NCBI GenBank assembly: GCA_034722995.1
Contig: JAYEOL010000048.1
Location: 1 to 44,895, forward strand
Source of the DNA: Candidatus Cloacimonadota bacterium
GTDB lineage: Bacteria > Cloacimonadota > Cloacimonadia > JGIOTU-2
Direction: 5' to 3'
Length of the DNA stretch: 44,895 nt
Position 1 is the first letter of the stretch; the number at the start of each line of letters is the position of its first letter. Shown one piece after another: positions 1 to 44,895 of the stretch. The position numbers and the translations under genes are program-made. A model generated the notes under the pieces. It worked only from the letters and a program-made list of their open reading frames with translations. It searched no databases and was not told the origin of the DNA.

Positions 1-1
1 T

Positions 2-778
2 AATATCAAAAAACTAAATATAATTGGAATTCAAAATTTAGGTAGAATAAATATTGATTGGGAAGAAAATAAAGTTAATGAAATAATAAACAACCAACTA
101 AAAATGACATCCACATTAAAAGATAGCAAATTAGTATATAATTTAGTGGAAACGACACACAAAGAAAAATCAGAACAGTTCAGAACCCTAAAAGAGAACT
201 TCCATAAAATCGGACAATATGATGATGAAGATAAAGCTTATGTTGAATTCAAAAAACATGAATTAAGAGAAGAAAAATCAAATTTTAAGAAGAGAAGATA
301 TAATATTAAAATTTATAGTTTATTGTATAAATTATTACGAAGGATATTTTTCTTTCAACAAGAAAATAAGTATGAAAATAATTATAAACGAATTAACAAA
401 CTTTTTAATTTGATTTACAAAAAATATTTAAAATATGGGAATATTAAATATAGGTTTAAAAAAATAATATTTGAAGATATGGGTTTATATGGAACCAGCC
501 CGAAAAAAGTTGCAATTAGTATGTTTAAAATTTGGGGCTTTTTTACAGTTGTCTATACAATTTTATCAAAATATATTGTATTAAACTCTAAAGAAATAAC
601 CGAACTGCCAGGTTTATTTAAAGCTGCATATTTTAGTGCAATAACTTTTCTTACTATTGGTTATGGTGATTATGTTCCTAACGGAATAATTCGTTTGTTT
701 TCTGGTATTGAAGGATTTTTGGGATTATTCTTAATGGCATATTTTACTGTTGCTTTTGTGAGAAAGGTTTTAAGATAA
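2..778 (+). CDS. Potassium-channel-like membrane protein, 3' part (5' end outside window)
   Basis: Probable two-helix ion channel subunit (Ion_trans_2 type). The selectivity-filter motif TIGYGD lies at 653-670, between a hydrophobic helix (FKIWGFFTVVYTIL) and a second helix near the C terminus (FSGIEGFLGLFLMAYFTVAF). Before the membrane part is a charged cytoplasmic stretch containing HKIGQYDDEDKAYVEFKK, which resembles the linker of pentapeptide-repeat proteins that carry a C-terminal channel domain. An ATG at 104 would give 224 residues, but the same frame is open back to base 2 with no stop and reads IKKLNIIGIQNLGRINID, so the gene very probably starts upstream of the window. No Shine-Dalgarno sequence precedes ATG 104. 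The channel call is firm; ion and gating are inferred. Confidence 0.75.
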   Translation, partial: NIKKLNIIGIQNLGRINIDWEENKVNEIINNQLKMTSTLKDSKLVYNLVETTHKEKSEQFRTLKENFHKIGQYDDEDKAYVEFKKHELREEKSNFKKRRYNIKIYSLLYKLLRRIFFFQQENKYENNYKRINKLFNLIYKKYLKYGNIKYRFKKIIFEDMGLYGTSPKKVAISMFKIWGFFTVVYTILSKYIVLNSKEITELPGLFKAAYFSAITFLTIGYGDYVPNGIIRLFSGIEGFLGLFLMAYFTVAFVRKVLR

Positions 779-832
779 TTTCTAGTATATGGAAAGAGAA
801 ACAAACATTTCCCTTTGCTTACACCCCTCACC

Positions 833-973
833 TGTCATTCCTCCCGATATATCGGGAATTGGGAATCTATAATCAATTCTTTTTGTATTACTCATGAAAT
901 AATGAGAACAATAACCAAAAGAAATGGATTCCCGTCCACGATTTCACGAGGACAAGCTTTCACGGGAATGACA
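833..973. repeat. Nested imperfect inverted-repeat element
   Basis: The left end TGTCATTCC (833-841) is complementary to GGAATGACA at the right end (965-973). Inside are the perfect palindrome CCCGATATATCGGG, the word GGGAATC on the left and GATTCCCG on the right. The transcript could fold into one long hairpin. This looks like a non-coding palindromic element or small MITE. It fills most of the 303-base gene-free gap between the channel gene and the DUF3467 gene. No transposase is present, and the 61-residue ORF over it is unlikely to be a gene. Confidence 0.65.
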
Positions 974-1083
974 AAGGAGCGTGAGTGGAGACAAATTTAA
1001 AGGAAATGATACATAATTCCTTGACTAATGGACTAAATATTTCACGGAGTAGTTCTATTATAAAATAATTAACAGGAGAAATC

Positions 1084-1392
1084 ATGAAAGAAAAACAACA
1101 AAAACAAATCAAAGTAAACATTCAGAAAGAAGCGGCAGAAGGTATTTATTCTAATATTGTATTTATGAATTTTAATAATTCAGAATTTATTGTTGATTTT
1201 GGCAGGATACTTCCAGCAATTCCAGAAGCAAAAATTTATTCAAGAATTATTATGAATCCTCAACATTGCAAAAGATTAATGCATCTACTTGAGAGAAATA
1301 TTGATAAATTTGAGAAGCAATTTGGAGAAATTTCTTTGCCTGAGCAAAAAGGTGGTGCACGAGATATTGGATTTCACCCAGAGATGAAATAA
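1084..1392 (+). CDS. DUF3467 family protein
   Basis: Small 102-residue protein with the DUF3467 pattern: a segment EGIYSNIVFMNFNNSEFIVDF, then LPAIPEAKIYSRIIMNPQHCKRLMHLLERNIDKFEKQFGEI. The family is widespread in bacteria and archaea, has no signal peptide or membrane segment here, and has no established biochemical function that I know of. ATG is preceded by a good ribosome site (CAGGAG, spacing about 6). It lies 132 bases upstream of secD and may be transcribed with it, although the gap contains a TTGACT word that could be part of a secD promoter. Family call strong; role unknown. Confidence 0.8.
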   Translation: MKEKQQKQIKVNIQKEAAEGIYSNIVFMNFNNSEFIVDFGRILPAIPEAKIYSRIIMNPQHCKRLMHLLERNIDKFEKQFGEISLPEQKGGARDIGFHPEMK

Positions 1393-1524
1393 AAGATAAA
1401 TTTTAATAAACGATAAATATTTATTAATAAAGTAACTTAATCTCCAATTATTCTTGACTTAAAAATTACACTTTAAAAAATTTAACAAATTTTTCAATAA
1501 AAATAATTTGTAAGAGGTTTACTA

Positions 1525-3423
1525 ATGAAAAAGCACTGGTTTCGGACTGTATGTATAATAGTAGTTTTTCTGGTTATAATCTATTATCTATTGCCACTTG
1601 TTGCAAAGCAGAAATATGCAATATGCAATTTAGAAGTTTATGACCAGAATAATGAAAAAATATATGAAGTTACCGGACAGGAATATAAGCTTGGCAGTAA
1701 TAAATTTGGCTTGGATTTCGATAATGCCATAAATAACGCTACAATAAATGATACCATTACAGTTGAAGGCAGATTGCCAGATGAGATTTTACGAAATTTA
1801 GATGTAGAAGTTGATTTTACTCAAAAACAATTAATTAAAGCTAAACTTGTTAATAAGGTCTCCAAATCTGTATTGCCATCCTGGTTTAGCAAAAAGGAAT
1901 TAAAGCTTGGACTGGATTTACAAGGTGGTATGCATTTAGTTCTTGATGTTGATACAGAAGGATTATCAAAAGATGCCGCGGAATCAAGTGTTAAAGGTGC
2001 TCTGGAAATTATACGAAATAGGATAGACCAGTTTGGAGTTTCTGAGCCAACGATTCAAAAAATTGGCGCTGAAAGAATTCTTGTTCAGCTACCAGGCCTG
2101 CGAGACGCAAATAGAGCCAAGGATTTGATTGGAAAGACTGCACTCCTTGAATTTAGTCTTTTAGCAAATAATGAAGATATTAAACAAACCGTTGAAGCTT
2201 TGGATAGTTATTTACAAAATAATTATGAAAAATATGCTTTCTTAAAGAAAGTTGAAGCGGAGAAAGCAACCGCGGTGGAAGAAGCACTTCTTGAAAAACC
2301 TGAAGAGCTTGCTGATACAACAAGCGCAGCAGCTGATACAACTGAAGTGATAGAAGATGAATCTGAATATAATAATCTTTTTTCTTCTTTGATTGCTGTT
2401 TATGGCTCTGAACTTGTGGTCAAGCCCGAGAATTTACCTTTTTTTAAAAAACTTATCTCCCTTCCTGAAATTAAGAAAATTATGCCAAGTGGAATTAAGA
2501 TTTTGCTTGGAAAGATAAATCCGAAAGATATTTATGGAGCCCGACCTGTTTATTTTCTATATGATAAAGTAGAGTTGACGGGTGCTTCATTAAAGTCCGC
2601 TGATGTACGAATTGGTCAAGGAATGGATCCGAAAACCGCTAATAAGCCTTATGTAAGTTTACAATTTGATAATGAAGGTGCTCGCATTTTTTCAAATGTA
2701 ACAGGCCAGCATATAAAAGAAAGATTAGCAATTGTGCTGGATAATATTGTTCATTCAGCACCAGTTATCCAGGATAAAATAAGAGGTGGTAATGCACAAA
2801 TTACAGGGAATTTTAAGATGGAGGAAGCTAAAGATTTAGCAATTGTTTTACGCGCTGGTAACCTTCCTGCACCAGTTAATATAGTTGAAGAAAGAACAGT
2901 TGGTCCTTCTCTTGGCTCTGATTCAATTAAAGCTGGATTCAATGCAACTCTTATCGGTATGATAGTTGTGGTGCTTTTTATGATGATTTATTATAAAATT
3001 TCTGGAGTTATTGCTAATTTTGCACTTTTATGTAATATATTTATTATCCTGGGAGCTTTAACAATGTTGAATGCGAGTCTGACCTTACCAGGTATTGCTG
3101 GAATTATTCTTACTATTGGTATGGCTGTTGATGCTAATGTGCTTATTTTTGAGAGAATTAGAGAAGAAATTAGGTCGGGGAAAACCGTTAGAACTGCAAT
3201 TGACAATGGATATAAAAAAGCTGTAATTACTATTGCCGATGCAAATATTACTACACTAATTACCGCTATTGTGCTTTATCAGTTTGGTACAGGTCCTATT
3301 AAAGGCTTTGCAGTAACATTGAGTTTGGGTATCTTAGCATCAATGTTTACAGCAATAGTTGTAACGAGAGCTATCTTTGATAATATTGTAACTCGTAAAG
3401 CCAGGAAAACTCTTAGCATATAA
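1525..3423 (+). CDS. secD: Protein translocase subunit SecD
   Basis: SecD partners SecF and SecYEG in the inner membrane and uses the proton gradient to help pull preproteins across. The 632-residue protein has an N-terminal membrane helix (about residues 5-27), the P1 motif LGLDLQGGMHLVLDVD near residue 130, a periplasmic domain ending in the conserved APVIQDKIRGGNAQITG region, and a C-terminal block of helices with GMAVDANVLIFERIREE. An acidic, Ala/Thr-rich low-complexity stretch at about residues 263-282 (LADTTSAAADTTEVIEDES) interrupts the periplasmic domain. ATG follows AGAGG. The partner secF is the next translocase gene but is separated by a small ORF and a repeat. Confidence 0.97.
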   Translation: MKKHWFRTVCIIVVFLVIIYYLLPLVAKQKYAICNLEVYDQNNEKIYEVTGQEYKLGSNKFGLDFDNAINNATINDTITVEGRLPDEILRNLDVEVDFTQKQLIKAKLVNKVSKSVLPSWFSKKELKLGLDLQGGMHLVLDVDTEGLSKDAAESSVKGALEIIRNRIDQFGVSEPTIQKIGAERILVQLPGLRDANRAKDLIGKTALLEFSLLANNEDIKQTVEALDSYLQNNYEKYAFLKKVEAEKATAVEEALLEKPEELADTTSAAADTTEVIEDESEYNNLFSSLIAVYGSELVVKPENLPFFKKLISLPEIKKIMPSGIKILLGKINPKDIYGARPVYFLYDKVELTGASLKSADVRIGQGMDPKTANKPYVSLQFDNEGARIFSNVTGQHIKERLAIVLDNIVHSAPVIQDKIRGGNAQITGNFKMEEAKDLAIVLRAGNLPAPVNIVEERTVGPSLGSDSIKAGFNATLIGMIVVVLFMMIYYKISGVIANFALLCNIFIILGALTMLNASLTLPGIAGIILTIGMAVDANVLIFERIREEIRSGKTVRTAIDNGYKKAVITIADANITTLITAIVLYQFGTGPIKGFAVTLSLGILASMFTAIVVTRAIFDNIVTRKARKTLSI

Positions 3424-3493
3424 AAAAGGCATGAGCAGACATAAACTGTTACGAACAAAGATTTGAATAAGTTATAAAAAGGAGTTATCAAAA

Positions 3494-3718
3494 ATGAATA
3501 CTGTAAACTATAATTTAAATTTATCATTAAATTTTCAGCAGGTTTTGGAATTGATAAAGCAATTACCATTTAAGGAAAAAAAAGAATTAAGCAAAGAACT
3601 AGAAAAGGAAATGATAGATAAAAAATTATCAGCATTGCTTAATACTTTTAGAACTGATGAATTATCTTATGAAACGATTACTAATGAAGTTGAAAAGGTA
3701 AGAGAATCACCGAATTAA
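3494..3718 (+). CDS. Small antitoxin-like protein between secD and secF
   Basis: A 74-residue, highly charged, mostly helical protein. The pattern QQVLELIKQLPFKEKKELSKELEKE followed by a second helix resembles small antitoxins that sit upstream of PIN-domain toxins, but I cannot name a family with certainty. A clear ribosome site (AAGGAG) precedes ATG, supporting translation. No toxin gene follows: the last codons (SPN, stop) lie inside a CACCGAA palindromic repeat, which suggests the original 3' end was replaced and any partner lost. It interrupts the usual secD-secF adjacency, so it is probably a later insertion. It may be an orphan antitoxin remnant or simply a small hypothetical protein. 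Confidence 0.55.
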   Translation: MNTVNYNLNLSLNFQQVLELIKQLPFKEKKELSKELEKEMIDKKLSALLNTFRTDELSYETITNEVEKVRESPN

Positions 3719-3778
3719 CACCGAAAATTATTTATTTATTTTTTATTCGGTGTGTTTCGGTGACTTCGGTGGTTAATT
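3708..3778. repeat. CACCGAA/TTCGGTG palindromic repeat
   Basis: Two copies of CACCGAA (3708-3714 and 3719-3725) face three copies of TTCGGTG (3746-3752, 3756-3762, 3765-3771) across an A/T-only centre, and the ends read AATTAAC and GTTAATT. The segment can fold into a strong stem-loop on either strand. It overlaps the stop codon of the antitoxin-like ORF and lies between secD and secF. It could be a mobile palindromic element or an mRNA-stabilising stem. A T-rich run lies in the loop, not after the stem, so it is not a standard terminator. Confidence 0.7.
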
Positions 3779-3841
3779 TAAAAAACAACTATGATTCAGG
3801 TAATAAGAAGGTTATGGCAAAATAATTAATTGGAGATTGAA

Positions 3842-4795
3842 ATGAGATTATTTAAGAATCCAAATTTTGATTTTAATAAAAGACGAAAGATAGGTTTTGT
3901 TGTATCTGCAATATTAATTGTTGCAGGAATTCTATCTTTAATTATCAATGAAGGACCAAAGTATGGGATAGATTTCACAGGTGGCACACTATTAGAATTT
4001 GATTTTACTCCGGATAATCCTGATTTACCTCCAATTGCCATTCAAGAAATAAGAGATGTTTTATCATTGCAAGGTTATAGTGATGCAGAAATTCAAGAGT
4101 TTGGAAATCCTCATCATGTTTTAATCAAAATAAAGACAAGCGAAAGCGCAAGAAAAGATGAATCAAAAGTAATAAGGATTTTACAAGATAAATTTCCTAA
4201 ATATGCTGGTAATAAAGAAATTGCAGAATTTGAACGAAGAAGCGAACATGTTGGCTCAAAAATCGGTGAAGAATTAAGAGGGAAAGCAGTCATTGCTATT
4301 TTAATTTCATTATTAGGAATTATTCTATATATTTGGTGGAGATTTGAACTTACTTATGGATTTGCCGCAATACTGGCTTTATTCCATGATGTTATTATTA
4401 CAATTGGTCTTTTTTCTATTTTTGGAAGAGAACTAAATATAGCTGTAATCGGCGCATTGTTAGCAATAGTTGGTTATTCTCTTAATGATACTATTGTTGT
4501 CTTTGTGCGAATAAGAGAAGACCTAAAAGTTTATCGTAGAGAAAAATATGAATCTATTATTAATCATAGTATTAATGAAGTATTATCTCGTACCGCGATA
4601 ACCTCCTTAACCACCCTTATTGTTGTTCTTGCATTATTTATATTTGGTGGTGAGGTGATTCACAATTTTGCTTTTGCTCTTTTATGCGGAGTTATTGTAG
4701 GAACATACTCTTCTATTTTTATTGCCAGTCCGGTTCTTGTTGCATATAAAAATATGACCTTAAAGAAGTCAGTGACAAGATCAAAAAGAAGATAA
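3842..4795 (+). CDS. secF: Protein translocase subunit SecF
   Basis: Membrane partner of SecD in the proton-driven translocase. The protein has an N-terminal helix (FVVSAILIVAGILSLII), the signature YGIDFTGGTLLEFDF at about residues 41-55, a periplasmic domain, and a five-helix C-terminal part including VGYSLNDTIVVFVRIRED. At 317 residues it has normal length. I chose the ATG at 3842 rather than an in-frame TTG twelve bases earlier, because GGAG lies at the right distance from the ATG and overlaps that TTG. rsmD follows after 24 bases. Confidence 0.96.
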   Translation: MRLFKNPNFDFNKRRKIGFVVSAILIVAGILSLIINEGPKYGIDFTGGTLLEFDFTPDNPDLPPIAIQEIRDVLSLQGYSDAEIQEFGNPHHVLIKIKTSESARKDESKVIRILQDKFPKYAGNKEIAEFERRSEHVGSKIGEELRGKAVIAILISLLGIILYIWWRFELTYGFAAILALFHDVIITIGLFSIFGRELNIAVIGALLAIVGYSLNDTIVVFVRIREDLKVYRREKYESIINHSINEVLSRTAITSLTTLIVVLALFIFGGEVIHNFAFALLCGVIVGTYSSIFIASPVLVAYKNMTLKKSVTRSKRR

Positions 4796-4819
4796 TAATA
4801 TTTCATATAAAGTTTTTTT

Positions 4820-5353
4820 GTGCATTTTATAACCGGTAAATTCAAGGGGCAGAAGATTGACATTCCCAAATCCAATATTCGTCCAACAATGGACAAAGTG
4901 AGGGAAGCTGTCTGTTCAATGATAAGAGATAAGATTGCCAATTCTGTTGTTTTAGACCTGTATGCTGGTAGCGGTAGTTTTGGTCTGGAAGCAATTAGCG
5001 AAGGAGCAAAAATATGCCACTTTGTTGATAATTCATTTAAAGCTACAAGATGTATAAGAAAAAATCTAAACAAGTTTTGTATAACTGACAATGTGAAGGT
5101 TTTTGAAAGTTCAGTTTTAAGTTTTATTAATAGATGTGATTCAAATTATTACGATATTGTTTTTGTTGACCCACCCTATAATGCAAAAGTGATATCAAAA
5201 ATAGTCAAAGCAATATTAGAAAGAAATATATTGAAGTCAGATGGAGTGATTGTAGCTGAATGTAGAATGGACGAAGATTTATCAAAAATAAAGGATAAAA
5301 TTATAAAGTCAAAAACTTATGGTGATACAAAGATTCTTCTTATATCTGAATAA
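4820..5353 (+). CDS. rsmD: 16S rRNA (guanine-966-N2)-methyltransferase RsmD
   Basis: Methylates G966 of 16S rRNA in the small subunit, using S-adenosylmethionine. The 177-residue protein begins with the family pattern ITGKFKGQKI, followed by RPTMDKVREAVCSM, the SAM-binding motif VLDLYAGSGSFGLEA (about residues 44-58) and the catalytic DPPY motif at residues 117-120. The start is a GTG, the only codon that leaves the typical short N terminus, and no strong Shine-Dalgarno sequence is visible. cysS begins four bases after its stop, so the two are probably co-transcribed. Confidence 0.93.
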   Translation: MHFITGKFKGQKIDIPKSNIRPTMDKVREAVCSMIRDKIANSVVLDLYAGSGSFGLEAISEGAKICHFVDNSFKATRCIRKNLNKFCITDNVKVFESSVLSFINRCDSNYYDIVFVDPPYNAKVISKIVKAILERNILKSDGVIVAECRMDEDLSKIKDKIIKSKTYGDTKILLISE

Positions 5354-5357
5354 ATAA

Positions 5358-6797
5358 ATGAATAAAAGTAAAAAGACCGAATTGAAACTATATAATACCT
5401 ATACAAGAGAAAAAGAGGTTTTTGTTCCCATAAGACCAGATTTAGTAACTCTGTATACCTGCGGATTAACAGTTTATAATTATGCCCATATAGGTAATCT
5501 GCGAACATACATTTTTGAGGATGTGTTAAAAAGGGTTCTCTTTTACAATGGATATAAAGTTAAGCATGTTATGAATATCACAGATATTGGTCATCTGACA
5601 TCAGATGCTGATGAAGGTGAAGACAAAATGGTTCTATCAGCAAAGAAGGAGAAGAAAACTGTTTGGGAAATTGCTGAGTTTTACACCAAAGCTTTTGAAA
5701 ATGATTTAAAGAAGTTGAATATTATTTTTCCTGATTATCATATTAAAGCATCAGAGCTTATACCTCAAATGATAAAATTAATTCAACGGCTTGAGCAAAA
5801 GGGTTACACATATTTTAGGAACGGAAATGTTTATTTTGATATTTCAAAATTTCCTAATTACGGTAAACTTGCAAGACTTAATATGGACAAATTAAGGGCT
5901 GGAGCGAGGGTTGCTGTTGATAAATCCAAAAAAAATCCTCTTGATTTTGTCTTGTGGTTTACAAAGTCAAAATTTGAGGACCAAGAGATGAAGTGGGATA
6001 GTCCTTGGGGGAAGGGGTATCCTGGTTGGCACATAGAATGCTCAGCAATTTCAATGCATTATCTGGGGGAGCAGTTTGACATTCACTGTGGCGGCATTGA
6101 CCATATTCCAGTTCATCATACTAATGAGATTGCACAAAGCGAGGCTGCAACAGGCAAAAAATGGGTAAATTATTGGATGCATGGAGAATTTCTTATATTT
6201 AATAGAGAGAAAATGAGTAAGTCAAAAGGTGAGTTCTTAACATTAGATTTATTAAATAAGAAAGGGTATTCACCTATGGTATATCGTTATTTCTGCCTTG
6301 GTGCTCACTACCGCCAGCAGATTAGCTTTAGTTACGAAGCTCTTGAAACTGCAAAATTTTCTTATAATCGCCTAAGAAACAAAATAATGGAGATAAAATC
6401 AAATAAAGAGCAAAGTAAGCCAGATGAAAAATTTGTCAAAACGATAAAGGATGATTTTTTAGAAAGAATAAATGATGATTTGAATATGCCTGAAGCTCTT
6501 GCTGTTCTCTGGAAGGTTCTTAGAACAGACAAGATTGGCAATAAAGAAAAATATAACCTTATCGTAGGATTTGACAAGGTTTTTGGATTACTTCTTGAAA
6601 GAGTTGAAAAACTTCTCAGTGAGGAGGCAAAACAAAAGGTTGATACAGAATTAGTAGAAAAGTTAGTAAAGGAAAGGGATGAAGCTCGGGCAAGAAAAGA
6701 TTGGACAAAATCTGATAAAATTAGGGAGAGATTAATTAGAATGGGAATAGAGGTTCGTGACACATCAAAGGGAACAATTTGGAAAGTAAAAGTATAA
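5358..6797 (+). CDS. cysS: Cysteinyl-tRNA synthetase
   Basis: Class I aminoacyl-tRNA synthetase that charges tRNA-Cys in the cytoplasm. The 479 residues show the HIGH-type motif HIGN (residues 44-47), the zinc ligand Cys35 in TCGLTVYNY, the second zinc region WHIECS...HCGGIDHIPVHHTNE, and the KMSKS loop at residues 285-289. The C-terminal anticodon-binding part ends VRDTSKGTIWKVK, as is usual. Length is standard. ATG lies four bases after rsmD, with no clear ribosome site of its own, suggesting translational coupling. The 121 bases after it hold the leader of the tRNA cluster. Confidence 0.97.
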   Translation: MNKSKKTELKLYNTYTREKEVFVPIRPDLVTLYTCGLTVYNYAHIGNLRTYIFEDVLKRVLFYNGYKVKHVMNITDIGHLTSDADEGEDKMVLSAKKEKKTVWEIAEFYTKAFENDLKKLNIIFPDYHIKASELIPQMIKLIQRLEQKGYTYFRNGNVYFDISKFPNYGKLARLNMDKLRAGARVAVDKSKKNPLDFVLWFTKSKFEDQEMKWDSPWGKGYPGWHIECSAISMHYLGEQFDIHCGGIDHIPVHHTNEIAQSEAATGKKWVNYWMHGEFLIFNREKMSKSKGEFLTLDLLNKKGYSPMVYRYFCLGAHYRQQISFSYEALETAKFSYNRLRNKIMEIKSNKEQSKPDEKFVKTIKDDFLERINDDLNMPEALAVLWKVLRTDKIGNKEKYNLIVGFDKVFGLLLERVEKLLSEEAKQKVDTELVEKLVKERDEARARKDWTKSDKIRERLIRMGIEVRDTSKGTIWKVKV

Positions 6798-6855
6798 AGT
6801 CGTTAAGGCATATAAGTTTTTTTAAAATTATTTTGTAAAAAAGAATACAAAAAGT

Positions 6856-6918
6856 TTGACAGTTATTTTTATAATTTACGAAATTGTAAATTCTATAAAT
6901 TATTTATAGGATTTATAT
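6856..6918 (+). promoter_or_regulatory. Probable promoter/leader of the tRNA-tuf operon
   Basis: A consensus -35 word TTGACA (6856-6861) lies 57 bases before the first tRNA. Candidate -10 words are TATAAT (6870-6875, only 8 bases downstream, too close for a standard promoter) and weaker AT-rich words further on. The leader also holds the inverted repeat AATTTAC/GTAAATT (6873-6879 and 6886-6892) and a second palindrome TATAAATTATTTATA just after it. A promoter is expected here, since cysS ends upstream and stable RNA genes follow, but the exact elements are uncertain. Confidence 0.4.
6873..6892. repeat. Inverted repeat in the tRNA operon leader
   Basis: Arms AATTTAC and GTAAATT are perfectly complementary across the six-base centre GAAATT. 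The AT content makes the RNA hairpin weak, so a protein-binding operator or promoter-associated DNA site is as likely as an RNA structure. Confidence 0.4.
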
Positions 6919-6993
6919 GCCACCATAGCTCAGGGGTAGAGCAGGGGTTTTGTAAACCTCTGGTCGGGGGTTCAAATCCCTCTGGTGGCTCCA
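6919..6993 (+). tRNA. tRNA-Thr (anticodon TGT)
   Basis: Full cloverleaf: acceptor stem GCCACCA pairs with TGGTGGC, D arm GCTC/GAGC, anticodon loop TTTGTAA with anticodon TGT, T arm GGGGG TTCAAAT CCCTC. The 3' CCA is encoded. It reads ACA codons. First gene of a four-tRNA group directly upstream of tuf. Confidence 0.97.
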
Positions 6994-7045
6994 GGAAATT
7001 TATGTTTGTTTGGGGAATCTAAACAACAGAATTTTTATTAATTTT

Positions 7046-7130
7046 GGGGAGATACCCTAGTGGTCAAAGGGAGCAGACTGTAAATCTGCCGGCGAAGCCT
7101 TCGGAGGTTCAAATCCTTCTCTCCCCACCA
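7046..7130 (+). tRNA. tRNA-Tyr (anticodon GTA)
   Basis: Class II tRNA with acceptor GGGGAGA/TCTCCCC, anticodon loop CTGTAAA (anticodon GTA), and the long variable arm typical of bacterial tRNA-Tyr (CGGCGAAGCCTTCG region). The 3' CCA is encoded. It lies 52 bases after tRNA-Thr and three bases before tRNA-Gly. Confidence 0.97.
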
Positions 7131-7133
7131 TTT

Positions 7134-7210
7134 GCGGGAATAGCTCAGCTGGCCAGAGCATTAGCCTTCCAAGCTAAGGGTCGCGGGTTCGAACCCCGTT
7201 TCCCGCTCCA
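7134..7210 (+). tRNA. tRNA-Gly (anticodon TCC)
   Basis: Acceptor GCGGGAA pairs with TTCCCGC; anticodon stem TTAGC/GCTAA encloses CTTCCAA with anticodon TCC; T arm GCGGG TTCGAAC CCCGT. The CCA end is encoded and is separated from the next tRNA by a single base, so maturation must come from a common precursor. Confidence 0.97.
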
Positions 7211-7211
7211 G

Positions 7212-7287
7212 GCTCATGTAGCTCAGTCGGTAGAGCACCTCCTTGGTAAGGAGGAGGTCACCGGTTCAATCCCGGTCATGAGCTCCA
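7212..7287 (+). tRNA. tRNA-Thr (anticodon GGT)
   Basis: Acceptor GCTCATG pairs with CATGAGC; anticodon stem CCTCC/GGAGG with loop TTGGTAA and anticodon GGT; T arm CCGG TTCAATC CCGG. CCA encoded. It reads ACC/ACT codons and complements the TGT isoacceptor in the same cluster. The tuf start codon follows 29 bases later. Confidence 0.97.
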
Positions 7288-7316
7288 GAAAAAAGTTAAA
7301 TATCTTAGGAGGATAT

Positions 7317-8516
7317 ATGGCTAAAGAGAAATATGTAAGAACCAGGCCGCATGTTAATGTTGGAACCATAGGTCATATTGACCATGGAAAAACAACTTTA
7401 ACTGCTGCAATGACATTGTGTCTTGAAAAGAAAGGACAAGCAAAGTATGTTACATTTGACCAGATAGATAATGCGCCTGAGGAAAGAAAAAGAGGAATTA
7501 CTATTGCTACAGCTCATGTGGAATATGAAAGCGATAACAGACACTATGCTCATGTTGATTGTCCTGGACATGCCGACTATATCAAGAATATGATCACTGG
7601 CGCAGCACAAATGGATGGTGCAATATTAGTTGTCAGTGCTGCCGATGGCGTTATGCCACAAACAAGAGAACATATTCTTTTGGCAAGACAGGTTGGAGTT
7701 CCTTATATTGTTGTATATATGAACAAAGTTGATATGGTGGATGATCCAGAATTGTTAGAACTTGTTGAATTGGAGATTAGAGATTTATTAAATGAGTATG
7801 AATTCCCTGGAGATGAAATACCAATAATTCAAGGTAGTGCATTAAAAGCATTGAACTGTGGTTGCGGAAAGCCAGAATGTAAAAATTGTGGGTCAATTGT
7901 TAAGCTCATAACAGCTTTAGACGAGTATATCCCATTACCAAAGAGAGATGTTGATAAACCTTTCTTGATGCCAATTGAAGACATTTTCAGTATTCCTGGA
8001 AGAGGTACGGTTGCAACTGGCAGAGTTGAACGAGGACAGGTAAAAATTGGAGATAAAGTTGAAAGGGTTGGAATTAAAGAAACCCGTGAGATTGTTGTAA
8101 CTGGCGTTGAGATGTTTAGAAAGATCCTTGATTCCGGACAAGCTGGAGATAATATTGGTGTGCTTCTGCGCGGTGTAGCAAAGGATGAGGTGGAACGTGG
8201 AATGGTTTTAGCAAAACCTAAAAGTATTACCCCACATAAAGTCTTTAAGGGTGAAACTTACATCCTGACAAAAGAAGAAGGTGGAAGACATAAACCATTT
8301 TTCAGTGGTTATAGACCTCAGTTCTACTTCAGAACAACAGATGTTACAGGAACATTATCCTTGCCAGAAGGCATTGATATGGTAATGCCAGGCGATAATG
8401 TAACAATGTCAGTAGAACTTATTACACCTATCGCTCTTGAAAAAGGTTTGCGCTTTGCTATCCGTGAAGGTGGACACACTGTAGGAGCCGGAGTAGTTGG
8501 AGATATTGTTGAGTAG
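7317..8516 (+). CDS. tuf: Translation elongation factor Tu
   Basis: GTPase that delivers aminoacyl-tRNA to the ribosomal A site. It has G1 GHIDHGKT (residues 19-26), the switch region with [21 protein letters not shown] and the G4 motif NKVD, then beta-barrel domains 2 and 3. The start is the ATG after TTAGGAGG with a five-base gap. The frame is open through the upstream tRNA genes, but that extension is not coding. The protein has 399 residues. Late in domain 1 it carries a cysteine-rich insert, [13 protein letters not shown], with Cys181, 183, 188 and 191, where many EF-Tu proteins have an acidic loop. This may bind a metal. The G4 NKVD replaces the common NKCD. Confidence 0.98.
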
Positions 8517-8524
8517 GATTGTCT

Positions 8525-8674
8525 ATGAGAGATATAATAAAGTTGGCTTGTTCCGTGTGTAAATCAAGAAATTATTCAACTACCAAGAACAAAAGAACAC
8601 ATCCTAAAAGAGTTGAATATAAAAAATATTGTCCAATTTGTAGAAAGCGTACTCTACATAAAGAGACAAAATAA
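8525..8674 (+). CDS. rpmG: 50S ribosomal protein L33
   Basis: Short gene of 49 codons. The product has two CxxC pairs (Cys9/Cys12 and Cys36/Cys39), the zinc-binding form of L33, a small protein at the large-subunit E-site region. It begins [12 protein letters not shown] and ends [11 protein letters not shown], both typical of the family. It starts eight bases after tuf and is followed after seven bases by tRNA-Trp, a common arrangement (tuf-rpmG-trnW-secE-nusG). No strong ribosome site is visible, only AGGATTGTCT before the ATG. Confidence 0.95.
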
Positions 8675-8681
8675 TCTTTGT

Positions 8682-8757
8682 AGGCCTGTAGCTTAAATGG
8701 TAAAGCAGCGGTCTCCAAAACCGAAGAGTGCGGGTTCAATTCCTGCCGGGCCTGCCA
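8682..8757 (+). tRNA. tRNA-Trp (anticodon CCA)
   Basis: Acceptor AGGCCTG pairs with CGGGCCT (one G-T pair); anticodon stem GCGGT/ACCG(A) with loop CTCCAAA and anticodon CCA; T arm GCGGG TTCAATT CCTGC. The CCA end is encoded. It lies between rpmG and secE, so its excision would cut the mRNA between them. Confidence 0.96.
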
Positions 8758-8779
8758 TTATTCTATTATATTGAAAAAT

Positions 8780-8968
8780 ATGTTTAAAAAAATTGGAAAA
8801 TTTCTTAGAGAAGTCAGACAAGAATTACACGTTGTTGTCTGGCCCACAAAGCCTGATATTAAAGAAGGAACGACTGTTGTAATCGTATTCTCACTTATTT
8901 TAGGTGTGTTTATATGGATTGTTGATAATATATTTAGTCAAATTGTTAGATTTGTACTTTTCAGATGA
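8780..8968 (+). CDS. secE: Preprotein translocase subunit SecE
   Basis: Single-pass membrane subunit that clamps SecY. The sequence shows the conserved FLREVRQELHVVVWPTKPDI segment and a single C-terminal helix (VVIVFSLILGVFIWIVDNIF). It has 62 residues, the short form of SecE. I chose ATG 8780; an in-frame TTG nine bases earlier is possible. Neither has a Shine-Dalgarno sequence, and the leader after tRNA-Trp excision would be only about 22 bases. The stop overlaps the nusG start by four bases (ATGA), so the two are translationally coupled. Confidence 0.92.
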   Translation: MFKKIGKFLREVRQELHVVVWPTKPDIKEGTTVVIVFSLILGVFIWIVDNIFSQIVRFVLFR

Positions 8969-9498
8969 TAAAAAAGCAGTGGTATGTACTACATACTTAT
9001 GTAAGCAGGGAAAAACAGGTTAAAGAAGCTCTTGAAAAGCTTTTAGAAGATAGTAATCTAAAAGATTATTTTGGTCAGATTATTATTTCTTCTCATAAAA
9101 CCTTTGTTATCAGAAAAGGTAAGAGGTTAGTGAGAGAAAGAAAGATATTTCCAAATTATCTTCTTATAGAAATGGCTATGACTCCAGAAACTTATAATTT
9201 CGTGTTGCGAATTCCCGGAGCAACTAAATTTCTTGGAAGTGGAAAAACACCTAAACCCCTTCCTGAGATTGAAATAAACCGTATTTTAGGCATTAAGCAG
9301 GATAAAAGTGAGCTTTCAAAAATTATGAGCTTTATTATTGGTGGGCGTATCAAAATTGTTGATGGACCTTTTAATGATTTTGAAGGCACGGTTGAAAGAA
9401 TTATTGAAGATAAAGAGAAGTTAGTAGTTAATGTCACTGTGTTTGGACGAATTACACCTGTAGAGGTGAGTTTCAATCAAGTAGAAAAGCTTGATTAA
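8965..9498 (+). CDS. nusG: Transcription termination/antitermination protein NusG
   Basis: NusG binds RNA polymerase and links it to Rho, NusE or the ribosome. The 177-residue protein begins [21 protein letters not shown], the typical NGN domain, has the conserved FPNYLLIEM segment, and ends in a KOW domain ([21 protein letters not shown]). There is no large insert. ATG overlaps the secE stop, and rplK follows after 11 bases. Confidence 0.97.
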
Positions 9499-9509
9499 AG
9501 GAAAGAAAG

Positions 9510-9938
9510 ATGGCAAAAAAGATCTTGGCTAAGGTAAAATTACAACTCCCTGCTGGACAAGCAACTCCAGCTCCACCAGTTGGCCCAGCTTTAGGACAAC
9601 ATGGAGTTAATATTGGAGATTTTTGTAAGCAATTTAATGAGAAAACTAAAAATGATATTGGAATGATTATTCCCGCTGAAATTAAAATTTATAAAGATAG
9701 ATCTTTTAGTTTTATCTTAAAAACACCACCGGCTGCTATATTAATTAAAAAAGAGGTTGGTCTAGCAAAAGGTTCACCAATACCTAATCGCGACAAAGTT
9801 GGCACAATTACAAAGGAACAGCTTGAGAGGATTGCAAAGACCAAAATGAAAGACCTGAATGCAGCCAATCTTGAAGCTGCGACCAGAATGATTGCTGGAA
9901 CCGCAAGAAGCCTGGGTGTTACGATAAAAGAGCAATAG
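9510..9938 (+). CDS. rplK: 50S ribosomal protein L11
   Basis: L11 binds 23S rRNA at the GTPase-associated centre and is part of the stalk base used by EF-Tu and EF-G. The 142-residue protein shows the proline-rich N-terminal region [21 protein letters not shown], then [17 protein letters not shown], and the C-terminal RNA-binding domain with [14 protein letters not shown]. Length is standard. A purine-rich ribosome site (GGAAAG) precedes ATG. It starts the L11-L1-L10-L7/L12 group. Confidence 0.98.
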
Positions 9939-9956
9939 ATAGCAGGAGACTTTCTA

Positions 9957-10664
9957 ATGAGACATGGCAAAAGATATTTGGAAACAGCAAAAAAGATTGA
10001 GAAAGACAAAAGTTATTCTTTAAATGAAGCCATTGAATTGCTTACACATTTACCTAACTCAAAATTTAATGAAACAGTAGAATTGCATTTAAGATTAGGT
10101 GTGGATCCGAAAAAAGCTAATCAAATGGTTAGAGGAACTGTTGTTCTTCCAGGTGGTACCGGCAAACAAATAAAGGTTTTGGTCTTTGCTGATGGCGATA
10201 AAGCTGAAGAAGCTAAGAATGCAGGGGCTAATTATGTTGGAATGGATGACCTTGCTGAAAAAATCCAAAAGGGATGGACTGATTTTGATGTTGCAATTGC
10301 AACTCCTAATTTAATGCGGAAAGTTGGAAAATTAGCAAGAATTTTAGGTCCTAGAAGACTTATGCCAAATCCAAAAACAGGAACAATTACTATGAATGTT
10401 GAACAAGCTGTTAAAGAATCCAAAGCAGGAAAGGTTGAATACAGAATAGATAAGTTTTCTAATATCCATGTGCCTGTCGGTAAAATTTCTTTTGAAAAAG
10501 AGAAAATTTATCATAATATTTTGACTTTAATGAAAGCAATTTTGAGAGATAGACCACCAGCAGCAAAGGGAAAATATATCAGAAGTATGACTTTGTGCTC
10601 TTCTATGAGTCCTGGAATCAAGATTGATTCAGTTTCTTTTCTAAAAGAGATGCAAACAAAGTAG
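9957..10664 (+). CDS. rplA: 50S ribosomal protein L1
   Basis: L1 forms the mobile L1 stalk that helps deacylated tRNA leave the E site, and in many bacteria it represses its own operon by binding the L11 mRNA leader. The 235-residue sequence has the expected N-terminal region [15 protein letters not shown], the central [17 protein letters not shown] and the C-terminal [24 protein letters not shown] is preceded by AGGAG. I see no obvious L1 target structure upstream of rplK, but could not fold it. Confidence 0.97.
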
Positions 10665-10672
10665 GTGATTTT

Positions 10673-11212
10673 ATGAAAAAGAAATCAGTTAATCCACTGA
10701 ATATTGAAAGAGTAAGAAAAATAAAAGACAATCTTGAAAATGCCAAATCAATAATTCTTGTTGATTATAAAGGGCTTACAGTAAAAGAAGATACAGAGTT
10801 GAGAAGAAAGTTCCGAAAGAATAATGTTAATTATTTTGTTTGTAAAAATACCTTACTGAGGCTTGCAACTCGTGATCTGAAAATCAAAGGTGTGGATGAA
10901 TATCTCTCTGGTCCAATAGCTGTTACTGTTTCAAAAGATGACGAAGTAATCCCTGCTAAGGTAATAGCTGGTTTTGCAAAAGAACTGTCAGAGGGAAGAA
11001 ATTTACCTAAATTTAAAGTTGGAATTATTGATAGTAAGTTAATGAATATTGAAGACTTAAATAAAATTGTTACTTTGCCTTTAAAACAAGAACTTTTAGC
11101 AAAATTATTAGGAGGATTAAATTCGCCGATTTCAGGACTGGTTTGTACACTTAATAGTATCTTACAAAAGTTAGTTATTGTTTTAAACGAAATAAAGAAT
11201 AAGAAACAATAA
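10673..11212 (+). CDS. rplJ: 50S ribosomal protein L10
   Basis: L10 anchors the L7/L12 dimers to the stalk base. The 179-residue protein shows the SIILVDYKGLTVKEDTELRRKFRK segment and a C-terminal helix (LNSILQKLVIVLNEIKNKK) that would bind L7/L12 dimers. It begins only eight bases after rplA, so a long L10 leader of the E. coli type cannot be present here, and autoregulation, if any, must use the rplA coding end. A GGTG site precedes ATG. Confidence 0.96.
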   Translation: MKKKSVNPLNIERVRKIKDNLENAKSIILVDYKGLTVKEDTELRRKFRKNNVNYFVCKNTLLRLATRDLKIKGVDEYLSGPIAVTVSKDDEVIPAKVIAGFAKELSEGRNLPKFKVGIIDSKLMNIEDLNKIVTLPLKQELLAKLLGGLNSPISGLVCTLNSILQKLVIVLNEIKNKKQ

Positions 11213-11317
11213 TTAAATATTTATTTATTAATATTATCTCTAATTAAAAATTATTATAACTTTGACTCAATAAACTAATAGTAATGAAGAAATACATTTA
11301 ATATGATAGGAGGATAG

Positions 11318-11704
11318 ATGCCAGAAAGCAATGCAAAAGATAAGATAATTGAGCTTATTAAGAAGCTCAATGTTATGGAGTTAGCAGAATTAGTTAAATC
11401 ATTAGAAGAGGAATTTGGTGTAACTGCCGCAGCACCAGTTACCATTGCTGCTGGAGCTGCAACTACAGAAGCAGCAAAACCGGCAGAAGAGAAGACTGAA
11501 TTTGATGTAATACTTTCCTCAGCAGGAGCCAAGAAGATTCAAGTAATAAAAGTAGTTCGCCAGATTACAAAACTTGGATTAAAGGAATCTAAAGCTTTGG
11601 TTGATGAAGCACCCAAGCCAATCGTTCAAGGCGTTTCAAAAGATGAAGCTGAAAAGGTTAAAGAGAAGATAGAAGCTGAGGGTGGCTCAGTTGAAATAAA
11701 ATAA
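11318..11704 (+). CDS. rplL: 50S ribosomal protein L7/L12
   Basis: Stalk protein that recruits and activates translational GTPases. The 128 residues contain an N-terminal dimerisation helix pair, an Ala-rich hinge ([21 protein letters not shown]) and the C-terminal globular domain ending in [11 protein letters not shown] strong GGAGG ribosome site fits the need for several copies per ribosome. It is separated from rplJ by 105 AT-rich bases containing the word TTGACT, so an additional promoter or processing site is possible but not demonstrated. Confidence 0.98.
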
Positions 11705-11816
11705 TTCATTGTTTAAAATAAACATTATAATCTTTTATGATTTACCTTAATTTCGGTATATTTTAATAACTAAATAGCAAGATAATTTCTTGGATTAAAG
11801 ATTATAGGGAGAAGAT

Positions 11817-14800
11817 TTGAAGGAAAGAAAATCCTTTTCTAAAATTAAGAAGAGTTTACATGGGTTTAAACTTCCCAGGATTGAGATTCCCAACCTTTTA
11901 GCTATGCAGAAAGGTTCTTATGCGCGATTCCTACAAAAGGAAGTTAATCCAACAAAGCGGAAAAATATTGGATTACAAAAGGTATTTAGTGAGAATTTCC
12001 CGATTGAAGACCCTCAAAACCAATATCTTCTTGAATTTATAAGCTATTCTATACTTAGAGAAAAGTACACTCCTGACGAGTGTATTGCTCGTAATCTTAC
12101 TTATCAAGCTCCATTAAAAGTAAAATTCCGTCTTACTGTTTTTGAAAAAACCATTGAAGGTGAATCAAAAAGGATTAAGAATGTGATTGAACAAGACTTA
12201 TTCCTCGGTGAGATTCCAATAATTACTAACAGAGGAACTTTTATCATTAATGGTGAAGAGAAAGTAATTATAAGTCAATTGCATCGGTCCCCAGGAATTG
12301 TTTTTACAAGTGAAACTCACGGTAGTGGAAAAGAACTTTTCAATGCTAAGGTAATTCCTGTAAAAGGCTCATGGTTTCAATTTGTGACAGATACAAAAGA
12401 TGTTATCTCTGCTCTTATTGATAAAAGGCATAAAGTCCCTGTGACTACAATCCTTCGTTGTGTTGGACTTTCTGATAATAATACAATTCGTGCTACATTT
12501 TATAGAAGTGAAAAAATTGATATTACTAAGGACGATTTTAGTGATCGTTTTTTGTTTGAAGACATTATAGATAAAAAAAGTGGTGAAGTTCTGGCAGAAG
12601 GTGGAAATCTTATCACTGAATTGATAGTGGATAAATTATTAAATTTAGGAATTGAAAATGTTAAAGTTATTGATAAAAAATGGGAAGATGAAAGGAAAAT
12701 TATTGAGAGCACTTTAGAGAAAGACCCAACTTCTTCAACTGAAGATGCATTAAAATCTATATATAATATTATTCGTCCTGGAGAAGAGCCATCACTTGAT
12801 ATGGCAAAAGAATTAATTGATAGGATATTTTTTAATGAAAAACGATATAGTTTAGGCGAAGTTGGAAGATTTAAACTAAATAAACATTTGAACTTAGATA
12901 TTGACCTGAACATACAAATTCTTACACAATCCGATTTTATCGCAATTGTTAAAGAGATAATTAATCTTTATAAAAGTAAAAGTAGAACTGATGATATAGA
13001 TCATTTATCTAATAGAAGAGTTGGTGGAGTCGGGGAATTAGTAGCGAATCAGTTTTCTATTGGACTCTCTAGAATTGCTCGTATTGCACGGGGAAGAATG
13101 ACATTAAGTAATCCTGATGAAATTAATATACTTGGTTTGATTAATACAAATGCTTTGATGGCTGTTGTCCATTCATTCTTTTTAACTGGTGAGCTTTCAC
13201 AGTTTATGGAGCAAACCAATCCTCTTGCCGCAATAACTCATATGAGAAGATTGAGTGCTTTAGGACCAGGAGGTCTAACCCGAGAAAGAGCAGGCTTTGA
13301 GGTACGGGATGTGCATTATTCTCATTATGGTAGAATATGCCCAATTGAAACCCCCGAAGGTCCTAATATCGGTTTGTTAACTTCACCTGCTATTTATTCT
13401 CGCGTAAATAAGTATGGATTTCTTGAAACACCATATATAAAAGTTAATAATGGAACACTTACTCGCGAGGTTGATTATTTGGATCCAGTACAAGAAGAAC
13501 ATCAGAATATTGCTCAGGCAGGAATTGAGGTCGATAAGGCTGGAGATATCTCTAAAAATACTATATTCTGTTTATCAGGAGGGGACTTTGTCAGGGTTCA
13601 TAGAAATGAAGTTAACTATATTGATGCATCAAGACAGCAAATTGTTAGTGTTTCAGCAGGACTTATACCATTTTTAGACCATGACGATGCTAATCGTGCT
13701 CTAATGGGTTCTAATATGCAAAGACAAGCTGTGCCGTTAATCAAACCAGAACCACCTATAGTTGCCACAGGTATTGAAAAATTGGTAGCTAAAGATTCTG
13801 AACTTGCTGTAAAAGCTCCATTTGACGCTATTGTTGAAAAAGTTACTTCTGAACAAATTTTTCTTAAAAGAAATAAGGATACGCGAAAAAAGGATTCTAT
13901 TTCATCGTTAGAAGAAACAAGAATAATAGAATTAAAGAAGTTTACTCGTACAAATCAAGATACCTGTGTTAATCAACATCCGGAAGTTGTTGTGGGACAA
14001 AGGATTAAAAAGGGAAATTTGATATCTGATGGACCCGCAATAAAAAATGGAGAATTGGCTCTTGGTAGAAATATGTTAGTTGCTTTTATGCCCTGGTATG
14101 GATATAATTATGAAGATGCTATTATAATTAGTGAACGGGTAGCAAGAGAGGATGAACTTACTTCAATCTATATTCAAGAACTGGAGGTATTAGTTAGAAA
14201 AACAAGGGAAGGTAATGAAGAATTAACTAATGATATACCAAATGTGCCTAAATATGCCTTAAGAAATCTTGATAAAAATGGTGTTGTGCGAGTAGGGTCT
14301 CATATAAAATCGGGCGATATTTTAGTAGGAAAAATTACTCCGAAATCCTCTGGAATAGACTTATCACCAGAGGAAAAACTTATGAGAGCTTTATTTGGTG
14401 AAAGAGCTGGTGACTTTGCAGATACTTCGTTAAAAGCAAAACCAGGAATGGAAGGGGTTGTAGTAGATGTGCAAGTTTTCTCACGACAAGAGGAAGATCA
14501 AATTTCCGAAGAAGAGAAAAGCGTAAAACTTAAGGAATTAAAATCTAAATATGACCAAGCGAACAAAAAAGTTTATAAATATATGAATAAAAAGCTATCA
14601 GAATTATTAATTGGAGAGACTGCTAATCGAATTACTGAAATAAAAACTGGTAGGTTCTTTATACCACCAAATACTGTTATTACAGAAGAAAATTTTAAAA
14701 AGATTAATTTTAAAAAGCTCAATATTGAAAAGGATCTTGTTGTAAATGAGAAGAAGAATGAGTTGATTTACAATGAGATTATCTATGATGTAAAGAGTAT

Positions 14801-15629
14801 ATTGGAGGAAAACGAGAATAATTATAGAAAAGAGAGAGACAGGATACGATATGGAGATGAACTCCCTTCAGGTGTTCTAAAAATGGTTAAGATTTTTATT
14901 GGGAAAAAACGTCAAATAGAAGTTGGTGATAAAATATCAGGAAGGCATGGCAATAAAGGGGTTATATCAAGGATTGCACCTATTGAGGATATGCCTTTTC
15001 TTGAAGATGGCACACAAGTAGATATAATTCTCAATCCTCTTGGAGTTCCTTCACGAATGAATATAGGTCAGATATTAGAAACTCATTTAGGTTGGGCTGC
15101 TAAAGTATTAGGTTATGGGGTAGAAACCCCTGTCTTTGACGGTGCAAAAATATCAGAAATTCTTGATCACTTGAAAAAAGCAGGCTTACCTGAAAATGGT
15201 AAAGTGGTTCTCTATGATGGAAAAGATGGAGAAGCTTTTCATGAAAAAGTCACTGTTGGCATAATATATATGATGAAACTTAATCATCTTGTTGTTGATA
15301 AAATGCATGCGCGATCAACCGGCCCATACTCACTGGTTACTCAACAACCGTTAGGTGGTAAAGCACAACATGGAGGGCAGAGATTAGGAGAAATGGAGGT
15401 TTGGGCATTAGAAGCCTATGGTGCTTCTCGTCTACTCCAGGAGATGCTTACTGTGAAATCTGATGATGTTGATGGAAGAAATCATACTTATGAAGCCATT
15501 ACAAAAGGTAAAGAATTGCCAGCCCCAGGAATACCTGAATCATTTAATGTGTTAGTTAGCGAACTTAAAAGCCTATCCCTTGATGTTAAACTGATCTCAG
15601 AAAAATCAGAAAATAACTTGAGCAATTAA
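11817..15629 (+). CDS. rpoB: DNA-directed RNA polymerase subunit beta
   Basis: Catalytic beta subunit of RNA polymerase, 1270 residues. Recognisable blocks include GTFIINGEEKVIISQLHRSPG, the fork-loop/rifampicin region (LSQFMEQTNPLAAITHMRRLSALGPGG), GRICPIETPEGPNIGL, MQRQAVPLI, and the C-terminal GGKAQHGGQRLGEMEVWALEAYGA. The start is TTG with a good GGGAG site; no better upstream ATG exists. In the rifampicin region Glu replaces the usual Asp (E. coli D516) and Met the usual Lys (K527). The 112 bases before it contain no strong terminator. rpoC follows after 24 bases. Confidence 0.98.
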   Translation: MKERKSFSKIKKSLHGFKLPRIEIPNLLAMQKGSYARFLQKEVNPTKRKNIGLQKVFSENFPIEDPQNQYLLEFISYSILREKYTPDECIARNLTYQAPLKVKFRLTVFEKTIEGESKRIKNVIEQDLFLGEIPIITNRGTFIINGEEKVIISQLHRSPGIVFTSETHGSGKELFNAKVIPVKGSWFQFVTDTKDVISALIDKRHKVPVTTILRCVGLSDNNTIRATFYRSEKIDITKDDFSDRFLFEDIIDKKSGEVLAEGGNLITELIVDKLLNLGIENVKVIDKKWEDERKIIESTLEKDPTSSTEDALKSIYNIIRPGEEPSLDMAKELIDRIFFNEKRYSLGEVGRFKLNKHLNLDIDLNIQILTQSDFIAIVKEIINLYKSKSRTDDIDHLSNRRVGGVGELVANQFSIGLSRIARIARGRMTLSNPDEINILGLINTNALMAVVHSFFLTGELSQFMEQTNPLAAITHMRRLSALGPGGLTRERAGFEVRDVHYSHYGRICPIETPEGPNIGLLTSPAIYSRVNKYGFLETPYIKVNNGTLTREVDYLDPVQEEHQNIAQAGIEVDKAGDISKNTIFCLSGGDFVRVHRNEVNYIDASRQQIVSVSAGLIPFLDHDDANRALMGSNMQRQAVPLIKPEPPIVATGIEKLVAKDSELAVKAPFDAIVEKVTSEQIFLKRNKDTRKKDSISSLEETRIIELKKFTRTNQDTCVNQHPEVVVGQRIKKGNLISDGPAIKNGELALGRNMLVAFMPWYGYNYEDAIIISERVAREDELTSIYIQELEVLVRKTREGNEELTNDIPNVPKYALRNLDKNGVVRVGSHIKSGDILVGKITPKSSGIDLSPEEKLMRALFGERAGDFADTSLKAKPGMEGVVVDVQVFSRQEEDQISEEEKSVKLKELKSKYDQANKKVYKYMNKKLSELLIGETANRITEIKTGRFFIPPNTVITEENFKKINFKKLNIEKDLVVNEKKNELIYNEIIYDVKSILEENENNYRKERDRIRYGDELPSGVLKMVKIFIGKKRQIEVGDKISGRHGNKGVISRIAPIEDMPFLEDGTQVDIILNPLGVPSRMNIGQILETHLGWAAKVLGYGVETPVFDGAKISEILDHLKKAGLPENGKVVLYDGKDGEAFHEKVTVGIIYMMKLNHLVVDKMHARSTGPYSLVTQQPLGGKAQHGGQRLGEMEVWALEAYGASRLLQEMLTVKSDDVDGRNHTYEAITKGKELPAPGIPESFNVLVSELKSLSLDVKLISEKSENNLSN

Positions 15630-15653
15630 TCATAACTTTATAAGGAATATTGA

Positions 15654-18600
15654 ATGATTAGAGAATTAAAAAGAGATAAAGTTGTCAAAGATTATAATGC
15701 AGTTAGCATCAAAATTGCTTCTCCTGAAAAAATAAGAGACTGGTCTTACGGTGAGGTTACAAGACCGGAAACCATTAACTATAGAACCTTGAAGCCAGAA
15801 AAAGATGGCTTGTTTTGCGAGAAGATTTTTGGACCTGTAAAAGATTATGAATGTTCTTGTGGAAAGTATAAGAAGTATAGATTTAAAGGATTGATTTGCG
15901 ATCGCTGTGGTGTGGAGGTTACAACTTCCAAAGTTCGCAGACAAAGGATGGGTCATATTGGGTTGGCTGTTCCAGTTGCTCATATCTGGTTTGTAAAATC
16001 CATTCCAAGCCCTATTCAGCTTCTTTTAGATCTAAAATCAAGTGAATTGCAACGCATTTTGTATTATGAATCATATATCGTATTAAAGCCTGGAGCTTCA
16101 GATTACAATATTGGTGATATAGTTGACGAAGTTGCATATATTGAAGCAAAAGATAAATATCCTACCGGGTTTGTTGCTGAAATGGGTGCTGAACCAGTTA
16201 GAAAACTTTTAGAACAAATTGATCTAAATGATGAGGCTGATAAGTTACGTACTGCTATTAAGTTTGAAACAAAACAAAAGAAGATAAAACTCATCAAAAA
16301 ACTTAAAATTGTTGATTCTTTCATAAATTCTGGCAATAAGCCTGAATGGATGATTCTGGAAGTTCTTCCTGTTATGCCTCCTGACTTGCGACCCTTGGTT
16401 TATCTTGAAGGTGGAAATTTTGCTACTGCTGACTTTAATGACCTTTATCGTCGTGTGATAACTCGTAATAATAGATTAAAGGCTCTTATGGAAGGTCACG
16501 CTCCTGAAGTAATACTCCGAAACGAGAAAAGAATTCTACAAGAAGCTGTGGACGCTCTGATGGATAATAGTAGAAAATCAAGGCCTGTTAAAGGTAGAGG
16601 AAATCGTCCGCTTAAATCACTAAGCGATCAACTAAAAGGAAAACGAGGTAGATTTAGACAAAATTTATTAGGTAAAAGAGTTGATTACTCAGGGCGTTCA
16701 GTTATCGTTATAGGACCAGAACTAAAGTTAAATCAGTGTGGTTTGCCAAAAAGAATGGCTTTAGAGTTATTTAAACCATTCATTATTGAAAAGATTGAAA
16801 AAATTGGTGCCGCAAGCACAACAAAGCAAGCAAAGAGACTAATTGAGGGGAAAAAACCTGAGGTATGGAAAATCCTTGAAGAAGTAATAGAAGATTATCC
16901 TGTCCTCTTGAATAGAGCTCCAACATTACATCGTCTAAGTATCCAAGCATTTCAACCAATTTTGGTTGAGGAAAAATCAATCCAACTTCATCCGTTATTA
17001 TGCTTCCCATTTAATGCTGATTTTGATGGTGACTCAATGTCTGTTCATATCCCTCTATCAGGTGAAGCGCAAATAGAAGCTCGTGTGCTGATGAGCCCCG
17101 TTAATAATATTCTCTCTCCTGCTAATGGAAAACCTGTCTTAGTGGCAAGTCAAGATATAGTCCTTGGAGTATATTTTTTAACCTGTGCTCTGTCTGATGA
17201 ACCTGAAGAGACTAAAAATTTACCTAAATTCAGTTGTGCTAACGAAGTAGAAATGGCTTTTGAAAGAAATAGATCAGAACTTTATGGTAAAAATATAATG
17301 GAAGATCGAGATTCTAAGTCTGATAAGATTCATATCCATTCCTGGATTGACTACAAAATTCCAGGAAAAGATGAAAGAGTTATTACAACTGTTGGTAGAG
17401 TTATCTTTAATCAGATAGTTCCAGAAGAGTTAGGTTTCCAGAATTATGTCTTTGATAAAGGTAAAATAAATCAGCTAACATACGAAGTCTTTAAATCTAT
17501 GGGCGCAAGGAGAACTGCAACTTATTTAGATGAATTGAAAGATTTAGGATTCAGATATGCTACAAAGTCTGGAACTACATTTAGCCAGAGCGATATCGTT
17601 GTTCCAAAAGGGAAAAAAGCAATATTAGGCTATGCAGATGCTGATGTTGATGAAATCCAGAATGATTATGAGAATGGTATAATTACTGATAGTGAGCGAT
17701 ATGAAAGATTAATTGATAGATGGAAAATTGCAACTGAGGATATTACAGATATAATGATGGAAGAGCTAGAAAAGGATAAAAATGGATTTAATCCTATATG
17801 GATAATGTCAAGATCTGGTGCTCGTGGTGGTCGTGACCAAATAAAACAATTAGGTGCAATGCGTGGCTTAATGGAAAAGCCTCAAAGAAAACTTACTGGT
17901 GAGATAGGCGAAATTATTGAAAATCCAATTAAATCGAATTTTAAAGAAGGTCTAAGCATATTGGAGTATTTCATATCAACACATGGTGCAAGAAAAGGAC
18001 TTGCAGATACAGCCTTAAAAACAGCAGATGCCGGTTATCTAACAAGAAGATTGGTTGATGTTGCTCAAACTGCTGTTATTACAGAAGAAGATTGTGGCAC
18101 AATGGAAGGTGTTGAGATGACACCACTTAAAGAAGGAAATAAGATTATAGAGCCCATCGGTGATAGAATTAAAGGAAGGACGGCAGTTGAAGAAGTTCTT
18201 GACCCAGTTAGTGGAGAGATTATTGTAGAGGTCGGGGAAACTATATCTGATGAAAAAGCAAGTCTGATTCAGAAACATGGTATAAGATCTGTTAAAATCC
18301 GTTCCGTTCTTACTTGTGAAGCAGAAAAAGGAATTTGTGCAAAATGTTATGGAAGAAATCTTGCAACGAATAAACCAGTTGTCATTGGTGAACCAGTTGG
18401 AGTTATTGCTGCTCAAAGTATTGGAGAACCTGGCACTCAACTAACATTAAGAACTTTTCATATTGGCGGAGCCACAAGTACTGCTGTTGAAAAAGCAGAA
18501 GTCAATGCTGAAAGTGACGGTCTTATTAAATTTGAGAGACTTGATTATGTTTTTAATCGCGAAAACCAGAAAATCTCAGTTAGTCACTTAGGAAAGATAA

Positions 18601-19790
18601 AAATAACACACGCGGAAACAAAAGAAGAATTGAATCGTTACGATGTGGAATACGGAGCCAATATTTATGTTTCAGATAATCAGAAAATTGTAAAAGATAC
18701 ATTACTTTTTAGTTGGGATACATATAATAACCCGTTAATTTCTACTGTAAAAGGTACTATATATTTTGAAGATTTCATACCTGATGTTACTTATAAAAAT
18801 GAATTCAATGAGCTAACAGGAAGAAATGAAATAACTATTATTGAATCTCGCGATGTTGCAAAACAAGCACAGTTGAGAATTGAAACCAAAGATGGTGAGG
18901 ACGAATTCATCCCTCTACCAGCTGGACTTAATTTAGATGTAGAAGAAGGAAGTATAATATTTCCTGGAGAAATTTTAGGCAAAACCTCACGAGTGACTAT
19001 CAAACAAAGAGATATTACAGGTGGATTACCAAGAGTGGTTGAATTATTTGAAGCACGCTCCCCACATAATAAGGCTATCATTTCGGAAATTGACGGTGTA
19101 GTAAAAATTGGTAAACTTGCACGCCTGGGAAGAAAAGTAAAAATCGTATCTCCAGATGAAAATTACGAGAAAGAATATACAATCCCATATGGAAGAAGAA
19201 TAATAGTCCATGAAAATGATGTAGTGGAAAGTGGAGACCCGCTTTCAGATGGTCCTTTAGATCCCCATGATATTTTGTCAGCAAGGGGAATTACCACCAC
19301 TCAAGAGTTTATAACTAACGAGATATTAGAAATATACAGAAAGCAGGGAGTGGATATCAATGATAAGCATATTAGAGTGATTGTTAGTCAGATGATGCAA
19401 AAGGTAAAAATTATTGATACAGGCGACACGATTTTTTTAGAGGGAGAAATAGTAGATAAAAATCATGTAAAAAAGGTGAATCAACAAGTTGAAGCTCAGG
19501 GCGGCAGAGTTGCAACATTTGAACAATTACTTATGGGTATTACAAAATCTGCACTAATTACCGATAGTTTTATATCTGCAGCATCATTCCAAAATACTAC
19601 TAAAGTTCTTACTGAAGCTGCAGTAATGGGTAAACTTGATACACTTGAAGGACTAAAAGAAAGTGTTATTATTGGACACAGAATTCCCGCAGGCACAGGT
19701 GAAAAATTATATCATGACAAGGTTAGAGACACAATTGAGCAGGAATTAAGTCTGAGGAAAAGTGTCAGAAAATTGCTTAATTTTAGTTAA
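15654..19790 (+). CDS. rpoC: DNA-directed RNA polymerase subunit beta'
   Basis: Large catalytic subunit, 1378 residues. The N-terminal zinc ribbon uses Cys67, Cys69, Cys82 and Cys85. The active-site loop reads [12 protein letters not shown] at residues 454-465, with the three Mg-binding aspartates 456, 458 and 460 intact. The residue after the last one is Ser461 where nearly all bacteria have Gln. The second zinc site uses Cys814, Cys888, Cys895 and Cys898. The bridge-helix/trigger-loop region ([40 protein letters not shown]) is normal. ATG is preceded by AAGGA, and rpsL follows after 28 bases. Confidence 0.98.
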
Positions 19791-19818
19791 AAATGAATTT
19801 TAAAAATAGGAGGCTTTA

Positions 19819-20196
19819 GTGCCCACAATTTCACAACTTATTAGAAAAGGCAGAACACGAAGTATGAAGTCAAAGAAATATAAGGCATTGTCAGGCTGCC
19901 CCCAAAAACGAGGGGTATGTACAAGAGTGTACACTACTACACCCAAAAAGCCTAATTCAGCATTAAGAAAAGTCGCTCGCGTTAGACTATCAAACGGTAT
20001 GGAAGTAACTTGCTATATACCTGGTGAAGGTCATAATTTACAAGAACACTCAATAGTTTTAATTAGAGGAGGGAGAGTAAAAGACATTCCTGGTGTGAGG
20101 TATCATATTATTAGAGGAACTCTTGATGCAAGTGGTGTAGAAGAAAGAAAAAAAAGCCGTTCCAAATATGGAACTAAATATACTAAAAAATTATAG
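19819..20196 (+). CDS. rpsL: 30S ribosomal protein S12
   Basis: S12 lies at the decoding centre and controls accuracy. The 125-residue protein carries KKPNSALRK (residues 43-51), the streptomycin-determining loop with the sensitive Lys version, and GGRVKDIPG with Asp89, the residue often methylthiolated. The start is GTG behind a perfect AGGAGG site. First gene of the str-type group S12-S7-EF-G, directly after rpoC. Confidence 0.98.
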
Positions 20197-20205
20197 TGAG
20201 GGTCA

Positions 20206-20676
20206 ATGTCAAGAAGAAAAAGAGCTCAAAAAAGAGAAATCCTTCCCGATCCAAAATATCATGATAAAATGATAGCTAAATTTATTAACCAAATGATGGT
20301 TTGTGGTAAAAAAAGTCTTGCGGAAAGAAAATTTTATAAAACTCTAGAATTGATTGAAAAGAAAGCAAATGATGACCCAGTTCAGATTTTTAAAAAAGCT
20401 GTTGAAAATGTAAGACCAAGAATTGAAGTAAAATCAAGAAGAATTGGAGGATCTACCTATCAAGTTCCCTTAGAGGTGAGACCAGATAGGCAACAAACCT
20501 TGGCATTTCGGTGGATTGTAAATTTTGCTAGAAAACGTAATGAAAAAACTGTTGAAGAAAAATTAGCTGCAGAGCTCCTGGCAGCATATAAGAATGAAGG
20601 CGCTTCTGTCAAAAAGCGTGAAGAAGTTTGGAGAATGGCAGAGTCAAATAAAGCTTTTGCTCACTTTAGATTTTGA
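20206..20676 (+). CDS. rpsG: 30S ribosomal protein S7
   Basis: Primary 16S rRNA-binding protein that organises the head of the small subunit. The 156 residues show SRRKRAQKREILPDPKYHD at the start, the conserved GGSTYQVPLEVRPDRQQTLAFRW block, and MAESNKAFAHFRF at the end. Length is usual. ATG follows GAGGG with a short gap, ten bases after rpsL. S7 represses the str operon in E. coli; here the S12-S7 gap is too short for the E. coli-type binding site. Confidence 0.98.
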   Translation: MSRRKRAQKREILPDPKYHDKMIAKFINQMMVCGKKSLAERKFYKTLELIEKKANDDPVQIFKKAVENVRPRIEVKSRRIGGSTYQVPLEVRPDRQQTLAFRWIVNFARKRNEKTVEEKLAAELLAAYKNEGASVKKREEVWRMAESNKAFAHFRF

Positions 20677-20809
20677 GCCACGAAGAACGCCAAGATACAC
20701 GAAGGAATTAAATAACAGAAAAATTAGTATTTCTTCGTGCCCTTAGTGGTTAAAAATGAATAACAAAAAAATTAGTGTTTCTTCGTGCCTTTAGTGGCTA
20801 AAAAATGAA
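20677..20809. repeat. CCACGAAG palindromic element with tandem 48-base duplication before fusA
   Basis: Two near-identical copies (20713-20760 and 20761-20809) share the core TTCTTCGTGCC-TTAGTGG and the ending TAAAAATGAA. An inverted left arm CCACGAAG...CACGAAGGAA lies at 20678-20707, so the RNA can fold as a stem. The second copy contains the ATG of fusA; the first contains an equivalent ATG that opens a twelve-codon reading frame ending at TAG. No normal ribosome site precedes fusA. Confidence 0.75.
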
Positions 20810-22931
20810 TAGAGATTATCCTTTAGAAAAAATTCGCAATATTGGCTTAATCGCTCATATTGATGCTGGAAAAACTACAGTTACTGAGCGAATCCTATTC
20901 TATACAGGCATTTTGCATCAAATGGGAGAAGTTCATGATGGAACTGCAACTATGGATTGGATGATTCAAGAAAGAGAAAGAGGTATAACCATTACCTCAG
21001 CTGCTACAACATGTTACTGGAAAAACCATAGGATAAATATTATTGATACTCCCGGTCATGTTGATTTTACTGTTGAAGTGGAACGCTCTCTTAGAATTCT
21101 TGATGGAGCTGTTGTTATTTTTTGTGGTGTGGCAGGAGTTGAACCACAATCAGAAACTGTCTGGCACCAAGCTGATAAATATCATATTCCCCGCTTGGCT
21201 TTCATTAATAAATTAGATAGAGTTGGTGCAGATTTTAGTTATGCTCTTGAAACTGTTAAATCAAAATTGCAACCTAATTCGTTTCCTATTCAGTTGCCAA
21301 TTATGAATGGAGAAGATTTTCTTGGTGTTATCAATTTAATTGATAATAAAGCATATATTTTTGATAAAGATGAATTAGGCATAGATTACACAGTTTGCAA
21401 CATAGCAAATGAAAATGTTAAAGGAATATCTTTGCAACAAAGAGAATTAGCAGAAAATTATCGCAGTCAACTTATTGAAAAGATTGCTGAATATGATGAA
21501 ACTATTTTAAAAAAATATTTAAATGGTAAAAAAATAAGTGAGAAGGATTTAATTACTTCTATCCGCAAATTAACTCTAAGTTGTGATTTTGTTCCTGTCC
21601 TTTGCGGCTCAGCTCTTAAAAATAAAGGTATCCAGCTTATGATTAATGCTATAGTTGATTTCCTTCCTTCTCCAATAGATGTGCCTGCAATTGAAGCTAC
21701 AATTCCAGATTCAAAAAATAAGAAGAAAATTATAGTAGATGAAACCCTTCCTTTTGCAGCTTTGGCTTTTAAAAATCAAGTTAACCCTTATGTAGGGAAA
21801 CTTACTTACCTTAGAGCTTATTCTGGAAAGATCAATAAAGGTGATTATGTTCTCAATGTTAATACTGGAAAAAAGGAAAGAATAACTCGTATTCTGCAAA
21901 TGCATTCAAATAAATCTATTAATAAAAAAGCATTATATGCTGGTGAAATCTGTGCAGTAGCAGGTCTAAATAATGCAGCCTCAGGTGATAGCATAGTTGA
22001 ACTTGGTAATCCGGTTTTACTTGAAAAAATTGCGTTTGCTGAACCGGTTATGTCTATTGCTATTGAACCAAAGACTAAAGTTGATGAAGAGAATCTTGAA
22101 ATAACTTTACCAAGATTATTTGATGAGGACCCAACATATCATATAAAGAAAGATAAGGAGACAGGACAAACTTTGATTTCTGGCATGGGTGAGCTTCATT
22201 TGGAGATTTTGATTGATAGGTTGAAAAGAGAATTTAAGGTTGATGTGAATGTAGGAAAGCCGAGAGTAAACTATAAGGAAACAATTATAAATCGTGCTGA
22301 AGCTGAAGGTATATTAGATCGCAAAGTTGGTGAACATGGACAATACGGGCATGTAAAATTGAGGATAGAACCTTATTCCGACAATTCACGGATTGGAAAA
22401 TCAAAGTATAAGATTTATTTTGAAAATGCATCCTCAGAGTATGAGATTCCAAAGCATTTTCTAAATGCTATAAAAGCAGGAGTAATTGAATCTGCACAAA
22501 GTGGGGCACTTACCGGTAATAAAGTTGAAAATATAAAAGTAGTTGTAACAGGGGGTTCATTCAACCCTGTAGATTCTTCCGAATTAGCATTTAAAATTGC
22601 TGGCTCAATTGCCTTCACTAATGCACTTAGAAAAGCTAAATCTATTCTTTTAGAGCCAATTATGAACATTAATATTGTTACACCAGAAGAATATTTAGGC
22701 AATGTTATAAATGATTTGAATAGCAGAAGAGGTAAAATTATTGAAGTTTCAGATAAGGAATCAATCAAAATCGTAAATGGTTATGTTCCTTTGAATGAAA
22801 CATTTGGATATGCAACTAATCTGAGGTCAGTATCTCAAGGTAGAGCTTCTTACTCCATGGAATTTTTTGAGTATGAAAAAGTACCAGAAAATATTTCAAA
22901 CAAAATCATTAAAAAAATGCGTGGCTATTAA
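20805..22931 (+). CDS. fusA: Translation elongation factor G
   Basis: GTPase that drives translocation of tRNA and mRNA and acts with RRF in recycling. The 708-residue protein has G1 AHIDAGKT (about residues 17-24), the switch [24 protein letters not shown], and domains II-V ending [19 protein letters not shown]4 reads NKLD rather than the commoner NKMD, a variant I associate with spirochete-type and mitochondrial EF-G. Which EF-G subfamily it belongs to would need a tree, but its position between S7 and S10 argues for the main EF-G. It lacks a Shine-Dalgarno sequence because its start lies in a duplicated repeat. Confidence 0.95.
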
Positions 22932-22946
22932 TTTTATGAGGAGATA

Positions 22947-23249
22947 ATGGATAAGATAAGAATCAGGCTTAAGGCGTATGACCATTCTCTTTTGGATAAA
23001 TCTGTTGCAGAAATTGTTAGAAATACTAAAGGAACCGGAGCCAAAATAATCGGTCCGATTCCACTGCCAACCCAGAGACGGCTTTATACCGTTCTTCGCT
23101 CTCCACATGTTGATAAAAAATCAAGAGAACAGTTTGAAATGAGGATTCATAAAAGAATCATTGATATTCAGAATGCTACTCCCAAAACTGTAGATGCCAT
23201 TAAGAACCTAAATATTCCAGCAGGTGTACATATTGAAATCAAAACCTGA
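22947..23249 (+). CDS. rpsJ: 30S ribosomal protein S10 (NusE)
   Basis: Small-subunit head protein that also acts as NusE in antitermination with NusB and NusG. The 100 residues include [18 protein letters not shown], the loop [29 protein letters not shown] and the C-terminal [14 protein letters not shown] is preceded by GAGGAG. tuf, often found between fusA and rpsJ, is absent here and lies with the tRNA genes instead. First gene of the S10 operon set. Confidence 0.98.
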
Positions 23250-23282
23250 GATGACCGTAAGATATTATTCTGTCCGTTCAGG

Positions 23283-23303
23283 CTTCCCGGTGAAATCGGG
23301 GAG
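23283..23303 (+). promoter_or_regulatory. Small stem-loop upstream of rplC
   Basis: CTTCCCG and CGGGGAG can pair (one G-T) across a seven-base loop in the 69-base rpsJ-rplC gap. No T tract follows, so it is not a terminator. It could be an RNA-processing or leader structure near the L3 start, or a remnant of a palindromic repeat. Confidence 0.35.
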
Positions 23304-23318
23304 ACTAAAAGGAGAAAA

Positions 23319-23948
23319 ATGTTAGGATTAATTGGGAAAAAAATAGGAATGACCAGAGCTTTCAGCGAAAATGGGGATTCAATCCCTGTTACCTTAATTC
23401 AGGCCGGTTCCTGCACTGTAGTTCAACAAAAAACTCCAAAGAGAGACGGCTATACCGCTCTTCAACTCGGTTTTTTTGAAGTTGACGAAAATAAGATTAC
23501 CAAACCTTTAGCTGGTCATTTTAAGAGTAATAAGTTAAAGTATTATAAATTTCTAAAAGAGTTTAGGGTTGATAATAAATTGTTGAAAAAGTATCCATTA
23601 GGTTCTGTGTTGAATCCAGGAATTTTCAAATCTAATGAGATTGTTAATGTTTCTGGTACTTCTAAAGGACGCGGATTTGCTGGTGTAGTTAAAAGACACA
23701 ATTTTCATGGCAAGAATATGACTCACGGGACTCACGAGTCATTTAGAGGTGGAGGTTCTATCGGGCAATGTGCGACTCCCTCAAGAGTTGTGCGTGGGAA
23801 GAAAATGCCAGGTCATATGGGAAACGAAAGTGTTACCGTTAGAAATCTAAATATATTTAAGGTTGATGAAAAAAGAAATTTGATTATGCTCATAGGTGCT
23901 GTCCCCGGTCATAGAAATAGTCTTGTCATTATTAAGAAAATAAAATAG
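23319..23948 (+). CDS. rplC: 50S ribosomal protein L3
   Basis: Early-assembly large-subunit protein near the peptidyl transferase centre. The 209 residues begin LGLIGKKIGMTRAFSENGDSI and contain SKGRGFAGVVKRHNFHGKNMTHGTHESFRGGGSIGQCATPSRVVRGKKMPGH in pieces typical of the family, including the Gln (GQCATPSRV) that is methylated in some bacteria. ATG is preceded by AAGGAG. Standard length, second gene of the S10 operon. Confidence 0.98.
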   Translation: MLGLIGKKIGMTRAFSENGDSIPVTLIQAGSCTVVQQKTPKRDGYTALQLGFFEVDENKITKPLAGHFKSNKLKYYKFLKEFRVDNKLLKKYPLGSVLNPGIFKSNEIVNVSGTSKGRGFAGVVKRHNFHGKNMTHGTHESFRGGGSIGQCATPSRVVRGKKMPGHMGNESVTVRNLNIFKVDEKRNLIMLIGAVPGHRNSLVIIKKIK

Positions 23949-23963
23949 ATAAAGGCTTTTGTT

Positions 23964-24605
23964 ATGGAAGTAATAAAATATACAAATAATGGAGAAAAGA
24001 TCGGAAAGGTTTCATTACCCGTAAATCTTTTTGATGTTGAGATAAATACCAATGTTCTTTATGAGGTTATTAAGCTTTATTTGAAAAATCAAAGGCAAGG
24101 CACAAAATCGGTTAAAGGACGATCAGATATAAAAGGTTCTACACGCAAACTATTTAGACAGAAAGGAACTGGAAGGGCTCGTGCAGGTTCTGTTAAAAGT
24201 CCAATAAGAGTTGGGGGTGGTGTTGCGTTTGGTCCTCATCCTAAAAATTGGTATTCAAAAATTCCAAAGAAAAAGAAAAGAATTGCTCTTAAATCTGCAT
24301 TAAGTGCAAAAAAGGAGCATATCGCAATTATTGAAGATTTTGAGTTTGAAAAGCCAAACACAAAGACAGCTAATCAGATAATAAAAAATATGAAAATTCA
24401 ATATGATAGATGCTTAATTGTTGTGCCGAATAACTCCCTTAATGTTATCAAATCGTTTCATAATCTGAAAAATGTAAATACTATACGGGCTCAGGATCTT
24501 TGTTCCTATAAGGTAATGCGGTCAAGTAATTTGATTATAACTGAAAAAGCACTACAAAAGTTGGAGGATACTTTTATCCGTTCTCAGAAAGGTGAAAATG
24601 AGTAA
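23964..24605 (+). CDS. rplD: 50S ribosomal protein L4
   Basis: Large-subunit protein whose extended loop lines the exit tunnel; in E. coli it also represses the S10 operon. The 213 residues contain the conserved loop DIKGSTRKLFRQKGTGRARAGS followed by GGGVAFGPHPKNWYSKIPKK. The C-terminal globular part is complete. Its 3' end overlaps rplW by eight bases, indicating coupled translation. Confidence 0.97.
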   Translation: MEVIKYTNNGEKIGKVSLPVNLFDVEINTNVLYEVIKLYLKNQRQGTKSVKGRSDIKGSTRKLFRQKGTGRARAGSVKSPIRVGGGVAFGPHPKNWYSKIPKKKKRIALKSALSAKKEHIAIIEDFEFEKPNTKTANQIIKNMKIQYDRCLIVVPNNSLNVIKSFHNLKNVNTIRAQDLCSYKVMRSSNLIITEKALQKLEDTFIRSQKGENE

Positions 24606-24894
24606 GAATCCAAGAAAAATAATAATTCAACCTCTTATAACTGAAAAAGGAACTCATATTACGGAAGATGCAAATGGATACCTTTTTAAAGTTCATAGAG
24701 ATTCTAACAAGATTGAGATTAAACATGCTGTGGAAGAAATTTTTGATGTAAAAGTAAAGAAAGTAAACACAATTTATTGCAAAGGAAAGCCGAAGAGTTT
24801 AGGAAGATATGTTGGCAGAAGACCCAATTGGAAGAAAGCAATAGTTTATTTAGAATCCGGTGAAAGTATTAAGGAATTTCAAGTAATGAAATGA
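24598..24894 (+). CDS. rplW: 50S ribosomal protein L23
   Basis: L23 sits at the tunnel exit and is the docking point for trigger factor and SRP. The 98 residues start SKNPRKIIIQPLITEKGTH and include FKVHRDSNKIEIKHAVEEIFDVKVKKVNT and RRPNWKKAIVYLESGESI. An in-frame GTG six bases upstream is possible, but AAGG lies correctly for this ATG. The gene overlaps the end of rplD. Confidence 0.96.
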   Translation: MSKNPRKIIIQPLITEKGTHITEDANGYLFKVHRDSNKIEIKHAVEEIFDVKVKKVNTIYCKGKPKSLGRYVGRRPNWKKAIVYLESGESIKEFQVMK

Positions 24895-24973
24895 TGTTAA
24901 TTTTCAATAAGTTTGACAGAAAAAAATATAAATTAGGTTCTTTACCCTAATATTTATTTTGGAGAAGTTTTAA

Positions 24974-25801
24974 ATGGCAATAAAAAAATATAAACCTACT
25001 ACTCCGTCAAGAAGGTTTTATACGGGTTATAAATTTGATGAGATTACAAAGAAGGGACCTGAAAAATCTCTTCTAAAACCTGTAAAAAGAACCGGTGGTA
25101 GAAATAATCAGGGACGAATGACTATTCGGCATCGTGGTGGAGGCCATAAAAAATTTTATAGGATTATTGATTTTAAAAGGTATGATAAAAAGAATATTTC
25201 AGCACGAGTACACTCAATTGAGTATGACCCGAATCGTTCTGCAAGAATCGCTTTGCTTTATTATGTTGATGGAGAGAAAAGATATATAATTGCACCAGAT
25301 AAATTGCAGGTTAATGATGTAGTTATGGTAGGAGAAGATGTTGAAATCAGATATGGGAATGCTATGCCTTTAAAGAAGATTCCAATTGGGACAATGATTC
25401 ACAATATTGAATTCAAACCTAATAGAGGTGCGCAGATAGCGAGAAGTGCTGGTGTAAGCGGTGAAATCATTGCAAAGGAAGATAAATATGTTCATATTAA
25501 GATGCCATCCGGTGCGGTGCAGTTAATAAGCGGAGAATGTTATGCATCAATTGGACAGGTGAGTAATATTGAGCATAATAGTATTTCTCTTGGTAAGGCT
25601 GGTAGAAAGCGTTGGTTAGGAAGACGCCCGAAAACAAGAGGGGTTGCTATGAATCCTGTTGACCATCCAATGGGTGGTGGAGAAGGAAAGAGCTCTGGTG
25701 GTAGGCATCCAGTCTCTCCGTGGGGTTTGCCTGCAAAAGGATTTAAAACAAGAAAAAAGAAAAAGTATTCTGATAAATATATGATTAAAAGTCGGAAGTA
25801 G
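24974..25801 (+). CDS. rplB: 50S ribosomal protein L2
   Basis: Highly conserved protein needed for subunit joining and peptidyl transferase activity. The 275 residues show [20 protein letters not shown], the central [17 protein letters not shown] and the C-terminal catalytic-region block [18 protein letters not shown] with the conserved His (E. coli H229 region). A GGAG site precedes ATG. The 79-base gap before it contains TTGACA at 24913-24918, possibly part of an internal promoter, but no well-spaced -10 word is visible. Confidence 0.98.
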
Positions 25802-25856
25802 ATATCAGGCTTTGATTATGTTCGTTATAATAAGAAATTTTTGGAGGATTCAATAG

Positions 25857-26141
25857 ATGGCTAGGTCAGTTAAAAAGGGACCATTTGTAGATGAGCATTT
25901 GATGAAAAAAGTGGAAAAATTAAATAAAGAAGAGCGTAAGCAAGTTATCAAAACTTGGTCAAGACGTTCTACAATAATTCCTGAATTTGTTGGTCATACT
26001 TTTGCTGTGCATAATGGAAAAAAGTTTGTTCCTGTCTTTATATCTGAAAGTATGGTTGGGCATAAATTAGGTGAATTCTCTCCGACAAGAACATTTAGGG
26101 GCCATAGGGCTAAGAGAGAAAAACTTGCAGCGCGTAGGTAA
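25857..26141 (+). CDS. rpsS: 30S ribosomal protein S19
   Basis: Head protein of the small subunit that contacts S13 and the A-site finger. The 94 residues begin [21 protein letters not shown] and contain [24 protein letters not shown] and [16 protein letters not shown] strong TGGAGG site precedes ATG. Three bases separate it from rplV. Confidence 0.98.
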
Positions 26142-26144
26142 GAA

Positions 26145-26525
26145 ATGGAAGCAATTGCTAAAGTAAAAAATCAGAGAGGTTCTGCAAAAAAAATTCGTTT
26201 GATAGCGGATTTAATTAGGAATAAAAATATCAGCGAAGCAAAAAATATACTAACTTTTTCTAAGAGAAAAGGTGCAAGAATAATCACCAAACTTTTAGAT
26301 GCTGCAATTGCAAATGCAGTCAGTAAAAAAGGCAAGGTTGAAACTGATAAATTAGTAATAAATAGAATTTTCGTAGATAATGGTATCACAATGAAAAGAT
26401 ATCGCCACCGTGCTCGTGGAAGGGCTGATATGATTAGAAAAAGAACATGTCATATTACGATATCTGTTTCAGATGAATTACAAGCACCAAAAGAAGAGGA
26501 GGAAGATATTGGGTCAAAAAACTAA
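26145..26525 (+). CDS. rplV: 50S ribosomal protein L22
   Basis: Tunnel-lining protein whose beta-hairpin meets that of L4. The 126 residues have the family pattern AKVKNQRGSAKKIRLIADLIRNKN, then KLLDAAIANAV and a hairpin KRYRHRARGRADMIRKRTCHITI. The C terminus is extended by an acidic tail, EEEEDIGSKN, whose coding sequence contains the rpsC ribosome site and start (17-base overlap). The tail may therefore exist for coupling rather than for ribosome binding. Confidence 0.97.
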   Translation: MEAIAKVKNQRGSAKKIRLIADLIRNKNISEAKNILTFSKRKGARIITKLLDAAIANAVSKKGKVETDKLVINRIFVDNGITMKRYRHRARGRADMIRKRTCHITISVSDELQAPKEEEEDIGSKN

Positions 26526-27165
26526 TCCAGTTGGTTTTCGTATAGGATATAATAAAAATTGGGAATCTATATGGTTTGCAAATACCAGAAAAGGTTATGT
26601 ATCACTTTTTTATGAGGATTTAAAAATTAAAAATTATTTAAATAAACGTTTGTCAGATGCTATGGTTGCTAAGATTGAAATCTTGCGAAAAAGTGATAAA
26701 ATAACTATTATAATTAATACTGCAAGACCTGGAATTGTTATAGGAAGAAAAGGTGTTGAAATTGAAAAGGTTAAACATGAATTGCTTACACTTCTTAATA
26801 TGTCCAGTCAAGATGATTATTCAAAATTAGCTATTGATGTTAAGGAAGTTAAAAGACCTGAGCTTAATGCCAGGCTAATTGGTATGGATATTGCCAGACA
26901 AATTGAGAATAGAATTTCGTATCGTAGAGCAATGAAAAGAGCAATTCAAAGAGCAATGGGTTCCGGAGCAGTCGGTATCAAAATTAAATGCAGTGGCCGT
27001 CTTTATGGTGCTGAGATTGCTCGGAAAGAAGAATATCACGCAGGTAGAAATCCTCTTCATACCCTAAGATCAGATATTGATTATGCCGTAAGTGAAGCCA
27101 TGACAAAATATGGTGTAATTGGTATCAAAGTATGGGTATGCAAAGGTGAGTTGATGAATAAATAA
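26509..27165 (+). CDS. rpsC: 30S ribosomal protein S3
   Basis: KH-domain protein at the mRNA entry channel with helicase-like function. I place the start at the TTG at 26509, six bases after a perfect AGGAGG, which gives the universal N terminus GQKTNPVGFRIGYNKNWES. An upstream ATG at 26473 would add twelve residues not seen in the family. The 218-residue protein has the KH motif VIGRKGVEIEKVK and the C-terminal domain GIKIKCSGRLYGAEIARKE. It overlaps rplV by 17 bases. Confidence 0.96.
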   Translation: MGQKTNPVGFRIGYNKNWESIWFANTRKGYVSLFYEDLKIKNYLNKRLSDAMVAKIEILRKSDKITIIINTARPGIVIGRKGVEIEKVKHELLTLLNMSSQDDYSKLAIDVKEVKRPELNARLIGMDIARQIENRISYRRAMKRAIQRAMGSGAVGIKIKCSGRLYGAEIARKEEYHAGRNPLHTLRSDIDYAVSEAMTKYGVIGIKVWVCKGELMNK

Positions 27166-27191
27166 GAAGTTTTATAGATAGGTGCTAAGAA

Positions 27192-27611
27192 ATGTTAATG
27201 CCAAAGAAAGTAAAACACAGAAAACAGCAGAGAGGTAAAAGACGCGGTAAAGCATATTCTGGTTCTACCCTTGAGTTTGGAGAATATGGTCTTATGAGCT
27301 TAGAAAATGCGTGGATAACCGCCCGTCAAATTGAAGCTGCTCGCGTTGCTGTAACTCATTTTATAAAACGAACCGGAAAAGTCTGGATAAGAATCTTTCC
27401 TGATAAACCCTGTACAGTAAAACCGGCTGAAACCAGAATGGGTAAAGGGAAAGGTGCTCCAGAATATTGGATTGCTGTTGTAAAACGCGGTAGAATTATT
27501 TTCGAAATTGAAGGTGTTAATTATAATATCGCTAAACGAGCTTTGACATTAGGTGGTCATAAACTACCTATGAAGACTAAATTCATTTCACGCGAAGAAA
27601 TAAGAGGTTAA
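27192..27611 (+). CDS. rplP: 50S ribosomal protein L16
   Basis: Central protuberance protein that shapes the A-site tRNA path. The 139 residues begin [20 protein letters not shown] and contain [29 protein letters not shown] and the loop [17 protein letters not shown], including the Arg of that loop which is hydroxylated in some bacteria. An AGGTG site lies before ATG. Confidence 0.98.
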
Positions 27612-27616
27612 GTTGT

Positions 27617-27820
27617 ATGAAACCAAATGAATTGAGAGAGATGAACTTATCTGAATTAAAGCTAAAGGAAAATGATCTTCTTGAGGAAATTTTTAATCTT
27701 CGCTTTCAAAAATCAATGAATCGTTTAGAAAATCCCATGAAAATCAAAGAAGTAAAAATAGATATAGCGCGTGTTAAGACTATAATAAAAGAGAAAGAAT
27801 TAGCTGCAAAGAAAATGTAG
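27617..27820 (+). CDS. rpmC: 50S ribosomal protein L29
   Basis: Small helical hairpin protein next to L23 at the tunnel exit. The 67 residues read as [21 protein letters not shown], then [33 protein letters not shown], the usual two-helix pattern. It starts six bases after rplP with a GAGG site at the end of that gene. Confidence 0.96.
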
Positions 27821-27827
27821 GACGATT

Positions 27828-28094
27828 ATGGAAAAAGCTGAATTTAGAAAGAAAAAGCCGTCCAGAATAGGCATTGTTGTAAGCGATAAAATGGATAAGA
27901 CAATTGTTGTCAGAGTTGAACGACAATTTAAACATCCCCTTTACGGCAAATATATGAGACGACATAAAAAATTTAAAGTTCATGATAAAGATAATCAAGC
28001 AAAAATTGGAGATAAAGTAAAAATTGAGGAATATAGACCTGTTAGTAAAACGAAGCGATGGCGATTTGTAGAAATAATTGAGAAGAGGAAGTAG
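27828..28094 (+). CDS. rpsQ: 30S ribosomal protein S17
   Basis: OB-fold protein that binds 16S rRNA helices 7 and 11. The 88 residues include [44 protein letters not shown] and the C-terminal [19 protein letters not shown]. Last gene of the classical S10 operon; it is followed after 17 bases by rplN without a terminator. Confidence 0.98.
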
Positions 28095-28111
28095 ACAAAC
28101 AGGGAGTTCGT

Positions 28112-28480
28112 ATGATTCAACAAGAAACTGTTCTTAGAGTTGCAGATAATTCAGGAGCAAAGGTAGTAAGGTGTATAAAAGTTTTGGGTGGCTCCAAACG
28201 AAGATATGCAAGTCTTGGCGATATAATTGTTATGTCTGTTAAATCTGCAGTTCCACATACCGATATTAAAAAAGGGACTATACATAAAGGAGTTGTTGTC
28301 AGGACCAAACAAGCAGTTAGAAGAAACGATGGGACTTATATTCGCTTTGGTGATAATGCGGTTGTATTAATAGATGATTTGATGGAACCAAGAGGAACTC
28401 GTATTTTTGGACCTATTGCAAGAGAGCTCCGTGAAAGACATTTTATGAAAATCCTTTCACTTGCTCCTGAAGTCGTATAG
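28112..28480 (+). CDS. rplN: 50S ribosomal protein L14
   Basis: Large-subunit protein at the intersubunit face that contacts L19 and the silencing factor RsfS. The 122 residues begin [19 protein letters not shown] and include [29 protein letters not shown] and [28 protein letters not shown]. Start is an ATG after GGGAG. First gene of the spc set. Confidence 0.98.
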
Positions 28481-28489
28481 GAGATTTAT

Positions 28490-28798
28490 ATGAAAATTAA
28501 AAAAAATGATAAAGTAAGAGTTATTACTGGTGAATATAAAGGTGTTGAAGGATTGGTCTTGAAAGCATTTCCTAAAATTAATAAAGTTATTATTGAAAAA
28601 GTAAATTTTATTAAGAAACATCAGAGACCGACACAGCAAAATCAGTCTGGGGGAATAATTGAAATGGAGGCTCCAATACATATTTCTAATATTCAATTGA
28701 TCTGTCCCAAATGTGGTCAACCAACCAAACCAAGATTGAAAATTTTAGAAGATAAAAGTAGAGTTAGATATTGTGCTAAATGCGGTGATATGATTTAA
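28490..28798 (+). CDS. rplX: 50S ribosomal protein L24, zinc-ribbon form
   Basis: Early assembly protein near the tunnel exit. The 102 residues start with a KOW motif ([20 protein letters not shown]), continue with [16 protein letters not shown], and end in a C-terminal zinc ribbon with Cys72, Cys75, Cys95 and Cys98. This is the four-cysteine version of L24, known from many bacteria. ATG follows AGGAG. Confidence 0.97.
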
Positions 28799-28806
28799 AG
28801 GGTATA

Positions 28807-29349
28807 ATGAGCAGATTAAAAGAAAAGTATAAAACTAAGATTATAAAAGAGTTGATGAAGAGATTTGATTATAAAAATGTAATGCAAGTACCAAAAATTG
28901 AGAAGGTCTCAGTTAATATTGGTGTTGGTGAAGCAACTCAGAATAGGGCTTCGTTGGATAATGCAAGGAAAGAATTAGAAACTATTACAGGTCAACATGC
29001 TATTATTACTAAAGCAAAGAAGTCTATTTCAAATTTCAAATTGAGGACAGGAAATCCCATTGGAACAAAAACTACGCTTCGGGGCAAAAAAATGTATGAA
29101 TTCGTAGATAGACTTTTTAGTATAGTGATGCCAAGAATTAGAGATTTTAATGGAGTTTCCAGAAATGGATTTGATGGAAGAGGAAATTATACATTGGGTA
29201 TTAAAGAACAGATAGTCTTTCCAGAAATTGTCTTTGATAAAATTGATAAAATAAGAGGACTTAATATCACTTTCGTTACTACAGCAAAAACTGATGAAGA
29301 GGGACTTGAATTACTAAGTGCTCTTGGAATGCCCTTTGTGCGAAAATAA
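28807..29349 (+). CDS. rplE: 50S ribosomal protein L5
   Basis: 5S rRNA-binding protein of the central protuberance. The 180 residues contain [20 protein letters not shown], the loop [22 protein letters not shown] and the C-terminal [25 protein letters not shown]. Length and start are standard, nine bases after rplX with AAAGGG as ribosome site. Confidence 0.98.
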
Positions 29350-29364
29350 AAAATAAGGAATTAT

Positions 29365-29550
29365 ATGGCTAAAAAATCTTTAGTAGTAAAAGCTAAAAGA
29401 AAACCAAAATTTAAAGTAAGAAAATACAATAGATGCGAATTGTGTGGCAGAGCCAGAGGATATATTAGAGATTTTGGTATTTGTAGATTATGTTTTAGAA
29501 AGCTCGCTTCACAAGGGAAAATTCCCGGCGTGAAAAAAGCAAGCTGGTAA
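29365..29550 (+). CDS. rpsN: 30S ribosomal protein S14, zinc form
   Basis: Small head protein of the 30S subunit. The 61-residue length and the four cysteines Cys24, Cys27, Cys40 and Cys43 mark the short zinc-binding type (as in Thermus and many Firmicutes) rather than the 100-residue zinc-free type. It starts [20 protein letters not shown] and ends [16 protein letters not shown] precedes ATG. Confidence 0.98.
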
Positions 29551-29561
29551 ACGGAGGAATA

Positions 29562-29975
29562 ATGCCAACTACAGACCCTATTGCTGATATGCTTACTATT
29601 ATTAGAAATGGAATTCATGCAAAGAAGAAAACAGTAACTATGAATTTATCAAATATGAGAAAAGAAATAGCTCGTATACTTTTTGAAGAAAATTTTATAA
29701 GCAAATATACTTTACTTGATAAATCAGAAAAGACCAAAAGAAAATTTGATCAACTCAGAATTACTATTCGTTATACTGAAAATAAAGGACCTGTTATTAA
29801 AGAATTGAAAAGAGTTAGTAGACCAGGAAAAAGAGTATATGTTAATTCTAATAATATACCAGTTGTTTACAATCATCTTGGGATTGCCATATTATCAACG
29901 AACATCGGCGTAATTACTGATAGTGTTGCACGAAAAGAAAGAGTTGGTGGAGAATATCTTTGTAAAATTTGGTAG
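29562..29975 (+). CDS. rpsH: 30S ribosomal protein S8
   Basis: Primary 16S rRNA-binding protein of the platform and, in E. coli, repressor of the spc operon. The 137 residues begin PTTDPIADMLTIIRNGI and end GVITDSVARKERVGGEYLCKIW, with the conserved SxxGV(I)T-type region in the modified form STNIGVITD. ATG is preceded by GGAGG. Confidence 0.97.
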   Translation: MPTTDPIADMLTIIRNGIHAKKKTVTMNLSNMRKEIARILFEENFISKYTLLDKSEKTKRKFDQLRITIRYTENKGPVIKELKRVSRPGKRVYVNSNNIPVVYNHLGIAILSTNIGVITDSVARKERVGGEYLCKIW

Positions 29976-29986
29976 AAAGGGTTTAA

Positions 29987-30571
29987 ATGTCAAGAGTAGG
30001 AAAAGAACCAATAATTATTCCAGAGAATGTCAAAGTCAGTATACATAAAAATAAGGTTATTGTAACTGGAATCAAAGGAACACTTGAGCATATTTTAAAT
30101 GATGGAATATCAGCAAAGCTCATTGATAATACTATTGTTGTAAATAGAATTTCTGATGAGAAAAAATACAAAAGCTTACATGGTTTGAATCGTTCCTTGA
30201 TAAACAATATGGTTATCGGGGTTTCAAAAGGATATTTGAAAAAATTGATGATTGTTGGAACAGGTTATAAAGCTGTGATAAAAGGCAAATGGTTGGTTTT
30301 AAGTTTAGGTTTTTCTCATGATATTTATTTTGAAATTCCTGAAGGTATTGATGTAAGTTTGGAAAAAATCGGGCGAGCTGAAGCAAGTGTTATACCTGGA
30401 TTACAAGTTGTAATTGATTTAAATAGCCATGATAAAGAATTACTTGGTTCAGTAGCTGCAACTATAAGAGGTATCAGACCCCCTGAACCTTACAAAGGAA
30501 AAGGTATTAGATATGCTGAGGAACATGTAAGAAAGAAAGCAGGAAAAATTGCTGGTGGAGTAACTGGTTAA
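29987..30571 (+). CDS. rplF: 50S ribosomal protein L6
   Basis: Two-domain protein near the sarcin-ricin loop. The 194 residues begin SRVGKEPIIIPENVKVSI and end in the conserved IRPPEPYKGKGIRYAEEHVRKKAGK. About 14 residues longer than the usual L6, with extra residues around the domain junction and a short GKIAGGVTG tail. ATG follows AAAGGG. Confidence 0.97.
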   Translation: MSRVGKEPIIIPENVKVSIHKNKVIVTGIKGTLEHILNDGISAKLIDNTIVVNRISDEKKYKSLHGLNRSLINNMVIGVSKGYLKKLMIVGTGYKAVIKGKWLVLSLGFSHDIYFEIPEGIDVSLEKIGRAEASVIPGLQVVIDLNSHDKELLGSVAATIRGIRPPEPYKGKGIRYAEEHVRKKAGKIAGGVTG

Positions 30572-30580
30572 GGAGAATTT

Positions 30581-30958
30581 ATGATTAAAAAAAATATAGC
30601 TAAAAATAGATTGCTTAGATTCAGACGGAAAAAAGCCATAAGAAAAAAAATTTCTGGAACACCTGAAATCCCCCGTATTTCTGTGTATAGAAGCTTAAAG
30701 CACATCTATGCACAAGCTATTGATGACATAAATGGTAATACTTTAGTGTCTGCTTCTACCCTTCAACCAGAATTTAGAGCTCAAAAAAAGGGAGATATAA
30801 AACGTGTTGAAGAAGCATTTTTAACAGGAAGACTTCTGGCTAAGAAATGCTTAGAAAAAGGCATAAATCGCGTTTGTTTTGATAGAAATGGTTTTATATA
30901 TCATGGAAGAGTGAAAGCACTTGCAGATGGTGCTCGTAAGCAAGGATTAAGGTTCTAG
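30581..30958 (+). CDS. rplR: 50S ribosomal protein L18
   Basis: 5S rRNA-binding protein of the central protuberance. The 125 residues contain [29 protein letters not shown], the LVSAS(T) strand and the C-terminal [24 protein letters not shown]. Slightly longer N-terminal basic region than E. coli L18. AGGAG precedes ATG. Confidence 0.97.
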
Positions 30959-30966
30959 GAGAATAT

Positions 30967-31473
30967 ATGCACAAGCCAATGGATGATGAGAAAGAAGGAT
31001 TAGTTTTTGAAAAAGTGGTGGGCACTAATCGTGTGTCTAAAGTAGTAAAAGGTGGAAGACACTTTAGCTTTAATGCAACTGTTGTGATTGGCGATAAAAA
31101 TGGGACTGTTGGTGTTGGAATGGGTAAAGCAAATGAGGTTATTCCGGCAATTAACAAAGCAAAAGAAATCGCAAAGAAAAGTACATTCAAGGTCCCGGTT
31201 AGAAATGGGACTATTCCTCATTCTATTACTGGCAAGTATTGCGGAAGCAAAGTTCTTCTAAAACCAGCAGCGCCAGGCACAGGAGTTATTGCGGGTGGAC
31301 CTGTTAGAGCGATTTTAGAAGCAACAGGTGTTGAAAATGTACTTACAAAATCTTTGGGCTCACACACTACACATAATTTGGTTAAAGCAACAGTGGTCGC
31401 ATTGAAATCTCTCCGCTCACACGAAGAGGTTGCTAAATTAAGAAATAAATCAATAGCTGAACTGTTAGCTTAA
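30967..31473 (+). CDS. rpsE: 30S ribosomal protein S5
   Basis: Protein at the mRNA entry channel involved in accuracy. The 168 residues hold [30 protein letters not shown] with the basic hairpin, [13 protein letters not shown], and the C-terminal [30 protein letters not shown] lies before ATG. A 39-base AT-rich gap leads to rpmD. Confidence 0.98.
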
Positions 31474-31512
31474 CACATTTATTAATAAAAATAAATATTT
31501 TAATAGGATAAG

Positions 31513-31695
31513 ATGAAACTGAAAATTACCCAGATAAAAAGTCAAATCGGACAGAAGTTAAATCAAAAAGAAACTTTAAAAGCGTTAGGTATTCGTAAAA
31601 TGAATCAGACTGTTATCCATAAAGATATTCCTGAGATAAGAGGAATGATTAATACTGTTAGCCATTTGGTTAAGGTGGAAAAAATTAAGAGGTAG
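31513..31695 (+). CDS. rpmD: 50S ribosomal protein L30
   Basis: Small large-subunit protein, 60 residues, beginning KLKITQIKSQIGQKLNQKETLKALG and ending MINTVSHLVKVEKI, the classic L30 pattern. Some bacterial lineages lack it; here it is kept in the canonical place between S5 and L15. AGGAT precedes ATG. Confidence 0.96.
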   Translation: MKLKITQIKSQIGQKLNQKETLKALGIRKMNQTVIHKDIPEIRGMINTVSHLVKVEKIKR

Positions 31696-31702
31696 ACTTA
31701 AG

Positions 31703-32155
31703 ATGAAATTGAATGAATTAAAAATTCCTGCAAATTCAAAGCATAAACGCAAACGACTCGGGAAAGGCAATGGTAGCGGATATGGTAAGACAGCCGGTCG
31801 TGGGATGAATGGGCAGAAATGTCGCAGCGGCGCCGGTATCCCCAATTGGTTTGAAGGTGGACAGATGCCTATACATCGCAGATTGCCGGGTAAAGGCTTT
31901 ACTAATATATTTAAGAAAAAGAATAGAATTGTCTCTCTTAATAGATTAGCAAGAGTGGAAGAAAATATTATTGATATTCCCTTGATGGAAAAACTCGGAC
32001 TTATTGAAAATCCAAAATATAAAAAATTTCCAGTTAAAGTTTTAGCTAATCATGAAAATAAATTTGATAGGAAAAAAATTATAAAAGCCAACAAATTTAG
32101 TGAAAAGGCTGTTGAATTAGTTGAAAAAATTGGCGGGAAAGCAGAGGTTGTATAA
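31703..32155 (+). CDS. rplO: 50S ribosomal protein L15
   Basis: Late-assembly large-subunit protein. The 150 residues have the glycine-rich N-terminal extension KHKRKRLGKGNGSGYGKTAGRG, then GGQMPIHRRLPGKGF and a C-terminal globular domain ending EKIGGKAEVV. secY begins at the very next base after the stop, so translation is probably coupled. Confidence 0.97.
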   Translation: MKLNELKIPANSKHKRKRLGKGNGSGYGKTAGRGMNGQKCRSGAGIPNWFEGGQMPIHRRLPGKGFTNIFKKKNRIVSLNRLARVEENIIDIPLMEKLGLIENPKYKKFPVKVLANHENKFDRKKIIKANKFSEKAVELVEKIGGKAEVV

Positions 32156-33469
32156 GTGTTAAAATCCATAGTTAATGTATTCAAGGTTCCGGAATTAAAG
32201 AAAAAAATTCTATTCACACTTGGAATTCTAATTGTATATCGTTTAGGCGGGCATATACCCACACCCGGGATTAATACTGCTGCTATTGGTGAATTTTTCG
32301 CACAAAGTTCAAATACACTTTTCGGAATGTATGATTTATTTGTGGGTGGAAATTTAAGCAAAGCAACAATTTTTGCCTTAGGAATTATGCCTTATATTAC
32401 ATCTTCAATTGTTATGCAGTTGTTAGGTGCAATTATACCATTTTTTGAAAAACTTAGAAAACAGGGTGCTGAAGGTCAGAAAAAAATAACACAATATACA
32501 CGATATGGAACTGTTCTAATAGGAACTTTTAATGCTTTGGGAATTACTGTTTTCCTTGAGAGTATACCTCCAACATCTTTAGGACCAGTTGTTCAATATC
32601 CCGGTTTTATGTTTAAATTTATTACTATTATTACATTTGTTGCTGGTACTATATTCATTATGTGGTTAGGCGAGCAGATTACAGAAAAGGGAATCGGGAA
32701 TGGCATTTCCTTAATAATATTTATAGGTATTATTGCGAGATATCCAAATGGTTTTCTTAATATGGGTAATATGGTTGCAAGTGGTACAATGAGCATAATG
32801 CTTGCAGTCTTAATATTAATCATTATGGTTGTTGTTACGGCAGCGGTGATTGTTATTACAGAAGCTATGCGAAAAATTCCCGTTCAATATGCCAAAAGAG
32901 TTATTGGTAGAAAAATCTATGGTGGCCAAAGCACTCACATTCCCTTAAGAGTGAACTCAGCAGGAGTTATTCCAATCATTTTTGCTCAGTCAGTTCTTAT
33001 GTTTCCACAAACTATCACTACATTTTTTAAAGGTAGTGAATTTATGCATACTATATCTAATTGGCTTTCTCCTGGAGCCTTTCTTTATACTTTTTTGTAT
33101 GTGATATTAATAATTTTCTTCGCTTATTTTTATACCGCAATTGTTCTTAATCCAGTTGAAATTGCAGATAATATGAAAAAATATGGTGGTTTTATTCCAG
33201 GTAGAAAACCCGGCAAGAAGACAGCAGAATACATTAATAGTGTTATTACACGAATTACTCTTCCAGGTGCACTATTTTTTGCAATCATTGCTGTTATGCC
33301 AACCTTCTTGATGACCTATGCAAGAGTTCCCTTTTATTTTGGTGGAACGGGATTAATCATTATCGTTGGTGTTGCATTAGATACCCTGCAACAAATTGAA
33401 TCTCATCTTGTAATGAGACATTATGATGGATTTATGAAAAAAGGGAAATTAAGAGGTAGAAGAAGATGA
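32156..33469 (+). CDS. secY: Protein translocase subunit SecY
   Basis: Channel-forming subunit of the Sec translocon. The 437-residue protein begins near FKVPELKKKILFTLGILIVYRLGGHIPTPGI, shows PYITSSIVMQLL, and has ten predicted membrane helices. The cytoplasmic loops include KRVIGRKIYGGQSTHIPLRVN and the C-terminal MRHYDGFMKKGKLRGRRR. The start is GTG directly after the rplO stop, with AGAGG inside rplO. Its stop overlaps adk by four bases (ATGA). SecE, SecD and SecF are also in this window. Confidence 0.98.
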   Translation: MLKSIVNVFKVPELKKKILFTLGILIVYRLGGHIPTPGINTAAIGEFFAQSSNTLFGMYDLFVGGNLSKATIFALGIMPYITSSIVMQLLGAIIPFFEKLRKQGAEGQKKITQYTRYGTVLIGTFNALGITVFLESIPPTSLGPVVQYPGFMFKFITIITFVAGTIFIMWLGEQITEKGIGNGISLIIFIGIIARYPNGFLNMGNMVASGTMSIMLAVLILIIMVVVTAAVIVITEAMRKIPVQYAKRVIGRKIYGGQSTHIPLRVNSAGVIPIIFAQSVLMFPQTITTFFKGSEFMHTISNWLSPGAFLYTFLYVILIIFFAYFYTAIVLNPVEIADNMKKYGGFIPGRKPGKKTAEYINSVITRITLPGALFFAIIAVMPTFLMTYARVPFYFGGTGLIIIVGVALDTLQQIESHLVMRHYDGFMKKGKLRGRRR

Positions 33470-34173
33470 CAGGTAAGGGAAAATTGATTATCATATTGTT
33501 AGGACCTCCCGGAGCAGGAAAAGGAACTCAGGCTAAGTTAGTTGAAAATAAGTATAATATTCCTCATATATCAACAGGTGATATTTTACGAGATGCAATT
33601 GATAAAAATTCCAAACTGGGTAAGAAGGCAGATGTTTATATGCATAAAGGCGAGTTAGTTCCGGATAATATTATTTTAGATTTAGTTGAAAAACGAGTAA
33701 CTCAGTCTGATTGTGAAAATGGGGCCTTATTTGACGGATTTCCAAGAAATGTTAAACAAGCAACAATGTTTCAAAATATGAAATATGTTAAGAATTCAGA
33801 ATCATTTTATGTCATCTTAATTGATATCCCGGATAAAGAAGCAATAAAAAGATTGTCTAATCGGAGATATTGCCCTAAATGCAAAAGTATATACAATTTG
33901 ATTCATAAAGTTCCTAAAAAAAAGAACGATGGAACATACTTTTGCGATAACTGTGGAACCAAATTGATTATTCGGGATGATGATAAGGTTGAAACAATAA
34001 AAAGTAGATTAGAAGTGTATCACGAGTCGGTCAAACCTATGATTGATTTTTATAAAAAACATTGTGTAGTACATATTATTGAAGATGCTATGTTCCAAAA
34101 TGATGTTTTCCATAAGATAACAAAAATAATTGAAGAAGAATCGGAATATGAGCCTACAGCGGGTCATAAGTAG
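33466..34173 (+). CDS. adk: Adenylate kinase, zinc-LID type
   Basis: Converts ATP plus AMP to two ADP in the cytoplasm. The P-loop GPPGAGKGT is at residues 13-21, STGDILRDAI follows, then DGFPRN. The LID domain is the long form and carries a four-cysteine zinc site (Cys136, Cys139, Cys160, Cys163). The 235 residues include a short tail, YEPTAGHK, encoded by the first copy of a 30-base tandem repeat, so the stop codon lies inside that repeat. ATG overlaps the secY stop. Confidence 0.97.
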   Translation: MTGKGKLIIILLGPPGAGKGTQAKLVENKYNIPHISTGDILRDAIDKNSKLGKKADVYMHKGELVPDNIILDLVEKRVTQSDCENGALFDGFPRNVKQATMFQNMKYVKNSESFYVILIDIPDKEAIKRLSNRRYCPKCKSIYNLIHKVPKKKNDGTYFCDNCGTKLIIRDDDKVETIKSRLEVYHESVKPMIDFYKKHCVVHIIEDAMFQNDVFHKITKIIEEESEYEPTAGHK

Positions 34174-34210
34174 TCATTTGCTCCTACAGAGCGTCATAAA
34201 TAGTCATAAT
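34151..34210. repeat. 30-base tandem duplication at the adk stop
   Basis: Two copies with period 30: the words CCTACAG (34153 and 34183), GTCATAA (34163 and 34193) and TAGTCAT (34171 and 34201) recur at exactly 30 bases. The first copy encodes the last residues and stop of adk; the second is non-coding and lies before map. The map gene has no obvious ribosome site after it. Confidence 0.75.
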
Positions 34211-34230
34211 GACAGCGTAATGTTTGAAAA

Positions 34231-34998
34231 ATGATTTCAATAAAAAATAAAGCTGAAATTGAATTAATGCGTGAAAGTAACAGAATAGTTGCTGAAGTGC
34301 TCTATCAATTAGCTAAAATGATGAAACCCGGTATAAGCACATGGGAATTAAACGAAAAAGCGGAAGAAATAATTGCAAGAAATTCTGCAGAAGCTGCTTT
34401 CAAGGGTTATCAAATGGATGGATTGAATCCTTATCCATTCTCTATATGTGCCTCAATAAATAATGAGATTGTTCACGGATATTCATCAAAAGATAAAATT
34501 CTGCATGACGGCGATATTATTGGAATTGATGTTGGTGCGAAAAAAAATGGCTTTTACGGTGATGGTGCAAGAACATTTGCAGTTGGAAATATCAATGAAA
34601 AGAATAGAAAATTGCTTAAAACAACTGAATTGGCATTAAAAAGAGCAATTGAGCAATGTAAAGTTGGAAGTAGAATTGGAGACATTTCATCAGTAATTGA
34701 GCAAACAGCAAAACAGAATGGCTTTTATGTTGCAGACGGATTGACAGGACATGGTGTTGGAAGAGAATTACATGAAGACCCTATTGTTCCAAATATCGGT
34801 AAAAGTGGTAGGGGACCGAGATTGGTTGAAGGTATGACTATTGCTATTGAGCCAATGTTTAATATTGGTACATCCAGAACTGTTGAAAAAGAATGGGTAT
34901 TTTTTACTGCTGATAATTCTAACTCTGCACATTTTGAAAATACAGTTTTAATTAAAAAAGAAGGTCCAGAAATTTTGACCTTATTGAAGAGAGATTAA
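34231..34998 (+). CDS. map: Methionine aminopeptidase, type I
   Basis: Removes the N-terminal Met from new proteins using two metal ions. The 255 residues are a type Ia enzyme without an N-terminal zinc extension. Metal ligands are visible in [20 protein letters not shown] (two Asp), the His in [13 protein letters not shown], the Glu in IAIEPMFN and the Glu in [10 protein letters not shown]. The last motif has Asn where HFEHT is common; the metal-binding Glu is kept. No strong Shine-Dalgarno sequence. The stop overlaps infA by one base. Confidence 0.96.
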
Positions 34999-35216
34999 TG
35001 GCAAAGTCAGGTGTTATTGAGGTTGATGGTGTTGTAAGAGAAGCTTTGCCAGGCACAAAATTTATTGTTGAATTAGAAAATGGTCATCAAGTTTTGGCAC
35101 ATATCTCTGGAAAGATGAGAATGCATTATATCCGTATATTAGTTGGTGACAAAGTAAAATTAGAACTATCACCGTATGATCTGGATAAAGGACGGATTGT
35201 GTATAGGTATAAATAA
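34998..35216 (+). CDS. infA: Translation initiation factor IF-1
   Basis: OB-fold factor that binds the ribosomal A site during initiation. The 72 residues ([69 protein letters not shown] read in parts) are standard in length and content. The start overlaps the map stop (TAATG), so re-initiation is likely. Followed by rpmJ after 24 bases. Confidence 0.98.
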
Positions 35217-35240
35217 ATATATTTTTTGCTGGAGAAATTA

Positions 35241-35354
35241 ATGAAAGTACGAGCATCAGTTAAGAAACTATGTAAGAATTGTAAAATAGTGAAAAGAAAA
35301 GGCACTATTTATGTGATTTGTTCAAATCCGAAACATAAACAAAGACAAGGTTGA
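35241..35354 (+). CDS. rpmJ: 50S ribosomal protein L36, zinc form
   Basis: Very short gene of 37 codons between infA and rpsM, its usual place. The product begins [15 protein letters not shown] and binds zinc through Cys11, Cys14, Cys27 and His32. GGAG precedes the ATG with an ideal gap. This marks the start of the alpha operon set. Confidence 0.97.
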
Positions 35355-35370
35355 AAATAGGAGGACTGAT

Positions 35371-35736
35371 TTGGCTAGAATTGTAGGCGTAGATTTACCT
35401 AATAAAAAAAGAATAGATATCGGTTTGACTTATATTTTTGGTTTAGGTAGGTCATTGGCAAAAAAGATTTTAGATCAGGCAAAGATCGATAAAAATAAGA
35501 GAGTTAAAGATTTGACCGACAAAGAGATAATTTTGTTAAGGGATATAATTCGTAATGATTATGTTATTGAAGGTGACTTGAGGAAAGAGGCATCAATGAA
35601 TATTAAAAGATTGATGGAGATTGGTTGTTATAGAGGATTGCGTCATAGAACAGGTATGCCCTGCAGAGGGCAAAGCACACATTCTAATGCAAGAACCAAA
35701 AAAGGTCCCAGATCTGGAAGGATTGTTAGAAAATAA
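35371..35736 (+). CDS. rpsM: 30S ribosomal protein S13
   Basis: Head protein that bridges to the 50S subunit and contacts P-site tRNA. The 121 residues begin [25 protein letters not shown] and end [24 protein letters not shown], with the usual basic tail. The start is TTG, but it follows a strong AGGAGG site and gives the exact family N terminus. Confidence 0.97.
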
Positions 35737-35754
35737 TAATATTAGGAGCACCTT

Positions 35755-36156
35755 ATGGCTGTAAAGAAAAAGGCGGGTAAAATCATTAGAAAGAAGAAAA
35801 CAAAGCTTCATGAATCAGAAGGTATTGTTTACATAAAAGCATCTTTTAATAATACTATTATAACCATTACAGATTTGAAGGGTAATGTTATTGCGTGGTC
35901 AAGCTGTGGTAAAATTGGGTATAAAGGTTCAAAGAAAAGCACCTCCTATGCGGCGCAACAGTCCGCTAAAGATGTTGCAAATACTATTACAAATATGGGT
36001 CTTAAAAGAGTTCAAGTTAAAGTTAGCGGGCCTGGTTCAGGGAGGGATTCAGCAGTCCGAGCTTTGCAGTCTCAAGGTTTGAGGATTTTATCTATTATAG
36101 ATACAACGCCGATTCCTCATAATGGCTGCAGACCTCCCAAGAGAAGAAGAATTTAA
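35755..36156 (+). CDS. rpsK: 30S ribosomal protein S11
   Basis: Platform protein near the mRNA exit site. The 133 residues include [46 protein letters not shown] (family block), [17 protein letters not shown] and the C-terminal [18 protein letters not shown]. The NG in the last block is the usual isoaspartate site. An AGGAG site precedes ATG. Confidence 0.98.
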
Positions 36157-36167
36157 GAGGTTATCTA

Positions 36168-36797
36168 ATGGCAAGATATTTAAGATCAAAATGTAAATTA
36201 TGTAGGAGAGAGGGAACAAAACTCTTCTTAAAAGGTGCAAGATGTTATTCAAATAAATGCAGTTTGGAAAGAAAAAATAATCCTCCAGGAGAGCAAAAGA
36301 AAAGGTTTCGTCGTAAAATGAGTGATTTTGGAATACATCTTAGAGAAAAACAGAAAACAAAAAGAATATATGGATTACTTGAAAAGCAGTTTAAAAATTA
36401 TTTCAAAAAAGCTGCAAAGATGAAAGGCATTACAGGAGAAAATTTGCTCAGGCTTTTAGAAACTCGTTTGGATAATGTGGTTTTTCGTATGGGTTTTGCT
36501 CCATCAAGGAATTCTGCAAGACAACTTGTTAATCATGGACATATTCTTGTAGATGCGAAAAAAGTAGATATTCCATCATACATTGTAAAGCAAGGACAGT
36601 GCATTGAAATTAAAGATAAGAGTAGACAGATTCCCATAATACACGAGTCAATGGAAACGCACAAGTCTTTAGACCAATTTAATTGGCTTGAAGTTCATGC
36701 AGAAGAATTTAAGGGCTATGTAAAAAATTTGCCTACAAAAGATCAACTCCCACAGGAAATTGACGATAGACTTATCATAGAATTTTACTCAAAATAA
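36168..36797 (+). CDS. rpsD: 30S ribosomal protein S4, zinc form
   Basis: Primary assembly protein of the 30S body and, in E. coli, repressor of the alpha operon. The 209 residues start ARYLRSKCKLCRREGTKLFLKG, with a zinc site formed by Cys9, Cys12, Cys26 and Cys31. The S4 RNA-binding domain (LETRLDNVVFRMGFAPSRNSARQLVNHGHI) follows. It is the cysteine-bearing form of S4, lost in E. coli. Confidence 0.98.
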   Translation: MARYLRSKCKLCRREGTKLFLKGARCYSNKCSLERKNNPPGEQKKRFRRKMSDFGIHLREKQKTKRIYGLLEKQFKNYFKKAAKMKGITGENLLRLLETRLDNVVFRMGFAPSRNSARQLVNHGHILVDAKKVDIPSYIVKQGQCIEIKDKSRQIPIIHESMETHKSLDQFNWLEVHAEEFKGYVKNLPTKDQLPQEIDDRLIIEFYSK

Positions 36798-36853
36798 ATT
36801 ATTAAAATAAACTGTAAAAAGTAACAGATACATAAATAATTTTAGGAGATTAA

Positions 36854-37867
36854 ATGTTAGAATTAGAACCGATTCAATTACCGACTTCATTAGAAAAAGA
36901 AGAGGAAACTTATACTGAAAAATATGGTAAATTTGCAATCGGTCCCTTAGAATATGGATTTGGTACAACAATTGGGAACTCATTAAGGCGGGTTTTATTA
37001 TCATCAGTTCAAGGTGGAGCTGTTCGTTTTGTTCGTGTAAGAGGTATGTTGCATCAATATAGTGCAATTCCTGGTGCAAGAGAAGATTATATAGAATTAA
37101 TTCTAAACCTTAAAAATCTTGCATTACAGATTAATTCAACCAAAGAAGAAATATTAGAATTGAATGTTAAAGGTCCTGGTAAAATCACAGCAGCTCAAAT
37201 TAAATGCCCCAAGGTTGTAAAAATTATTAACAAAGAATTATATCTTTTGGAATTGGTTGATGACATTGACTTTTCTATGGAATTATGGGTTGGGAATGGT
37301 ATCGGTTATGTCAGAGAAAGTGAGCAAGTAGTTGGAGACAGACCTGTTGGGGTCATACCAATTGATTCAATTTATTCGCCTATACGTAAAGTAAATTTTA
37401 GTGTTGGAAAACAACGAGTTGATGAGAAAATAAATTACGACAAATTATTTTTGGAAATATGGACAGACGGAAGTATTTTACCTGAAAATTCACTTAGTCT
37501 TGCTTCTAAAATTCTTAAAGATTACTTTCTGGCGATTATGAAATTTGAGAAAGAGCCAAAATATATTAAAAGAGAAAAAATTGACCCTGAATTGAAAAAC
37601 TTGCAGAAGCTTATGAAAATGAAGATTTCTGAATTAGAGCTTAGCGTTAGATGTAGTAATTGTTTATCAGCTGCAAAAATAAAATTTGTTAAAGAGTTGG
37701 TTGCAAGAACTGAAAATCAGATGCTTATATTAAGAAATTTTGGGAAGAAGTCTCTTGCGGAAGTAAAAAGTGTTCTGGATCGTTACGCACTTCATCTTGG
37801 AATGGATGTCAAAGATATTGAAAAACGGCTTGAAGCACTAAATAAAATTGAGGGTAAAAAGAAATGA
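36854..37867 (+). CDS. rpoA: DNA-directed RNA polymerase subunit alpha
   Basis: Dimer-forming subunit that nucleates RNA polymerase assembly and contacts UP elements and activators. The N-terminal domain shows ATIGNS-type block TTIGNSLRRVLLSSVQGGAV and GRGIGYV-like VGNGIGYVRESE. The C-terminal domain has ELSVRCSNCLSAAKIKFVKELV, including the DNA-contacting Arg, and LRNFGKKSLAEVKSVLDR. Length 337 is normal. AGGAG lies before ATG; the stop overlaps rplQ by four bases. Confidence 0.98.
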   Translation: MLELEPIQLPTSLEKEEETYTEKYGKFAIGPLEYGFGTTIGNSLRRVLLSSVQGGAVRFVRVRGMLHQYSAIPGAREDYIELILNLKNLALQINSTKEEILELNVKGPGKITAAQIKCPKVVKIINKELYLLELVDDIDFSMELWVGNGIGYVRESEQVVGDRPVGVIPIDSIYSPIRKVNFSVGKQRVDEKINYDKLFLEIWTDGSILPENSLSLASKILKDYFLAIMKFEKEPKYIKREKIDPELKNLQKLMKMKISELELSVRCSNCLSAAKIKFVKELVARTENQMLILRNFGKKSLAEVKSVLDRYALHLGMDVKDIEKRLEALNKIEGKKK

Positions 37868-38460
37868 AACATCGCATTAAAGGTTCATCAACATTTGGCA
37901 GAAGAAAAGCTCAGAGAAAAGCTATGCTTAATAATATTGCCTCTAACCTAATAAGGCAAAATAGAGTTAATACAACAATTGCCAAAGCAAAAGAAGTTAG
38001 TAGGATTGCAGATAAATTAGTTACACTTGGGAAAAAGGATACAATTCACGCAAGACGACAGGCATACAAGATTTTAGCAAATAGGGACCTTGTAAAAAAA
38101 TTGTTTGATGATATTGCTGTTCGTTATCAAAATAGAAATGGCGGTTACACCAGAATTGTTAAAATTGGTTATCGCAAAGGTGATTCAGCGCCGATTGCAA
38201 TAATAGAATTTGTTGAAGAAGATAAAAAATTTAAAGGAAAAGCTAAGTCGGGCAAAGCTAAAAGCATAAAGGAAAAAATAAGCAGTGAAATTAAAGAAGA
38301 TAAAAAAGTTGTACAAAACAAAACCAGGTTAAAATCCAGACCTTTAGAAAGTAATAAGACTCAAATGAAAAACAATCAAATTCCTGAAGAAAAAGAAGAG
38401 CCAGAGCATAAAGTAAAAGATAAAAAGTCGCGTATTAAGAAAAAAAACTTGACAACTTGA
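37864..38460 (+). CDS. rplQ: 50S ribosomal protein L17 with long basic tail
   Basis: L17 core protein (residues 1 to about 119), recognised from MKHRIKGSSTFGRRKAQRKAMLNNIASNLI, the HARRQAYKIL segment and GGYTRIVKIGYRKGDSAPIAIIEFVE. A further 79 residues form a Lys/Glu-rich, low-complexity, probably disordered tail. Such tails occur in some phyla, for example Bacteroidota and actinobacteria. It overlaps rpoA by four bases and is the last gene of the super-cluster. A hairpin terminator follows. Confidence 0.96.
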   Translation: MKHRIKGSSTFGRRKAQRKAMLNNIASNLIRQNRVNTTIAKAKEVSRIADKLVTLGKKDTIHARRQAYKILANRDLVKKLFDDIAVRYQNRNGGYTRIVKIGYRKGDSAPIAIIEFVEEDKKFKGKAKSGKAKSIKEKISSEIKEDKKVVQNKTRLKSRPLESNKTQMKNNQIPEEKEEPEHKVKDKKSRIKKKNLTT

Positions 38461-38500
38461 AATATAAGGACATCTTTTTGATTAAATAATTTCCCCCCTA

Positions 38501-38520
38501 AAGCGGTTGAGAAATCGCTT
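38501..38520 (+). other. Hairpin preceding the alpha-operon terminator
   Basis: AAGCGGTT can pair with AATCGCTT (one G-T pair) around the loop GAGA. It lies 41 bases after the rplQ stop, just upstream of the main terminator hairpin, and has no T tract. It may protect the 3' end of the mRNA or be a second, weaker stop structure. Confidence 0.45.
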
Positions 38521-38532
38521 AAAAGACCTCCT

Positions 38533-38571
38533 CAGCACAGGTAGCTTCCCCTCTGCCTGTGCTGTTTTTTT
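38533..38571 (+). terminator. Rho-independent terminator after rplQ
   Basis: Perfect nine-base stem CAGCACAGG/CCTGTGCTG with a 14-base loop, followed directly by seven T residues (38565-38571). It is the first strong intrinsic terminator I see after the tRNA cluster, about 31.6 kb upstream. It separates the plus-strand block from the convergent ppx/gppA gene. Confidence 0.9.
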
Positions 38572-38579
38572 GTAAATTA

Positions 38580-39476
38580 TCAATTAAAATTTTGCAAATT
38601 ATACAACATCCCGAACTGTAAACCACAATCACTTGCATATATTTTCTCAATAGAAAAATAATTAAAAATTTCTTTTAGAATTAAAGAACCAGACAGAAGA
38701 ATATCTGCCCTTAATGGATCAAAAGGAATTAGTTTTTTCGCTTCTTTATCCGAAATAGTAGACCATAATTTTACAAATTTGATAACATCTACTTTTGTTA
38801 ATATCTGTTTATGAATTTTTTCAGGAATATATTTTTGTAATTTATTTTTTACAGCAACCAAAGTGGTAACAGTTCCACCAACTCCAATTGTATCAAAACT
38901 GAACGAAATTTTATTTTTAATTTTTGATTTGTTTAACATTTGTTTTATATAATTAATTTTTGATTGTGATTTGAGAAATTGATTATTCAGTCTTCTAATG
39001 CCAATCTTTAAGCTTTTTTGAACTAAAATATTGTTATCATAGATTAGTATAAATTCTGTGCTTCCGCCACCAATATCAAAGATAAGCATATTATGAAATT
39101 CGGGAAATTCTTTGATATTTGCAGAATAGATATATTTTATTTCTTCACTTTCTGACAGGATATAAAAAGGTAAGCCATAATTTATTTTTAACCAGTCAGA
39201 AATTTTTGTGATATTTTTCGATTCTCTTGAAGCAGATGTTCCAATTACTATTATTTTATTGCAGTTGAATTTTTTAGAGACGCTGATGTATTCCTTTAGT
39301 ATATCTTCAGCTCTTTTGATTGCATTTTCTGTGAGCAAGCCATTTTTCATTCCTTTACCCAGCAAAGAAGTTTTTGCATCACGATGTAAAATATTCCAGT
39401 TAGTATTTTGTTTTTCAGCTATTAACAAAAGGACGGAGTTTGTTCCAAGGTCAATTATAGATGTAGTTTTTTTCAT
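38580..39476 (-). CDS. Ppx/GppA family phosphatase
   Basis: Hydrolase of the exopolyphosphatase / guanosine pentaphosphate phosphatase family, part of the ASKHA fold. The phosphate-binding motifs are SIIDLGTNSVLLLIAE at the N terminus, IGTSASRESKN, FDIGGGSTEFILI and GVGGTVTTL. At 298 residues it is a short, single-module form without the C-terminal HD-like domain of E. coli Ppx, so polyphosphate, pppGpp or another substrate is open. No clear ribosome site. It lies 96 bases downstream of ispG on the same strand and convergent with rplQ. Confidence 0.9.
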   Translation of the reverse strand: MKKTTSIIDLGTNSVLLLIAEKQNTNWNILHRDAKTSLLGKGMKNGLLTENAIKRAEDILKEYISVSKKFNCNKIIVIGTSASRESKNITKISDWLKINYGLPFYILSESEEIKYIYSANIKEFPEFHNMLIFDIGGGSTEFILIYDNNILVQKSLKIGIRRLNNQFLKSQSKINYIKQMLNKSKIKNKISFSFDTIGVGGTVTTLVAVKNKLQKYIPEKIHKQILTKVDVIKFVKLWSTISDKEAKKLIPFDPLRADILLSGSLILKEIFNYFSIEKIYASDCGLQFGMLYNLQNFN

Positions 39477-39572
39477 ATTTGATTGAAATTAAAATCCTAA
39501 ATTATAATTTTTTATATGTTCGTTTTTTATAACTATAATTATAGATATTCTGAATTTATAACTATGAAAATT

Positions 39573-40634
39573 TTAGTCTAAAAAATCTTTATTTATTTCC
39601 TTGATTAATTCATCAACAATACTTTTTTCTTGAATTATTTTTACTTTTTTTCCTTTTCTAAAAAGGAGTGATTGATTTTTACCGCCCGCGATTCCAATAT
39701 CTGCCTCTTTGGCTTCTCCAGGTCCATTTACAACACAGCCCATTATGGCAATAGTGATATCTCTATTTATACATAATTTGTTGATTTCGGATTCTACTTT
39801 TTCTGCAATGCTGATTACATCAATCTCAGTCCGTCCACAGGTTGGGCAGGAAATTATAGTTGGTCCTTTTCGTAGTCCTAATGATTTTAGAATTTCTATT
39901 CCAACTTTTACTTCTTCAACCGGATTATCAGTTAACGATACTCGAATAGTATCGCCAATTCCTTCTGAAAGTAGAGTTCCTATCCCGATTGCAGATTTAA
40001 TTGTTCCTGAAAATTTTGTTCCAGCTTCTGTAATTCCAAGATGAAATGGATAATCAACCAATTTTGCCATTTGTCTATAACTTTCAATTGTAAGAGGCAC
40101 AGAGGAGGATTTTAGTGAAATTTTGATATCATAGAAGTCAAGTTCTTCAAATAATTTGATTTTTCGCAATGCACTTTCTGTAATAGCTTTAGCAGAAATT
40201 CCATATTCTTGTTTCAAATCTTTTTCTAATGAACCAGAGTTAACACCAATTCTAATAGGGATTTTTGCATTTTTTGCTGCAGATATAATTTTTTTTATTT
40301 TGTCACGGCTGCCGATATTACCTGGGTTTATACGAAGAGAATCTATGCCGTTTTTTACAGATTGTAATGCTAGGCGATAATCAAAATGAATGTCTGCAAT
40401 AATTGGGATTGTGGTTAACTCTTTTATTTCAGGAATATTATTTGCCGAGTTCATATCTGGAATTGCAATTCTGACAATATCGCAACCAGCATCTTCCAAT
40501 TGTTTGATTTGCTTGATTGTTGCTTCAGAATCTCTGGTATCAGTATTAGTCATTGATTGCACAGAGATAGGGGAGTTGCCACCAATTTTTACATTACCGA
40601 TTCTTATTTCTTGCGTTTTTCGTCTTTTAATCAT
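39573..40634 (-). CDS. ispG: 4-hydroxy-3-methylbut-2-en-1-yl diphosphate synthase IspG
   Basis: Iron-sulfur enzyme of the MEP isoprenoid pathway that converts MEcPP to HMBPP. The 353 residues show NPISVQSM-type start GGNSPISVQSMTNTDTRD, the TIM-barrel blocks ADIHFDYRLAL and RINPGNIG, and the cluster ligands Cys263, Cys266 and Cys300 with NGPGE (Glu307) nearby. It lacks the large middle insert found in Bacteroidota and plants. A good AAGGA site precedes ATG, and it overlaps the ogt stop by four bases. Confidence 0.97.
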   Translation of the reverse strand: MIKRRKTQEIRIGNVKIGGNSPISVQSMTNTDTRDSEATIKQIKQLEDAGCDIVRIAIPDMNSANNIPEIKELTTIPIIADIHFDYRLALQSVKNGIDSLRINPGNIGSRDKIKKIISAAKNAKIPIRIGVNSGSLEKDLKQEYGISAKAITESALRKIKLFEELDFYDIKISLKSSSVPLTIESYRQMAKLVDYPFHLGITEAGTKFSGTIKSAIGIGTLLSEGIGDTIRVSLTDNPVEEVKVGIEILKSLGLRKGPTIISCPTCGRTEIDVISIAEKVESEINKLCINRDITIAIMGCVVNGPGEAKEADIGIAGGKNQSLLFRKGKKVKIIQEKSIVDELIKEINKDFLD

Positions 40635-41122
40635 TTTAGATTTTCCTTTTCAAGAGTTAATAATTGCTTTTTAATTTCTATACCTGCTGAAAATCCGCCT
40701 AAACTTCCATCCAATTTTATAACTCTATGGCATGGGATAACAATAAGTAATGGATTGTTGCCAAGAGCATTTCCAACAGCTCTTTGAGCCGTTTTTCTCT
40801 TTATGTTTTTTGCAACTTCAAGATATGACATTGTTTTGCCAAATGGTATTTTATAAACAAATTCCCAAACCTCTTTTTGAAATTTTGTTCCGAATAGAAG
40901 AGTTGGAAATTCAAATTCTTTTCTAAGACCTGCAAAATATTCTTTCAACTGTGTAAGATAGATATTATTATTTAAGGATTTAATAAAAGCATTTGGAAAA
41001 AATTTATCAACCCATTTATCATTATAACAATTAATACTGACATTTAGTAATCCGTTCTTATTAAATAGTAAAAATATATTTCCAATAAAGGAATGCAATT
41101 TACTTTTATATATTGTATCCAT
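40631..41122 (-). CDS. ogt: Methylated-DNA--[protein]-cysteine S-methyltransferase
   Basis: Suicide repair protein that moves a methyl group from O6-methylguanine to its own cysteine. The active-site motif IPCHRVI places the acceptor at Cys131. The helix-turn-helix DNA-binding part (MSYLEVAKNI, AQRAVGNALGNNPL) precedes it, and the GGFSAGIEIKKQLLTLE block follows. I prefer the ATG that gives 163 residues; an in-frame TTG 36 bases upstream belongs to a TTGACA word that looks like a -35 element. No clear ribosome site at either. It is co-transcribed with ispG. Confidence 0.92.
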   Translation of the reverse strand: MDTIYKSKLHSFIGNIFLLFNKNGLLNVSINCYNDKWVDKFFPNAFIKSLNNNIYLTQLKEYFAGLRKEFEFPTLLFGTKFQKEVWEFVYKIPFGKTMSYLEVAKNIKRKTAQRAVGNALGNNPLLIVIPCHRVIKLDGSLGGFSAGIEIKKQLLTLEKENLK

Positions 41123-41158
41123 AATAAGACAACCAACAGAAGAAATATATATTGTCAA

Positions 41159-41334
41159 CTAAAATAACAATTTATTTGACAATAAATTTATGTTTTATAT
41201 CTAACAGGCAAAAGAGATCATTAATAGGAAATCAAAAATTTGCAATATGAAAAAAAGGAAACTAACATCTTAAAAGATAACAAACAATATAACCTAAATA
41301 GTATAATCATGCAATAAATTATTCAGGAGAGAGT
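41159..41334. promoter_or_regulatory. Divergent promoter region between ogt and the M20 peptidase
   Basis: This AT-rich 176-base gap must hold promoters for both directions. Plus strand: TTGACA at 41176-41181 with only weak -10 candidates (TATATC, TATCTA). Minus strand: TTGACA at 41158-41153, close to the ogt start. No hairpin or clear operator is visible. Confidence 0.35.
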
Positions 41335-42471
41335 ATGGAAAATAGACTGATTGATTACTTCATCTCACTGGTCAAAATTGATAGTGAATCCAGGAATGAA
41401 CTTGCAATGGCAGAAAGAATGCGAGATGATTTAACGGAAATGGGTGCACAAGTTGTTTTTGATGATGCTCACGCAAAAACAAAAGGGAACATTGGTAATT
41501 TAATTGCCAGATTTCCAGGGAAGGTTGAAAAGAAACCTCTTCTGCTTTGTGCTCACCTTGACACAGTTAAGCCAGGCAAAGGAATAAAACCTGTGATTAA
41601 AGATGGGAGAGTATTTAGTGATGGCACCACAATCTTAGGAGGAGATGACAAATCTGGGATTGCTGAGATTGTGGAAGCAATAAGAAGGTTACAAGAAGAG
41701 CACTTTGATTATGCTCCCATAGAGGTTCTGCTCACAATTTCTGAGGAGATTGGATTATTAGGTGCAAAAAATTTAGATTATTCTCTTTTAAATGCAAAGG
41801 TAGGTTATGCTTTGGACAGCCATAGAATTGGTTCTGCCACCATACAAGCTCCATCATTAAATGTTATTGAGATTAAAGTTATTGGGAAAGAAGCTCACTC
41901 TGGCTCATGCCCAGAAAAAGGTATCAATGCAATCAAGGTTGCTGCTGAAGCAATAGCTAAATTGAAATTAGGTAGAATAGACAAGGAAACCACAGCAAAT
42001 ATTGGAAAAATCAGCGGTGGGCTCGCAAATAATATTATACCAAATACCGTAAGTTTAAGCGGTGAAATCCGCAGTCATAGTGAAGAGAAGTTGGAAAAAG
42101 TTACAAATGAGATAATACGAACATTTGAAAAAACTGCTCAGAAATATCAGGTTAATCTTGATGGCAAAGTTTATAAAGCGAAAGTAGATATAAAAGTTGA
42201 TAGAGATTTTTCAGCAATGAAAATTGATTCTAATGAGCAAATAGTACAAATCGCATTAAAAGCTGCAAAGAATATTGGAATTGAACCAGGAATTGAAATT
42301 GGCAGTGGTGGAAGTGATTCAAATATATTTTATGATAAAGGTATCAAAATTCCTATTTTAGGTACCGGTATGAGAGATGTTCATACTTTAGATGAAAATA
42401 TCAGTATAAACGATTTAGAGAGTGGAACACGCTGGATAATGGAGATAATAAAAGAATATAGTAGAATTTAA
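41335..42471 (+). CDS. M20 family metallopeptidase, PepT-like
   Basis: Zinc-dependent exopeptidase of the M20 family, similar to tripeptidase T. Ligand and catalytic motifs are HLDT (His74, Asp76), GGDDKSG (Asp104, Asp105), SEEIG (Glu137, Glu138), the Asp in ALDSHRIG, and a C-terminal His in RDVHTLDE. The dimerisation domain with EAHSGSCPEKGINAIK is present. Length of 378 residues is normal for the PepT-like subgroup. Cytoplasmic, without signal peptide. A strong AGGAG site precedes ATG. It probably releases amino acids from small peptides, in line with a peptide-fermenting life, but that is inference. Confidence 0.92.
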   Translation: MENRLIDYFISLVKIDSESRNELAMAERMRDDLTEMGAQVVFDDAHAKTKGNIGNLIARFPGKVEKKPLLLCAHLDTVKPGKGIKPVIKDGRVFSDGTTILGGDDKSGIAEIVEAIRRLQEEHFDYAPIEVLLTISEEIGLLGAKNLDYSLLNAKVGYALDSHRIGSATIQAPSLNVIEIKVIGKEAHSGSCPEKGINAIKVAAEAIAKLKLGRIDKETTANIGKISGGLANNIIPNTVSLSGEIRSHSEEKLEKVTNEIIRTFEKTAQKYQVNLDGKVYKAKVDIKVDRDFSAMKIDSNEQIVQIALKAAKNIGIEPGIEIGSGGSDSNIFYDKGIKIPILGTGMRDVHTLDENISINDLESGTRWIMEIIKEYSRI

Positions 42472-42574
42472 ATTCTAAAACTGAAACCATAAATACTAAA
42501 TAAATTTGTGAAAAAATATAATCTATCTACCTATCATTACAACTTTTGAGATTAGGCAGATGAAAGGAGATACA

Positions 42575-43714
42575 ATGAAAAAATATTTACTGTCACCAGG
42601 ACCTACACCTGTGCCGTCAGAAATATTGCAGGCTATTTCTGAGCCAATGGTTCACCATCGCACCCCAGCCTTTAAGGCGATGGTCGGTCAGGCAATTGAA
42701 GGATTAAAATATGTGTTTCAAACTAAAAACGATGTGTTAATTTTCACATCTACAGGAACAGGAGCAATGGAAGGTGCTGTTTCTAATGTGTTGAATAAAG
42801 GCGAGAAAGCAATCATTATCCGAAATGGCAAATTTGCTCAACGTTGGGGAGAGATTGCTGAAAAATATGGCATAGAGCCTATTTATGTTGATTTACCCTG
42901 GGGTACAGTTGGTCAGCCAGAAACCATAAAAAAATTACTCAACAAAAATCCAGATGTAAAAGCTGTTTATACTCAATTAACTGAAACCTCAACAGGTGTG
43001 GTTATGCCTGTTAAAGAGCTTGGGGAAATAGTTAGTAAAACTGATGCATTGCTTGTAATTGATGCAATCTCTGGTTTAGGTGGTCAGGAATTTTATATGG
43101 ATGACTGGAATGTTGATATATGTGTTGCAGGTTCACAAAAAGGTTTGATGCTGCCTCCGGGACATGCCTATGCTGCTATTAGTGGAAAAGCGTGGAATAA
43201 GATTGAGACCTGCACACAACCGAGTTACTATTTTGACTGGAAAACTTATCGTAAGAAATTAGCTAAAAATACAGACCCGTTTACAGGCTCGGTTATTCAT
43301 ATCAAAGGCTTACTAAAAGCCATAGAAATAATTAAAGCGGAAGGTATTAAGGAAAGATTCCGACGCTATAAAGTATTAGCAAAGGCTTGTCGTGCTGCTG
43401 CACAAGCTCTTGGTTTAGAGCTATTCACTGGCACACCTTGTGATGTAGTTACTGCTATTAAAGTTCCGGCAGAGATTGATGGATTGGCTTTAGTAAAAAA
43501 TCTTAGAGATGAATATGGATTTACGATTGCTGGTGGACAAGCCGGAGTCAAAGGCAAAATCTTCCGTATTGCTCATATGGGATATATTGAAAGATTTGAC
43601 ATTATAGCTGTAATCTCTGCATTAGAAATGGTGTTGAAAGATTTAGGCTGGAAATTTGAATGGGGTGCTGGACTTTCTGCTGCACAGAAGATTCTTGCGG
43701 AGGAGTACAAGTAA
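42575..43714 (+). CDS. Class V aminotransferase (alanine/serine--glyoxylate type)
   Basis: PLP-dependent aminotransferase of the alanine-glyoxylate / serine-pyruvate / hydrogenase-small-subunit-like group. The 379 residues begin YLLSPGPTPVPSEILQA, contain VHHRTPAF, TSTGTGAMEGAVSN and the PLP lysine (Lys189) in VAGSQKGLMLPPG. I place the start at the second ATG, because the first one (42560) is followed by AAAGGAG, the ribosome site of the second. Its partner may be a phosphoglycerate dehydrogenase, often adjacent, but none is in this window. Substrate is uncertain: Ala, Ser and glyoxylate are the family options. Confidence 0.92.
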   Translation: MKKYLLSPGPTPVPSEILQAISEPMVHHRTPAFKAMVGQAIEGLKYVFQTKNDVLIFTSTGTGAMEGAVSNVLNKGEKAIIIRNGKFAQRWGEIAEKYGIEPIYVDLPWGTVGQPETIKKLLNKNPDVKAVYTQLTETSTGVVMPVKELGEIVSKTDALLVIDAISGLGGQEFYMDDWNVDICVAGSQKGLMLPPGHAYAAISGKAWNKIETCTQPSYYFDWKTYRKKLAKNTDPFTGSVIHIKGLLKAIEIIKAEGIKERFRRYKVLAKACRAAAQALGLELFTGTPCDVVTAIKVPAEIDGLALVKNLRDEYGFTIAGGQAGVKGKIFRIAHMGYIERFDIIAVISALEMVLKDLGWKFEWGAGLSAAQKILAEEYK

Positions 43715-43747
43715 ATTTGAACTTAAGGCAAAAATAGTAGTAAGATT

Positions 43748-43776
43748 AAAAGGCGGGAAAACAAATCCCGCCTTTT
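43748..43776 (+). terminator. Rho-independent terminator after the aminotransferase gene
   Basis: Eleven-base perfect stem AAAAGGCGGGA/TCCCGCCTTTT with a seven-base loop, 33 bases after the stop. The A and T runs make it usable on either strand, though only the plus strand has a gene before it. Confidence 0.88.
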
Positions 43777-43868
43777 ATGCACGATTTGTTCCAATATCTT
43801 AGATATACGAAAATTTATGTTAAATATTGGTAAGAGGTTGAAAGAGAGGTGATTTATTAGATTGATAT

Positions 43869-43894
43869 TACAGGATTTTTAATCCTGTATTTTT
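43869..43894 (+). terminator. Second hairpin with T tract (TACAGGATT stem)
   Basis: Perfect nine-base stem TACAGGATT/AATCCTGTA with a three-T loop, followed by five T residues. It looks like a terminator but no gene lies between it and the first one, so it may rather be one unit of a short palindromic repeat family. Confidence 0.5.
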
Positions 43895-43900
43895 AATAGA

Positions 43901-43921
43901 AACACCATTGCAAATGGTGTT
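43901..43921. repeat. Perfect palindrome AACACCATT/AATGGTGTT
   Basis: Nine-base arms with a three-base loop, six bases after the previous hairpin. No T tract follows. Together with the TACAGGATT hairpin it forms a two-stem element, like a REP-type unit. Confidence 0.6.
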
Positions 43922-43943
43922 AGATCAAAATAAAAGAAGTAAA

Positions 43944-44007
43944 TTTACCAGTTTACTAATTTACTAATTTACTAATTTACTAATTCACTAATTTACTAAT
44001 TCACCAA
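43944..44007. repeat. Tandem octamer array, eight units of TTTACTAA type
   Basis: Eight head-to-tail 8-base units: TTTACCAG, four TTTACTAA, TTCACTAA, TTTACTAA, TTCACCAA. The array ends four bases before the ATG of the next gene, in the place where its ribosome site should be; it offers no Shine-Dalgarno sequence. The period of eight means copy-number changes would shift the distance between any upstream promoter and the start codon. Confidence 0.85.
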
Positions 44008-44011
44008 AACT

Positions 44012-44895
44012 ATGACCCTAAAAATAAAATCTATTACCAAGCAATCTATTGCGAATAATATTGGTATTCAGACTAATGATATACTCCTTTCCATAAACAA
44101 CCACCCAATAAACGATGTCATTGATTACCGATTCTATCAAGCTAATGAAGTCCTGAGAATTAAAATTGAGCGAAATAATAGACCAAAAACATATTTAATA
44201 AAAAAGGGTTATTCAGAAGATTTAGGTTTAGAATTCCATCCAATAAAATATCGCAGATGTAATTGCAACTGTATCTTTTGCTTTGTAGACCAGATGCATC
44301 CACAGGCTCGTCCATCACTTAAGATTAAGGATGATGACTATAGGTTTTCATTTTTATTTGGGAGTTTTATATCATTAACAAATTTATCTGAATCTGATTA
44401 TTCAAGAATTATTAACCAGCGTCTATCTCCGCTCTATATTTCTGTTCATACAACAAATGACAATCTCAGAAAAAAAATTATGCGATATAAAACTCAATTT
44501 TCAATTAAGGATAAATTGAAATTCTTTGCTGAGAATGGAATTCAAATGCACACACAAATCGTTCTAATCCCAGACTGGAATGAAGGAAAGGAATTGGAAA
44601 GGACAATTTTTGGCTTGGCTGAGTTATATCCTTCTGTTCAGTCAATTGCTATTGTGCCAGTTGGGTTAACAAAATTTAGGGAAGGATTAACAAAAATCAA
44701 ACCTGTTGATGAAGTTTTAGCAAAAAGAGTGATTTTTGATTCAATGAAATGGCGAGAAAAACTTAAGAAGAAATATGACACGGGTTTAGTAACATTAGCT
44801 GATGAGTTTTTTCTTTTAGCAAGAGAAGAAATCCCAGAAGAAGAATATTATGATGATTTTCCTCAAATTGAGAATGGTGTTGGGATGACAAGAAA
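44012..44895 (+). CDS. DUF512 family PDZ/radical-SAM protein, 5' part (3' end outside window)
   Basis: Only the first 294 codons are in the window. An N-terminal PDZ-like part (SIANNIGIQTNDILLSINNHPI) is followed by the radical-SAM cysteine motif C-x3-C-x2-C at Cys83, Cys87 and Cys90 in CNCNCIFCFVDQMHP. The extra Cys85 sits where the family commonly has another residue. The blocks KDDDYRFSFLFGSFISLTNLSESDYSRII and RLSPLYISVHTT match the DUF512 (YP_-type, Clostridium/cyanobacteria) pattern. The family has no proven reaction that I know of. The gene has no ribosome site, because a tandem octamer array abuts its start. It begins 298 bases after the aminotransferase gene and two hairpins, so it has its own transcription unit. 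Confidence 0.9.
   Translation, partial: MTLKIKSITKQSIANNIGIQTNDILLSINNHPINDVIDYRFYQANEVLRIKIERNNRPKTYLIKKGYSEDLGLEFHPIKYRRCNCNCIFCFVDQMHPQARPSLKIKDDDYRFSFLFGSFISLTNLSESDYSRIINQRLSPLYISVHTTNDNLRKKIMRYKTQFSIKDKLKFFAENGIQMHTQIVLIPDWNEGKELERTIFGLAELYPSVQSIAIVPVGLTKFREGLTKIKPVDEVLAKRVIFDSMKWREKLKKKYDTGLVTLADEFFLLAREEIPEEEYYDDFPQIENGVGMTR

Follow-up and report, generated by a model that had tools for sequence, protein, structure and literature searches.

Does an octamer array that ends four bases before a start codon serve the gene behind it, or does it occupy the gap before that gene for reasons of its own? Giant sulfur bacteria and cyanobacteria are reported to carry short repeats ahead of start codons; we know of no reported mechanism for them. 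Here, we describe such an array near the end of a 44,895-nt stretch of Candidatus Cloacimonadota DNA (the window, meaning the whole stretch analysed; own genome, G000, 1.89 Mb). The array belongs, as one arm, to a dispersed family, in which the forward arm (F) is made of TTYACYAR units and the reverse arm (R) of their complement, YTRGTRAA. The window array alone looks ordinary. The bipolar family to which it belongs is well defined and, to our knowledge, undescribed, as such arrays are in the open-access literature searched. Its function is most likely none or incidental; a translational role is possible.

The locus and its neighbours

The gap lies between a class-V aminotransferase gene (Aminotran_5; 42560..43714, forward strand) and a DUF512/radical SAM/PDZ gene (Pfam; 44012..44893, forward strand). 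The DUF512 gene is incomplete in the assembly because a 100-N run stands at the window end, 44895 (L164, 3397-3496); its relatives are approximately 420 aa long. The preliminary description of three hairpins and an octamer array before the DUF512 start, with the array ending 4 nt upstream of the ATG, was confirmed. Hairpin 1 (43747-43758/43766-43777, forward strand) has a perfect 12-bp stem and likely terminates the aminotransferase gene upstream; a scan called hairpin 2 terminator-like and did not call hairpin 1. Most family members compared at this aminotransferase-DUF512 gap retain a CCCGCC hairpin. Hairpin 2 (TACAGGATT-TTT-AATCCTGTA, followed by a T tract; 43869-43889, forward strand) and hairpin 3 (the AACACCATT-GCA-AATGGTGTT palindrome, 9 bp perfect; 43901-43921, forward strand) are the left and right halves of a dispersed two-hairpin repeat (43864..43928, forward strand), whose outer bases, TTGAT and ATCAA, were read from the sequence.

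The array (43944..44007, forward strand) is an F arm of eight TTYACYAR units in the order TTTACCAG, four copies of TTTACTAA, TTCACTAA, TTTACTAA, and TTCACCAA, followed by AACT and the ATG at 44012. The earlier count of eight stands; the single unit sequence given with it does not, as only five of the eight are exactly TTTACTAA. The short AGTAAATTTACC palindrome preceding the array (43938-43949) may be the remnant of a centre between an R and an F arm. Also as described earlier, the DUF512 start has no ribosome site (no AGGA, GGAG, or GAGG between -18 and -4 relative to the ATG).

With Tandem Repeats Finder, the array ranked second among 30 rows for the window (score 99); the top repeat of the window is a 48-nt unit present in 2.1 copies (20711-20811, score 167). 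A two-unit pattern at ≤3 mismatches matched the window 13 times, seven of them in the array (3.3 expected; 13 reached by 0 of 100 shuffles). A perfect 9- or 12-bp hairpin by itself is not rare in DNA this AT-rich; it is because of the whole-genome and cross-genome results given below that the array and hairpins are taken to be beyond chance. Rfam identified five tRNAs in the window and no RNA family above gathering score, with four subthreshold matches at 43600-44200 (E values, 0.09 to 0.97).

A dispersed octamer family and its polarity at gene edges

A search for the same array elsewhere in the genome, a check suggested with the preliminary description, gave 34 three-unit matches at ≤2 mismatches in at least 12 separate places (reversed control, 1). 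Of 124 genomes from the phylum, 21 had any match at ≤1 mismatch (controls, all 0). The family centres on the window's genus (G000, 24 matches; G001, a MAG with 8% contamination, 125; G002, 68; G003, 15); G005, with 12 matches, is of another genus.

Among 432 units from 82 arms with three or more units, positions 1, 2, 4, 5, and 7 were T, T, A, C, and A in 95-97%, positions 3 and 6 were T, C, or A (G in only 3 and 6 units, A in 59 and 42), and position 8 was A or G; the unit detector was built on the consensus, and the only bias-free part of these figures is the contrast of A with G at positions 3 and 6, where both carry an equal penalty. Arms comprise <20 to >130 nt of octamers. A related nonamer family, TTCAACYRR, gave 95 matches in the own genome, versus 2 for its control.

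Some arrays carry further structure. A run of approximately 24 octamers in G002 (C69:2175-2366; L284) has a higher-order alternation of TTCACTAA with TTCACCAG or TTTACCAG. At four loci (L158, 2486-2760; L167, 2508-2655; L205, 2522-2698; L209, 2355-2536), the array is split in two by an inserted hairpin element whose ends are CCCCGTTAGATA ... TATCTAACGGGG, and the G003 orthologue of L158 (L207) is without it. Hairpins of ACCCTG ... CAGGGT type break arrays at the same TTYACCC position (L181, 2474-2651; L210, 2647-2705; L159, 3529-3603).

Arms were surveyed in 55 stretches around arrays of G000, G001, G003, and G005 (G001 and G005 sampled in part). The script found 90 arms, 2 of which lay inside open reading frames (ORFs). 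At many loci, R arms stand to the left and F arms to the right of a short centre (GTTAAC or GTTACC). In bounded gaps, 52 of 76 arms abutted a CDS end, where random placement within the gap gave 31.5 (sd, 3.4; maximum, 43 in 1000 randomizations). Contact between arm and gene, defined as lying within 15 nt with overlap of up to 22 nt (n = 59), was polar: the arm was F before 21 of 22 starts (p 1e-5), orthologues being counted separately, so that the 21 contacts represent about 14 distinct genes by Pfam matches and N-termini, and R at 34 of 37 stops (p 1e-7). Viewed by side, R was the arm in contact with the left gene in 28 of 29 cases and F with the right gene in 27 of 30 (left-R, 28; left-F, 1; right-F, 27; right-R, 3). 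Four contacts depart from this rule: L204 2491, where AAAGGAGA separates an R arm from a start; L168 2497, a palindrome's second arm; L187 2479; and L210 642. In 28 of the 34 stop contacts, the stop codon lies inside or overlaps the R arm (negative distances), and octamer units also occur at stop codons between convergent genes. In new data from G002, fetched afterwards, all five octamer contacts agreed with this polarity. Nonamers agreed in 20 of 27 contacts of the new data, which is weak evidence because the detector is ambiguous and assigns some nonamer runs to both orientations.

Translation, mobility, and unit number

The two arms differ in what they offer to translation. Across all 4096 four-unit combinations of the F consensus, none contained NTG, and the complements of all 4096 stopped in three frames. 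Real F arms contained 15 NTG triplets in 3456 nt and are thus imperfectly start-free. Folding gave 0 kcal/mol for pure F and -5 to -15 kcal/mol (weak) for R. With no NTG and no folding, the F arm adds neither a false start nor structure; since R stops in every frame, a gene entering it ends at once.

An SD core precedes 21 of 39 ORFs of ≥120 aa in the window, versus 5.3 (sd, 1.8) in shuffled upstream regions; the organism therefore uses SD sites, though not everywhere. An SD core was present at none of 15 starts with the F arm ≤8 nt away, a result that is nearly automatic; the informative half is the arms at 9 to 45 nt, where six of seven starts had the core. The F arm ends where the region needed by the gene begins. 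At the DUF512 gene, starts were without an SD core in 14 of 14 family genomes, with the array present or absent (a wider set has a core in 6 of 30). Since family members without the array are SD-free too, the array does not account for the missing ribosome site, and the array as a stand-in for a lost SD site was rejected on the same comparison.

We favour, with moderate confidence, the reading that the arrays are neutral or selfish intergenic repeats that grow by slippage and whose orientation is filtered by translation. The family would be lineage specific and built as R-centre-F palindromes that occupy the gaps between genes, a build that would make the arm meeting the right-hand gene F and the arm meeting the left-hand gene R. 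Arms would be tolerated where translation stays undisturbed. Just before a non-SD start, F, lacking NTG and stable structure, would be a harmless or even useful leader; where a gene has an SD site, F would stop outside it; and R would end any gene running into it immediately, in whichever frame. Whole units would be gained and lost, most simply by replication slippage, to which the differences in unit number described below point. None of the loci compared showed an insertion with a clean empty site.

Alternatively, the F arrays could form a translational leader network, in which selection would keep them as sites where the ribosome (S1-like) or an RNA-binding regulator binds or stands by, as has been put forward for the TAACTGA repeats of Beggiatoaceae. 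We consider this possible but rather unlikely. The placement of F before starts, with the arm edge mostly 1 to 8 nt from the ATG (15 of 22), agrees with it, as do the unstructured state of F and the start-side arrays kept at the plsX, BatA, ComEC, and biotin carboxylase genes in more than one genome. Array-preceded starts had an SD core in 6 of 22 cases, versus 21 of 39 window genes, a difference in the direction of a leader but not significant (p 0.06). A leader has no need of complementary arms at stops, however, and these are equally strict in placement; in addition, DUF512 starts are SD-free in relatives without the array, and the array genes have no common pathway. A further reading, in which selection acts on F and R together as paired translational punctuation marks, spread and maintained across the lineage as one bipolar element, appears doubtful to us. 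F would then be a start-free, structure-free ribosome leader before each gene and R an all-frame stop after it.

Arms were swapped among 14 palindromes, and own partners paired no better than arms taken from elsewhere (sum, -298 versus -347; sd, 20; p 0.997), in a test that is rough as arm lengths differ. Co-evolution of paired arms was rejected on this result, which also leaves RNA-structure selection, hairpin-templated copying, and maintenance of the palindromes as structures unsupported.

Hairpins 2 and 3 belong to a dispersed element separate from the octamers, with the build TTGAT ... ACAGGATT-NNN-AATCCTGT ... AACACCATT-NNN-AATGGTGTT ... ATCAA. Loci read by script gave 22 distinct two-hairpin copies, including that of the window, and a BLAST search gave hairpin matches in 7 of 21 genomes. 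In the own genome, G000, BLAST gave the window copy of hairpins 2 and 3 only. G005 has up to 27 matches to hairpins 2 and 3 besides its orthologous block and a hairpin-1 match, and G017 has 22. A kissing interaction of the two loops was rejected; they are complementary in many copies, but some, the window's included, break the complementarity (by eye).

Over a stretch that takes in the last part of the aminotransferase gene and reaches the first DUF512 codons (approximately 43580..44059), the window is unusually similar to G005. Identity per 60 nt is 91-100% except in one stretch of 81%, which is the hairpin 1 site, where G005 carries the exact reverse complement of hairpin 1 (loop flipped). 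Intergenic segments are 94-97% identical (about 95%), versus 76-82% for coding sequence. Differences at fourfold sites number 59 of 110 and 26 of 57 outside the block, compared with 2 of 17 in the last part of the aminotransferase gene. The other members of the window's genus (G001, G002, and G003) have neither hairpins 2 and 3 nor the array here; in the same gap, G001 and G002 (L032 and L035) have a conserved, structured-looking spacer, CACCAAGCGCCTG ... GTCTTGGTG.

From the block identity, the fourfold sites, the lack of these features here in the rest of the genus, and how many copies of hairpins 2 and 3 the genomes hold, we infer that the block was exchanged from a G005-like lineage. The window array would have arrived in it together with hairpins 2 and 3, the array lengths then diverging by four units. 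Windows of 60 nt outside the block also reach high identity to G005 (100% at 43040-43099; 91% at 44240-44299), and given these, strong constraint on the spacer may be an alternative to exchange.

Movement by Y1 (HUH) transposases, with the arrays as REP/REPIN-like or IS200/IS605-derived miniature elements, is a further explanation of their dispersal and palindromy that we regard as improbable. Y1 transposases were present in all four genomes searched (G000, 7 matches; G001, 12; G005, 6; G017, 1), and the TTGAT/ATCAA flanks of hairpins 2 and 3 presumably resemble the ends of some IS605-family elements. The likeness to IS200/IS605 miniature elements concerns hairpins 2 and 3 only, with their two hairpins between TTGAT and ATCAA. 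Against such movement, an octamer array stood beside the Y1 gene at 0 of 15 loci examined, of 26 matches, arm length is variable, and no GTAG or CGTC tag was seen by eye. The nearest repeats to Y1 genes were a 16-mer at about 1.4 kb (L252), a nonamer array at about 1.1 kb (L260), and a hairpin pair at about 0.9 kb (L263). No autonomous element with hairpin 2 and 3 ends was found at the same 15 of 26 Y1 loci.

The preliminary description had further proposed a contingency locus, in which octamer slippage switches DUF512 expression within the population by altering promoter-start spacing. Unit number does vary between lineages: eight units in the window versus four in the G005 orthologue (L034), with other orthologous arrays differing by one to about five units (BatA gene, 3 versus 8 in L163 versus L178; NuoG-like gene, one extra octamer in G003), all as differences between lineages with one genome per species. 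The role as a switch was not supported and is very unlikely, given the dozens of arrays dispersed in relatives, the degenerate units, the housekeeping setting, and a unit order nearly unchanged between species in two orthologous arrays (74 of 75 positions in one, 39 of 41 in the other). Linkage to surface or host-interaction genes was not found among 18 proteins scanned, whose families were mainly metabolic or housekeeping, plus ComEC, AcrB, and BatA; the array neighbours among the 18 were, besides these three, plsX, biotin carboxylase, a NuoG-like protein, PolA, RtcB, a trehalose synthase-like glycosyltransferase, DUF58 proteins, and a UPF0004 radical SAM protein. Such neighbours are atypical for phase variation.

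The two arrays of nearly unchanged order are more conserved than their flanking coding DNA (74 of 75 versus 87-91%; 39 of 41 versus 81%), and two further arrays are not (20 of 29 versus 93%; 22 of 26, with unit loss, versus 73%), comparisons that are inflated by the shared consensus and given little weight. The first two count against neutral or selfish repeats, as neutral filler need not outdo flanking coding DNA.

Also very unlikely is a transcriptional element, in which a weak -10-like TACTAA in each unit would make the array a many-register promoter for leaderless mRNA: the non-SD DUF512 starts of all 14 family genomes are consistent with leaderless starts and the T tract of the upstream terminator reaches the ATG in several relatives, but the same units occur at stops between convergent genes, and the promoter scan (12 sites in the region versus 10.4 expected) placed none in the array, on which a shared sigma-70-like promoter there was rejected.

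Comparison with known systems

The arrays resemble several known repeat systems in part, most closely the TAACTGA repeats of Beggiatoaceae. Simple-sequence contingency loci, exemplified by the uspA2 AGAT tract (PMC4679880), likewise have tandem units between upstream DNA and the start codon, with copy-number change, here seen between lineages. The octamers differ from such loci in their degenerate units, in their dozens of copies per relative's genome, and in adjoining mostly housekeeping genes.

REP, BIME, and REPIN sequences (PMC3733652; PMC3116915) are dispersed extragenic palindromes located mostly near gene ends and possibly transcribed. Dispersal, palindromy, and location mostly near gene ends are shared with them. 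REP/REPIN units are palindromes of 20 to 40 bp with a GTAG or CGTC tag, whereas the octamer arms are a variable number of short units, without such a tag by eye, and no Y1/RAYT gene was flanked by arrays at the 15 loci examined, of 26 matches.

In marine Beggiatoaceae, TAACTGA heptamers form direct repeats that are dispersed and mostly intergenic (MacGregor 2015; PMC4679880). The sets have a preferred orientation and lie a few nucleotides before starts mostly without a ribosome-binding site (132 of 170 sets); translational regulation is proposed, and no shared gene function is given for them (PMC4679880). The octamers are alike in being short, G-poor tandem units that are dispersed, mostly intergenic, oriented before starts poor in ribosome-binding sites, and without shared function; the corresponding orientation was found here, with F at 21 of 22 starts and 15 of 22 arms within 8 nt of a start without an SD core. 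Unlike the heptamers, which are nearly invariant and 7 nt long, the units here are 8 nt and degenerate (TTYACYAR in 432 units), and they form complementary arms at stops and R-centre-F palindromes (14 loci tested), compared with 1 inverted set in 170 (PMC4679880). The sequence and the phylum are different, and the present family is not a member. If neutral, its arrays would also serve to trace the exchange of intergenic DNA between genera. As a second case, from an unrelated phylum and with a complementary arm fixed at stops, the octamer family separates two explanations that are inseparable from start-side repeats alone: a leader function and a palindromic repeat of the gaps between genes, with translation filtering its orientation.
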